NCBI GenBank assembly: GCA_015146655.1
Contig: VKHL01000016.1
Coordinates: 233,050-297,049 of the forward strand
Direction of reading: 5' to 3'
Origin: Ochromonas danica
Taxonomy: Eukaryota; Sar; Chrysophyceae; Chromulinales; Chromulinaceae
DNA: 64,000 nt
The notes under the pieces are model-generated. The model searched no databases and had not been told where the DNA came from. It was given only the letters and a program-made list of their open reading frames with translations. This document shows, in pieces, positions 1-64,000 of this stretch. The position numbers and the translations under genes were made by a program. The stretch's first letter is position 1; every line of letters starts with the position of its first letter.

Positions 1-800
1 TACGCTACAAAGGACATGTAGGTAAGTGCTCGAAGAAACAATTCTGATGTAAGACCTGCTTCACGTGGTCCATCGACGTGCAAGGGAGCAAGGTTGAGAA
101 AGATTTCGCCAACTTGCACAGCTGTTAGAAGAGAAGTAGACTTCAAATTGAAATCATAGCAAAATTGCATGTACTCCTTGTAAGAAATCACATCCCTTTG
201 TCCCTTCACAGTCTCTTGCAGCTGTGTCAGTACGGCTGTCTTCCTCTCCTGCAGCCTCGAAGTTTCTGCATTCGTTAGAGCCCGCAGGTCCTTGTGCCGC
301 ATCTTCTCAGCAGCTACTATTGCATTGCGTCGTTTCTCAGCTCTGTCTAGATAGTAATGAAATATGTTCATCAAGCACTTTCCATAGGTTTCTTTCAAGA
401 CATGATTGGCAGCTGTATCATCAAGATCATACACTTCCATACTGGGCACTCGCCGGTTAGCTAATACAAGGACATTTTCAAGAAGCAGTCTTTTTACAGC
501 AATCTCAGAATGGTCCTTAGAGTGAATCTTGGCAGCAAAAAGATCGAGCAAACATAGAAAATCCGCAAAAGTAATCATCACTCCAACGGTCTCAACTGCT
601 ACGTTCTCTTTTGTTTTCAGAAATCGAGCAACCTCTAATTCCACCGCAGTCCCAGGCATTCGCTTTGAAACAATTTGGCAATCTTTGCAAAAGCGGAGAA
701 ATACTGCTGGACGCATCTGTTCAGGTTGGCTGGGATCAGAATGCAAAGAATAGAAAGTGAAGATCCGCCATAATTCTTGTTCTATTGAATTATAGAGCAT
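1..800 (-). CDS. Conserved-looking protein of unknown function, C-terminus cut by window edge
   Basis: The minus strand is open without a stop from the ATG at 800 down to base 1, giving at least 266 residues. The C-terminus lies outside the window. The N-terminus (MLYNSIEQELWRIFTFYSLH) is followed by a helical, Cys-containing region and then, at about residues 165-200, a charged Lys/Arg/Glu-rich helix likely to be coiled coil. No signal peptide, membrane segment or catalytic motif is visible. The composition and continuous frame are those of a real exon. I do not recognise the family. An EF-hand-like or p25-alpha-like helical fold is possible, but I see no calcium loop. The start is the first ATG of the frame. 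Confidence 0.7.
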   Translation of the reverse strand, partial: MLYNSIEQELWRIFTFYSLHSDPSQPEQMRPAVFLRFCKDCQIVSKRMPGTAVELEVARFLKTKENVAVETVGVMITFADFLCLLDLFAAKIHSKDHSEIAVKRLLLENVLVLANRRVPSMEVYDLDDTAANHVLKETYGKCLMNIFHYYLDRAEKRRNAIVAAEKMRHKDLRALTNAETSRLQERKTAVLTQLQETVKGQRDVISYKEYMQFCYDFNLKSTSLLTAVQVGEIFLNLAPLHVDGPREAGLTSELFLRALTYMSFVA

Positions 801-1554
801 GATCTAAAGTTTTAAATTTATTTCTGCTGTCTGAATGTTCTGAACAGAGCACTAAAACGGGTGCCGGGGTGTGTGTGAAAAAGAAACGGGCGAACGCAAA
901 TCCAGAAATCTTCAGCGGCAATGGATTTTTATGCTAAATTGCAATTTTTACTGCGAACGTCTCACTCACGGTGGTTCGAATGGTACGGAGAGACTTTTTT
1001 GTTGATATTTTAAGAGGCATGGTGTTTTTCAGCGTATCTCGGAATTCAAGATTCCTGAAGGCAGATATTAAATTATATCGCGCAGATTGTGGTTAAGAGA
1101 TATTTGGTGGGGAACATGAGTGGGGTAGGTGAAATTTACACGAGCAGTGGTTCTGGTGGTCAATAGGACTAAAGAGATGAAATTGCTTTGAGTTTGAATT
1201 GTGTGTGGTGTGGTCTGCGTTTTGTCGACCTCTGAAATTAATTGATCGCATCGTGATCACTGACAACAGCTCAGAGTGTGAAGATGCTGATGAAACCAGT
1301 TCTGAGAAGAGAGGGCGGTTCATGTCCTTCTGCGATTTCAAGATCAGTGTAAAGTGGCTGCGAATGGCGAGGGGGCGCCATGATTGTAACTTAGCTGAGA
1401 TAGTAATGTTAACCCAGGAGCTCATCAAAAGAGTTTTGTTCAGTTTCATTTATTACACCAGTTTCTCTCCATCGGTGGGGTTAAATAGTTGGATGGATAG
1501 CTTAGTTAAGTTAACAGGTGGTTGCTTAGGAGATAAAAACTCAAGTCAGACTAA
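801..1554. other. Intergenic, no convincing gene
   Basis: This stretch lies between two minus-strand genes. Short open frames occur on both strands (for example 1199-1588 plus and 1093-1449 minus), but they overlap each other antisense, have no recognisable domains and lack coding-like composition. It probably holds the promoter of the gene starting at 800. I see no tRNA or repeat. Confidence 0.5.
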
Positions 1555-2004
1555 TTACGCTAGAAGCGGGAAATTGTTCCTCTTGTAGTAAGCCAATGCG
1601 TGAGAATTGTACTTAGCTACCGCCGGAACAATTTCCCGGATCAACTGTTGAAGTGGTGAGGGTTCGAATACCTGATGTTCCCAGTAGAGCGGATCATTCC
1701 CCATGACCCGGCAGATGTCTTCAACGAAAGTGATGGCTTCCTTACCTAAATGTCCGGTGGCCTCCACGTTGAACGTGTAGTTTTGGCGCGGGACCGCCTG
1801 AAGAATGTCCGTTAGTCCCCCATAGTGGAGAAGCTTGTGCTCATGGCTCGCCTTGCTTGCCCCGTCTGCTTCCTTATGCGAGTTCCGGAGTTGTTCTGTC
1901 GTCGATGTGTGTTAAGCCGCGGGGTTCGCGAATTGGTTGGATTGAAAAAAGCTGAAATGGATACTTTCAACTCTAATTATAGGGGTTTTAAGCAAACTTG
2001 CCAT
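1555..2004 (-). CDS. Small two-exon protein of unknown function (126 aa)
   Basis: Proposed exons on the minus strand are 2004-1965 and 1895-1555, joined across a 69-nt intron with GTATCC at its 5' end and GACGACAG at its 3' end. The join keeps frame and gives 126 residues ending at TAA. The protein starts MASLLKTPIIRVE, which could be a mitochondrial presequence. The rest is soluble and includes the stretches HYGGLTDILQAVPRQNYTF and YNSHALAYYKRNNFPLL. No family is recognised. Its start lies 67 bp from the divergent start of the MLO-like gene, so the two probably share a promoter. The second exon alone is a clear open frame; the first exon rests on splice motifs and phase only. Confidence 0.5.
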
Positions 2005-2071
2005 CCTTGGTCGCTGTTACTGGCAGTTTTGTTTTCGCTTGGGAATTCCACAATTGATTGATTGTGGGACA

Positions 2072-4827
2072 ATGAGAGCTCGAAAATGCTGGCCATTTTT
2101 TGTTGAGTTTACCTGTGGTATTTCATGTATTCTTTTTGGCTGCAGTCAAGTCAATGAGGGCAATCTGTCAGTGTTATCTTATCGGTTTGGAGATAAACGC
2201 AGCCTGTCCGATGGAGGATCGGAGTCACTCTTTGGAGCAATGGAAACCATCGAAGGCAAAACGCTCATGCTCTCCTTGTTGATCATTGTTGGAGGCGTTT
2301 TGTGCTTGGAATCCATTTTCCATGCTCTCCATCACTTTACCTTGGAAACGGCGTTTAATGATGTGGTCATTGCCATCGAAAAGGAGCTGATGGTTGTTGG
2401 ATGCACTGCGTTCATTTTTAAAATTGTTATTAATACACAAACCCAGCTGTCGCATGAGTTTTATTTCGCGTTGGAGTTTTCAGATCTCTTAGTACCTTTC
2501 TTTTCCTTCGCTAATTGTTTATTGTCCTTGATTCTTATCTTCATGTCCTTATTGCAATGCGAGACGTGGCGGAAGTCTTATCACTTGAAGCTGGAAGAGC
2601 TGTTGGACGAGTTCATTCGAGAAGATGGAAACTATTTCTTTATGTAAGTTTGGTATTCAGATTCGTGATATTGTGCTAATGGACTCACTCTGTTGCCAGG
2701 AAATTATTTGCTCCCTTTAGTCGAATTGTGTCAGAAATGGAATTTCGTGTCTTCTATGATATTTTTTGTGAATCTTATCGCATTCAACGCAATGCTTTTG
2801 CCTTCGATGAGTATGTCTCTCTTGTCTATGAAAAGTTTTCGTTGCATATAATTGAGCTGGGCTTATTGAACTGGATGCTCTTCCTGGCATTAATGCTGCT
2901 GTCATTAACCCAACTTGGCACGGACAGTCATTTTCAACACTGTGATAAGCATGACTCTAGCTGTGAGAATAGTCGAGGCATTTTGATCTTTAATGTTCTT
3001 GGTGCGGCTATGTTCGCACTTTTTTTGGGGTTTGCAGTCTTGTCTCGATATTATGAGACCTCTATCATAGCTTCTCGTGGCGTGCGCAGTATTGAAGACT
3101 ATATTGAATTTTTGCAGCGAACGGAGGAAGTTGCTCAAACAACTGTGGAGAGGAAGCGCCTCAACGAAGAAGAGTTGAAGAGAGCAGTCAAAGAGGCTCT
3201 CACCTCAGTATCAAGTCATCCTGCTCACAATATCCAAAGTAAGCTTTAATGTTGTATGAAATTATGCTGTTGACACACATTTACAATATTTTCCTTTCAA
3301 TTTTCGAGACAGAGGCGTTCAGATATTTGTTCGGTATGGTGGAAACCTTCGAAACAAACATGAGTGCCAAAATCATGCCGACAAAAGATGATGATGGCGA
3401 AGATTTATTGAAGGCTGCTATTGCCAAGTCCGTGAAGCGCGGATCGATTCTTTCTAAGAATTACGACTCGGACGGTTCTAATCATCATCTTCCGGAAGAT
3501 GGCCAGGAAAATCGCCCTTTGAGTTTGAATAGCTCTGGTGTTCATGGACATAGTTATACACCCTTTGATAGTCCCTCGGCTCAACATGGGTGTAATGAGT
3601 GTCTTGTGTGTCCAGATCCGGCAGAATTACTTTTCACCCTCCCTCTTGTTCTGCCAGATTCAACAAAGAAAGAAGGAGTCGAAGAGGAGATACATAATGA
3701 TCGAGAGGCATCGAGCCAATGTCCTGAAATCACCAAGAATCCACTTCCCATTCCGGGTGAAGAGGAATCACTTGAAAATGCAATGGGGCCATTGGCTTCT
3801 GCGTCGAATTCTCAGCCTGGCTCCGCACTACAGACAAGAGATTTATTCAACAGTGCTTTACACCACGAAGCAAACCGCCATGCTCAGTAAGTATGTCCTC
3901 ACGGGTATTTATTGCGTTTCTTATTCTGTTGATACTCATGCTTAGAGATACTCCGAATCTTAAAGTAGCGACAGATATAAACAATTTCACTTCCAGACGA
4001 CAATCACTCGAGAGCGCACAACGGACATCAGTTTTGGGTGCTGTCATGGACAACATTTTCCATCGTCGTCAAATAGGTGCTCTTGATGATCTTTTCTTCT
4101 TATCTCGACCAGGGCTGTATTTCGATATGGTGAGATTGTTGCCTTTAGCTCTTTCTCTTTACATCGCTCTTTGGTGTGTCCAGTACTGTGCCTTGAAAAC
4201 CCAAGGGTTGTACAAGTTCCTCTCCGCAATGCCAGCTGTTCTCAGCATTTTCTGCTTGATATACACTGTGAAATGTGCTGCTTTGCTCAAAGCAATATAT
4301 CATATTGACAAAGACGCAATGCTTGAAGTTTTGGAGCAGGTATGTAATGTACTCTTGTTCGGTCATATATGTTCAATTGAAAACCAAGGCTCAATGTTTA
4401 GACGGAAGGTAGTCGTCTACTTGGAGAAACGATACGAGAAAAGTTACTTTCCAAACTTGATCTCATGGGGGATCCCTATTCTGAGTTGCGCAATCTCTTT
4501 CGTTCAATAGACTTTGATCATTCAAACCGACTAAGTCGACTAGAATTTGAAATTCTCATGGACAAGCTGGATATTAATTTCAGCAAACGCAAATGGAAGC
4601 AAATTTATCATGAGATCGATAGAAATTATGATGACGAAGTTTCGTTCGATGAGTTCTTTTTCTTCCTGTTCCCCAATCACGATGTATCGGTTGCAATGGA
4701 AAGAAAACGCTTGAAGATCATTCGGAGACGTGTTGCTGCAAAAACTGTCGTTGCGAGGCAAAGAACCAATCAGAATCGTGCCAGTACTTATGCTACTCTC
4801 AGTGGAAAAGAAGTTGACGCTAAGTGA
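2072..4827 (+). CDS. MLO-family membrane protein with C-terminal EF-hand pair
   Basis: Exons 2072-2643, 2700-3238, 3313-3886, 3946-4339 and 4402-4827 join in phase to 834 residues. After a signal-like N-terminus (residues 1-24), the segment at about 58-110 (E-x-KT..., S-I-F-H-A-L, then AIEKELMVVG) matches the start of plant MLO proteins. Further membrane segments follow, with an MLO-like FDEYVSLVYEKF...W region before the third pair. A long acidic or low-complexity loop is encoded by exon 3. The C-terminus has two canonical EF-hand loops: residues 730-741 (DFDHSNRLSRLE) and 766-777 (DRNYDDEVSFDE). Plant MLO proteins bind calmodulin in trans and have been reported to act as calcium channels. 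Here calcium sensing appears built in. The MLO assignment rests on motif recall and topology. The start at 2072 gives a good signal peptide; an in-frame ATG also lies at 2039. Confidence 0.75.
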
Positions 4828-5233
4828 TGTTTACAAGGGAAGCTTGATTGTTATTACTGTGTTATGGTTTGCCTTATCGTTGAAGATATTTTTATGTTGC
4901 TAACAATGTAGTTTAAGCTCTAATTCCTAATGGTTTGTAAGTTATTTATTGGCGAATTTTTCGTCAGATTTCTTCCTGGCTGTAAATGCCACCTCTCCGT
5001 CCCAACACCACACGCCCAGCAACACATGAGAGACCCTTCCCGCGCACGGGCCAGTCCTGTGGGGCAAGTTCAATTCCCCGACCCACAGGAATCTCGGCCG
5101 TGCTGTCAATTCTGCTTCTGTTTCCTTGACCAGCAGAACCTTCTGCCAAGTTTAATCGTTTCTCTCCAGTTTCGACTGTGCTAATCCTTGCTTGTATTGT
5201 GCCTTTGTGAACAATATTTATATTTTAACAAAA
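4828..5233. other. Intergenic between MLO-like and succinyl-CoA ligase genes
   Basis: About 400 bp between two plus-strand genes. It should hold the 3' end of the MLO-like transcript and the promoter of the next gene. An in-frame ATG lies at 5192, upstream of the chosen start, but its extra N-terminus looks like leader sequence. I see no repeat or RNA gene. Confidence 0.5.
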
Positions 5234-6252
5234 ATGTTTTCTCCTTTAACGTCAATCCCAAAATCCAGAATTGCCGTTCGTTCCATGTCCAAATCGGCAG
5301 CGGTTTGGGTCAATAAGGACACAAGAGTAATTTGCCAAGGTTTTACTGGCAAACAGGGAACTTTCCATTCACAACAAGCTATTGCTTATGGAACGAAAAT
5401 GGTGGGTGGTGTCACCCCAAAGAAGGGTGGCCAAACTCATCTCGGCCTTCCAGTCTTTAACACTGTTCAGGAAGCTGTGGATGAATTAAAGCCTGATGCC
5501 AGCGTCATATATGTCCCTCCTCCCTTCGCCGCCGATGCTATTATTGACGCTATCAAGTCTGAGGTTCCTCTCATTGTCTGCATCACTGAAGGAGTGCCTC
5601 AACATGACATGGTGAAGGTGAGCTGTCGCTTATTTTAACGGAGGTTTCGCAAGTTTATTATTATTTGTGTCTTGTGTAGGTGAAGTACTATTTGAATCAA
5701 AGCAATAAGAGTCGCCTGATTGGTCCTAACTGTCCCGGCATTATCAAGGCAGAGGAGTGCAAAATTGGCATTATGCCTGGATACATCCACAAGAAAGGAA
5801 AGATTGGTGTTGTCTCACGATCGGGAACTTTGACTTATGAGGCAGTGGCGCAGACCACTGATGTTGGCTTGGGTCAAAGCACTTGTGTTGGCATTGGTGG
5901 TGACCCATTTAATGGCACCAACTTTATTGATTGTCTGGAACGTTTCACGAAAGATCCCCAAACTGAAGGTATCATTATGATTGGCGAGATTGGTGGTCAA
6001 GCTGAAGAGGATGCAGCTGACTGGTTGCGTGCTCATGGTGACCCCAATAAGCCCGTGGTTGCTTTTATCGCTGGAACAACTGCACCGCCAGGAAGACGCA
6101 TGGGCCACGCTGGTGCTATCGTGTCTGGCGGTAAGGGCACTGCTGCTGCCAAGTTTGAGGCGTTGAAGGCTGCCGGTGCTCACATAGTGAAGTCTCCCGC
6201 ACATCTTGGTACTGCAATGCTGCAAGCTATGAAGGAGTGTGGCAAGGCCTAA
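5234..6252 (+). CDS. SUCLG1: Succinyl-CoA ligase alpha subunit (mitochondrial)
   Basis: Exons 5234-5617 and 5680-6252 give 318 residues. The product, with its beta subunit, interconverts succinyl-CoA and succinate with nucleotide triphosphate synthesis in the citric acid cycle. The CoA-binding fold is seen from about residue 35 ([12 protein letters not shown]), and the ligase region includes [11 protein letters not shown]. The phosphorylated histidine is His271 in [18 protein letters not shown]. The first ~30 residues are basic and Ser-rich without acids, fitting a mitochondrial presequence. Length is normal for the family. The 62-nt intron starts GTGAGC and ends TGTGTAG. The beta subunit is not in this window. 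Confidence 0.95.
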
Positions 6253-6464
6253 TTGAAGAGCCCCTCTTAAATAGTTTGCTAGTTGTCTTCCGTTGTCGGA
6301 AAACATGTTGATTGAGTGCATTGAGTGTTCTTGAGTCCTGAAGCAAGTTTTGTTAGGCTTTAAAGAAGAACTTACTGCGCTACCAATAGTCGTTCTAAAG
6401 ACTTATTTACACTGCAGCTCCACTTCATATAATACTATACAAAGCATGCACCCTAAATCCTGAC

Positions 6465-8277
6465 TTATGAAGAACCAAATCCTCCAAAAAATCCACCAGA
6501 TCGCTTCTTTTGGAGGTCGGCTATTTGTTCCACGAGTTCTTTTTCTTTCCCTGAAACATTCGTTGGAATTTTGACCTTAAAAACGAAACGAATTAAGATG
6601 TTCATTAGCACAGTACCAAGAATGCAATGGCATTGCAAAAAAGCGGCTATTACCTTCACAGTAATATAAGCATCTCCGCGAAAGTCCGTTCCCAACTTTG
6701 GAGCACCTTTGTTTTTGAGCTTCAACTTCTGTTCGGGCTGGGTGCCACTCGGAATGCGAACCTCAAGTTTTCCGTCAACAGTATCTGCTTTGATAGTGGT
6801 CCCAAGAATGGCATCCGCGTAAGATATTTCTTCTTCAGAGAAAATGTCCAAACCATCGCGCTTGAATTTTGGGTCTCGTTTAACTGAAATCTGAACAAAA
6901 AGATCGCCGCGAGGACCGCCTCGCTTGCCAGAATTTCCAGCATCTCTTACCTAAGAAATTGTATCATGATGTGACACTAAAAACAACAGGCAAACTATAC
7001 AAGGAAACCACTTACTCTAAGGGTGGCACCATCATCAATGCCAGCTGGAATTTTGACCACAACTTCTTTAGTATCACTCACACTGCCCTTTCCACGACAG
7101 GTCGGACAATACTCATCAACCTAAATCAATGGGAAGGATTAATGTAAAATTGGAGAAAGGGGTAAGATAGAATACAACCTCTTCACCAGAACCACGACAA
7201 TTAGGGCAAGTTTGAACATTCTGGAATACACCAAAAGGAGTTCGTTGCATGTTGTTAACCACTCCTTGACCTTGACAAACAGAACAAGTTCTTGCTTTTG
7301 CTCCAGGCTTTATTCCGCTGCCAGTACAAGTACCACATTCTTCAAGTCGTCGAACTTTGATCCGCTCTTGCCCACCAAAGATTGCGGTCATGAACGGAAT
7401 CTCCACTTCAACTTGAAGATCATCGCCTGCTCAAAAATACAGAACATATAAAGATAAAAGAATATCGAACAATCAGGAAGCCCAGAAAAGGAGAGAATGG
7501 GCATGTACCAGCTTGGGGAGCATTGGCTCGCTGACGTTTCGCACCAGCAGATCGAGAAGACCGGCCACCTCCAAAGAATGCATCAAAAACATCGGAGATA
7601 TCTTGAACGTCAACAACTCCCCCTATGGAAAAGACTATTCAGAAAAGAAATGAAAAAGAGATGGGCCAGTTTACCTCCCATTCCACCAAAGCCACCCATT
7701 CCAGGGCCGCCAGCTTCACGCAGCTGCTCCTCAGAGGCGGCAGAAGTTCCGACTCCCTGTGAGAGATGATTTCAAATCGCTCAATCCAAGTGCAACAAAT
7801 TCATGGCAATCAAAGACAAACCAAACTGACCTGCTCGCCGTAAGTATCATACCTCCTTCTGCGATCCTCATCCTCCAAGCAATAGTAAGCTCGATTGATC
7901 TTTTCCATACGAAGACCCCCTTCCTTTTTCTTTTCCTTATCATCTGGAAATTTGTCAGGATGCCACTGCGCTACAAGTTTCCTGAAAGCAGCTTTTATCT
8001 CCTTCTTTGTTGCAGATCTTGGCACGCCCAAAATCTGATATGCATCCATCCCTTTGTAATAGGGATTGTTTTCCACAGCAGACATCTTTAAGAGCGTTGT
8101 TCGCACGAACATTTTGTGTGCAGAGTGATGCGACACAAAGTTTCCTCTGTTGACCTCGTTGGGTCCCAATGACACTATTCTCGAAATTGGAGAATATCCT
8201 ATATGGAAGCTGCCAGCTAAAGTTGCGAAGAGCAACCACACGAACAAACATGCAATTCTTCCACGAGTTATTTGCAT
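6465..8277 (-). CDS. Type I DnaJ (Hsp40) co-chaperone, probably plastid targeted
   Basis: Seven exons on the minus strand (8277-7831, 7756-7675, 7622-7509, 7426-7179, 7120-7016, 6950-6654, 6575-6465) give 467 residues. Order: a hydrophobic signal peptide (about residues 7-22) followed by SFHIGY, typical of two-part leaders of secondary red plastids; J domain about 77-147 with the HPD triad at 106-108; a Gly-rich linker; a zinc domain with four CxxCxGxG-type motifs (beginning CGTCTGSG and ending CPTCRGKG); then the substrate-binding beta domains. It would stimulate Hsp70 and hold unfolded clients. It lies head-to-head with the plastid-type FtsH, 307 bp apart, so shared expression is plausible. 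Plastid location is inferred from the leader only. Confidence 0.9.
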
Positions 8278-8584
8278 GATCTATTTACTCCAAGTAAATC
8301 TTTGAGTTCTTTTCTCAGACGTGGTGGAGGATGGTTGGGGTCTTTCGAGAAGAAGTCACAAACGCGATTGCATCACACTCCACCTTACCTCTTCCATGGT
8401 GCTCTTCGATGGAATTCTGAAATTCCACAACAGCAGAGCACTGCAGTCGCCAGCTGCAAGGTCCCAAGCGGTGAGTCAGAATGAAGACTGAAGAGGAGAA
8501 CTTCCAACTTCGGTGCTCCTTTCACTGCTAATCTGACCATTTCTTGAATAACAGCACAAATTTATTTAAAAAGACAAATTTCTC
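8278..8584. promoter_or_regulatory. Divergent DnaJ/FtsH intergenic region
   Basis: A 307-bp space between the start codons of two divergent genes that both encode proteins with plastid-type leaders. It must contain both promoters. No clear TATA box or repeated operator was seen by eye. Confidence 0.5.
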
Positions 8585-11359
8585 ATGGTAGTGTTTTTGC
8601 CTCTATTGGTTTTAATAGCCAACTTGGCGATTATCCAAAGCTTCAACGTCGGTCCTTATACCTCGCCTCGCAGAGTTCCTCCAGTGACAATGCACGTTGA
8701 CGACCGCTTTAAGTTCTCCGCCGTTGCTATATTAGGTGGTGTTATTTCGACCGCCACTGGTGCTTGGGCAGCAGATTATGCACCCGCTCCGGCACCACCT
8801 GCTGCTCCATCTTTACTGCAAGCTCCTCGTGCTGCTCAACCCGGAGTTGTGGAGAAATGGACATACTCCCATTTCCTTGATGAAGTTGAAAAGAACGAAG
8901 TGGAGAAAGTTACCTTTTCTCCTGATGGTAAAAAGGCTGTGGGCACCGATAGTGATGGCGACCGCTTTGCTGTGGACATCCCTAATGATCCCAATTTGCT
9001 CTCTTTTCTGGTGCAACACAAAGTTGAGATCAATGTTGCTCCAATCAATAATAATGGGGGCCCAGGTGGTGTTGATAACACACAACTGTCTGTACCAGCA
9101 AGTGGTGTGGATAAGGCCTTACAGACTTTTGCTGTTCCCTTGGCCATTAACACTGGTATTCTACTCTATCCCGCGGCGAAACTGCTGCTTCCTTCAAAGG
9201 AGGACTTGGAAAAGAGGAAAGAACCTAAAGCTCCTCGTGGTACTAGCTTCTTTGGCGGTGGGCCGCGTATCGGCAGGGGTCCAGGAGGTTTAGATCCAGA
9301 GGCTTTAACTAAGTCCAGGGCCAAACTTGATCTTACTCCGGTGACAAACACCAATTTCGCTGATGTTGCTGGGTGTGATAGCGCGAAAATTGAATTGGAA
9401 GAAGTAGTCGATTTTCTAAAGAATCCTGATAGATATACTGAGATGGGTGCTCGTATTCCGCGTGGTGTTCTCCTCAATGGCCCTCCAGGAACTGGCAAGA
9501 CACTCCTAGCTCGTGCTATCGCCGGAGAAGCAGGAGTTCCTTTTCTATCTGTATCGGGATCGGAGTTCGTTCAGGTTTTCGTTGGTGTCGGTGCTGCGCG
9601 TGTCCGCGATATGTTTCGTCAAGCCAGAGAGAATGCACCTTGTATCATATTCATTGATGAGATTGATGCGGTCGGCAGACAGCGCGGTGCTGGAACGGTA
9701 AACGATGAACGCGAACAAACGCTAAACCAGCTATTGGTCGAAATGGATGGATTCGATGGCAACTCAGGAGTTATAACCATTGCTGCCACCAATCGCATTG
9801 ATATCCTCGACGAGGCTCTTGTTCGCCCTGGTAGATTTGATCGCAAGGTCGAGATTCCGCTGCCAGATTACCGTGGTAGACTGGATATTCTCAAAGTACA
9901 TGCTCGCAATAAACCTCTCGCACCTGATGTCGACCTTGAACAAGTGGCTCGACGAACTCCTGGCCTCTCAGGTGAGCGTTTCTCTTTACTTTGCGTTTCG
10001 ACTATAACTCACAGTATCTGAGTAGGTGCATCTTTGAAGAATCTTCTGAATGAAGCGGCTATTCATGCCGTCCGCACCCAGAAAGACGTTATTGAATGGG
10101 ATGATGTTGACTGGGCTATCGATCGTGTCACCATTGGTTTGGAAAAGTCCAACAAAGACACCATGATTCAAGATTTGGAGCTTGTTGCCTTCCATGAAGC
10201 AGGGCACGCTATCGTTGGTAAGAAATTATTACTCATCTCCTTGTGCAAGATTAATAGGTGTTTTCTTTTAGGCGCGTTGATGCCAGAGTATGATACCGTG
10301 ACCAAAATCTCTATTATTCCTCGCGTGAGCGGTGCTGGTGGATTGACTTTCTTCTCTCCTCTGGAGGACCGCGTCGACAATGTGATTACTAGGTTAGCAC
10401 CAGAGTTTTATCTTCATGGTTTACTCGCTTAGTTATTGATGTCGGAATTTCATCCGTCCAGACAATACCTGGAAGCTCAATTGGCCGTTGCATGGGGTGG
10501 GCGAGTGGCGGAAGAATTGGTTTTCGGCGCGGATCGCGTCACCACTGGTGCATCAGGGGATCTGCAACAGATCTTTCGTATTGCTCGTGCTATGGTCTGT
10601 GAGCTTGGTAAGTCTTGGCTTACTTCTTGTATTTGCTGTTGGGTCAATGTTTCGTTTTGCTGTGTAGGTATGTCTCGTTTGCCGCCACTAAACTATGACT
10701 TTCAGTCTCGAGGCCAAGGAGATGTTAGCTGGACTCTCTCTGCTTGGTTAAAAGAGAGAATCAATAGTGAGATCCTTCGTCTTGCTAGCAACGGTTATTA
10801 CACGGCGAAGAAGATCCTCATGGAGAATGAAGAGCTTTTATGGGATCTTGCTCGTCGTCTCGTCACAGATGACCAGGTTTCTCAAGAAGAGTTCCATTTC
10901 ATGCTCTATGAGTACAACGCCAAAACCCATCCTTATGGTCTATATGGAGACACTAAAGTTGATGAGATGCCTTATCAGAATGATCCTGATAATGTAGCTC
11001 TTGATCTTTACGCTGCCATCCCCAAATTTTCCCAACTCATGCCCCAGGCTTCTGAGCTTAAAGATGCTGGTGCTATATCCAAGCTACCTGCGTTAAAGAA
11101 ACAGTATGAGATCTTGGAAAGGTCCCGTCTCGCTCGCATGCGCCGCCCCAATCCTCTGCTGGACGAGGATTGGGGTAAGAGCAAGATGGAGCTTGTTGCT
11201 GAAGCTCAGCGTCTTCAATCCCTCGAGGAACGTAAAGATAAGCTTCTTAAATTGCTCGATGAATATGGCACAGAAGAACAAGTCAGACGCCAACTGAAAG
11301 ACGCGGAGACCTTCAAAGAGGATGCCGTTCGAGCGCTGCTTGACTCTGCTATTCTCTAG
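8585..11359 (+). CDS. ftsH: FtsH AAA+ zinc metalloprotease, plastid type
   Basis: Exons 8585-9971, 10026-10217, 10272-10392, 10462-10607 and 10668-11359 give 845 residues. Order: signal peptide 1-19 with a Phe at 20 (IQSF), a transit region, a second hydrophobic stretch about 45-62, a lumen-type domain, a membrane segment about 180-200, then the AAA domain. Walker A is GPPGTGKT (299-306), Walker B is IIFIDEID, and the second region of homology includes RPGRFDR. The protease domain has the zinc motif HEAGH (519-523), and a downstream Asp lies in [10 protein letters not shown]. The sequence around [14 protein letters not shown] resembles the type A thylakoid FtsH1/5 group, involved in photosystem II repair. 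The central pore region reads [10 protein letters not shown], where FVEMFVG is usual. The ~150-residue C-terminal extension is longer than in bacteria. Confidence 0.93.
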
Positions 11360-11778
11360 GCTTTCTTTATCATCGTTCCGCGTCTATCTACTTTAATGTT
11401 GTATGCATAATTGCGAGCTCAGTCTAAATTGCTTTAATGGATAATACTTAACCTTGTGCTTGCAGTTATTCGTCTTAAAATCTTGTCTTATCAGTGGTCT
11501 AGAGTGTTATCCTTATCACTCAACTTTGGCATTCATTATCTTACAGGCCAAGTTCGGAGAAAAGCGAACTCTGGCGCTAATCAGAGTGACTAGCACTAAT
11601 TTTACGCCACCAGAAATCTGCTGGTGGAGAATCAATTCAATTCCGTTTTTTGACAAACAACTTTTGGCGTGAGTAGCCGTTGCTCCTTATTCGTTGCTGT
11701 TGCAAACAGCGATAAGACACCTGACCCATCCATTGATAGTGATTAGATCGACACTTGTATAGTATATCCCACGAAAAG
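11360..11778. other. Intergenic FtsH to NEK kinase
   Basis: About 420 bp with no supported gene. It should hold the 3' end of ftsH and the kinase promoter. The only open frame (11454-11672) has no recognisable content. Confidence 0.5.
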
Positions 11779-12399
11779 ATGTCTTCCATGAAGCAGTTTA
11801 AAGTCGTAGAGATGGTGGGTAAAGGATCGTTTGCTTCGGTCTACAAGGTAAGAGTCGTCAAACTCTTATTTTTTATCAAACCTTGCTGGCCATCTTATCT
11901 TCCATCAACTTCATGTCGCGAAACTAACTTTTAGGTCATTCGTAAGTCCGACAACAAGGTCTATGCTCTGAAGCGAGTGAAAATGAACAAGATGTCGAAG
12001 AAGGAGATCTCCGACGCTCTTAACGAAGTACGCTTCCTTGCCTCTATTCGCCATCAAAACATTGTGGGTTTCTACGAAGCCTTCGTGGAAAACAATGAGA
12101 GCGAACTTTGTATTATTATGGAGTACTGTGGCTGTGGAGATCTCGCTCAGAAGGTGGAGCGTTACAAGCGCAGAAGGCAATACATGAACGAGCAGGTCAT
12201 TTGGATTTACATAATTCAGGTTCTACGAGCCTTGCAGCTCCTCCATGGCAAAGGAATCTGCCATCGCGATCTCAAGGCTGCCAATACATTTTTGGCTGAA
12301 GATGGCTCTGTGAAGATTGGCGACATGAATGTTTCGAAGCAGCTAAAGTATGGGCCGCTCAACACACAGATCGGCACTCCTTATTACATGTACGACTGT

Positions 12400-12436
<37 letters not shown>

Positions 12437-13212
12437 TCTCTTTCGCTCTCTGATATCATTTTGAACATTTTTAGGTCTCCGGAAATCTGGAGTAATCGCC
12501 CTTATGATGAGAAATGCGATATTTGGTCTGTGGGATGCATGATCTACGAGCTAGCATCTCTTCGTCCACCGTTCTTGGGGGATAGTTTTCCCGCTTTGAA
12601 GCGAGCCGTGCTAGCAGGCCGTTATCCCGCCTTACCACGAGTGTACAGCGAAGCTCTTACTCGGGTAATTGCAGCTATGTTGCAGCTACAGCCCAGGGAC
12701 CGTCCCAACGCCCAGCAATTGTTAGCCATGCCAGAGATAGCATCTCGATTAAACTTGGCTGGTAAGTTATGAATGAGTGAATACGCGATTTAGATCATGT
12801 TTTCATTATGTGTTGCTTTGTCCTTCCAGGGCCTGACTGCGACAGTGCACCAACGCCTACAGGTACTGAAGGGCAAAACCAAAATGTTCTGCGCACTATC
12901 AAGGTCCCTCAAGTGCTGTCGCGCTTAAACGATGTACTGCCCAAGCCATGCTACCCAGTCGAACCCCCGGCAGCGCCACGTTCTTTGGCTTCTAACGCAG
13001 CAGTTAAACCTCCACTTCCTCCAATCCCTGGAGATGTCCAACCAAGCTCCAACAAGGAAAATGCCAATCCAAGCCGAAGTGATGTCCCTGTTTCGCGCAT
13101 TCCTCAACCGCCAGCCGAGCCTGGCTTGGTCCCTCAACCTCCTCCGCCTGCTCCAAGCCAGCAGCCATCCAGGCCACCCCATCGTCTCATGTATCAGCAT
13201 AGATACCGATAA
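11779..13212 (+). CDS. NIMA-related (NEK) protein kinase
   Basis: Exons 11779-11847, 11935-12389, 12475-12761 and 12830-13212 give 397 residues. The kinase domain fills about residues 8-265: glycine loop GKGSFASVYK, ATP-anchoring Lys in YALKRV (36), catalytic loop HRDLKAAN, and activation segment IGDMNVSK...GTPYYMSPEIW. The DFG motif reads DMN; such DxN variants occur in some protist NEKs and keep the metal-binding Asp. The tail (about 270-397) is Pro-rich and disordered with a KEN triplet that could be a degradation signal, as in other NEKs. NEKs act in mitosis and in basal body or flagellar control. No coiled coil follows the kinase, unlike classical NIMA or NEK2. A long (CT)n tract lies in intron 2. 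Confidence 0.9.
12402..12432 (+). repeat. (CT)n microsatellite in NEK intron 2
   Basis: About fifteen CT units lie inside the 85-nt intron between the coding exons ending at 12389 and starting at 12475. The tract is upstream of the real 3' splice site (TTTTTAG at 12474) and may act as extra polypyrimidine signal. Length variation between strains is likely. Confidence 0.9.
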
Positions 13213-13788
13213 TTAACTGCAATAGTTGGTGTGCTTGGGGATGTATATGATTACTTTGATGTGTGTTGTGGTGAACTTTAAGATCCTAAAGATGAAGTTT
13301 TGGATTACTGTGTGATGTGTGGCTCCTAAAAGCAGTCTCCGAGAGATGACTATCCCCAAACAATGCAACAAGGGCAAATGCAACAAGAAAGGGCAATTTA
13401 AGAAGAATGAGACTTCCTCCAGCTCTTCTAATAGTGCAATTAAGGATAATCCATTGTGGTCATGTGTCTATTACCATAAAAGAACACGGAATTTGAGCAC
13501 GACAAGACTGCAAAATTTGTCTGTCGTCTCGAGGTTGGTCTCTTCGATTTGTTTGAAAGATTCAGTCTGTGATTCTCCAAAAGAAAAGAAACCCAAAAGA
13601 AAAGTATGGGAGAACAGCGGTCTCTTCTTTTTGTCTCGCAGCTTCAGACAGTTATTCTTGTGTCGTGTTTGCATGATCTGTAAAATAATCAACAACGATA
13701 GAATATTGTACTGCCATTGAGGTTAAGCTTATGGAAAGGAAGTGAAGTATGCTACAACGCTGCTAAAAAATTTAAAGCAAACGTCTTC
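13213..13788. other. Convergent 3' intergenic region
   Basis: About 575 bp between the 3' ends of the NEK and uS3 genes. A 133-codon open frame at 13319-13720 is Lys/Asn/Ser-rich with no recognisable features and overlaps an antisense frame, so I do not call it a gene. Both transcripts should terminate here. Confidence 0.5.
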
Positions 13789-14619
13789 CTACTTTGGGTC
13801 GAGGATGGTGATGACATCGGAGAGCAAAGTCTTGGGACCAACAATTCCCTTGGGGTCATGAGGCAACATGATGCTCACCTTAACGCCCAAAATACCTTGT
13901 CTCATCATCACGTGGCGAACAGCAGTCTCCACGTAGTCGCTGTTGAATCATTGAATTGCGGGTAAGCCAAGCAAAACAGAGCGATTGGATTTTGAACTCT
14001 TACTTGTGAGCCTGACCAGTCTTGATCATGTAGCCATCAGAGAACTTCTGTCCCTTGGCTCTCTGGCCGCGGACCTTGCCAGAGACAGAGACTTCAGCAC
14101 CCTTAGCTCCCGACTCCATCACGAAGCGGAGAACACCATAGCAAGCACGACGGACAGCTAAGCCACCAAGAAGCTTGTACTTCAGGGACTCGGCCTGGTT
14201 GACACATTTTAAGTAAGGAATACAAACAGAAAGAAAAGAAAGAAACAAGACTGCACCTGAGTTTGGGCATTGAGACCGCGATTGGCAACGCGCTCAGCGA
14301 AGATCTCCACAGCACCTTCCTGGAAGCGGAATCTGGTATAGGAGAGTTTAGTTTTCCAACTTATTGACCAAATTAATGCTATCAAAACTAACCTCTTCTG
14401 GACAAGGGAAGTCAACTCTCTAATTCTCTGGCCCTTTTCACCGAGGACATCCTGGGTTCTGGTGGCCTTGATGATGATCTCAGTGCGAGTGGCAGTCACG
14501 CGAACTTCAAGACCAGCATAACCATCAGCAGCCAACTGACGAGAGAACAACTCGTTCAATTCGGAGTAGAAGACTCCGTCGGCGACAAACTTCCTCTTCT
14601 TGCTAATCACGGCAGACAT
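13789..14619 (-). CDS. RPS3: Cytosolic small-subunit ribosomal protein uS3
   Basis: Exons on the minus strand: 14619-14393, 14332-14257, 14194-14004 and 13939-13789, giving 214 residues. It begins [17 protein letters not shown], contains the KH domain with the GxxG-type loop ([10 protein letters not shown]), and continues into the C-terminal RPS3 domain ([30 protein letters not shown]). It sits at the mRNA entry channel of the 40S subunit. The C-terminal tail is shorter than the animal form. The same frame is open upstream of this ATG, but that part does not resemble S3 and is taken as 5' leader. Confidence 0.95.
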
Positions 14620-15150
14620 TTTCTCTTTTATGTGGAGCTGGCTGGCCTCCACCACAAGCTCGCCGCCACTCGCCCTCCTTAACTTACCAGAAACGCGTTT
14701 CTGCAGCAGCTTTTCTTTGGGTGCCTTGCCTGCCTGCTGGCACACGATCACCAGAGATTAACGATTAAACTATTAATGTCAAATAGGGCCGCCAACGCGA
14801 ATAAATGATATACCACCTTAGTTGAAAAGTATCTGAACTAGGATACTTATTTTATCCTGAAATAAAATACATACTTTGTTCTTCTGGGTTGGAATATCAA
14901 CAAAAGCTATTAAGTGTAAAGTATAATTTACGAAGACAACCTTAAGTCTTTATTTTCTAAAATAGTCTTCTATAATATATTTAAATTGGCATACTGTAAG
15001 CACTGTGTACAGTCCGAGGCCCCCTTGAGTGCAACATCTGGGAATGTGGAGAATCTGGCTTTCTGGACTGCTTTTACGCATACGTCACTGCTTTACCAAC
15101 GAGTGTCTTGGACACACTTCTTTGGATTTCGCCTAAATTATTAATGAAAT
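14620..15150. other. uS3 upstream region, AT-rich
   Basis: This holds the promoter side of RPS3 and then about 400 bp of AT-rich sequence with no gene. It leads into the decayed transposase that begins near 15190. Confidence 0.4.
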
Positions 15151-15189
15151 GATTGCTCATCGTAAAAGAAAGAGAAGAGATTCAATCCA

Positions 15190-15840
15190 GCTCTCTTGAA
15201 ATGGGGAAGTTGGAAGTTGGCTCTGCACTATGGAATTTCTGATCGTGGTGTTCGAAAGATTCGTCGCCAAGACCAAATCCGAATCGGTGCAGGAATGGAC
15301 ATGGAGATGTTTCGACACTTTATTCATGTAGATTGAGGAGAAAGGTGAAGACTTCATCGAAACTACCCGAGAAAGCTTGTTTCGTACTGGAGTGTCAGTG
15401 ATCAAAGAACTTTGTTTTGCAAAGACGAAGAATATCCTCGAAGAAAGCAGTAACAGTCGCACCAATTCAAAAGTACCGCCCGATTGCAAGCAGTTAGCAA
15501 AGTTTTGTCGAAGATACGATATCGATTTCACTAATCTTCATGGCGAGGCTGGTGGGTTAAGTTGAGTCGATCACACTCCAGAAATTGAGGCTTTATAGAC
15601 AGCACTGCAAGTTTATGAACCGGAGAACATTTTAATATGGACGAAAGCGGCTTGTTTTATCAACGTCTTCCCAACACAACTTATTTGTTGCGAAGAAGGG
15701 AGTAGAAGAAACCCAAAGCTCGCATTACACTTGTAGTAGACTATTATGTTGCAATTCTCTAGCTACCGCGAAAGTACTGATTGTAGCGACTGGGAAAACG
15801 AACAATTCAGTGTGTTTTAGAAGAGGAAGATCGAGGATTC
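15190..15840 (+). pseudogene. Decayed pogo/Tigger-like DDE transposase
   Basis: Pieces of one transposase appear in different frames on the plus strand. One open piece ends with KFCRRYDIDFTNLHGEAGG (stop at about 15564), matching the FKxRxxI...LHGEAG block that ends the DNA-binding part of pogo/Tigger elements. About 70 bp on, near 15634, comes NMDESGLFYQRLPNTTYLL, matching the first catalytic Asp block (N-x-DE-x-GLFY...LP) and followed after a stop by KPKARITLVV. At least two in-frame stops and a frame change make it non-functional. I found no clear terminal inverted repeats, so the element limits are only approximate. The family call is from memory of the block pattern. Confidence 0.72.
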
Positions 15841-16234
15841 CCTTTATGGAGAGTAATTTATTCTTGTTACTTTGTCCTTCACTTGCTTTTTATTGTTCTC
15901 TTGGTACGAAAACCTCGGCTGTCTACAAAGGAAAACGCTTGGTTTGCTTAAAACATCTTTCTTTTTCTCAAAGATGATTCTTTCTGTTCTTCTTTGGCTT
16001 TTAACTATAATCATTTTAGCCATGTTCATAATTATTTAAGTAATTGACTAAAAATATAGGAATCTGGGAGTCTGGGAGACTCTGCAAGCAATTTCATTTC
16101 CCAGATTCTGGACATCTGGCTTATTGGGAATTCGGATGTTCAAATATGTTTTCGAAGTTAACTAATCTCTCTGGAAGAGAGCCATTTGTCTCCGTAGGCT
16201 TCGTTGTTGCTCCTGATATTTGATTGGCGTGGAT
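15841..16234. other. Intergenic, TE-derived or leader sequence
   Basis: About 390 bp downstream of the transposase relic and upstream of the LRR/SFI1-like gene. It includes an imperfect direct repeat around 16060-16120 (variants of TCTGGGAGTCTGGGA and AGATTCTGGACATCTGG). No gene is seen. Confidence 0.4.
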
Positions 16235-19200
16235 ATGGACCTGCTACAAGCGATTCGGCGATATCCCGTCAGCCTTGAGAAGCAAAAGATCCGCTGCGTG
16301 GGCAGAGAGGTCAACGCCATCGGATCTCTTCCCACAGTCTTCACCCAGTCGATCAAAACTCTTCTCCTGAGCAACAATGCGCTAACCTCTCTCGCCGGGG
16401 TGGAGCAATTCTCACATCTCGAAACGCTCTCCGTCGCGAACAATCTTATTGATTATCTCGAGGACATCTGCGCGCTCTCCAGTCTGCCTTGGCTGAGGAA
16501 GCTCTCTCTGTATGGCAATGCAGTTTCTTTCTTGCCCTTTTATGCAGAGATGGTCATTTCTCAGTGTCCCCGTCTGGAGGTGTTGGATGGCTCGGAGGTG
16601 GATGACTTTCGTCGGTCCGAGTCTGTGCTGGCCTTCAAGCAGGTCTGAATGCACTTAGCTGCGAGCTGTTTTGTATTTGTTCTAATTCTATTTTATGTAT
16701 GGGAAGGTCATTATATGCTACCGTAGGGCGGTACAGAATGAAGTCCGCAATGCTCTTCTCCATCACCTCCTGCTTCGCCTCAGATGCAACCAAGAGGTCA
16801 AACATGTTGTGCTATGGAGAGGAAGGAGTCGAGGTGCACCTTCCACATCCGTTGATGCATCTTGTCCCCTTCAACATGTACTGCGCACCATCAGCAGTCA
16901 CGGAGGATTTAGTGCCTTTATTGAGGCTGATGGTGGTTTCTTCAGCAAGATGGTGCAGGTAAGTGTACTCAAGTTGACAGCCTGGCAGCATCCCACTTAT
17001 CCTTCCTGGAATTATCCAGCATCGAATGATAAAAGCAGCGGCCAAAGTGAAGCAGACCGCGGTGAAGCAGACGGAAATTCTTGATGGGGTGGAATTGTGT
17101 GGTCAATCTCGTTTTCGCTCGAAACAAGTGAAAAGTGCTTGGGAGGAGGCCTTTCCCTTTGTCTTGTCTGCACAAGAGGAGGAATGGGTTAGTCTTTGTA
17201 GATTATTCGTTGGCGTGCTGGCTGGCCAGATGAAGTCGAGTCTAAGTCCCAGCTGTTCGATGGAGGGGGGTATTCTTGCTGAAAGCACTCAAGAGGTGCG
17301 GACAGAATTGGAGCATCTTGCGCAATTCTGCACTCTCAAGGTTTCCTTTCTCGCTCAGTCTAATCGTATTCCGCTTTCCGAGCTTTCTTTACGGGTAAGA
17401 TATTTCAGAATAGTTTGAGTTAGCCGATAATGGTGAACCCTTACCTTGTTTACTGGTTCTAGGCTTCAGGGGGCGAAAAGCCGACACCAAGAAGAATCGA
17501 GAATCCCACAGTTGTGTTTACACCCGTAGATGGGCACTTTTCAAGAACCTCCGCGAAGAGTCTTCCGAGAAGTGGACGTGTCCATTTCAAAACATCTAAT
17601 CCAAGTGAGCGTAAGCAACCAACCGAAGGATCGAATAATCCTTCTGTTGTCTTTTCTTCTCGCCTTCTTCCTAGGCAGCAAAAGGAGCCTGGTGGAATTG
17701 GCTTGGTTGAGACTGGCATGAAACAGATTGAGAGACATGTCCCCGTTGACTTTAGAAAGAGTGACGGATCTCCTATTCTTCGCGATCCGTCCAATGAAAA
17801 CTTGACGCAATCGCAGGTTGCTTCTCCTTTTGACGCTGAGTTATGTGATGTGTTATTGAACAATGGCGATGAGGATTTTGAAGGAATAACTGTTGCCTTG
17901 TCGCAGTGTCTCCTGGGCACTGAACAGTCGCAAGAAAGAAACTTGGTCCCATCTATCCTGCATGAGAAGGATGAAAGCCTCGCTTTCGACCAGATTGTAC
18001 AGTGTAATAACATGGCAGCAATGCGCTCGTTCATTCAAAAACAGGCTCACCGCCTTCTCCTTCTACAACATGCCGAAATGCGTGTATTCGAGGGCAGCGA
18101 CAAACGGCCCGTTCAGCCTCTTCTTGAGCAAGCTCATGACCTTGTCGTGAAGGCAACCACTGCACTTTACAAGGAACTTTGCGAGAATAGCAAGAAAGTT
18201 ATCTCCTTCCGCCAACTTAACTGTTCGCTTGAACGAGAGAGTTCTTTGGCACTTGAGGCCGTACAGCAAGATCTCACGGTCAGTATTAGTATTGTGCTTT
18301 ATTGGCTCGTTTTCATTTCGTTTACTTTGCATTAATGCTAGAATATGCAACATCAATTGAAGATATATCAGTTTGAAGTGCATCGACTTACTGCTATCGC
18401 AATGGTATAAGCACAGCCTTCTCTTGCTACTTCCTGTCGATGTTTTGATATTTGATTAATTTGTAGGAGACTGAAGGACGTTTAGATGAGGAAAGCAAGA
18501 TGGGCGAAGGACTCCAAAAACACATCAATGCTGGTTTGGTTAACTTCTGTTATCAACTCGTGCTTAAAACCGAATTTGACTGCTGTTTTGCCTCTAGTAA
18601 AAGAACAAATGCAACGAGTGCAAGCAGACCTTTCCAGTTCAGCATACTACGTACTTGACTTATATCAAAGGCGAAGGCATTCACGCAATCAAGCAAAGAA
18701 CAACGACACGGAGGTCAAATGCTTGCTGCGCAAGGTTTTTAGGGCGTTTGCCCGCAGTGCTAGAGAGCAGCGCATGCTAAGGGTTCTATTTACACAACCG
18801 ATGTTCTCGTTATACATATCTCCTTCGTGTCCTTCCGCGTTGGCCACTTTGTTGCAGAAGAGACTTCGATCAAGAATGGGCACGACCTTTTCAATATGGA
18901 GACGCTTTGTAGTTTTGCATAACTACATCGGCAAAACTGAAATTGCGGCGACTAGGGTTTTGTTAAAACGAATGCTGCGGCGTTTCTCGACTTGGATCAA
19001 TAGGCGGAAAATGGAGTTGCATGCGATGCAAAAATGTGATTATGGGGTGGAGAATCGTATCGATGCCGGATTGCGTCAGTCAAGAATGGAATTCTCGCCA
19101 AGGGCCTCTTTGCCACAGCGGATTCCTTTGCTGGCTCAGAAATGGAAGTTATTCAAGGAGCGCATTCGATACAGGAAAATGGCACGCGCACGTACGCAAT

Positions 19201-20930
19201 ACCTTCAATTATGTGGTCGAGTTTTCCTCTCTATTTCCACCATCCGCAAGTGGCGTTTGGCCACAATATTGGAGCGGCGTTACCAGTACCTTCGATCCAA
19301 TGAAATTAGGGGCTTATATATTCAGCGCTGGTTCCACCGAATGGTCACTGTAGCACAACAATTGGTGAATCGAAGGGAGCAGGTCACAAAATCCTTGAAA
19401 TTTGTTAGCTCCAGACATGCAATGTTGAACTCAATGCGATCTTGGGGGCATCTGTATCAGGTGCAGTTTTCTCAAAGCAGGCTCTTGTTTCTTCGCTCCT
19501 CATGGAATAGCTTTCGAAAGGGCTTGTTGAAGCATGGATCTCGAAGAAACAAAATGAATTGTTGGCATATTATGGTCGCTATGAGTGAAATCAAACAGAA
19601 ATGCTCGTGGGCCTTGAAAAAATGGGTGGATTTTGCCAAAAAATCTCGCCGAATCAAGCACCATCCCGGCATTTTGTTGCCAAACACGCATCTCCTATAT
19701 GGGGATCATAGAAATGGGGAAGTGTTGCAAAGAGAAGTCGACGAATCGTTTAATGCCTGCTGGTTGAAGCTTTCAACGACGCATATATCACGCTCCATCA
19801 CTTCAATAAAGACTAGTGGCAGTGACGTAGTGTTCAGGGAGCGAATTTCGGGCTTGGTCGTTAAGGATGGTATACCGAATGAAATTGTTTGGACTCCTCG
19901 ACTATCAAAGATTACAACAATCAAGTTCAATTATGGCAACCCAGAAGAAGATCTCAGAGCTAGAGCATATTTCCTTCTTTCTAAGAGGAGACGTGCTTCT
20001 CTGAGCAGGTATTTTTCGGTGTGGCAGCACAGAATAGTGGATGTACTACGAAGCAAGATAATGGTGACAAAAAACACCTCTAGCCTTCTATCGGAGCCTA
20101 GCAAAATATCAAATAATCTTCGTGATAGGTATCATCTGCTATCTACTATCTTCTTGGAATTGTTTTTGTGCTGATCTGATTTGGTTGGGTGGTAGAATAT
20201 ATGCATTGCGACAGTGCAAACAAGATCTCAGCGGACAGCTAAATATTGGCGAAGTTGTTCTTGCCGATCTTAAAGACCGTGGTAAAGGTTGCGATGCAAC
20301 TATTGCAAGCCTGTCCTTCAGCATGAGTGTACTGCGTAGCTCCAAGCAGAGTCTCACCAAAGAAGTTAACACGATGCTACAACTCATAATGGACTGCAAG
20401 AGTAGAATCGATCAACTGATAGCATCGAAGAAGCAGCTTGATGGTCAAGTTCAGTCGTTCGAACAATTGATTTGTGCTGCAAATGGACAGTTACCGCCTG
20501 TGAGTGATGGCGGCTCTGTTTTCGAAAGCACTAGTATGACGTTGTCGTGTGTCGACCACAATTTGTGTGGCCTATCCACTAGCATTGAGCAGCAAAAACT
20601 TATTCTTGAACGACGTATGAGCACGCTACGAGATCTTCATTCCCAATATATTCTACTCCATGCTTCACGAACTGAATTCTCCAAGAATATCAGCGATTAT
20701 CACACGACATTAGCGTTGAATTGTGCTCAAGTTTCTGAAGAGGTTGGTTTCTTTTATATGTATATATATATATATATATTACTTCTAATCAATGCTTTTA
20801 GATGCAAAACGCGGAGGAGCAATGCAACATTCTTCTGGAGAGAGTTAATGGGTTCAATCTTATTATCCAACAATGCAAGACGCAAGAAGATGCATTGCGG
20901 CAAAGCTTAAAAATTGCCGGAATGCCGTAG
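16235..20930 (+). CDS. LRR and SFI1-like repeat protein, probable centrosome/basal body component
   Basis: Exons 16235-16642, 16707-16958, 17020-17394, 17463-18278, 18342-18404, 18467-18533, 18598-20128, 20196-20742 and 20802-20930 join in phase to 1395 residues. Residues about 30-130 are LRRs of the SDS22/CEP97 style (SIKTLLLSNNALTSLAGV; HLETLSVANNLI; LRKLSLYGNAV) with an LRR cap. A helical and disordered middle follows. Residues about 690-1150 hold many spaced helices centred on a Trp with flanking Leu/Phe and Arg/Lys (FSIWRRFV, FSTWINRRK, LAQKWKLFKERI, YIQRWFHRM, LKKWVDFAKK, FSVWQHRIV), the pattern of SFI1 repeats that bind centrin. A final coiled coil covers about 1175-1395. Localisation is inferred from these domains. 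The exon 1/2 join uses a weak GTCTGA donor and is the least certain. Confidence 0.72.
20757..20780 (+). repeat. (TA)n microsatellite in last intron of the LRR/SFI1-like gene
   Basis: About ten TA units lie within the 59-nt intron between coding exons ending at 20742 and starting at 20802. Confidence 0.85.
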
Positions 20931-21694
20931 TTTTGCGTGTATTTGTCCTTATTCTTTGATTAAAAGAGTCAGTCTGTTGTTTTGGTTGGGAGTCCTGTCA
21001 TTCTAAAGCTTCTCTGTGGTTCTTTCTTATAGATGATGAACCGTGCTTTATTTACCGTTGAAAGTTGAGTTGCCGGTCACCCACCCTCAGCTCCACTTTG
21101 CGGCATCATGATTAGTTGTTAGTGACAGATTTAAGCTGCTTTTACTTACCTTCATAGTTCGAGGGAGGGGTTACAATGCATTGTGGTGTTCTCCACAAAA
21201 AATGCCTTGAACGGGGGGGTTATTAGGGTTAGAAGAAGGTCAGCAATTTCAGGCGCAAGCAAGCCAAAGGATAAACCAACAACCGGTCAACAGAACAGGC
21301 ACAAGTGGAACCCACCCATCGGCCCACCGCTTCCCAACTTTTCCTTTTTATTAACTTCAACTCTCTCTTTTCAAAATGCTTTTCATGGTGAAATAGCGGA
21401 GAGGTTCTTGTTCGAAACCCAAAACGTGACAGCGCACAGTATTTTGGCCCCACTCAGAATCTTGAAGGCTTCACACATGGTTTCCATTTAGAGCTAGAAT
21501 CCCCTCTTCGAAGAGACGTGCTGAACTCCTTCCTCGCCACGAACGCCTCAGATAACTTCGATGGGTACCGGACTACCTTCTAGTTGTTGGGGTTAGGACC
21601 GCGTTCATAGTGAATGAGTGAGTAAAGTAGTGGATGAGCCAACAGGTAATTGATAGACTCTGGGGATTGGATGAGATATATATCTTTCTTTACA
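20931..21694. other. Gene-poor region with a dispersed repeat end
   Basis: No supported gene. It includes one copy of a repeat end (21432-21472, separate entry) and a lone GTTATTAGGGTTAG at about 21220. The open frame at 21183-21491 runs through the repeat end and is not credible as a gene. Confidence 0.5.
21432..21472 (-). repeat. Solo end of the CACGGTATTTTG inverted-repeat family
   Basis: The plus strand here reads GCGCACAGTATTTTGGCC followed by CCACTCAGAATCTTGAAGG. The reverse complement of the right end of the element at 39734-39945 reads almost the same over about 40 bp (CACGGTATTTTGCCCCCACT, then CAGAATCGTGAAG). The two loci are 18 kb apart, so this is a dispersed repeat family. The other end is not visible here. 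Confidence 0.7.
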
Positions 21695-21696
21695 TA

Positions 21697-22513
21697 CTAC
21701 CTCCGACCGGTTTGATATCAAATTTTCTTTGTTGTAACTCCAAATTTTCCAGTTTTCGCTACATCACTTGAAAGCCCACTTCATCAGCATCTCAAATCTG
21801 TTTTCAAAACTTTCAAATTAGCTCTACATCAAAAGTTATTGCAATTTTAATTTTTTGTCGGGGTGTTTTGGCCGTTTTTGGCTGAAACGGTCGTTGGAAA
21901 AAGATGAAAGAACATTCCCCATCCATGAAGGCAAAGATTGCACTTGCTTGCGCAGCACATTCCAATCCAGTGACCAAAAGACTTCATCATGGAGCCATTG
22001 GCATCATTTTGAAGCAGTTTCCTGGGGAAAATCGCAGAACAGTGTTGAGATACTGGAAGCAAGCTCGAGAGGGTCGGTCGCATCGACTACTTGGTCACCA
22101 ACAATAAGAAGGGAAGATGTGGAAGAAAGAGCAAGCTCACTGAGGAACTATCAAATGAGTATCGGCGAATCGCCGAGGAGTATGCAAGCAAGTGGATTCG
22201 CATCTCTCATCGAGCATTTCAGGCTGAATTGGAAAATGCTGGTTTCCCTCTTTCTCTTACGGCTATTCAAAACCATCTCAAGCTCTTGAAATCCAAGCAT
22301 CTCAAACTCTTCATATTGGTGCAAGAAACCGTTGCAAGGTTTATGACACTGGTGTGGACCTCACCATCGATATCAAGGAATATAACCGTGTGTATGATGA
22401 TCTACACAATTAATACATTAACTTTGGTCATATATAGCACTCTTGAAAGTGAATTGTAGAATGTTTAATTTAACATTTAAAAAAGTGTGACAACTATTAC
22501 CGGTCGGAGGTAG
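21697..22513 (+). mobile_element. Non-autonomous mariner-like element with TA target duplication
   Basis: Perfect 15-bp terminal inverted repeats: CTACCTCCGACCGGT at the left end and its reverse complement ending at 22513, each flanked by TA. The 817-bp element resembles plant MLE/Stowaway termini (CTCCCTCCG...). Inside, on the plus strand, two frames (21904-22107 and 22091-22310) encode the helix-turn-helix part of a mariner transposase: one ends RRTVLRYWKQAREG, the other has GRCGRKSKLTEEL and ISHRAFQAELENAG...LTAIQNHLKLL. A frame change separates them and the DDE catalytic domain is missing, so it cannot move itself. Confidence 0.88.
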
Positions 22514-22515
22514 TA

Positions 22516-24470
22516 TATTGGATGAGATGCGGCTTTGCAATTGAAACAATCCAATGATGATGATGGTGGCGCTTCATCAATGGTATCAGAGATATGAGCT
22601 AGGACTTTCGTTGGTTGACACGATCTCAGTTTTCTGTCGTTTGTGTTTGTTGTCTGTGAAGGTGGTAGTGGGTGGTGCATCAAAACAAGTGTTTAGCTAC
22701 TGGCTAACACAAAAAAATTTGGTGGTGAGAAGTGCAGGGTGGGACTATCCTAACCGTGATGACTTATTGCGCTCACATCGGTAAAACAAATATGTAATCT
22801 GCCAGATGGGATGGGCACCTACCTGCCAGTAGATGGATAGATAATAGATGATCGTCAAGCAGAAGGGCCAGAGGAATGTTATAGCTGGTTGGTTGGTCGC
22901 TCTCTGCAACAGCACAAATATGAATCGCCGGCAGTGGGGTTGTTGTTGATGTCTGTATATTTTTTGTAGCCACAGCTAAAATTATACTTCAACATTTATT
23001 GTGATTATGATAAAATTCTAAGAAGCGCTCCGTTCGCCTATATCCGGAAAGTGATGGAAATTGCTTCATCCTGCTGCTGGTTTGGTGTTAGGGTTAGGCT
23101 AGGATTAGGATTAGGGTTAGGGTTAGCGTTATGGTCGCAAAATTGGGGTGGAGATTGCTTGGCAAAAATTCGATCACACAGTGCTTCATCGAACATGTAA
23201 TCTATAGCACGTTATATTTGCGTTGTTACTGGCAAAGTTAAAAACCGTTGTACCATACCGCAGCATACCATACCATATCATAGATACACGCATGCGATAT
23301 ACAGATTAAGTTCTTTCATTAATAGGCAGATGGAATATAGGCATCTTATCTAATGAGGAATGCTGACTGAAGAGGGAATAATAAGTGATTCGTTTCCGTC
23401 TTCCATTGAGAACTTCCTTTTCTTGGCTGTCATCAGTCCCTTGTGTTAGAATCATCATTAACCTGGTTCACTCTTGGCCCGAGCGCTAAATTAGAAGCAA
23501 GCCATTGGAAGCAACATGCCTTCAAAATGTAACAGAAGTTACTTCCATCAAGCAGCACATCCTATCTATATCTTCAGGTCTTTCTTTAAGTAGCATTGCT
23601 TCTCTATCGTCACGCCACCTTCAACTGCATGCATGCACTTGAAGCCATTGACTGACTTAAATCTGACTTTTGCACCAGTGACAGGGTCGGTCGATTCGAA
23701 TGTCCTCCGTTTGAGAGATCATATATTTTCGTCGCAGTGATTGATTTTAAGGCCGTTTGAGATCTATCAAACCTTTTTTGTGTTAATCCGAAAAAGTTTT
23801 CGTTACTTTATTTGAACACTTCTCTCATGTTCTAAACACTCCTCATTGGAAAGATGATGATGGCTGGGACGTTTCTGATCGATTTGGACGGTTTGGTCGT
23901 TTTCTTTCAACATCACGAACATTTGACATTTGACAAACCTTCCCACAGTCTGTCTCTTTTCGCCTAAAACCTTTCTATCCTAAACCGGCTCGCTGCTCGA
24001 TTCAAGTGTCTCAGGAGATTAAAAGACATTTGAAACCCTTGTGGAATGCAGGAAAATAGTTCTTTCAACATTGGATCGAAAATAAGATCGACGAATCAGC
24101 AACAAAGAAGACAGCTTCGGCATGGAAAGAGCTCGGAGCTCGACAACATCTGTTGAACACATAGATTGGTGGCATCTATGCCCAATCCCTGTCGTGTTGT
24201 GCCAGAGCAGCGAGGGAATGGGTATTGAAATTGTGTGGATATTATTTGAATATCATTCATTCGCACCTGAAGATCATGCAAGATCGATAGGAATTTTGAT
24301 GAGAAAATCAACTGAAGAGATTTAATTTCCAGGACGTACACTTTCTGAAAAAACGTGATTTTGAGGGGTGGAGTTTAACGATATTTTGTTGCGTGGGAAA
24401 AAGCAGATTAACTTAATATGAACAATCCAATCATCCCCCTTTCCTCAGGGAGGTTTGCCACAACTAACTG
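22516..24470. other. Gene-poor region with interstitial telomere-like repeats
   Basis: Almost 2 kb without a supported gene. The strongest feature is the TTAGGG-like tract at about 23086-23127 (separate entry). The short open frames here have no recognisable content. The last part presumably holds the sulfatase promoter. Confidence 0.5.
23086..23127 (+). repeat. Interstitial telomere-like (TTAGGG) tract
   Basis: About seven degenerate tandem copies of the hexamer: GTTAGG and GTTAGGCT, then AGGATT variants, then two perfect GGGTTA units and GGGTTAGCGTTA. TTAGGG is the usual telomere repeat of stramenopiles and many other protists. Sitting inside a gene-rich window, it is an internal remnant, not a chromosome end. 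Confidence 0.8.
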
Positions 24471-24501
24471 ATGAATGCGGTATATTCCTCCGCAAACAGC
24501 T

Positions 24502-26405
24502 ATGTTTTGTTCAATTGTATCTCTCGGGCTCCTCTTATTTTGCTCTGCAAATGCCCATTTTGAGGTTAAACCGACTAATCTCGTCTTCATTATGTTCGAT
24601 GACTTGCGGCCAGAGCTTTCGATTTATGGACGGGATTTCATGGTGACGCCGAACTTTGAGCGTCTCGCAAGGCGTTCCGTTGTCTTTGATTATGCATTTT
24701 CTCAGGTGGCGGTATGTAATCCTTCTCGTGACAGTCTTCTAACGGGATTGCGGCCGGACTCTGTGGGGACATACAATTTTGGGCACTCCTATTGGCCACA
24801 TCTCACCCTACCCACCCAGCTTGTGCGCAATGGATACAACACTGTTGGTGTTGGAAAAGTTTTTCATTGGGAAACGAATGATAAAGGTACTTGGAGCTTT
24901 GATAGCTTTGAGAATCGATGGTATGAGTATCAAAATGCAGAATGGTCCTGGATGAACAGCTCCACTATGCCTGATCGGCATCGACCTTTACAGAAATTCC
25001 GCGATTATGAGTTTACAATGCATGCTTTAGAAGTTTGGGAGAAGTTGTTGAAGTCGCCAAAGCCCTACATGCTTGCCGTTGGCTTCAAGTTACCCCATCT
25101 CACTCTTCACGTGCCTCATCAATTCTATGAACTCTATAAAAATAAATCTGATCATTGGAAACTCTCCAAGCGCGAACTTCGTTTCCCTGTTTCGACTTCG
25201 GAAATCTCTTATCGTTGTTGTGCGGAGGGTGACTTCAAGTTTATGCGAGAGGATGGATCTCAACCATTCAATCGTTCAATTCGGATAGGAGATATCAATA
25301 TGGTACTACCAAACGCCATGCATGATGAGTTGATGATGGGATACTGTGGAGGGATCTCCTTTCTGGATTTTCTATTGGGAAAGTTGTTGGACTTCATGGA
25401 TGAGAAGGACTTGTGGGCAAACACCACCGTCGTTCTGACTGCTGATCATGGTATGCATAATGGAGAGAAGGGAATTTGGTAGGTGTTCTGTATTTTTAGT
25501 TTATCTTTTTCGTTAACTTACTATGTTGTGGCTTTCTTAACTAGGGAGAAGTGGACTCTATTCGAAGAAGCAACGAGGTATTTATCCTTAATCTTAATGT
25601 TCGTTTCAACCGTTGGAAAATCACCCGCAAATCTCTTTGTTATTCAAGGGTTCCACTTCTTATCTCGCACCCTCAGTCGCCAAATCAAGGCAAGCATTAT
25701 AAGTATCCTGTGGAGTCAATTGATGTATATGCCACTCTCAATGATATTTTAAACCTGCCAAAGCCCAGAGAAGCTACTTGTGAAGGATTGAAATGCAAAC
25801 CATTGCAAGGGAAGTCTCTTGGTCCAGTCTTGTTTGGCATCGACAGAGCTGTGCCACCTAAAGGAGGTATTTTGAATAGCATTAAACAGTTCTTTCATCG
25901 CGGGCCTTCTACATCAACTGAACTCCTGCAACCTAAAGACTTCAATGGAACAATTTCTGCAGAGATTCCTATGCTGGAGCATAATTTTGCGATATCTCAA
26001 GTTATTCGATGTGCATCCCTCCGAGATATCCCTGAAAAGAAAGCTCATCTATCCCAACGCTCTGATAAGACTGAAGTGCATAAAGGTCGACGAGCAATTT
26101 GGAATGATTGTGACCCAACCAAACCTGACAAAAAAATGCTCGCTCTTCTGGGTTATGCTATGCGCACTCCTGAATATCGCTACGTTGCGTATTTCCACTA
26201 CGATTACAAGTCGGAGAGACCCGACCTTTCCCGACCTCCCTATGACGAAGAGCTTTACGACCACAAAAATGAGACTTTAGCCGACTTCACCCATCGCGAA
26301 ACTTTCAACCTCGCCGTTCGAGCCCAATACAACAGCACGGTGCTGCACTTGCGAGAAAAGCTTGTCAACTTCATTCGTGACCACATTGTGTTTGGAGATC
26401 ACTAA
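24502..26405 (+). CDS. Secreted or lysosomal sulfatase, iduronate-2-sulfatase-like
   Basis: Exons 24502-25478, 25545-25577 and 25649-26405 give 588 residues. A signal peptide (MFCSIVSLGLLLFCSANA) leads into the sulfatase fold: metal-binding FDDLRPELSIYG, the formylglycine site C72-N-P-S-R (C-x-P-S-R), substrate-lysine region VGVGKVFHWE, and TADHGMHNGEKGIWEK, which is completed only across the first intron. The PHLTLHVP block and overall length fit the IDS subgroup, which in animals removes 2-O-sulfate from iduronate. In an alga the substrate may instead be a sulfated cell-wall or storage polysaccharide. An in-frame ATG lies at 24475; the 24502 start gives the cleaner signal peptide. Exon 2 is only 33 nt. 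Confidence 0.9.
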
Positions 26406-26518
26406 ATTTACCTGTCTTTATATGATGCGATGTAATTGCAACAATCATTGTCAATTTGGTAACATATATTTAGCTTTTTACAGTGTGGAAAAAGCAGTAA
26501 GAATCGACAGTGGTCTCA

Positions 26519-29500
26519 CTACTGCATCACATTGGTGCTATTTTCTCCATCGAATAATCGATCAAAAGCTTCGTCTTTTTTCGCGCTCAGGATCGAGTTC
26601 GGTACCTCGGTCACAGCAGTGATAGTCAAATGAGCATCACCTGGTTGAGCATCAAGAACTAACGTTTGCCCAGCATGATAGCTATTGCCAAGAATACCTT
26701 TAGCTAGCGGTGTCTCAACTTCTCGTTGAATTGTTCTCTTGAGAGGTCGAGCGCCATATACAGGATCATGACCACGCTGAGCAAGCCAAGCCTTGGCATT
26801 CTCGGTAGCGGTCAAATTTAAACGTCTTTCCTGCAGGCGACTCGCCACCTTATTCAGTTCCAACGATACAATTGGCATTAACTCGTTCATACCAAGGGAG
26901 TTGAAGGTGACAAACTCGTCGATACGATTGAGAAATTCAGGACGGAATTTTTGACGCAAAGCAAGCATTGTAGCATCCCGCACCAATTCGGGACTTTTGA
27001 TGTCTAACGCACTTATTTCCGATGAGCCAACATTAGAAGTGAAGATGATTACTGTATTTTTGAAATTGACCACGTTGCCTTTGGAATCAGTAAGGCGGCC
27101 GTCATCAAGAAGCTGCAGAAGAATGTTGAAGACTTCCGGGTGAGCCTTTTCCATCTCATCAAAAAGAACTACTGCGTAAGGTCTGCGTCGAACAGCCTCG
27201 GTGAGCTGTCCACCTTCCTCAAACCCAATGTAGCCAGGCGGAGCTCCAACCAAACGCGCCACACTATGCTGTTCCATATATTCGCTCATGTCAATCCTTA
27301 CCATCGCATCCTCGGTATCGAAGAGAAAGCGCGCGAGAGCTTTGCATAGTTCCGTTTTACCTGTCAATCAAGAGCACAAAGTCAGGACAGGCGCACAAAA
27401 GATAAAGCAGAAACTTACCCACACCAGTCGGACCGAGGAAAGCAAGAGTAGCAATAGGCTTGCTTGGATCCGACATACCCGCACGAGATCGTTGGATTGC
27501 CTCGGCCACCACTTTAGTAGCCTCGTGCTGCCCAACAACACGCTTGTCCAACTCTTCTTGCAGATGAAGTAGCTTTTGAATTTCGCCCTGTAATAGTTTA
27601 CTAATAGGAATTCCAGTCCATTTGCTCACAATCTGGGCAATATCATCTTCTCCAACGGTATCTCTTAGAAGACGAGCATTTCCCAACGCAGTAGAGTTCT
27701 TGCCATCTTCATACAGCTGTTCCTCAGCTTTAAGCTGTTTTTCCAGCTCAGGTAATTTGCCATATTTAAGGATAGCTGCTTGATTCAGATCATATTCTCT
27801 TTCCGCCTTTGCGATTGCGGTCTGAGTTGCATCGATCTGATTCTTTAACTCCTGAAGTCTGCTCACTCCGGCGCGCTCAGCATCCCAGCGAGCTCTCAAA
27901 TTTTCCTGCTGCTTTTGAAACCCCTCAATCTGGGTGTCTATAGTCTTCAGACGTGGTGAGTTAGCTTCATCGCGAGCAACAGATAGCCTCTCTAAAATAA
28001 TAAAATAAAAATGTAGAAATAAGCTTAAAATATTTTCATCATAAATGGACAGTATAATTTACCCATCTGCAGCTGGATTATCTTTCTGTCAAGCTCATCA
28101 AGTGCCTGAGGCTTGGAGGTGACCTCGATCTTAAGCTTCGCGGCTGCTTCATCAACCAGATCAATAGCCTTATCAGGCAAAAACCGATCAGAGATGTATC
28201 GATGAGATAATGTGGCTGCTGAAACAAGAGCAGCATCGGTAATACGCACGCCATGGTGAACTTCGTACTTGTCCTTTAGACCTCGTAAGATAGAAATGGT
28301 ATCCTCTACAGTGGGTTGTGCAACAAATACTTGTTGAAATCGCCTTTCCAAAGCCTTGTCCTTCTCAATGTAAAGCTTGTACTCTTTCAAGGTGGTGGCA
28401 CCAATGCAACGAAGTTCTCCTCGAGCCAATAGCGGTTTGAGTAGGTTTCCAGCATCCATTGACCCTTCCGAAGCTCCTGCACCAACCACTGTGTGAATTT
28501 CATCAATAAATAGAACAATTTGACCCTCCGCTGCCTGTACTTCATTCAGAACAGCCTTCAAGCGTTCTTCGAACTCACCACGATATTTAGCGCCTGCGAT
28601 CAGTGCACCCATATCCAATGAAAGCAATCGACGATTTTTAAGAGTTTCTGGAACATCTCCACTTATAATTCGTTGTGCTAAACCTTCGGCAATAGCAGTT
28701 TTACCCACTCCAGGCTCTCCAAGCAAGATTGGGTTGTTCTTGGTGCGGCGGGAGAGGATTTGAATGGCTCGACGAATCTCCTCGTCACGACCAATGACTG
28801 GATCCAACTTTCCCTCCGCAGCCGCTTCAGTCAAATCTCGACTGTATTTCTTAAGAGCCTCGTAGGTCTGTTCCGGATTGCGAGATGTCACTGTGTTGTT
28901 GCCTCGAATGGCCTTCACAGCATCCTTCAGTTTGTTCGAGTTAGTGGACACATCTCCAAAAAGGCGCTTTGTATACCCCTCAGTATCGGCAGTGCCTAGT
29001 AATAGATGCTCCGTGCTGACGAATTGATCGCCGAAGTCTTGGCGGAGGTTGATGGCTTTGGTGAGGCAGTCTTGCAAACTTCGGCCCATGGTCTTTGTGG
29101 ACGTATCAGAGACACGGGGCTGTTTTCTGAGAAAGTCCTCCAGCTTTGAGTCGACAATTTTGGAGTCGATTCCAGCCTTGGAGAGAATACGTTGGGTCAA
29201 TCCCGAAGGGCCTTCGTCAAGAAGAGACTTCAACAGGTGAGTAGCTTCTAGATTCTGAGTAGAATACTTGTCTGCATATTGAGGAAGCTTAGCAATCGAT
29301 TCCCATGCCTTCTCTGTATAGAGGTTGGGGTTCATGGGGTTCTCGATGCCACCAGAAGTCGAGGACATCATGCGAAGTGGCATGCGGAAGGAGGACAACG
29401 TCGATAAACGATGCGAGAAGGAATATCCTCTCTTGGTAGCGGAGAAGAGCAGCAAGGTGGTCATTCCAAAGGCGAGCATCTGCGTAAGAGAAGAGAAGAA

Positions 29501-29521
29501 GAGGGAGACCATGAAATTCAA
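26519..29521 (-). CDS. clpB: ClpB/Hsp100 disaggregase, organelle targeted
   Basis: Minus-strand exons 29521-28063, 27991-27419 and 27360-26519 give 957 residues. After a ~65-residue hydrophobic then basic leader come the Clp N-domain (about 68-210), NBD1 with Walker A GEPGVGKT (268-275) and Walker [10 protein letters not shown], the coiled-coil middle domain, and NBD2 with Walker A GPTGVGKT (673-680, split by the second intron) and the [11 protein letters not shown] block. There is no ClpP-binding loop, as expected for ClpB. It rescues aggregated proteins together with Hsp70/DnaJ. The leader begins [19 protein letters not shown] and has later Mets (MPLRMM), so dual starts or either plastid or mitochondrial import are possible. 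The destination is not decided. Confidence 0.94.
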
Positions 29522-30212
29522 TTCTGCTGCAACTTCTCCAGTCTTGTCTTGTCAATGAGAGAAGAGAGGCGCGCCACGCAGTCAGACAATGCCGTCACTG
29601 CAACAACGCCCACGTGTCAGAAGAACATTCTAGAAGATGAAAAACGCGTTGCAGAAATTCGCTTGCCCCCTCAAATCCATTCGCCTGCTTGCTGTGCTGT
29701 GCCAAGCTGCAAGTATCGCTTCAGCTTTGCTTTCAGTGTCCAAACGCGCTCAAGATGTGGTGACCATCAAATCAACTACTTGCTTTAACCATCCACTTGG
29801 TCCATATGCATGGATGGTGTTGCACTTCTGCTGGCCATTGTCGCTTGACTGGTGGAAGGCAGATGACTCATCACAAACAGGTCTTATTACAACTCTTGTA
29901 AGTGTTGGCAGCTCGACCATCATCCCGTCGAGATAAAAGTTTGTGGTTTTCTTGGGGATCTTTAAGGGTCATTCGTTGCGAGGTCTTGCCAACCACTGCC
30001 AGTACAGCACCAAAAGAGGAAAGGAATTGTAATAAGAGTAGAGAATGCCAATGAACAGAAGAACGGTTAGGTGTCAAAGCTTCTGATAAAGTGGAAGAAG
30101 TCGCAAGATAAAAGTAGTAAAACGAATGTAACAAAGTAAGTAGGAGGAAATGAACAGATTTGTGGTGTAGAAGATTAATTGGTCTTCAGCTTATAAGCGT
30201 GCAGTCCTGTCT

Positions 30213-30278
<66 letters not shown>

Positions 30279-30865
30279 TTCTTCGTTCTCTTCAACGTTA
30301 TTTTGGGACTTCCCAAGAATAACTTCTTTCCTCACTGGATTACCAGCGATGAAAGAAGTTTAGTATTCGATGAAATCGGTGACCAGTGTCTTTTTCTCGT
30401 TGTGAATGAATGGCAGGTACATATCTATGTTCATTCTTGCAAATGATATTTTCCGAATGACGACGATGAATCTTTCGAATGGCGTGATCGGATATTCGGT
30501 ACAGTAGTGTATAGTCAGCTTCCCGGTTTCAGAAGTGCTGGATCGGACCTCTTTTCTCTTCTATTGCGATGTACAAGTATAGTTTTCATTGAAAATTTGG
30601 GTTCCTAGTCTTTCTGGTTGAAAATTGAAAACAAGAGCTGAAACGCGGTGACGTGTGGGTAAAAATAATCCAGAATCTGAATCCCAAATTCTTCACGTTC
30701 CCAGCAGATGTTGCAACAATGTACCCTTATCGGTACTGAAGGAGTGTACTCTTCTCGAAAGAGTTTTGGAAGGTGGCAATTTAGGTTGCTCTTCGGATAT
30801 TTATGTTGCTAGTGCATACCAAGTATTCCGTAATGAAAGATGATGTGCTTAGGTGCTAAGTTGGC
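29522..30865. other. Intergenic between ClpB and golgin genes
   Basis: About 1.3 kb with no supported gene. It contains the ClpB promoter side (near 29522), a long (TTG)n tract, and the 3' flank of the golgin. Open frames over the (TTG)n tract translate to runs of Cys or Leu and are artefacts. Confidence 0.5.
30213..30276 (+). repeat. (TTG)n microsatellite, about 21 units
   Basis: An uninterrupted run of TTG units about 64 bp long in intergenic DNA, ending in TTTTTC. A good candidate for strain polymorphism. Confidence 0.95.
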
Positions 30866-33592
30866 TTAGGATTGTTTCCCACCAAATATAGAGGAAGGAT
30901 TGATTCCAAACCAGCTTTCTATTGAGCTACCAAGTTCCGTCAAAGCGGAGTCTTCACTCTCCCATCTAACCATCGCCTCTTCCACGGCTGAACGCTCACG
31001 AGGGGTAAAATTCAAGATAGTACCAATTACAGGATACAACCTTTTGCGTTCGCTGGATTCAGTGCTCGACATAAACTTGAAAACACAATTTTTCAGATAT
31101 TCACCATTCACAATCGACTCGGAAGGATTGTGGACTTTTTTCAAACGCTCTACAAAGGCAAGTATCTCTTCCTTTTCCTGTTTAAGCTTGCCCTAGAAAA
31201 CAACATGGCGATAGGATGAGCTGACCACATCGCTAATGGAAGAATAAGCAGCAATCCCTAACCTTCTCTTCTCGCTCAAAGAGTATTTGCTGATGAAGAG
31301 TCTCAAGATCCACTGCACGAAGGGCCAGCTCTTTCTTTAATAAACTCAATTGTTGTTGCAGCTAAAGAAATGCATATATTAGAAACTGTCACGAGATGAC
31401 AAGTATAGCTTACCTCATCCACTAACATAAATCGCTCCTCGTGGCCTTCGCTGTGTTCTACTGAGACATCAGAAGGTTCTCGACCATTTTCAGCTCTTTC
31501 TTCGAAATGTTTTGAACTGTGAGGGGATGGAGATGGAGGCACATAGTTAGTAGGCACCGCTACTGAGGAAAGGATAGCTTGTTGGGCTCGTTGGGCAGCT
31601 AACTCCTCCTCAAGTCGAAAAATTTCCTGGTAAGTCCCAAGCACAGCATAAGCTGGTTGAAAATCGATAAAATAGGAGACATACCTTTCGCTGGTCACAG
31701 ACTTCGGTCTCTAATGCTTGAGTGTGCAGTCTACACATAGATGTTATGATCAGATATTAAATCAGCAATCTTCGATTTCAAGAAGATGTTCACCTCGCCG
31801 CGTCGTATAAAGCAAGCAAATCAGACTTCTCGCGCTCCAAAGCAACATAGTTTTCTTGAGAAGAACTAAGCAAGAGCTGCATTTTATCACGCTCCTCCAG
31901 TAGCGCATGTTTTTCTTCAGTTAGATGTGCGACATTGGTATTAGCCTAAATATAGCACAATAATCAGAACCTACTCTGAAAAACAACACTTGCTTTGGTA
32001 CCTTTTGTAGCGCGAGCTGCGCACGCTTTTTATAACTTTCAAGATTGAGAGCTACATCGACCTCTGCTCGGGTCCTGCTTTGCAGTGCTTCAACCTGGGC
32101 CTCTAGTTGCTTGTTTTGTTCCTCCAACATCTGCAAGCGCGCTTGGCAATCATCTAAGAGAGTCTTGGTTCCGTTGTAACGCAATTCCAATGCGGCTCGC
32201 TTTTCCTCACAATCCGTATGCTCCTGATTGATTTCTCGGAAGCGAGCTTCGAGATCTGTGAAGGCTCGCTGAGCATCCTCATACTTACCAAGGAGATCAG
32301 AGAAGTTCCTCTCAGCGTCATTGCAGTTTTGTTTGAGGGTCAGTTGTTTAGCTTCGCATCCTGAATGTTCATCGTTGATCTTTTGAATGCTAGCCTTGAG
32401 TTCAGCAATAACTCTCTGGGCTTCGCCATACTTATCGAGCAACTCAGAGACGCGGACCTTAGCGTCCGATGCTTGTTGTTCGACGCTATCTAGTCGCAGT
32501 TGCGCCTTCACCATTTCACTATCCTGTGCAAGCCGCGAGTTAAATAGGGACAAGAACAAAAAAATACAAGAATACAACCTTATCAGACATTGAACGCTCA
32601 AACTCAGAACGTTGCGTTTCCAATAGACTCTCAGCCTTCACACTTCGCGCCTTTACATCAGCATACTTTTGCATCAGCTCGCGCAGCTTTTCAGTCAAGC
32701 CCGCAACTTTGCCCTCTAATTCTAGCCTGGAAGCTTCGTGTTGTTTTACTTCCTCAAGTGCCTCCTTGGTTTTGGCTTCGTTTTCCTTCATGTCGAGTAA
32801 ATGACTCTCTTGCTCTCCCTGCAGGCAAGCTTTCAAAGTGGAGATTTCTTGATTCATTACCACACTCTCTATCCTTGCGTCCTGCAATAGCGACTCAGTG
32901 GTTGCAAGCACCTGCTTTAGCGCAACTATATCACGATCTTTGGTTTCCATCGACTCTGTTTGAATTCGTAGTTTCGCTTCGAAGTCCCTCCTCAACTGCT
33001 CCAACTCCGCAAGCCGAGTTTCAAGCCTTTCCAGTTCTTCGGCCGAAACCTTCGATCCTGAACTTTTCGTCTCGTCTTTCAATACTTCAGCAGCTTTGCT
33101 ACTAGGTGTTTTAAGACGTTTGGCTTTACTGGGCAATCTTCGACTCTCTGAAGCCTCCTTGGCGAGCCGTCGTACCTCCTCGATTTCCTTCTCCGACTCT
33201 CTGCAAAAGCAAGATACGTGAGAAGCTATGCGAGCAATCTTAATATCCGGTGATTTTCTTTGTAAATCGTCAAACAGCATCTGTGACTGGCTTCGATCTG
33301 CGTGAAGGCCAGCACACGCCTCTTCGAGTAGGCGAAGATCCTCTTCGAGCAATTCTCGCAAATGTTCTACCTCTTCGATCCTTCCATGGAGAAGATTAAT
33401 TTGATCATCTTTAACTTTTATGGTGAGAAGGAAATCATCTCTTTGGTCCTTCAAAGCCACTTCTGCAGCGGACTTCTGGCTGGACGAAACCTTTGTGTCC
33501 ACTCCATCGTCCTTTTGTAAGTTATCAAGAGATAAATTGGTTAGCTGCGCAAATGTTGAATTGAGATCCAGTGAACCCAATCCTCCGAACAT
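30866..33592 (-). CDS. Golgin with C-terminal GRIP domain
   Basis: Minus-strand exons 33592-32579, 32523-32002, 31945-31794, 31730-31685, 31626-31414, 31361-31263 and 31192-30866 give 790 residues. Nearly the whole protein is heptad-rich coiled coil with Glu/Lys/Leu/Gln bias. A GRIP domain lies at about 708-755 (VNGEYLKNCVFKFM...ERKRLYPVIGTIL), which in golgins binds Arl1 on trans-Golgi membranes. A Ser/Pro linker (about 600-630) separates the rod from the GRIP end. The protein should tether vesicles at the trans-Golgi. Around 33213-33195 the frame runs through a TTGCTTTTGCAG acceptor-like sequence, so a short unrecognised intron there is possible. It shares the window with a Sec7 ARF-GEF of the same pathway. 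Confidence 0.88.
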
Positions 33593-33704
33593 TTCTCCTG
33601 CCTGAGTTTTGTTGATGATGTGTGCATTGATCAGATTGTTGGGAACTTCTCTCTTAAGTTAACTCCTTTATTGACTTTCTTCTTTCTGTCTTCTTTCAGA
33701 TCCC

Positions 33705-34175
33705 ATGGACCCAACAAAGAAAGATCTCTACAAAGCAAAGAGATCCTCTGGCTTAGATGTCACTGGTGATGGCAGGGTGGCGGAGATGGTGACGAGGCTG
33801 CGAAGCGGAGGTCCATTGGGCTGGCTGCTGATGACTATTCAGCCGCCGGGAACTCTGACTCTGCACTCCTCGGGAACTGATATCACTGATATGATAGCAA
33901 ATTTAAGTGAAGATGAGATATTTTATGGTGCTTTTCGTTGTGCAGTCCAAGGGCAGATCAAGTTCTTGCATTTCTATTTTCTGGGAGAGAATGTACCCGC
34001 CCTGAAGAAAGGCAAGGCCTCCTTAAACAAACCAGCTGCATTCTCGGTTATCGATGCACATGGAGAGATTGCGTGGGTGTCAGGGCTCAGTTCGCTCACA
34101 GCCGGCTCGTTAATGGAAGAGGTCGGCAAGATCTTCCGCTGTCCAGTCGATCAGATTGTTTGGACTTTTGAATGA
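33705..34175 (+). CDS. Coactosin-like / ADF-H domain actin-binding protein
   Basis: A single 156-residue frame with no intron in the coding part. The ADF-homology fold is suggested by the pattern LGWLLMTIQPPGTLTLHSSG, then DEIFYGAFRCAV, then IKFLHFYFLGENVPALKKGK, close to coactosin and its VRFTTGD...KFALITWIGENV region. Coactosins bind F-actin. The N-terminus lacks the Ser-3 of cofilins and the C-terminal half is more divergent, so a severing role should not be assumed. The pyrimidine-rich CTTCTTTCTGTCTTCTTTCAG just before the ATG looks like a 3' splice site, suggesting an intron in the 5' leader. The gene runs divergently from the golgin; the two start codons are 112 bp apart. Confidence 0.6.
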   Translation: MDPTKKDLYKAKRSSGLDVTGDGRVAEMVTRLRSGGPLGWLLMTIQPPGTLTLHSSGTDITDMIANLSEDEIFYGAFRCAVQGQIKFLHFYFLGENVPALKKGKASLNKPAAFSVIDAHGEIAWVSGLSSLTAGSLMEEVGKIFRCPVDQIVWTFE

Positions 34176-34248
34176 ACATCTTGAGACAGTTTCACAAAAC
34201 AACGTGTGTCTTATGGTAATTTTTGTCATTTAATCCCAATTCATCTTA

Positions 34249-36441
34249 TTAGTAGCGGAAGGTGAGGATGGAGCGGCGGGGTACGGGCACGGCTAGACTG
34301 GCCCCACGCCGAGCATCGTGCACTGCGATGCTCGTGCTGACAGGAGCCTCGTTCATCACAACTAACACTGTGTATTTCTTTTCTGGAGTAATAAAGGCAA
34401 CAGAATTCAGAAATGGCCAACCAGCTGTCAGACAGAGGCCATTAGCAGCGGCCAAGATTTCTCCAGTGGCCTCCCGAAAAATGAACCGCTGACTCCGACT
34501 CCTTGGGTCCTCCTCATTGTGAATACAAGGTGTCAGCTCCAATAAAGCTCCAGAATTGTATATATCTGCGGCGAGAGAAAGGCATAGGCCTGAATCGAGA
34601 TCGATAGCTTGGAGGCTGTCCGCTTGCCAGTGCAGCTTCAGCAGCCGACGTCTCTCATCGTCACATGCGGCCATACGAAAATAGTTGCGATTTTCATCTC
34701 CATGAGCGATACAAAGACTTCCACCTCCTTCATAAGCAGGATTGGTGAGCGAGAGGGTGCGTTCAAGAGGGTCTTGTCGCCAGATCTGGCGAGCACTGTG
34801 TTCACACGGAAACATACCAAGTTCCACGTTGGGCTGGATATTTGCTTCCATGGGAGAATAATGGAATTCGCCGATTGCCTCGGAAGCGACACGAATAGCA
34901 CCCGGTCTCACAAACTTTGAGAAGTGAGCAAAATAGTGAAACTGTGGCTGCAATGTCACGTCTTCAAAGTCTTCATTCGCAATTATTGCAGCATCACAAA
35001 AGTTGCGTTTATGATTTGGCCCACCTTTACTGTCAACCAGAAGGTTCCAATGAATCCAGCCTTGTGCATGATTAAGAAGGTCAAATAAGATATCATGAGC
35101 GAGTCGTTCCGCTCTAAGCCAAGCTAAAGCTAAATCACCATGCGCCTCCCTAGCTACACCAGGACAAGAGCAAGCTTCAGTTGCAAGCAAAATTTTGTTC
35201 GGCGCCAGATGATAAGTGGCATTAACATTGTTATATCCGTAAGTACCATCGGTCCAGCGGTCCTCACCCCCGTACCCTTTTGGAAAACATACATGCTGGT
35301 GAAAAAGAGACAAAGAGAAGCAATCGAGCCACAACTTACAATGAAAAGCCATGCCGTCAATGTAATTATTGCTATCTCCATGGTAGAGCTCTTCCGCCCA
35401 TGCTCGCAAATGGTCCTTGTTATGGTCAAACGCCAAGATCTTCAAGCCTGGATGGTCACTGCGAAGAACAGGCCCGAGATAATTACTAATAAAAGCAAGT
35501 TCAGCAGAAGAATTAAAAGAACATGCTTCCCATGGAGCAGGAAACTCTGGTTCATTCTGTGGAGTAACAGCCCATATAGGGATATTTTTGCGCTTATACG
35601 CAGTGATAAAGCGAGAAATGTACCGCGCCCAAGCAAGCTGGATGCGCGAATCTTGCTTTAAGCCATTGGGTGTCGCACTTCCTGTCATGCTTTGATTTCC
35701 TTCTTGAGGGACCTTCATCCAAGCAGGAGGAGACCAAGGTGAGGCGATGAGGCGAATAGAATTTGAAGATGTCTCCATTGCAGATTGGATGAAAGGAATA
35801 ATTTCCACCATATCATGAGTCACTTCATCATCAAAAAAGTTCAGGTTGAAGTCGTCCTTGACATCGTCAAACGAGTAGGACTCCAGCGAGAAGTCACAAG
35901 AGTTGATGTGAAGACGCCCCAGTGCAAGCCCAAGCCCTTCCTCTCCAAAATAATACTGAAGTACCTTTTCTTGTACCGCTTTAGGAAGTCTATAGAAATT
36001 GTGTGCAGCTGCCTCGGTGAAGGCGCCTCCAAAGCCTAGCACTGTCTGGAAGGTGAGGGTGGTATTGACAATTACCTGGCCAACACTCTCCTCGATCCCA
36101 TCGCAGCGGAGCGAGGAGCTCCCAGATGACCGTTCAGTGGTGCAAACAACATTTCCAAAGGTTAGAGAAGAAAGCTGAGGCAGAGACTCCTGCACATCGG
36201 CGAGTGAAATCTGATGCAGATTCCGCTGGTCAAAACTTGTCAGAAAGATCTGCACCGAAGGATGCCATAAAGAGAACGAAATCCAAACGACAACGCCAAC
36301 AATCAAGATTGCAGCAGTCATTACAGCGATTAGGACATACTGAAACTTCTTCTTGAGGTTCTTGTTGGGGTTCTCGATGGGAGTAACATCCTCCTCATCG
36401 GGAATCTTTGTGTAGTTATTCGTTAAAGACTGGATCACCAT
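34249..36441 (-). CDS. Membrane-anchored glucosylceramidase (GH30) with C-terminal beta-trefoil
   Basis: Minus-strand exons 36441-35340 and 35276-34249 give 709 residues. The N-terminus is cytosolic (1-33) with one membrane segment at about 35-58, giving type II topology. The GH30 barrel follows: GFGGAFTEAAAHNFY, ASPWSPPAWMK, the acid/base Glu297 in TPQNEPEF, and the nucleophile Glu401 in LLATEACS. The family hydrolyses glucosylceramide. The C-terminal ~130 residues have three repeats with SLCIAH, GLCLSLA and GLCLTAG, typical of an R-type (QxW) carbohydrate-binding trefoil, inserted before the last GH30 strands. The 63-nt intron (35339-35277) is a multiple of three and has no stop, so an uninterrupted frame also exists. 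Splicing restores the conserved AFHWY. Confidence 0.88.
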   Translation of the reverse strand: MVIQSLTNNYTKIPDEEDVTPIENPNKNLKKKFQYVLIAVMTAAILIVGVVVWISFSLWHPSVQIFLTSFDQRNLHQISLADVQESLPQLSSLTFGNVVCTTERSSGSSSLRCDGIEESVGQVIVNTTLTFQTVLGFGGAFTEAAAHNFYRLPKAVQEKVLQYYFGEEGLGLALGRLHINSCDFSLESYSFDDVKDDFNLNFFDDEVTHDMVEIIPFIQSAMETSSNSIRLIASPWSPPAWMKVPQEGNQSMTGSATPNGLKQDSRIQLAWARYISRFITAYKRKNIPIWAVTPQNEPEFPAPWEACSFNSSAELAFISNYLGPVLRSDHPGLKILAFDHNKDHLRAWAEELYHGDSNNYIDGMAFHCKLWLDCFSLSLFHQHVCFPKGYGGEDRWTDGTYGYNNVNATYHLAPNKILLATEACSCPGVAREAHGDLALAWLRAERLAHDILFDLLNHAQGWIHWNLLVDSKGGPNHKRNFCDAAIIANEDFEDVTLQPQFHYFAHFSKFVRPGAIRVASEAIGEFHYSPMEANIQPNVELGMFPCEHSARQIWRQDPLERTLSLTNPAYEGGGSLCIAHGDENRNYFRMAACDDERRRLLKLHWQADSLQAIDLDSGLCLSLAADIYNSGALLELTPCIHNEEDPRSRSQRFIFREATGEILAAANGLCLTAGWPFLNSVAFITPEKKYTVLVVMNEAPVSTSIAVHDARRGASLAVPVPRRSILTFRY

Positions 36442-36802
36442 CGTCTTCTGTGCTCGATGAATTAGAAAATGATCTCAAATGGTTCGTTAATTCTCTGTGC
36501 CTCCGTGAGTATTATTCGGTATTGATGTCTATTCACTTTTTCTTCAATTGCTCAACTTGTCCATTGTTGCCGTGCGCGCGTTCTCAGCACGATGTGCAGA
36601 GGTGCAGACAAGCGGATTTGATTTGTTTAACAAGTAGTGCAATGTTAAAGAACTGCAAGAACACTGCACTTACAATGCCGGTTGCGTTAAAGAGGGTTGA
36701 TAGTGGTTAGATTTAGATTAGACACACAATTTCTCCGCAAGAAAAGGGTCTATTACAATGGGTAGTTATGTTAGTGTTAGTAGCATACAAGGGTTAGTAG
36801 GA
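36442..36802. other. Intergenic between glucosylceramidase and LHC genes
   Basis: About 360 bp between two minus-strand genes; it holds the glucosylceramidase promoter and the LHC 3' end. No other feature seen. Confidence 0.5.
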
Positions 36803-37549
36803 TTAAATTCTGGGGATGAAGTCAGCGAGATCAGAAGGGCCAACCAAAATAGCTCTCTCGTCAGGAACGCTGAATGCCTCAGCGAGTTGCTGAGGAATGT
36901 TGATTCCAAACTTGTTTGTTTGGACCAGCATGCCCAGAGAGGCGATCATGGCCAAGCGGCCGTGCTTGACCTCCTGTTCCTGCTTCACGAAGTACTCCTC
37001 ATCAGTGTACTTGAATCCAAAGGGATTGAATCCACCTTGACCAAGGCCCAGGTCTCCAGGCTTCTTGTCTCCAAGGATGACCCTTTGGATTCTAAATAGC
37101 TCCACGACGAACATGCCCAGAACAATCTGTCCAATCGCAGAAGCGGGGACGGTGGACAGAGCCTTAAAAGGGTTTAATTCAGCATAAGCGTCGGCAGCGA
37201 CCCCAAAATCGGGATTTCCAGGGAAGTGATAGAGGCTGGGGAAAAGCAAGCCAACCACAGCCAGTTGAGCAATGCGGCCGTGCACAATCTCAGATTCTTG
37301 ATACCACTTCAAACTTCTGTCCTCACCGCCATACAAATAGGTTTTTGGAGGATTGCTAGTGAATCCAGCGGGGTCAAAACCATAGTCGCCGGGAGCAGTG
37401 CCATCCAAAGCAGCGGGTCTTCTTTCATAGGGAAGAGCAACAGATCGGTCATCCGCCATGGACAAAGATCTCATGGATGCACGAGAGGAAGGAGCTAGGA
37501 AAGCAGAGGTGGATCCCAAAAGGGCAACAAAGGCGAGAAAAGCAAACAT
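36803..37549 (-). CDS. Light-harvesting chlorophyll-binding antenna protein, red-lineage type
   Basis: Intronless, 248 residues. The signal peptide (MFAFLAFVALLGSTSAFLAP) ends at an S-A-F junction, the classic two-part plastid leader of diatoms and their relatives. The mature protein has LHC helices with chlorophyll-ligand motifs: EIVHGRIAQLAVVG in helix 1 and EVKHGRLAMIASLG in helix 3, plus a middle helix (GQIVLGMFVVELFRIQR). The G-D-Y-G-F-D-P-A-G-F entry motif is present. It would bind chlorophylls and carotenoids in the thylakoid. The exact clade (Lhcr, Lhcf or other) cannot be set by eye. Confidence 0.95.
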   Translation of the reverse strand: MFAFLAFVALLGSTSAFLAPSSRASMRSLSMADDRSVALPYERRPAALDGTAPGDYGFDPAGFTSNPPKTYLYGGEDRSLKWYQESEIVHGRIAQLAVVGLLFPSLYHFPGNPDFGVAADAYAELNPFKALSTVPASAIGQIVLGMFVVELFRIQRVILGDKKPGDLGLGQGGFNPFGFKYTDEEYFVKQEQEVKHGRLAMIASLGMLVQTNKFGINIPQQLAEAFSVPDERAILVGPSDLADFIPRI

Positions 37550-37761
37550 CGTCGTGAGCTAAATTACTTCGGGAGATTTGTTGTGAAGTGATTGCAGCAG
37601 CTGCAGTCTGTCTCCGAGCCTCTCGGATCGGAGATACGACCTCAACCTCCGCCCTTCCTCCCCACAGACACGCAGGCATGCAACACCATCTGGCGATTTG
37701 GCCATTTGCGATTTGGCCGCTCTGATCACATTCCCAGAACCATCCACAATCTCAAATAAGA
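37550..37761. promoter_or_regulatory. Divergent LHC / TRM7 intergenic region
   Basis: 212 bp between the start of the minus-strand LHC gene and the plus-strand methyltransferase. It must contain both promoters. The imperfect repeat GGCGATTTGGCCATTTGCGATTTGGCC lies at about 37691-37717. Confidence 0.5.
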
Positions 37762-38640
37762 ATGGGCAGAACAAGCAAGGATAAGCGTGACATCTATTAC
37801 CGAAAGGCGAAAGAAGTTGGTTTTCGCGCGCGCTCGGCCTTCAAGCTCTTGCAGATCGACGAAGAGTACCAATTGCTAAACTCAGTGCGACGAGTGGTGG
37901 ATCTTTGCGCTGCGCCTGGTTCTTGGTCACAAGTCTTGTCCAGCAAGCTCTACGATAACAAATTAGTTGATGAGAGTGGTGAGTTGCCATGTATTGTGGC
38001 TGTAGATTTACAGGAGATGGCCCCGATTCCCGGAGTTATCACAATGGTAGGAGACATCACCTCTCAGGCCACTGCCGAGCAAATTATTCAGCACTTTCAT
38101 GGGCAACTTGCCGATTTGGTTATCTGCGATGGAGCTCCCGATGTGACTGGGTTGCATGATATTGATGAATATATGCAAGCGCAGCTGCTGTTAGCCGCGC
38201 TGAACATTACAACCAACGTTCTGAAGCAGGGCGGAAATTTTGTGGCCAAGATTTTCCGAGGAAGGGATGTCTCTTTGTTATACTCCCAACTTTGCTGTTT
38301 TTTTGAAGAAGTCACCGTGGCGAAGCCCAAGAGCAGTCGTAACTCTAGTATAGAGAGCTTCGTCGTCTGCCGAGGCTTCCGTTGCCCTTCCTCTTTCTCG
38401 CCCTCCATGACCGCACTAATCTTGGATCATGACTATACCTCAGCGAACCCTTTGCAAGGTGCAGCAGCCCTCACAGTTCCTTTTGTGGCTTGCGGCGACC
38501 TGAACGGTTACGATGCTGACAAATCCTACCCTCTTGAGGAGGGTGATGCTGGCTATTGCTATCGCGACCCGGTGCAGCCGCCCATCCATCCCAATTATCA
38601 CACCTACCAGCAAAGAAAAGCAACAAAAGCTTGTACATAA
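37762..38640 (+). CDS. TRM7: tRNA 2'-O-ribose methyltransferase, TRM7/FTSJ1 family
   Basis: Intronless, 292 residues. It begins [18 protein letters not shown], typical of eukaryotic FTSJ1/TRM7. The RrmJ-type Rossmann fold shows the catalytic Lys region RARSAFKLL, the SAM motif [15 protein letters not shown], a second acidic motif ending in [24 protein letters not shown], and the Lys of [11 protein letters not shown]. The family methylates riboses at positions 32 and 34 of some tRNA anticodon loops with a WD or ARM partner. The length fits TRM7 and not the much longer SPB1. Confidence 0.93.
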
Positions 38641-38691
38641 TATGATAACTAATTAGTAACCATTTGGCGTGTTTTGGTCGGCTTCTATCCA

Positions 38692-39609
38692 TTATTTCAG
38701 AGCAGCAACAGCAGCAGCCTCTCTTTCGCGATCGCGGGCAGCGAAGAGTGCTCTTCTAGCCTTCAATTTCTTGCGCTGTTCCGTGCGGAGAACTTTCTTC
38801 TCTTTAATAGCCTCTTCCAGAGTGATAGGTTTGGTAGTTGACATGAGAACACAGCGGCCACCATTCTCTTCGATAGCAGCACGAGCAGAAGAGGTAAAAG
38901 CATGCGCTTTGACCACAAGGCCCTTTCTTTCCAAAGCATCGCCACCCACAACCTTGAAAATACGTCTTGTTCGCTTGGGCTTCGTTACCACGCCCATTTC
39001 CTGGAGGGAGTGATAGTCAACCTCGCTGTTGTCCTCGACCTCATTGAGCATGTGCAACTTGATGAGCGAGTACTTGGTCTTCTTGTGGTTCCTCATGGGT
39101 TTGCCAACAAGCTTAGGGAGTCGTCTATAAAGAGCAGTCTGTCCACCTTCGAAGCCGGCGCGCACACCCGCACCTTCGCCCTTTCGAGACTTCTGACCGC
39201 GCATGCCTCGTCCACAGGAACCACCCTGTCCAGCAGCAATCCCTCGTCCTACACGCTTGGGACGCTTTCGGGAACCAGGAAAAGGGAAGATTGTATTCAC
39301 AGAGAGCTCGTAATCTGGGGCAAGAGCAACATCTAGTTAGCGTGGGCCGTGAGGTTAAAACAAGCAGTAGTCACAACAGACCCTCCGGAATCTCGAAGGT
39401 CTTGTACGCTTCACGCTTCTTCCAATCAAATATTTTCATGGACACATCAGCTCTACGAGTTAAAGTCAAGGAAGAAGCAGGAGAGCCAAAACCGGAGCAG
39501 ATGTCAAAGCCTAATACATGCAAAATGTTAGCACATAAATCGTTGGTAAAGGTAATAAAAATGCTTCACCGATGGCCACAATCAACACGACAGCAAGAGA
39601 GATGTGCAT
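38692..39609 (-). CDS. Plastid-type ribosomal protein uL15c, nuclear encoded
   Basis: Minus-strand exons 39609-39570, 39510-39382 and 39314-38692 give 263 residues. Exon 1 encodes a signal peptide (MHISLAVVLIVAIG), exon 2 a transit-like stretch after an S-G-F motif, and exon 3 the L15 body (KRPKRVGRGIAAGQGGSCGR and the QKSRKGEG basic N-domain, then the L15 globular domain). The C-terminal tail (about 225-263) is a charged Arg/Glu helix longer than in bacteria. The L15 body is bacterial in type, and the leader points to the plastid rather than the mitochondrion. The exon 3 frame alone starts with no good Met, which supports the upstream exons. The 3' end is convergent with TRM7, 51 bp apart. 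Confidence 0.85.
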
Positions 39610-39733
39610 TGCAATGGTAAATCAGCAGGGAATGAAGAGGTTTATGCAAGCAAGATGGAAGGTTTGGCGTTGTCTGTCTCTGTCGTGGGCAAGCAAACCA
39701 AGCTTGGCTCCTCCACTTCACACCAGACAGACA

Positions 39734-39945
39734 GCACACGGTATTTTGGCCTCTAGAAGTCACCCCACACGTGGTTTTCGTTTTCGGGTGGAAAAAACAG
39801 TTTCTATCCCTATTCAATCCCCATTCCTTGCGAAAGAAACAGTTTTTGGCCTCTGGCAAAGGTGATGTTTCGTGTGGCACACGAAAACCGAATACCACGA
39901 GCGGGGTGACTTCACGATTCTGAGTGGGGGCAAAATACCGTGAGC
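39734..39945. mobile_element. Small inverted-repeat element (MITE-like), CACGGTATTTTG family
   Basis: The left end reads GCACACGGTATTTTG (39734-39748) and the right end CAAAATACCGTGAGC (39931-39945), an inverted pair with one mismatch. A second inverted pair lies inside: GAAGTCACCCC at 39756-39766 and GGGGTGACTTC at 39903-39913. The element is 212 bp with no coding. A related end occurs at 21432-21472. I cannot see a clear target duplication. Confidence 0.75.
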
Positions 39946-40229
39946 AGCTAGGGTGGTTCCAGGCCCGGGCGCCCTGAGCCCAGTCGTTTTGTGCTGTCCG
40001 CTTTCGCTTGCCATAGGCCCATGGGCCTGTGGGCGCCCAAAAGTGGGCGCCCAAATGGCCAGCCAAAGGGGACACAGCACAAAACGGAACGCGCGCCAAA
40101 TTCACCAAAACAGAAAACCGGAAAAAAGCCTAACAAACAATCCACCCAAAAAGTTGAAACCACATTGATTGATGCGAAACACTTGCTGATGCTTTCCAAT
40201 TACCAATTCATTTGAAGAAAGCATAGGTG

Positions 40230-40560
40230 CTGATGATATAATTCAAACTTTGAAGAGAAAGGTCGAAAACGATTCCATCCTTTCCCTCCAGGCCATCGCT
40301 TGGACTATCGTCCTCCTGCTTTCATGTTGTAGTCAAGAGAGTGTCTCTTTCCATTATCTCTGATGCTCTTCATTCTCAAGGTAAGTCAGTAAGTCAGTCT
40401 ATCAGTCTATCAGTCATCATCATCATCTTGGAAACAACGAGTGTGATGGGGTTGTGATGGGGTGGTACTAGTGCTAATGCTAATCTCTTTCTCTTGTTGT
40501 GATTGTATTGTGATAGGTCAAGGCACTTTACTTGCTCTTTGACTACTTCTACAACTGTTT
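40230..40560 (+). pseudogene. GT31 (core-1 galactosyltransferase-like) fragment, left copy, broken
   Basis: Reads outward-to-inward on the plus strand: EEKGRKRFHPFPPGHRLDYR, then a deletion of about 55 bp relative to the right copy that shifts the frame, then the remains of SQESVSFHYL. An intron-like segment begins at GGTAAGTCAG (about 40380) and ends at GTGATAG (about 40517), followed by VKALYLLFDYFYN-type coding. It lacks the CCS codon frame and the upstream catalytic domain, so it is dead. Confidence 0.65.
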
Positions 40561-40582
40561 GGTCTGGACAAGGAGGAGGAGA

Positions 40583-41522
40583 AGATGAGATGTTGTTATA
40601 TATAGTCTTGAAGGTCATTTGTATGCTTTGCTTTAATGACTAGCTACATATTTAAGTCTTGCCTACACCAAGATGTTACTCTTATTAGTCAGGTCACTGT
40701 GAGTGACTTGATAGGCAGTAAGCCACGCTACTGTAAGTAAACTAACTAGCAGGAGGACGAAGGCAGGAGAGTCAGCAGAAGCCTTAGCACTCCACGATGC
40801 GCCGCTGCTATGCTAGGATAGTCAATCCATGCTGTTCCTCATCGGACACGATGATATCTATATCATGATAGTCAGATGGAAGCGGTAGGATGTGAATGCC
40901 AGTGCAATCTTGGAGAAGGTCGTTAAGGTCTTCATCATCGCCAGGGATGAGGGAGTCGAGTAGTAAATGGAGAGAGATCCTAGACACAAAGCCAGAAGCA
41001 CTAGCATACCGCCACCACTAGCCATGGGTTCGATTAATTGGCAATGACTGGAAGAGAAAGAGGGAGGGGGAGAGTTTTGCCTCATATATAGCTTAGTCTT
41101 GATCATAGTCAGTCATAACCAGAGGAGGAGGAGGAGGAAGAAGGGTGATGACTGACCTTGGATACGAAACACAGTCCAAAGCGTAATGCTAATGCCACAG
41201 AAGATAAGTAAGGAATATATTTCATTCACTTCCTCAAAAGAGTGCAAGCTATTACATAATATAACATAATCCACAATAGAAGACGGTATGTGGGAAGGAG
41301 AGGAGAGCTCCACATCCTGCACGAAGACAAAGGCCAGTGTGGTGCAGATGCCGTAAGAAGAGACTCGCCCAGCAAGGATTGCAAGTGCGACACATTCGCT
41401 CCTCGATGACTGACAAGTCTTCATCAGATGGGAAGACTAACTCCAACAAGACAATCAAGCGGCTGTATATCTTTCTCGCAGAATCAAAAGGAGGAAGAGG
41501 ACTCCATGAGAAGTACCACTCC
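40583..41522. other. Spacer between the inverted arms
   Basis: About 940 bp between the two arms. Short open frames exist on the minus strand: one (41106-40858) has a hydrophobic stretch MLVLLALCLGSLSIYY, and an overlapping frame encodes an acidic segment IPGDDEDLNDLL. Neither is recognised. They might be other pieces of the captured gene, such as a type II membrane anchor, but this is not supported by motifs. Confidence 0.4.
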
Positions 41523-41544
41523 CTCGTCCTCCTACTTGTCCAGA

Positions 41545-41925
41545 CCAAACAATCATTGTCCTCGACTTGGACAGTTGTAGAAGTAGTCAAAGAGCAAGTA
41601 AAGTGCCTTGACCTATCACAATACAACCACAACAAGAGAAAGAGATTAGCATCAGCATTAGCACCACCCCATCACCACCCTACTATCACACTCGTTGTTT
41701 CCACGATGATAATGATAATGATGACTAACTAACTAACTGACTTACCTTGAGATAATGGAAAGAGACGCTCTCTTGACTACAACATTCAAAGTTCAGCTTC
41801 AATCTGTCTCCACTATACTTGGCATACCAATCTTCTCCATGGACAGGAGGACGATAGTCGAAGCGATGGCCTGGAGAGAACGAATGGAATCGTTCTCGAC
41901 CTTTCTCTTCAAAGGTTCAATCATA
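41545..41925 (-). pseudogene. GT31 (core-1 galactosyltransferase-like) C-terminal fragment, right copy
   Basis: On the minus strand the frame reads GRERFHSFSPGHRFDYRPPV, later W-Y-A-K-Y, and then ECCSQESVSFHYLK. This matches the end of C1GALT1/Fringe-type GT31 enzymes, where G-x-E-x-F-H-x-F-x-P, W-x-x-x-Y and CCS...SFHY are conserved. An intron-like segment (GTAAGTCAGT near 41746 to GTGATAG near 41614 on this strand) joins to VKALYLLFDYFYN and a stop. Upstream in the same frame a TGA blocks the reading, and the DxD catalytic region is not found. It is a captured gene fragment, not a full enzyme. Confidence 0.7.
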
Positions 41926-42115
41926 CCGTCAGCACCTATGCTTTCTTCAAATGAATTGGTAATTGGAAAGCATCAAAATGATTTTTCCTCCTCTCGATTT
42001 GGGTGCAGCCTTGATTTTGGCGCCAAGCCTTGATTTTGGATTTGGCGCCCCGCATCTGGATTTTGTGCTGTCCTCTTTGGGCGCCCCTAGGCCCACAGGC
42101 CCAGGCCCAAGGGCC

Positions 42116-42291
42116 TACATTCACCACATAGAAAGCCAGATTACCGGAAAGGCGCCAGATTACCAGATCGGGCCCCACTGTGGAAACGCAGGCCCATATG
42201 GCAACGAACGCCTGTGCGCCAAAATCCGGAAGCAAGCCAAATCTGGGCGAGAGGGCCTGCTAAGCCCACTGGGCGTGGGCCTAGGCCCACG
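42116..42291. repeat. GGCCCA-rich boundary region
   Basis: Repeated GGCCCA/TGGGCC hexamers (for example near 42171, 42191, 42253 and the palindrome GTGGGCCTAGGCCCAC at 42275-42290) lie between the inverted duplication and the next element. They resemble the GC boxes at 40013-40085. They could be part of the duplicated element or TGGGCC-type promoter boxes. Confidence 0.45.
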
Positions 42292-42551
42292 CCCCGCATG
42301 AGTCGAGTCGAGTCGAGTACGGCGAGTACCGTGAGTCCCGGCGAGTACTTCTGTGTGGATTTGAAACTCACACTTTTAGACTTTGTTGCGAGAATTTAAT
42401 TCGAATATTATTCGTAAATTCGGGAATTCGTAAATTCGGGAATATTCCTGAGTACTCGAAATCCCAGAACTCGGGACTTGGGACTCACCACTGGGACTCA
42501 TCGAGTCCCTGGAAGTCGAGTCCGCGAGTCCGGGACTCGACTCATGCGGGG
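42292..42551. mobile_element. 260-bp MITE-like element with 18-bp terminal inverted repeats
   Basis: The left terminus CCCCGCATGAGTCGAGTC (42292-42309) is perfectly repeated in inverse at 42534-42551. The interior is packed with GAGTC/GACTC units in both orientations, so a long snap-back structure is likely. It has no coding capacity. It ends about 143 bp upstream of the PITH-domain start codon and may lie within its promoter or leader. No clear target duplication is seen. Confidence 0.8.
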
Positions 42552-42694
42552 TGTGCCTGAACCACCCTAACAGCAGCAGCCGTCACAGAGAAGGTTCCTG
42601 CGCAAACAATAATACTTCCCCCGCAACATCATCATCTCCACAACAATCACAGGAAACAAAGAAATTCCTCGTTTCGCGATCACCAGCTTTGAAG

Positions 42695-43339
42695 ATGCCT
42701 CCTCATGGACCAGGAATGGCTGGAGCAAGCCATAGCCACGATACAAACTATCCTGATGACTCTTGGAATCTCTATTCCATGCTTGACCCTGAAAGCACAA
42801 CTGCTCTGAATGTGACCAGACCGAATGATGCGATTCGCATCTTCAAGCCTCATGTTCATAGATTAACTGAGACCCCGGAGATTATTAGTGATGCTGACGC
42901 TGAGATTCTGGTTTTGCTCTCTTTCACTTCTCCAGTCTCAGTGCGAAAAATCATGGTGATAGGAGGAGGAAATGGCCCACATCACCCCTCTCAGATGCGA
43001 TGCTACGTGAACAATATTGCCATTGACTTTAATGAGTTAGAAGCTATGCGCCCAGCTCAACAATTCGATCTCCCGGTTAATCTTACTGGAACCGTGGAGC
43101 TGGTCACTGTGTTGCACGCCTTCACCAACATCACCAGCTTGGCACTGTATTTCCCAGCTAACCATGGAGATGGAGAGACAACTCGTATACGTTATATTGG
43201 CTTGCAGGGCGAGCACACTCATTACCGTCGCGAGGCCGTGGATGCTGTGTATGAGGTGCTCTGCAATGGCCAGGATATTGTCCAACCAGAAGATGGACCG
43301 CACAGTCTGGCTGATCTCGGTAAGCCGCATATGCATTAA
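42695..43339 (+). CDS. PITH-domain protein (PITHD1-like)
   Basis: Intronless from the chosen ATG at 42695, 214 residues. The frame is open upstream to 42551, but that part overlaps the end of a repeat element and is Ser/Asn-rich. The PITH domain covers about residues 22-185: YSMLDPESTTALNV, then DADAEILVLLSFTSPVSVRK, and FDLPVNLTGTVELVTVLHAF, with the Y-I-G-L-Q-G-E end motif. PITH domains bind the 26S proteasome in TXNL1, but this protein has no thioredoxin domain, like PITHD1. The His-rich MPPHGPG... start matches PITHD1 N-termini. Confidence 0.9.
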   Translation: MPPHGPGMAGASHSHDTNYPDDSWNLYSMLDPESTTALNVTRPNDAIRIFKPHVHRLTETPEIISDADAEILVLLSFTSPVSVRKIMVIGGGNGPHHPSQMRCYVNNIAIDFNELEAMRPAQQFDLPVNLTGTVELVTVLHAFTNITSLALYFPANHGDGETTRIRYIGLQGEHTHYRREAVDAVYEVLCNGQDIVQPEDGPHSLADLGKPHMH

Positions 43340-43629
43340 GAAAATGGGAAATTTATTTCATGTTCCTGCATGGAGCAAGTTAGTTGCAGTTGGGGAAGTT
43401 GGGTGATTTTGAAGGAGACTTCTCATAGACATCCTCCACACAAGACTCTAACTTTTTAACACAAACAGCACCACCATGACGAACTGTTTGAGATATACTA
43501 TGGCAAACTACATTTTAGTCCCATGTATATCCTTGAATTATGCGCCACAAATGAAAGTTATGTTTAGCTGGCTGCTGGGAGCGTCAAAATGCTATAAAGA
43601 ATAACTTTACCATCCTATCGCAGTCTTTT

Positions 43630-45303
43630 CTACCCTACAGTCTTTAAGGCCTCTTTAGAAGCATTATACAAAGTAGAAGCTTGCTCAATAGCTTTCTGAA
43701 GGGTGGCGTGATCTTCCGCTGCAGAGGCAAAGAAAAGGCCCAAAGCGGCCAACAGGAGCAACAGGATCCATGGCAGGGCAACAGTAAGTCCCTCTGCTGG
43801 AGGTGCCTCTGCGTAAGTAAACATCTTTACTTGCTGAGGAACAGAATTTCCATTATCTTCTTTGTTGTCACCGGAGGCCGTTGGTGTGACATTACGGTCA
43901 AGTTGAGAGGAGGAGACACCGGCAACCAGCTGAGTGACGGCAGGGATGTCCACAAGCAGCAAGCTTTGCAAGTTATTCAAAACCGCACGGTCGATCAAAG
44001 GGAACTGAGAGAAATCGGAGAGAACAAGAATTGAGCGATAGTCTTCCACTTTCGGCATATCTCCTTCAGCGAGGTGATAGAGGCGCCGAATCTCCTTGAA
44101 TACTATATCTAAGTCCTGGAGGAGTTGGGCTTGCTTATGCTCCTTCCCAAAGACCCATGGCATCTGTGCTCGAAGGTAACCTACAATGCAAACGTGCACA
44201 ACAGTCTGGCGGATTCGGCGCACCATGTCATTGATCTTGCGCGTGGCGCAGGCCCTGGGGAGCTGAGCCAAGGCACCCATAAGCAAAGATTCGTCCTTTT
44301 CAAAAAGAGCTTTGTGTTCTTGTCTCAACAGAGGTTTGTCATGAAAGCTACCTACATAAATACGTGTCACTTCCGCGCCCTTAAAGATGCGACCCATAGA
44401 CCACAGTAACGCGCCATAGACACGCATTAGCGATTCCGTATCTAACATGTCAGCTTTGTTCAGAACACAGTGAACTTTGTCCTCAAAAGGTTGAAGCTCT
44501 TCAATAACACCTTTAAACTCGTCAGAGATGTCAAGCTTGGAGCAGTCAAAGAGAAGGAGAATCAGGTCCGACCGCTCCGCAAACCAACGTGAAACCTTTG
44601 CGAAGTCATAACCACGAGAAAGACGTTGCTTCTCGCCAGAGAGAACACCAGGTGTATCGACAATGGTCAAATCGCGCAGAAGTGGTGCATTAACAACAGC
44701 AGCTGAGAACTTGTTGAGGAAGCTTGTGCCAAAGACGCTGAGTCCCGAGAAGGGAAGGTTCGTTACCCCCGTGAGAGCATTTCCTTTGATAATCTTTGTC
44801 TCTTCCCCATGGACAACAGCTACAAATCGATCGGTCGTAGGTTCAGGACCAATATGCATATCTGGATAATCCATGCCTATGAGGTGACGGATGAAAGTCG
44901 TTTTGCCAGTGGAGTACTGGCCAACCAGAAAGATGGTAGCCTTGGCGCTCAATTCCGAGTCCAGCACCTCTGGATGGCTAAAACGATGCATCAAATACCT
45001 CTTCTCAATGGGCAGAAGCTTCTCTTTGTAGATTATCTTGAGTTTCTGAATAACCTGAGCATCATTGCCAAGCTCATTTATCGAGAGCTTGGGAACTTTG
45101 ACAGGCGACACGACTTCATCCTCGTGAAGGACTTTTTCGTCGGTCTTTGCAACAGCTTTGATTTGATCGTCGCTCATCCTTGCCTGTTGCTTGATTGTTG
45201 GGTGACCAGATCTGCTGATGATGACACTTCTCACCTCATCATCTTTTGCATCAATTCCCACGCACTTCACAATAACCTGATTGTTCAACAATAAACTGTT
45301 CAT
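43630..45303 (-). CDS. EHD-like dynamin-family ATPase with C-terminal membrane anchor
   Basis: Intronless, 557 residues from the ATG at 45303 (a later Met at residue 43, MSDDQIK, is also possible). The dynamin-type GTPase fold of EHD proteins is clear: P-loop GQYSTGKT (128-135), [32 protein letters not shown], and LNKADMLD. The helical arms follow ([20 protein letters not shown]). There is no C-terminal EH domain. A hydrophobic segment ([20 protein letters not shown]) lies near residues 508-527, followed by a short amphipathic tail. EHDs tubulate endosomal membranes; here a tail anchor would replace EH-based recruitment. The gene is 51 bp from the divergent DHFR-TS start. Confidence 0.88.
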
Positions 45304-45354
45304 GAATTTTCATTTTTGAAAAAAGCACAACAAATAGAATACAACGCACAAGAA
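45304..45354. promoter_or_regulatory. 51-bp EHD-like / DHFR-TS divergent spacer
   Basis: The whole space between the two ATGs, AT-rich (CATTTTTGAAAAAAGCAC and following). If both starts are right, the transcripts must overlap or have almost no leaders. If EHD starts at its internal Met (45177), the space is 177 bp. Confidence 0.5.
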
Positions 45355-46830
45355 ATGAAGAAAGAGCTCTCTCTGATCGCTGCTGTGCACTTTCCTTCTA
45401 TGGGAATTGGCTTTAATGGTCAACTTCCCTGGAAGATTCATGAGGACATGGCTTTATTCCAGAAGTTGACAACTCAAACCGCAGCCGCAGAGAAGATCAA
45501 TGCTGTTGTCATGGGCAGGAAAACCTGGGAGTCTATCCCAAAGAAATATCGTCCTTTAAAAGGGCGAAAGAACGTTGTTCTCTCTCGATCTTCTACTGCC
45601 GCTGCAGACCTCGCGCTTCCTGAGGATGTCTTGGTCTGTAAATCGCTTGAAGAGGCCCTGGAGCAACTTGCCAAGGAAGAAAATAACGTCGAAAATGTTT
45701 TCATTATTGGTGGACAATCCTTATTCAAAGAGGCTCTAGAATCTTCTTCTTGTCAACACATCTATCTCACTGAGGTCTACGGCGAGCAGTTCCAGCAGTT
45801 CGACACTTTCTTCCCTGTTATTCCTGCCCATAAATACACTCTTGTCAAGAGAGGCGCCTTGATAAAGCAAGAAGAGTTCTTCTATCGCTTCAGTGAGTTT
45901 GGAATTTGTTGTGATGTGCTGCCATCGACGAGAGCCTTGTCAAGTGGTTCGAATTACGCTACCAATCATGAGGAAGGCCAGTATCTGGCGCTTATTCGAG
46001 AGATCCTAGACAATGGAGTCTTGCGAGGGGATCGTACTGGCACGGGAACATTGTCCAAGTTTGGGGTGCAAATGCGGTTCTCTCTTAGGAATGGAGTGCT
46101 TCCACTGCTCACCACTAAGCGAGTCTTCTGGCGAGGTGTAGCAGAAGAGCTTCTGTGGTTCATCCAGGGTAGCACCAATGCAAAAGAATTGAGCGATAAA
46201 GGAATTCACATATGGGATGGAAATGCTTCTCGTAGCTTTTTGGATAGCCGTGGACTGGTTGACCGGGAAGAGGGGGACCTCGGCCCAGTCTACGGATTCC
46301 AGTGGCGTCATTTTGGTGCTTCCTACAAAGACTTTCGAGCTGATTATAAAGGGCAAGGTATTGATCAACTTCAACAGATCATTGACACCATACGCCGTGA
46401 CCCCAACGACCGCCGGTTATTGGTCTCGGCATGGAATCCTGCTGACTTGACGCTTATGGCCCTGCCGCCTTGTCACATTCTCTTCCAATTTTATGTTGCC
46501 AATGGTGAGCTTAGTTGTCAAATGTATCAGCGATCGGCTGATATGGGTCTGGGGGTCCCTTTCAATATTGCCTCATACGCTCTTCTGACGCACATGGTGG
46601 CGCATGTCACGGGACTGAAGGCAGGGGATTTCGTCCACACCATTGGAGATGCGCATATCTATTGCAATCATATTGAGGCCCTGAAAGAGCAGCTGAAACG
46701 TGAGCCGCGACCCTTCCCCACACTTGCCATTGCCCGAGCTGTCCCCGAGATCGACGACTTCGTCTTCTCTGACTTTGAAGTTAAAGGATACGAATCTTAT
46801 TCTCCCATCAAGATGCAAATGGCTGTTTAA
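45355..46830 (+). CDS. DHFR-TS: Bifunctional dihydrofolate reductase-thymidylate synthase
   Basis: Intronless, 491 residues from the ATG at 45355. N-terminal DHFR (about 1-185): [15 protein letters not shown] with the acidic catalytic residue, [12 protein letters not shown], and the second nucleotide motif [12 protein letters not shown]-terminal TS (about 215-491): [31 protein letters not shown], the nucleophile Cys in [12 protein letters not shown] (about residue 372), [17 protein letters not shown], and a C-terminus ending in KMQMAV as is usual. The fused enzyme makes dTMP and recycles dihydrofolate. The fusion is typical of plants, alveolates, stramenopiles and kinetoplastids and absent from animals and fungi. 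Confidence 0.97.
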
Positions 46831-47002
46831 AGTAGCAATAATTGTGGTATGCACAGTAAAACCTTAAATTTGAAAGGAATGAACGCAAGAGTACAGCCAA
46901 AGAAGGTGCTTTGAGTGTCGTTCCAGATTGAATATTGAGAGAAATGGGTGTTGGCTTTGATTACATTACAAGGAAAGCGAGGAGAGAGCAGTACTTCATT
47001 GT

Positions 47003-47523
47003 TTACTTGCTTTCGACCTGAATTCCGACCAAATCCTTGAAGTTCATGGCGTCCAACATGGCCTTGGTGTCGGCATCGATCACTATCACATCCTGCTCAA
47101 TAGCGGAGCGCTGCAAGGTATATACCACAAAATATTAGCTGTCTGTCGAATTTAGAAAATATTAGTGGCAAGGGGATGATACCTCAGGGACGAAGTCCAA
47201 GCGAGCCTCGCGCTCCTCCTCCTGAAGCTTGAGAGAGATGCCACGCACAGGACCCTTCTGAATGCGCTTCATCAAATGAGTGATGAAACCGGCGATCTTG
47301 TTTCTCATTCTCTTGGAAGGAATGATAGCCACTTCGCCAGTGACACGCTTGTTGGTGTGGAAGTCCAAGGTAAGCCTTGAGTAGTACTTCTCGATAATCA
47401 CACGAGCGGATTTCTTGACAGTCTTTGTACGAACACCCTGTTCATTGAAAATGGCAGAAAATCACAAGTATCAGAGGAATGTCCAAGCAGAGAGAGAAGA
47501 GGGGACCGCAAGAACCTCACCAT
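47003..47523 (-). CDS. RPS17: Cytosolic small-subunit ribosomal protein eS17
   Basis: Minus-strand exons 47523-47521, 47437-47183 and 47110-47003 give 121 residues. The first coding exon is just the ATG, followed directly by a GTGAGG donor; exon 2 then begins [19 protein letters not shown]. The body ([40 protein letters not shown]) is near identical to other eS17 proteins. The tail ends [12 protein letters not shown], shorter than in animals. It belongs to the 40S head/beak region. Its 3' end is convergent with DHFR-TS. Confidence 0.93.
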
Positions 47524-47759
47524 TTCGTTTTTCTATCAAGCGATCAGAGCGAGCGATGGACGGCGCAGCAGTGGGTGGCACCGCGTCCCACGCAGCCATG
47601 CCACAGCACCCGCCCACACACAGCCTTTGTGTGGCTGCCATATTTTCACTCCGAGACTGCTGTACAACGTTGGCCACGCAGGCAGGACGCCAAGTGTTGG
47701 ATGGCGCGTAAAAAATAGTCTAGACAACTTCCACCTTCTGAAGCTGCGTATTATACGAG
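47524..47759. promoter_or_regulatory. Divergent eS17 / OLA1 intergenic region
   Basis: 236 bp between the eS17 start codon and the OLA1 start codon; it holds both promoters. Both genes serve translation, so co-regulation is plausible. Several CACCGC/CCCAC-type GC-rich boxes lie around 47570-47620. Confidence 0.5.
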
Positions 47760-49036
47760 ATGGCTGAGACTGCGAAGAAAGGGAAGAAAGCTGTCCAGGA
47801 TGGACCTCGCTTTGGTAGAGTGAGGTCTAATCTCAAGGTAAATTGACTATTTACTATTACAGTTGCAGCGAATCAAAACTAAACGTGATGGTACAGATGG
47901 GAGTCTTGGGTTTACCTAACGTAGGCAAGTCCAGTTTGTTTAACCTTCTGACTGAGCAGTCTGTGGCTGCTGAAAATTATCCTTTCTGCACCATTGATCC
48001 AAATGAAAGTCGCTGTCCTGTCCCTGATGCGCGCTTTGAGTGGCTGTGTGAACTCTGGCAACCAGGTGCTCGCATTCCGGCCTATTTGCAAATCACTGAT
48101 ATCGCAGGCTTAATTAAAGGCGCCTCTGAAGGGGCAGGACTGGGAAATGCTTTCTTGTCCCATATCCAAGCTGTTGATGGTCTTTATCACGTCGTGCGTG
48201 CATTCGAGAATCCTGAAGTTACCCATGTTGATGACAGTGTTGACCCCGTCCGAGACTTGAACACCATTATGTATGAGTTATGCAGGAAGGATGCTGCTTA
48301 CTTGGAGTCGGTCAAGGCCAGAAAGGAAATGGACATAAAGCGCGACCCAAAAAATAAGCCATTGCCCAGCTATTACACTATGATGGAAAAGCTAGATCAG
48401 TTGCTCGCCAACAACATGCCCCTGAGAGCAGGCACATATACCTTGGAAGAAGTAGCCAAGATAAACGAGATGCTTTCCCAAGCCATCACCTTGAAGCCTA
48501 TTGTTTATCTTATCAATCTCGACAAGACTTCCTTCAAGCGCAAGGGCAACAAGTGGTTGGTCCCTATCGGAGAGTGGGTTGCCGCACATGGCGGTGGGCA
48601 AATCATTCCTTTCTCTGTGGAGTGGGAGCAAGAGTACTGGAACTTGCGTGAGAATCTTGAAGCTCGAGAGGCTTTCGTCAATGAAGTGCCCGGTACCAAG
48701 TCTGTCTTACCACGCATCGTCAAGGTTGGCTACAATGTGCTCAATCTGCAGTATTTCTTTACTGCCGGAGAAGGTGAAGTGCGGTGCTGGACGATTCCTG
48801 CTGGCGCCACCGCTCCAGAGGCTGCTGGTGCAATTCACTCAGACTTTGAACGTGGTTTCATCAAAGCTGAGGTTTGCTCATATGAAGACTTCAAGAGTCT
48901 TTGCGGCGGGCAGAAGTCCATGGCAAATATCAAGGCTGCTGGTAAATATCGTCAAGAAGGGCGAAACTACATCATGCAAGATGGAGATATCGTGCACTTC
49001 ATGTTTAATGTTACCGCCTCGGGCAAAAAGAAGTAA
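47760..49036 (+). CDS. OLA1: OLA1/YchF Obg-family ATPase
   Basis: Exons 47760-47837 and 47897-49036 give 405 residues. Exon 1 encodes a basic N-terminus ending GRFGRVRSNLK-like sequence; exon 2 begins at the G domain. P-loop GLPNVGKS (31-38), NYPFCTIDPNESRCPVPD, and DIAGLIKGASEGAGLGNAFL are hallmark. The Gln/Leu after DIAG and the NLDK-type region (LINLDKTS) replacing NKxD fit the ATP preference known for this family. A TGS domain closes the protein (AGATAPEAAGAIHSDFERGF; VHFMFNVTASGKKK). It is associated with ribosomes and stress responses. The intron ends GTACAG directly before ATG GGA, so an internal start would also give a complete G domain. Confidence 0.95.
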
Positions 49037-49316
49037 ATAATTGATCTGCCAAGTGCCTATGGATCTTGTTTGCACTGTACTTTAAAGCACACTGCCTTGC
49101 TTTGAGGTGAATTTCTTGGCGCTCGCCCTCGATACATTCTTAACCCTTACCCTCGCCACAGCTCGAATTCCGAATTGACAAGGCAACAACCCGAAAAACA
49201 GCTTTTCCAAGGAGTTCATAGAGCCGTTGCGCCAGTCTTGAATTAACAACAGAACAAGTTTTCAATCTTATCCCCACCATTGGCCGCAACAGTTCGTCTA
49301 GAAAGATCTTTTCATC

Positions 49317-52300
49317 ATGGAAGATATTGCTGATTATATTCAAAACAAACACCTTCTCAAGGCTGCGGAGAAGGAAGGGGTACTTCTGCAGACGAGACCT
49401 TCTAACAAAGGCGTGGGGCTGCAAAACAGTGGTGCTACCTGCTATCTTAACTCCGTCATCCAGTGTTTGAACCAAATTCCCCTGTTCGTGGAAGCAATCA
49501 AGAATGCTGAAAAGCAAGATGAGCCAATAGTTAAAGAACTCAAGCGACTCTTGACCTTTCTTCGCTACTCAAGCAGACATTCCGTGAAAACCGCGGACCT
49601 TCAGGCCGCCTTTGGCTGGACTGGTAATCAAAAGCTGGAGCAACACGATGCTCATGAATTCTACGGAGCCTTGGTGAACGCTTTGTTACAAGCTGATCCC
49701 TCCCTGCAAACTATTTTGGAGAGGACCTTCCAAGGCCGCAGTGTAGGTTAGTCTCTCACACCCCTAACCAGTGACAACCACCAATCAACGCTTTAATGAG
49801 TATGACACCTTACATATATATCGTTAGATACTACTAAATGCTCCAGTTGTGGGCATAGCATCGATTCCTCCGGGGGATTCTCAAGTCTTTCAGTCGATGT
49901 GCCCGACGACCGCGAGACTGGGGAGCAAACGTACATCTCCCTAATAACCCTCCTGAAGAATTTACGCGAGTCGGAGACATTAGATGAAGACAATCGCTGG
50001 CAATGTGGGGCTTGTCAAGATAAGGTCTGTGCTACGAGGACACTCCGCTTTGAGAAGCTACCGGAAGTGCTTGCTGTACATCTCAAGCGCTTCCGATTTG
50101 ATCCGGTAAGCAGCAGTCAATTCATCTTTATCTCTCCTAATATTGTGCTTTATAGTTGTCAAAACGTAGGCGTAAAGTGGGAGTTTCGGTTGACATACCT
50201 CAGATCCTGTCAGTCAAGGAAGTCTTTGGAGCAGACTGTGCTGGAGGCGATCAGTACTATCTTTCCGGGATTATTGTCCATTATGGGTCGGCAAGCGGAG
50301 GACATTACAAAGCTTATGTGCGGTCTGCGGAGAAACAAAAGGAAGAGGAGTGGTGCGACTGTGACGACGCCGTTGTTGATAAGCTCAACCCCGAAGTTAT
50401 TCAAGAACTTCTCTCTGCCTCCTCCGGTACTTCCAATTTGGAGGGGGAGAACGGAGAGGAAGTTGGGGGAGAAGATGATGTGGTAAGAAGGAGACAAAAC
50501 CGCCTCGCTGAGAACGCCTACTTGCTTTTCTATTCCTCCTCCAGCCCCCCTGCTACTGAGCTCTCAATTAGCGAAGAAGTACAAAATGACAATATCCTTT
50601 TCGAACGTCAGTTGGCTCTATTCCGGACGCGAAGACTTACAGTCAGTTGGAAGGTTATGGTGCGTTCTGTCTCCAACCCTTCCACTATTCTCCACACACT
50701 CGATGAAGTTGTCCTGAGCAGATCTGTTACTATAGCCGAGGCAACATCTGTTCTCTATCGACTATTAGTGCAGGAAAAGGTGTTAGATGGTACAACCTAT
50801 GCTCTAGACCAAGTTCGCTTATGTCGAGCCTCAACTCTTGGTCGCAGTCAACGTGCTTTAGCCCTTGAGACCTATGGAGATCGTGCCTCGATATCACTAG
50901 AAAGTGTGGGGCTTGCTGAATCGGGAGTAAGCATGTTTTTGGAGGTTCGTGAAACTGCTGATGCACCATTTGAGGAGGTGCACGGTCAGGACCTGCGATT
51001 GCTTCTGCGCAAATGGGATGCTTCGCGTCCTGATGGAGGCTTCTCAGTGCTCCCAGGCAGCGATCAGGAGAATAAAGAAGCGGCTTGGGCTTGGCAGGAA
51101 ATCATTGTTCCAGGGCAAGCGAAGGCCACAGTACGAGCGTTGCGCGCAGCTGCAGCGCGCCTGTTTCAAACAGAGCCCTCCGAGTTGGGACTTATTGCTT
51201 GTGAAGCTTCTGGTCCGTTACACTGGTTGGAAGACAGTGAAGATAATGAAGAAAGAGAACTCAGCAAGCATTACAATATATATCCTGGACACCACATTGT
51301 AGTCGAACTCGCCGCCGCTACAGCCACCTCGTCTATAGCTTTTCAACATCTCCATAAATTGAAAAACCAAGTGGTCTTGTTCTTCAACGACCCTAGAATA
51401 GGATCCAAGTACAATCATGAGTTGATTTGCGTCAAAGAACAATCACTCAGAGAAGTGCGCGAACTCATCGCGCGATCCTTGGGGCTAGACCAAACGCAGA
51501 TGCTGTTTCATTTGCGTCGCGGTGAGGGGCAGCCGCAATACAAAGAAGAAGAAAAGTCGTTGGAGCAATTGGGTATCACCGATCGCAGTCTAGTGCATGT
51601 CCAGCTGGGCAAGGGTTGTAATATTGGTGAACACCTACTCCGTTTTGAAGTCGAGAGCATGGGTAATGCAGAGGAATGTGAAGATGAAATGGGCACAGAA
51701 GAAGAAAAAGGTGGCAAGAGAAGTCGCTATATCCTTCTTGATGATATTGCCATATCGGAGAAGGCTACAGTACTGGCAGTCAAGAAACTTTTGTTCGAAG
51801 CTTGGCCAACTATATGTGAAACAGTGCGAGAAGCAAAAGCCAATGTCCCTGAATCTCTTCACCACATCCGCTTGCGCGATCTTAAGGGTGGAAAGCCTTC
51901 GGGGCCGCTTCGAGATGAGCGCATTGTTGGTCGTTGCTTATTAGGTCTTGCCGATAGTCGCAGAGTTCTCGTGCAAATCTTGCCCGTTGCAGAAAAGATC
52001 GGCCCCGATGATCTTATGGTCACCTTGCGCATTGCATCGTTTGATAAAAGGAAGTTATCTCCACCAATTGATCTATGTCTTGTCCGAGCCATGACTATCA
52101 GAGATCTCTATGCCAAAATAGTTGCAGATCATGGTCAGTCACTTGTAGAGCCAGTTAACGAAGACAATGAGAATATCGCGACTGCCTCGAATGATCTTAT
52201 CTCTGAAGCATCATTGATAGAACTGGCTAAAGGTTTCGCAACGGGGCCTCCTTTATCTCTCAAGAGCGCCCTTAAACTCAAATGGAATGATAGCACTGTA

Positions 52301-52648
52301 TTAGCATCTCCTCAGGCAACGATAGATCAAAGCCCACTATGTCTTCGAGATGGTTCTCTTCTTGTAGTACGTGGACGAGCGGATTGGCTGCGTGCCCAAC
52401 AAAGGAACAAAGCTAAAAAAGATGCGGAGTTGACTTCGCAACCAATAGCTGCAGGAACGGGAACCTCTGCTGTCAGAGCACGCGCACAGAAGATTGAGAA
52501 AAAGCTGTCGACAAGTAGTACGGAGCCAGTTTTGAAGATCATGATTGATGGAGAAGTTCGGCCTCCTCAGCCAGAACAAGGAAATCCCGATGGGAATGAT
52601 ATCGATAAAAACGGACAGGATGCCCTGCCGCAATCTCCCAGTCACTAG
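49317..52648 (+). CDS. Ubiquitin-specific protease, USP47/USP40-like
   Basis: Exons 49317-49746, 49828-50105 and 50156-52648 give 1066 residues. The catalytic domain (about 32-360) has the Cys box GLQNSGATCYLNSVIQCL with Cys42, the acidic LEQHDAHEFYGAL region, a zinc-type CxxC pair (KCSSCG; WQCGACQ), and the His box SGIIVHYGSASGGHYKAYV with His286. The C-terminal ~650 residues have several ubiquitin-like folds typical of USP47/USP40, then a low-complexity Lys/Pro tail. It removes ubiquitin from substrates; these are not predictable here. A Glu/Gly-rich loop (about 325-350) interrupts the catalytic domain before NAYLLFYSS. Confidence 0.9.
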
Positions 52649-53067
52649 TCAGATTTGTTGTGTTTACCACATATGCTTGCTGCCGGAGTTATGCTTGTCT
52701 AATGGTAGATTATGCTTGTTTTCTCACATAACTGTACTTGGGAGACCAATTGTCACATGTTTTGGGAAAGATGTGTCTGCAGCTGTGTCATTGTTTATAG
52801 AGATGCCTATGGCATCAGAATCGCCTGTGTGATAGTAAATTCCAGTTAAGCAAATTACTATTACTTATTACTGCAATTACTTGTTGTGCTTGAAGTCTGG
52901 AAATCAAATGGGATTTTACACCCATTAACCCGAACAGCGTGGTTAACTTAACAGCTGAGCAATTTTTCATGTTCCGTCTTCGGGGTGGTGCTGTTCGTCC
53001 GCGGCAAGACGGAAGATACTCCTCACTTATTTGACAGCAACTTTCACTAACCCACAGATTTCGCGTA
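52649..53067. other. Intergenic between USP and myosin genes
   Basis: About 420 bp in a same-strand arrangement with no supported gene. It should hold the USP 3' end and the myosin promoter. Confidence 0.5.
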
Positions 53068-56000
53068 ATGACGACAAGGAAAATTTGGATCTCGAGCAAG
53101 ACCAATGGATGGGAACTGGGCGACTTCCTTGAGGAAACAGATGGAGACATCACCGTGAGACTGGGCAACGGAGAAAGGAAGAAGGTTTCCAAAGCAGACA
53201 CCTTTCGCTCTGATCCTTCTCATTTCCAAGTACTTGATGATCTCTGCAATATGACTTTTCTCCATGAAGCTCCCTTGTTGGACTCCCTTCGAAGGCGCTT
53301 CGGCGAGGATGTTATTTACACCACTGCCGGCAATGTTCTTATTTCTGTCAATCCTTACAAAGATATCCCCGGTCTTTATGCAAATCCTCTTCTCTACCTA
53401 GATCTTCCATCCGATGGAGATGTCGCTGAAGGGGGTTCAAAGCCTCATGTCTTCAATATTGCTAACTTCGCCTTACTGCAGATGCTATATGGGCAGAAGC
53501 TGACGATGGATGAAGACACCCCAGTTAATCAGTCCATTGTTGTCAGTGGAGAATCTGGAGCGGGGAAAACCGAGTCTTCGAAACAAGTGATGAACTTTTT
53601 GATTGCGGCAGACATGGAAATGTCGAGAGGTGGCCAGGAGAGTAACCGACTTGGTGATAGCATTCGACGTGTCCTCGTCCGAAGCAATATTATCTTCGAA
53701 GCTTTCGGGAATGCGAAAACTGTGCGAAATGATAATTCTTCGCGCTTTGGCAAGTATATCAAACTCCAGTATTCCAATGATAATAATATTGTCTCGGCTT
53801 TCACGGAGACTTTCCTGCTCGAGAAATCCCGTCTCATGGCTGTGGGTGCAAATGAACGTAATTACCACGTATTCTATCTACTTATCCACAGTGCAGGAGT
53901 TGCTTTGAGAGAGAAGTTTCATCTCCACAGTCCGGAGCAGTTCCGCATGCTGGTCGACTCTGAGGGTAAAGTAGCTCATGCCCCACAAGATGACCTGTTT
54001 TCCGAGCTGCTGGATGCGCTGATTACTATGGGCTGTACTGAAGAAGAACTTGAAAGCCTCTGGTCCGTATTGGGAGCCATGTTGCATTTGGGAAATCTGC
54101 TATGTGAAGAGAAGACCGACGGAGAGAGGGTTGTTCCCGATGGGGACATTGCCAATCATCTACCTGAGAGTCACGTTCATATCGTCTCGCCAACTATTGT
54201 GCTTGAAGAGTTAACTAATCTTTTGGGTATTAGCAGTGAGCTCTTTCGTAGCCGATTGACCACTCAACGCGTGAAAGTCAGTACTCGTCGTTCCGTGACA
54301 ATCAAGTTCCTCAACACAATCGATGTTTCCAATAATATTGCTGCTCTCATAAAATGGATGTATAGTTGCATCTTTGCGTGGTTAGTTTCGAAGGTGAATT
54401 TTGCATTTTGCAACGTGAGTGCCACGGCAGAATATGCCACGCGCTTTATAGGTATTTTGGATATTTTTGGCTTCGAAATTCTTCAGCAAAACTCGTTTGA
54501 GCAGCTATGTATAAACTACACCAACGAGCGCTTGCAGCAGCAATTTAATGAGTATGTCTTTGACCGCGAACAAGAAATATATCGAAATGAGGGTCTTGAT
54601 TGGCGCACAATTGATTATCACGACAACCAGCACGTCATTGATCTAATTGGCAAGAAACCTCTGGGTTTGCTGCCTATTCTTGAGGCACAAGGAATGTTGA
54701 ATAGAGGTTCTGCTGATGAAGCTGCACTTCTCACTGCATTCAATCAGAGTCACGACAAAAGGAGTGCGGCCTACGAAAAGAGTCGATTTGGTTCTGATCT
54801 TAAATTCACCATAAAGCACTTTGCTGGAGATGTGACCTACACAGTTACAGGGTTTCTGGAAAAGAACAATGATTCATTGCAAGAAGATCTGATGGATCTG
54901 ATGATTTGCACTTCTAACGCTTTCATTCGCAATGCGGTAGTTGCTGTTGGTATGGGCGATGGAGGCACTGCAGGGGAGCCTGGCTTTGTGGACAAAATTG
55001 ATCCTACCAAAATTGTTGCATCTTCTGCCGGTAATCTCAGCATGGCTGCATCTCGCCCAGAATCAGCGCGAGATGCTACCAAAAAAATGGCGGCCACAGG
55101 GCGACGAGCATCTCTCGTGGCGGTTGATGGAGGCGGAAAGAAACTTGCCAGTCTCGTTACGGTCTCCTTTCAATTTCGCAGTCAGCTTGATATTTTGATG
55201 AATACTTTGCGATCAACATCTCCACATTACATTAAATGCATTAAACCTAATGCGTCGAAGATGGCCAATATATTTGATGGTAGTCTGGTGCTCGAGCAGC
55301 TGCGCTACAGTGGAGCCTTAGAAGTGGTTCGCATTCGCCAGGAAGGGTAAGCTATTTAAATCATGCTTAGCACCTATGCTGTCTAATATGTATTTCTCCA
55401 GTTACTCCGTGAGCTTGCACTTTAAACAGTTCTATGAAGCCTTCGAGATTCTGGCTTACAGCCGCGGTTGGGAGAAGGCTGAATGCTGTTCTGAGGAGGT
55501 TGCCAAGCAATATACTAAGACATTGTGTGAAGAGTCTTTGGAAATTGTGGTAGAATATCAAGTGGGTCATAACAAGGTTTTTATGAAGAGCGAAGCCTTC
55601 GAGAAGATGCATCATGTGGTGGAGGCCTTTTTGGGTCAGAAAGTACGCAAGTTTCAAGCTCTCGTGCGTAAAATCATTTATAGGAGAAGGTTTTTGGTTG
55701 GCCGATGTGCTGTAATCGCTGTACAGAAGCTCGTTCGCATGTTCGTTCAGCGAAAGAAGTATTGTCGAATAATGGCTGAACAAATTGCTGCTCGTGAGCG
55801 TGAGAGACAACGCATAGCCGAAGAGCGTCGCTTAGCTAACTTGCGTTTCGAACAACGCATTCATGCCTTGCATGATGCTGCAGTGAGAGGAGACTTGCTT
55901 GCAGTTCAAACGACTTTATCGGCGAACCCTGAAGACTATCTGCAGCGGGATAGTCGCCGTCATGGTTGCACTGTCTTACAGTCTGCCACACTAAGTGCGC

Positions 56001-57568
56001 AAATAGAACTCATCCACTTCCTCAATCCTTCTTCTCAGGATGTTTTGCTTGTTGATTTATTGGGCAATAATGCCTGTCATTATGCTGTTTTAGCATATAA
56101 ATCCACTTCAATAGATATTTTGCGCTTTTTTACCAAATTGGTTGTTGTTGAAGACGGTGTTGAGGGAATTACCGTTGATCTGCGTGGCTTGAAACTCAGA
56201 CCTCAGCTATCCCTGTTGCCAACCCCTCCTTCGCTTGACAGGGCAGTGTCGGGGGTAGTCGTGGAAGAATACAATGACGCGGAGCTTCAGTCCGTTGTGT
56301 TGCCTTCTGGTATTGGTGAAGAGTTACGCAGTGGTTGGCTGAGCAAGAAAGGAGAATCGAATATTTGGCGCAAACGATGGGTGAAACTTACTACGGAAGC
56401 TCTGATGTATTTCCGGAACAATCGTGATGCTGTTCCTCGGGATACTTTGTCGTTCGCGCATAAGAATGATATCCGCATTGAACGTGTCGTCAATAAGCCC
56501 ACCGCTATCGACATACATATAAATCACCAGTCTGCTCTGAAAAGGCGTGATCGTTTCTCATTAATGGCTGACAGTGAGCAAGAGATTCAAATTTGGATGA
56601 ACCTTATTAAGGCAGCTGCTGGAGTGGAGTCACAACCTTTGCGTTCACCAGGCAATGGTCCACCTATGTACCTTATCAATCTCAGTAAGCGAGACGCATT
56701 CTTTTCACGGGCAAATTTGGCGAGACAGAATATGCTACACATATTGTGTCAACAAGCTGTGGCTATGCGTGGTCAGAAGGATGCAATGACCGAAGACGAC
56801 TTGCTTTTCCTGACCTCGTGGCTCTTGAATAGTGGCTGTTCTTGCGAAGAATATAATGTGCAGGGTTTGACCCCGCTTCAGTTGGCAAGCCAGTTGGATT
56901 TAATTGAAGTTGCCGCTCTTTTCGCGAGTAATGGAGCGGATCCAGAATTGGCAACTTGTGGTGGGCTCGGAACTAGGAACTCCATCACTCTTTCTCCAAA
57001 TGTGCAGCATCAATTGCTTCTCAAGAGAGCTTTTGAAGATTTCGCCAGTGGGGTGCGCAAGGCTGAACGATTTCTACCTGCTCCCCCGAAACTTCGAGGC
57101 TTCCACTATTTATCTATTGAATGCTTCTCGTCATCTGTAGACAACGTCCAATATTTTGTGAATGCAGAAGCTCCTGGAAAAATATATATTAGAATATCCG
57201 CATTCAATAAAAGTGGATCGCTTTTGGAAAGTCCTCAGCAATCTTTAGTCCATATTGTTCGACAGCTATCGAGAGTAGGTCGCGAGGAACAACTTTGGCT
57301 CTGGCTGGATACATTCCACATGCATTTTCCTCTGGACGGTGTGGAAGATAATGCTTATCTTGTGGTTGACATTATCCAGCAGAGCCGTGGAGTGGAAAGC
57401 AAGTCACTAACCGTGCTGGCTTCCAACAAGATCTTGTTGGATAAGCAGCAGATCAAATCCGAAACATTGCGTCTCCCACTTCTATCCGCAACTGCTGAGT
57501 TGGGCAGTCAGCGCGCTGCACACTCAGTGCTGCTATTGGAGATGAATGTGATCAAAAGAGGCAAATAA
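53068..57568 (+). CDS. Unconventional myosin with ankyrin and PH domains
   Basis: Exons 53068-55346 and 55402-57568 give 1481 residues. N-terminal SH3-like region, then the motor (about 50-830): P-loop GESGAGKTESSK (161-172), switch I NDNSSRFGK, switch II DIFGFEILQQNSFEQLCINY, and actin loop PHYIKCIKPN. One or two IQ motifs with basic helices lie at about 840-885 (VRKFQALVRKIIYRRRF; AVQKLVRMFVQRKKY). Next come ankyrin-like repeats (about 910-1010), a PH domain (about 1070-1165, SGWLSKKGESNIWRKRWVKL...EIQIWMNLI), more ankyrin-like repeats (about 1200-1290) and a C-terminal beta-rich domain. It is single-headed by appearance, with no long coiled coil. The PH domain suggests phosphoinositide-directed membrane cargo. 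This layout resembles protist/oomycete myosins, not animal or plant classes. Confidence 0.9.
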
Positions 57569-57974
57569 TTCAAGAGCTTGGATTTTTGTGCGAAATTGTT
57601 GTTTACTGTCTTCAAGAAGTTTATGTTGAAGTGGTTTGATTTCGTACGGTTTTGTAAGAAACCTATCCACTCACTATCTCACATACCCTTGCTTGCCAAC
57701 AAGCTACACCACATCGTTGCATCTAGCTCTCCACCGTGAGTCTATCTGTGTGTGTGAAATACACTGTTCTGCATAATACAGCTATTGATGTGTTACTGTA
57801 GTGTGTCATAGCTGCTGTAGTCTACTGTAGCCTAAATTAGATGCAACAGAGTCCCACGCTCACTCTCCAGAAAGATTGTTTCTGAAACGCGTTTGTCAGT
57901 GCACAGCAGGCAACAAGCAGAAGGAGAATGATAAAACAACTCGGAGCTTATTCTTTTTAACAGCTCGACCCTCC
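57569..57974. other. Intergenic between myosin and Sec7 GEF
   Basis: About 405 bp with no supported gene. It contains short CTGTAG repeats around 57797-57835. It should hold the myosin 3' end and the GEF promoter. Confidence 0.5.
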
Positions 57975-60900
57975 ATGAACCCCATTATTCACCATCTCAT
58001 TCTAGATAGAGTGAGAGCCACGACAAATCTCTTGAGGAAATCGGAGATCTTTCGCAACCATGGCTCGGTAGGTTGCTTTCCTTCCATTCCTCCGCCTGCC
58101 TCTTTCACATTCTCTTCCCTTAGGAGGAAGCACGCATCCTGTCGCGGCTGAAGGAATTACAGTCAAAAATGCGCTCCTCCAATGGAGGTAAGTTTCCTTC
58201 TGTTCCAGTCTTGGAGACCGTCCACTCTGATGAAGTGCGATCAGATGGAGAGTTGCTCAGAGAAGCCTTGCGCGTCTACTCGGACATTCTGGGCGTTCCT
58301 TATCTTTCTGAGCCATATAAGTTGTCTGCCTTGGAATCGTTGCAAGTAATTATTGAGCGGTATGTTGTAGTGAAAGGCCAGGAAGAGGGAGAAGTCTTCG
58401 CTGCGCTGGTACAAGCAGTCATCAGGTAACAACATCTCCTGGCGTGATGATTCATTCCTGATAAAAGTGACTGTTCAAAATATTAGCTGCAAATTCATCC
58501 AGACGGAAGTGTTAGGAGACCAGCTGGTGCAGCTGCACCTTCTACAGACTCTGCGCTGCTTGCTTCGTCACTCATTCGATTGCCTGGACGGGCAGCTACT
58601 CTGGAAGATCGTGGTCTTCTGCCTATCAACTATGGAGATGCTGAGTGGAAATAGCGCGAAAAAATCTTTGATCAGGTATCATGTGGCTGAAGATGTCATT
58701 TGGAATGTTCTGGAGAAGTTGCTCCAATGCACCTCCTGCCACAGCGAAGGTGGTGCAGGAGACAGCTACCTCTTCTGCTTAAGGAAGCTTTTGTTCTACA
58801 TTTCTTCTGCCCTTGGTAAGAGCAACACTCGTTGGGAACAAATGGAGCAAGCTTCCACGACTGTGAAGGATATTCAGAAGCAAAACAGTTCCGACGGGTC
58901 AGGCAGGGTGACTCTGGTTGAACTGGATGGCAACTCAATGCACATTCTCTATTTATTGCGTTTATTACAACATGTTTTGATTGCAGTGGGGTCTTCATCT
59001 TATCTTTTTGCTTCCATCCACAGGTTCCTAATTTATTAGCCCTTTTTGTGATGGTCAGTTGATCATTTTGTTGTTGTTTGAGCAGGTGGGAAGAGTTTTC
59101 GGAAATTGGCCACTCCCTCTTCCGTCTTGGAAGTCGCTTCCGCAGTCTACCAACTGCGCTTTTCCAAAGCTTGTTGAGTGTGTTCGTGACTTTCTTTCAT
59201 TCATTGGGTTGGACACAGCGAGCTTCTATAGAGCAATTTGTCAAACAGGTTTTCCTGCAAACCCTTCGATCTTCGCTCCGCATCCTCTCGGCCATTGTGA
59301 GCATATCCATTTACTCTGTGGTGTGATTAATCCCATTTAAACCTATCTTGTTCAGGTTGGCAGAGACTATCCGCTTCAAGAACTGCTGATGACCGACTGG
59401 TGGCAGTCGGTAGAAGGGTCAGGAGACGTCCTCAGTGTTACAGCTGCTACAGTTATTCGCGACTACGATTTACATAACCTGGAGCTTGCTGTTGAAAGCC
59501 TGAGTGACTTGGTTGCGGATAATGTTTTTCTGCCCACATTGTTTGCTACATTCGATTGTGGAACATTTGCAATTGATCTGGTGCAGCCTTTTGTGCAGCT
59601 TTTGGCGAGATGCACGAGGTGAGTTGTTGCTAGGTGGTGATTATGTTATTAGTTACATGTTGTTACAGCTATTGTTTAAACCTTCTGTTTGGTGAATGTA
59701 GTGTCATCGTGACAGCTGGGCTTGAAAAACTTGGTCCTGCTAAGGAGCTTGCAGTCTTCCTTGTACAATGTTATAAGCAACTTCTGGGCAGTTTTTCTCG
59801 ACGAAAACTTCTGGAAGAGAAGTGGAGAGAGGAGCGTAACTCGGGTCTTACTAGCACAAGTCAGACCACGCAGCAGTCTGTCTTGGATGCGCATACTGCC
59901 ACGAAGATATTCTCTTCTGCGAGAAGATGTAAGCTATTTGTGGCCGAGGCTTCGGCAATGTTCAATGAGCGACCAAGGGATGCTTTTCTATTCTTACAGC
60001 AGCGTGGTATTCTTTCAAAGCCAGCTTCTCCGACTGCCGTAGCTCTCTTTCTTCGCAATTCGCCGCTGCTGTCAAAGCAGGTCGTAGGATCCTTTTTGGG
60101 AGAACTTGGGAAGTCTGGTGCATTACACGAATGGGAAGAAACTACCTTCCATGAAGCAGTGCTTCGGAGATATGTCGAAAGCTTTGAACTGGAGGATAAG
60201 AGCATTCTAGATTGTATGCGCATATTTCTCAGTGCTTTTAGATTACCAGGAGAAGCACAACAAATTGACAGGATTTTAATGGCCTTTTCCGAATACTGTC
60301 ATAGTAGTTGTCGAGAGGGCCGGAATGGTATATTGGAAAATGCTGAAGTGACATATCTATTGTCATTTTCTATTATCATGCTCAATACAGATCGTCACAA
60401 TCCCAATATTAAAGCCGAAAGAAAGATGACAATGGAACAGTTTATTCGAAACAATTTAAATTATGGCAAGGATGTCAATCAAACAAAAGCTCTTCCTAGA
60501 GAATTTCTTGAAGTCATTTACAATTCCATATCTGAAGAGCAGATTCGAACAGAGGGGGACGATCCTTGGGTGATGTTGACCAAAGAACAGTGGCAAGATA
60601 TTCAAATGCAGAATCGTGCAGGTGGTTTGTTGAGCGCTTCTCTTTTGTTCGTTTCAACCAATTATAGTCTCCATAATGCTGTTGTATTGGAAGATCCTGG
60701 TCTAATTATGAAATACCATGATCTGTTGGACTTGCTCGGTCATAACAAATCGGTCAAAGATGTACAAGACTACATCGCCGAGCAGCTCTTCGAGCGAAAA
60801 GAAGGACTTTCCGAGCTACTGGGCTGGGTAGTTGCAACGCCTGCTCTTCGCGGTTTGGTTTGGTTGTGGGATCAGGAACTTGTCCGATGTTGTGCAGATA

Positions 60901-63900
60901 TCATGATGCTACCGTGTCTTGCTGTGCATTTCTACAACTACCGTATTATACATAGTGTAATGAAAGCTGAAGAAGGTGCAGAGATAGACCTTTCCGATGG
61001 GGTAAAGATAAAAGGGTGGAAAGAGAGGACGGGGCGTTTGGTCGCATTGTCTGAAGAGTTTGCTATGGAAGTACTGAACTTGGCCACGAAGCACGGAATG
61101 AATTTCTTCGTGGAAGAGGTGGTGTTATTGCTTCAAGAGGTGCTAGGCTTACATCAGGTGGGGAACTTCATTTTTGTTGATATGCATGCCACTGTTTTAT
61201 AGTGATGTTTCTGTATTAGACGCAAACTATACAAAGCTTTATCTATTCTATTTGCACTGAAAACTATATGCCCAGAATACTGTCAGCAACAGCTTTTAGA
61301 GATGTCATTGCGAAAACAGCAGAACTAACACTTGAATGGAAGGTTTCTCCCAGTCAGTTTTCAGAGCAGGCAGCGTTCTCTTCCATCCAAAAAGCCTTGC
61401 TCTTTATGTTGGATGTGATCTCCTCTTATGGATCTCATATTCGTGCCTGGGAAGTCGTTCTCTATACCTTGGCTGTGCTGCGGGATCACATTCTTTTGCC
61501 TTCTGAGATGATTTTAGACTCGGAACATGATCTCCTCCCTCCCAATATTCGAATGGAGTTTGAGACGGAGTTGATGAAGTTAGATCGTGGGTTAGATGTA
61601 AATTCATCGGCCCAAAGCGACTATGATACTAAAAAGGAAGCTGCGTCACGCGGTTCTCTGCTCTCATTGCAGCTTTTGGGAGAAGCTTTGTTCGGAGCCA
61701 GTAGTCCCTCTATTGACAAAGAGTTGAATAACTCTGCGCACGATGATGATAAGGAAGTGTTAACTCTCCTTGTACATCGCTATCGCAAGCGATCTTCTCG
61801 ATGGGATGCTGGATATGATTACATCCCTTCTTCTTTACATTCTTCTTCTGTTAACACAATCCCAGGAAATAGTGAAGCTGCTGGTCTCGGTGATAGAGCT
61901 GGCAAGCCTAACAAACGTTTGGTATGGGACGAATCACTCAGGTACTGTATATCGTTACTTACGAGTGTGGGTGAATTTATGCTTTACTTACCAGAGCTCG
62001 TTTCATGTTTTTGCGCTTTTATGACAGACTTAGCGTTGCTAAATCTAGCATTTGCCAGTTGGTGAACGAGAGCAAGTTCCTGCCCGAACAGAGTTTGCAG
62101 TGTTTAATGGAAGCTATAGCTCAGGCGACGGAGCTCTATTGTTTGCCTGAGGGTCAGGTTGAGACACAGGCTGTCTTAGATTATGCTAATCTTCCTGCAA
62201 TGGAGTCATTGGTAACCGAGGGGGGATTTCATAAGGAGTCAGTCTTTTACTCCAACTTCGCGCTGTTGGTAAGAGAACAGATTTCTACTCAGGAAATCTG
62301 CTTGTCTATCTCGGCTTCAAGCATGTCCTGGTTGGAGATGGTTTTGGTGGACTTGGCCTTGCGTAACCGCGACCGCTTTCAAATATGTTGGTCCATTCTA
62401 CGACTCCATTATCTCCGAAGTTTGGGAAGCTCATCATTCAAGCTATCCTACGTTACTGAGAGGTAAGTGTTTGCTTTGACTCCATTAATGGAGTTGATTT
62501 CGATGGACTTACAAATGTTGGTTTTATCTGCAGACAATTGAGCGGAATGCTTAAGATTATCGCAAGAATGTTATCACGAGATCATTACGCTGCGACTATG
62601 ATAGAACTGCTCGGAAAGGTTCTTGCTCCACTAATCCGACCCCTGGAAGGAAGAAAATCAGGATTGGTGGCTGTAGGCCCAGGATCTTTTGCTTCGGATG
62701 AAGAACCTGTCGTAGGTTGTCCAATGACCTCCACGAAAGAAGGTCTCTCCCTTCTTATTAATCAGGTCTGTCAGCATGATATACTCTTTCCAATGTTTTT
62801 CCATGATTCTCTCTCCCTTCTTGTTGTACAACATTGGTAGGTGACGGTAGGTATGTGGCGCATCTTGACTCAAAATGTGGATCTGTTGCCTCTGCTATCT
62901 TTGGAGCAGTGGGAGACTATTTTCAGAGTGATTGCTTTCTGTTCTTCATCGGGGAGTTACGCTGCCTTCAAATCTTTTGAGGTAGTCTATTTCCTTTCTT
63001 TGCTTGATTTAGCGCCATTATTTCATCTTTGTTGATGATTCTTTGACTTGATTTTGTACTTTGCGACTCAGATTATGGCTTGGCTGCTCCATGAACCGCG
63101 CTTGATTGCCAATGTGCCTGTATTCTGTATAATTGCCGTGAAGCCTTTAGTGAAAAACAAAAACGCGCCAATTTTTGTGTCAAGTGGAGCAGTGCAGCTA
63201 TTGAGATACCTGCACTCTCGATTAGAGGTGAGCAATAGCTGTTTTCATCTTTCGCTTAGCTCATACAACTTGCATTCTCTTTCCTTCAAGGCACTTATTC
63301 AAGAAGCTCCAGAGAGCGTTAATGAGGAAGGTTATGACACTCTGGAGTCTGAGGAGGAAGCAGCCGTAATCTGGAAGGTATTCAATTGAAAACCGTTATT
63401 GTTTCTTTCTCCTCATGCTCGCTTGTTACTTTTCTGTTTCTACACAAGCAGAAGTGTTGGTTACCAATTTTGCAATCCCTTGCTGAAGGAGTGAGTGATG
63501 ATCGACAAGAAGTGCGATTGGCCTGCACTGAGGCGCTCTGTGATGCCATAAGTGATCGATATTGTGCAGTGGTTCCCACAGGCATCTTGATTGACGTTTT
63601 GGCCCATGTCCTTGTTCCAGTCATTCGCTTGCTAGGTGATATTTTGATCATTGATTGGCATAAGGAAGCGCTGTCGGCTTCTAATGCTCTTCCTTCATTG
63701 TTACCACTTCCATTTTCTGCCTCTTCTCCATCATCGTCTCTTGCAAGAGCTGATCGGAACGCACTCAATTTTTCGTCTGAAGCGGCAACCGACAGCAAAA
63801 ACTTGGTTGAGCGAGATATCAAAGATTGGGTGAATGTTGAGGTTTCTGATCGAGCTGAACGACCAAACACAATGGAAGTCTGCGTTGACAAGCTCTGTCA

Positions 63901-64000
63901 TATCTTCTCAGCTCATCTTCACAAGTTGGTCTCATATCCTTCATTCGACAAGCTTTGGCTTCAAGTACTACATCTCTTCGGCTACTTTATCGGCAGCTCA
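57975..64000 (+). CDS. Sec7-domain ARF guanine-nucleotide exchange factor, GBF1/GNOM type (3' end outside window)
   Basis: Exons: 57975-58067, 58124-58425, 58487-59023, 59086-59296, 59356-59618, 59702-61157, 61220-61941, 62028-62462, 62534-62765, 62841-62981, 63072-63227, 63291-63377 and 63452 onward, all in phase and open to the window edge (at least 1728 residues). N-terminal DCB/HUS helical region about 1-550, with GxxNxxD-type HUS motif replaced by ATFDCGTFAIDLV. The Sec7 domain (about 560-760) has the catalytic Glu of FRLPGEAQQ (about 653) and LLSFSIIMLNTDRHNPNI. HDS helical repeats follow. It would activate ARF at the early Golgi. Sequence after Sec7 and the order of blocks fit GBF1/GNOM better than BIG. 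A 21-nt GTAAGT...CAG stretch at 58191-58211 is read through. Confidence 0.9.

Follow-up and report, generated by a model that had tools for sequence, protein, structure and literature searches.

A 64-kb stretch of the Ochromonas danica genome (the whole of it, 64,000 nucleotides, is called the window here) holds a non-autonomous DNA transposon, most likely of IS3EU type. In the history that we consider probable, an IS3EU-type element captured the ends of two convergent genes, one of them a GT31 gene, duplicated the GT31 part in inverted orientation and then spread, with a diverged homologue of the resident locus as donor. A sequence-only reading had placed the feature at 40013..42115; the feature itself stands, with limits that have to be widened to about 39949-42569 (Table 1).

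Table 1. Features of the foldback element and of the MITE that hosts it (window coordinates unless a contig is named)
Feature	Position	Strand	Details
Host MITE end piece, family A, TAGGGTGGTTCCAGGCC..	39949..39985	-	matches C113 A positions 229-265
Outer terminal inverted repeat, ending GCCATA	39985..40015	.	97%/35 bp to C40 left end, 92%/36 bp to right end
Target duplication GGCCCA, first copy	40016..40021	.	undivided site in other MITE copies
Host MITE piece, inverted relative to outer MITE ends	40016..40054	+	score 80 (40/40) to C131 A positions 168-207
Inner subterminal repeat, ATGGCCAGCCAAAGGGGACACAGCAC..	40055..40100	.	40056-40100 matches C40 6057-6019 at 78%
Left arm	40187..40580	+	transposase remnant, GT31 exon end (~53-bp deletion, 17-bp insertion), intron 40381-40516, last exon (22-bp deletion)
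Captured neighbour gene, last-exon piece	40808..41017	-	50 codons aligned to C5 neighbour
Captured neighbour gene, further coding part, gapped	41122..41540	-	blastn 41122-41329 and 41478-41536 to C5; tblastn-type E 3.3e-16
Right arm, inverted GT31 copy	41514..41975	-	last exon 41553-41612, intron 41613-41745, exon end 41746-41907, then transposase remnant
Inner subterminal repeat, right end	42052..42080	.	100%/29 bp to C143 relative
Host MITE piece, inverted relative to outer MITE ends	42078..42197	+	99%/120 bp to C131 and C122; A positions 56-175
Target duplication GGCCCA, second copy	42191-42196		at end of MITE piece 42078..42197
Outer terminal repeat, degraded, starting TATGGC	42197..42241	.	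42203-42231 and 42216-42241 match C40 ends at 87-92%
Host MITE start piece	42237..42290	-	A positions 5-58 of C131
Very end of host MITE, ..GAACCACCCTA, beyond nested insert	42552..42569	-	22-bp local match to A positions 1-23
Host MITE family copies	C131, C122, C113, C37, C171		region search

The inverted duplication comprises a left arm (40187-40580) and a right arm (41514-41975) in opposite orientation, separated by a spacer of ~930 bp, close to the ~940 bp first claimed. Its arms pair at 90-97% identity: 92% for 40187-40318/41844-41975, 97% for 40324-40360/41749-41785, 90% for 40374-40558/41571-41752 and 96% for 40556-40580/41527-41551. The first three pairings are the sole inverted matches in the full 64-kb window (word 11, E ≤ 1e-5). 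As RNA, 40186-41975 has a predicted folding energy of -847.3 kcal/mol, compared with -503.5 on average (sd 13.3) across 24 dinucleotide-shuffled sequences, and its predicted fold contains 345 arm-to-arm pairs, in line with the hairpin capacity that had been proposed. A chance inverted repeat was rejected on the fold lying far below the shuffles and on these being the only strong inverted matches in the window. An assembly artefact, which the sequence-only reading had named as a possible refutation, is unlikely, because contig C40 carries the same foldback at a second site with other flanks.

Both arms hold a GT-AG intron at the matching place (40381-40516 and 41613-41745, the latter 133 bp), as had been read from the letters. 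The C1GALT1-type C-terminus recognised in the right arm (41728-41916, minus strand) is borne out through its homologue: the 63-aa piece alone matched no Pfam family, and on contig C5 the corresponding exon, which is complete, matches C1GALT1 chain 7q4i (E 1.9e-34), with an alignment reaching through the C-terminus in question; against Pfam Fringe the C5 homologue gave E 0.0052, below the family cut-off. Left-arm damage, earlier described as a deletion, consists of an exon deletion of ~53 bp, followed by a 17-bp insertion, and, in the last exon, the loss of a further 22 bp.

The spacer between the arms is not filler. It matches C5 in order and on a single strand, with window 40462-41025 aligning to C5 4277-3623 (blastn E 1.8e-63) and further matches at 41122-41329 (E 3.0e-16) and 41478-41536 (E 1.2e-8). 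On C5 the GT31 gene looks intact and has a convergent gene downstream, a 556-aa open frame with no Pfam match, and the protein parts matched in the spacer are those of this neighbour. Because the spacer keeps the order of C5, one stretch over two gene ends was taken up, with the GT31 part re-added in inverted form; the joint of the inverted copy can be placed near 41514-41540, a segment that matches both parts. As judged from these alignments, the captured DNA comprises the 3′ end of a C1GALT1-like gene and the 3′ part of its convergent neighbour, in C5 order. Capture of a GT31 fragment was thus read correctly, but the second captured gene was overlooked. When read through, the neighbour-gene part at 41122..41540 in the window shows a frameshift and 5 stops, whereas the C40 copy of this coding part is open over 185 aa; the damage to the window copy is later decay.

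With the region as query, the 31.2-Mb assembly yielded 26 matches, located in the window and on C40, C203, C5, C55, C9, C131, C122, C113, C37 and C171. The entire foldback is present on C40 (96% identity over window 40945-42064, 77% over 40211-40755), and one arm only on C203, where no outer transposon ends were found within the stretch compared. The match on C55 (L012) covers ~165 bp of intron and exon bits in unrelated surroundings, on which account a second GT31 gene there was rejected; that on C9 spans 65 bp, and those on the remaining five contigs are short, GC-rich copies of a MITE. The intron of the C5 GT31 gene (L011, about 4330-4460) holds a MITE-like stretch, GGTGGTTCTAGGCC..GGCCTGGAACCACCCC, which is absent from all captured copies. 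Elsewhere in the assembly there are two different rbcL genes (L027 on C193 and L028 on C289), one of which may, at a guess by eye, come from a bacterial companion of the culture. Red-type rbcL, 47 matches to light-harvesting proteins and a window LHC nearest to fucoxanthin-chlorophyll proteins indicate a heterokont-like alga of the red lineage.

The C40 unit is bounded by a 31-bp inverted repeat starting TATGGC (93.5%), and the window outer ends are of the same type (TATGGC..GCCATA), with one copy at 39985-40015 and a degraded one at 42197-42241. Both are flanked by GGCCCA, a 6-bp target site duplication, and the corresponding empty site is seen undivided (GCAGGCCCATGGGC) in four of five other MITE copies (C131, C122, C113 and C37), with one mismatch in the fifth (C171). 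The GC-rich flanking boxes noted earlier are real, but of two kinds, host MITE pieces and transposon terminal repeats. Several points tell against our main explanation: the C40 insertion flanks (GGTGCG/GGGCCG) agree at 4/6 positions, giving no clean target duplication; ends of this family are scarce (6 places when up to 3 mismatches are allowed, against none in a reversed-pattern control); and in the window both outer repeats, with the MITE pieces beside them, run opposite to the MITE ends and the interior, an arrangement that a simple insertion leaves unexplained. A pair of later inversions, broken within the subterminal repeats, would produce the window order.

Several smaller elements lie near these features or share their ends. 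Beside the host MITE is a small MITE-like insert (window 39736-39945; inverted ends 39756-39784/39885-39913, 86%; start about CACGGTATTTTGGCC), and within the host MITE remnant a nested GAGTC-rich insert occupies 42288-42555, with 22-bp inverted ends (95%). On contig C17 (L019, 80500-89500) the transposon end occurs twice, at 2334 and 6166, within a large tandem repeat of ~3.8 kb.

Adjoining the C40 foldback is a 305-aa open reading frame that matches the rva_4 integrase core at E 4.4e-43 over profile positions 1-125 of 194. No other rva_4 match turned up in the genome, and we infer that rva_4 is the IS3EU transposase domain. Homology in this frame ends, and non-homologous residues start, where the captured DNA begins. 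The truncated protein matches the NCBIfam IS3 transposase at E 6.7e-9, below cut-off, and the second acidic residue of what we take to be the catalytic motif seems replaced. An intact transposase was not found in the genome, and the C40 protein had no relatives among viral contigs and no real match in the PDB. An in-frame fusion of transposase and GT31 was rejected, as the C40 frame crosses GT31 in another frame. Remnants of the same transposase part lie in both window arms (in the left arm, contig C16 273254-273370), in the C40 right arm and on C203, so transposase and GT31 DNA were joined once, before the copies split. The window element itself retains only these short remnants and is non-autonomous.

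Comparison of the two foldbacks orders the later events. Their left arms share the ~53-bp deletion, the junction that follows it and the 22-bp deletion (with five extra bases in C40), and their right arms have 9 changes in common that are absent from other copies. Since these are common to both insertions, the inverted duplication preceded their spread and predates the divergence of the window and C40 copies. Divergence since then is uneven. The left arms are 83% alike, and the left halves show ~84-99% identity per 75-bp segment over aligned bases, with many gaps, while the right halves are more alike: the right arm is 98.2% identical to that of C40 (86% to C203), and 41380-41754 is 100% identical over 375 bp. 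Right halves closer to each other than the left halves suggest conversion, recombination or exchange between copies. Outside that 375-bp run, other parts of the window and C40 (L009) copies differ by up to 10% or more.

In the window the insertion is flanked by two divergently oriented genes, one of ribosomal L15/L27A type and one with a PITH domain, and on C40 it lies ~200 bp upstream of a P-type ATPase start. The C40 element sits between P-type ATPase coding stretches (L009, 1-1283 and 6325-8499), which share a long identical segment, i.e. they are a tandem duplicate.

An intact GT31 gene with a matching intron position had been predicted to exist elsewhere, and the genome-wide search with the region found it on C5; direct capture from that gene, however, is probably wrong as first stated. 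Between the captured copies the GT31 codons show no constraint: dS is 0 for window versus C40, dS 0.13 and dN 0.10 for window versus C203, and dS 0.13 and dN 0.08-0.10 when either foldback is compared with C203 (5 synonymous and 13-15 other changes). Against C5, changes are mainly synonymous, with dS 0.63 and dN 0.09 for GT31, 1.41 and 0.28 for the first part of the neighbour gene, 0.43 and 0.18 for its last-exon part, and 0.83 and 0.19 for all 217 codons pooled. Neutral decay of a direct C5 copy would give dN of at least dS/2, assuming equal rates. The pooled dN - dS/2 is -0.22 (95% CI: -0.41 to -0.10), and a direct neutral copy was allowed by 1/5000 bootstraps pooled, 8/5000 for GT31 alone and 10/5000 for the first neighbour part; for the last-exon part alone it was not rejected (1690/5000). 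The alignments of C5 to the captured neighbour contain 12 gaps (7 and 5), across which homology stays in frame.

C5 thus does not look like the direct donor. Because divergence from C5 is mainly synonymous and that between copies unconstrained, the captured DNA probably derives from a homologue of C5 that had diverged from it while still functional, and that is lost, unassembled or foreign. A foreign origin, with the gene ends captured in another species and brought in by horizontal transfer with the transposon, is a tentative and rather unlikely version of this; it is suggested by captured exons that resemble a functional orthologous locus (dS ~0.4 to 1.4, low dN/dS) in copies that are themselves little diverged. 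The C5 GT31 protein had no relatives among the viral contigs compared.

Unlikely, too, is a plain old capture from resident C5, with C5 since evolving fast and the captured copies slowly, which would make a further donor unnecessary. Among the best candidates scored in the assembly, only C5 carries a near-complete GT31/neighbour locus, it agrees with the captured DNA in gene order and intron place, and the neighbour's last exon taken alone is compatible with direct copying. This reading has to accommodate the negative pooled statistic, with a single bootstrap in 5000 at or above zero, and the 12 gaps across which the reading frames remain homologous. Unequal mutation rates, or ancestral selection on the captured piece, are a possible alternative to a separate donor.

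With a diverged homologue as donor, an IS3EU-type cut-and-paste transposon would have taken up a chromosomal stretch with the tails of two convergent genes, and the final third of the transposase domain would have been cut off at the capture joint. Uptake may have proceeded through tandem or nested elements that were aberrantly excised or repaired; one source (PMC13317346) proposes capture via tandem elements and aberrant excision, a model with which the doubling of the end repeats here, inner and outer, would agree. A second, inverted copy of the GT31 part would then have been added beyond the neighbour-gene fragment, perhaps by strand switching during repair, creating the foldback interior. 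The chimera with TATGGC..GCCATA ends would have moved to at least two places, and because no intact transposase was found, we infer mobilisation in trans for the later moves. The window copy would have landed in a GC-rich MITE, duplicating GGCCCA, and the element is now decaying.

Published marks of IS3EU elements are TA..TA ends and 6-bp target duplications (PMC10045372 section 3.3); a second source gives the same marks and describes IS3EU elements carrying whole passenger genes in fungi (PMC12730594). The ends TATGGC..GCCATA at C40 and in the window follow this pattern (TAYGG..CCRTA in rust fungi), and the terminal repeat of ~30 bp (31 bp and 93.5% at C40) is a further likeness; the 6-bp duplication at the window and the IS3-like integrase-core transposase of the C40 copy are partial ones. 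Unlike known elements, the transposase here is truncated, the C40 copy has no clean 6-bp duplication, and the interior is a foldback of captured gene ends and not a whole passenger gene.

PMC8903248 describes Pack-TYPE elements as belonging to plants and to the main class II superfamilies. Like Pack-MULE and Pack-CACTA, the window element is non-autonomous, has terminal repeats and a target duplication, holds captured gene fragments with exon and intron between its terminal repeats and exists in several copies, counting the window and C40 foldbacks, the single arm on C203 and the short fragment on C55. It differs in superfamily, in a host that is no land plant, in a captured piece that covers two convergent genes and is inverted-duplicated, and in a donor that is not a resident gene in its present form. 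The earlier suggestion of a Pack-type element is thus supported, although it missed the IS3EU-like ends, the rva_4 transposase on C40, the second foldback insertion and the host MITE. Titles and abstracts from a partial coverage of the IS3EU, GingerRoot, Pack-TYPE, diatom-transposon and Pack-MULE literature mention no such element.

A hairpin feeding RNA interference is structurally possible in principle. Maize Mu killer-type loci contain an inverted copy of transposon or gene sequence and can form a long hairpin. The window locus resembles them in this respect and differs in being itself mobile and in being known from sequence and predicted fold alone. That it is a functional hairpin locus, transcribed, diced and regulating the resident GT31 gene or its neighbour, seems highly improbable to us. 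The strong predicted fold, 68 21-mers common to both arms, 39 foldback positions identical to C5 locus DNA over 21 nt and two Piwi-family matches in the genome (one with two in-frame stops) would be consistent with it; some of the 39 positions fall in the intron, the window and C40 arms have drifted apart, the captured coding parts are unconstrained between copies, and comparison of the copies gave no sign of captured pieces being kept for a use. With the window insertion between divergent genes and the C40 insertion so close to a gene start, an effect on neighbouring promoters is just as plausible a guess.

Least tenable of all, and largely refuted, is a segmental duplication with later inversion but no transposon, the terminal repeats being incidental neighbours: the rearranged ends at the window and the single-arm C203 copy could be read this way, but two insertions with unrelated flanks have the same ends, the C40 transposase frame is fused to captured DNA, transposase remnants recur in the window and C203 arms, and a 6-bp duplication with an empty site argues against it.

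The best-described cases of gene capture by cut-and-paste transposons are the Pack-TYPE elements of land plants. If the reading given here is true, it would extend gene capture to a photosynthetic protist and to an IS3EU-like element, in a case that combines capture of two genes with an inverted duplication made before the element spread. The divergence signal separates capture from a resident gene from capture of a diverged homologue, and comparing dN with half of dS is a cheap test that may be applied to other captured fragments in a search for foreign gene pieces.
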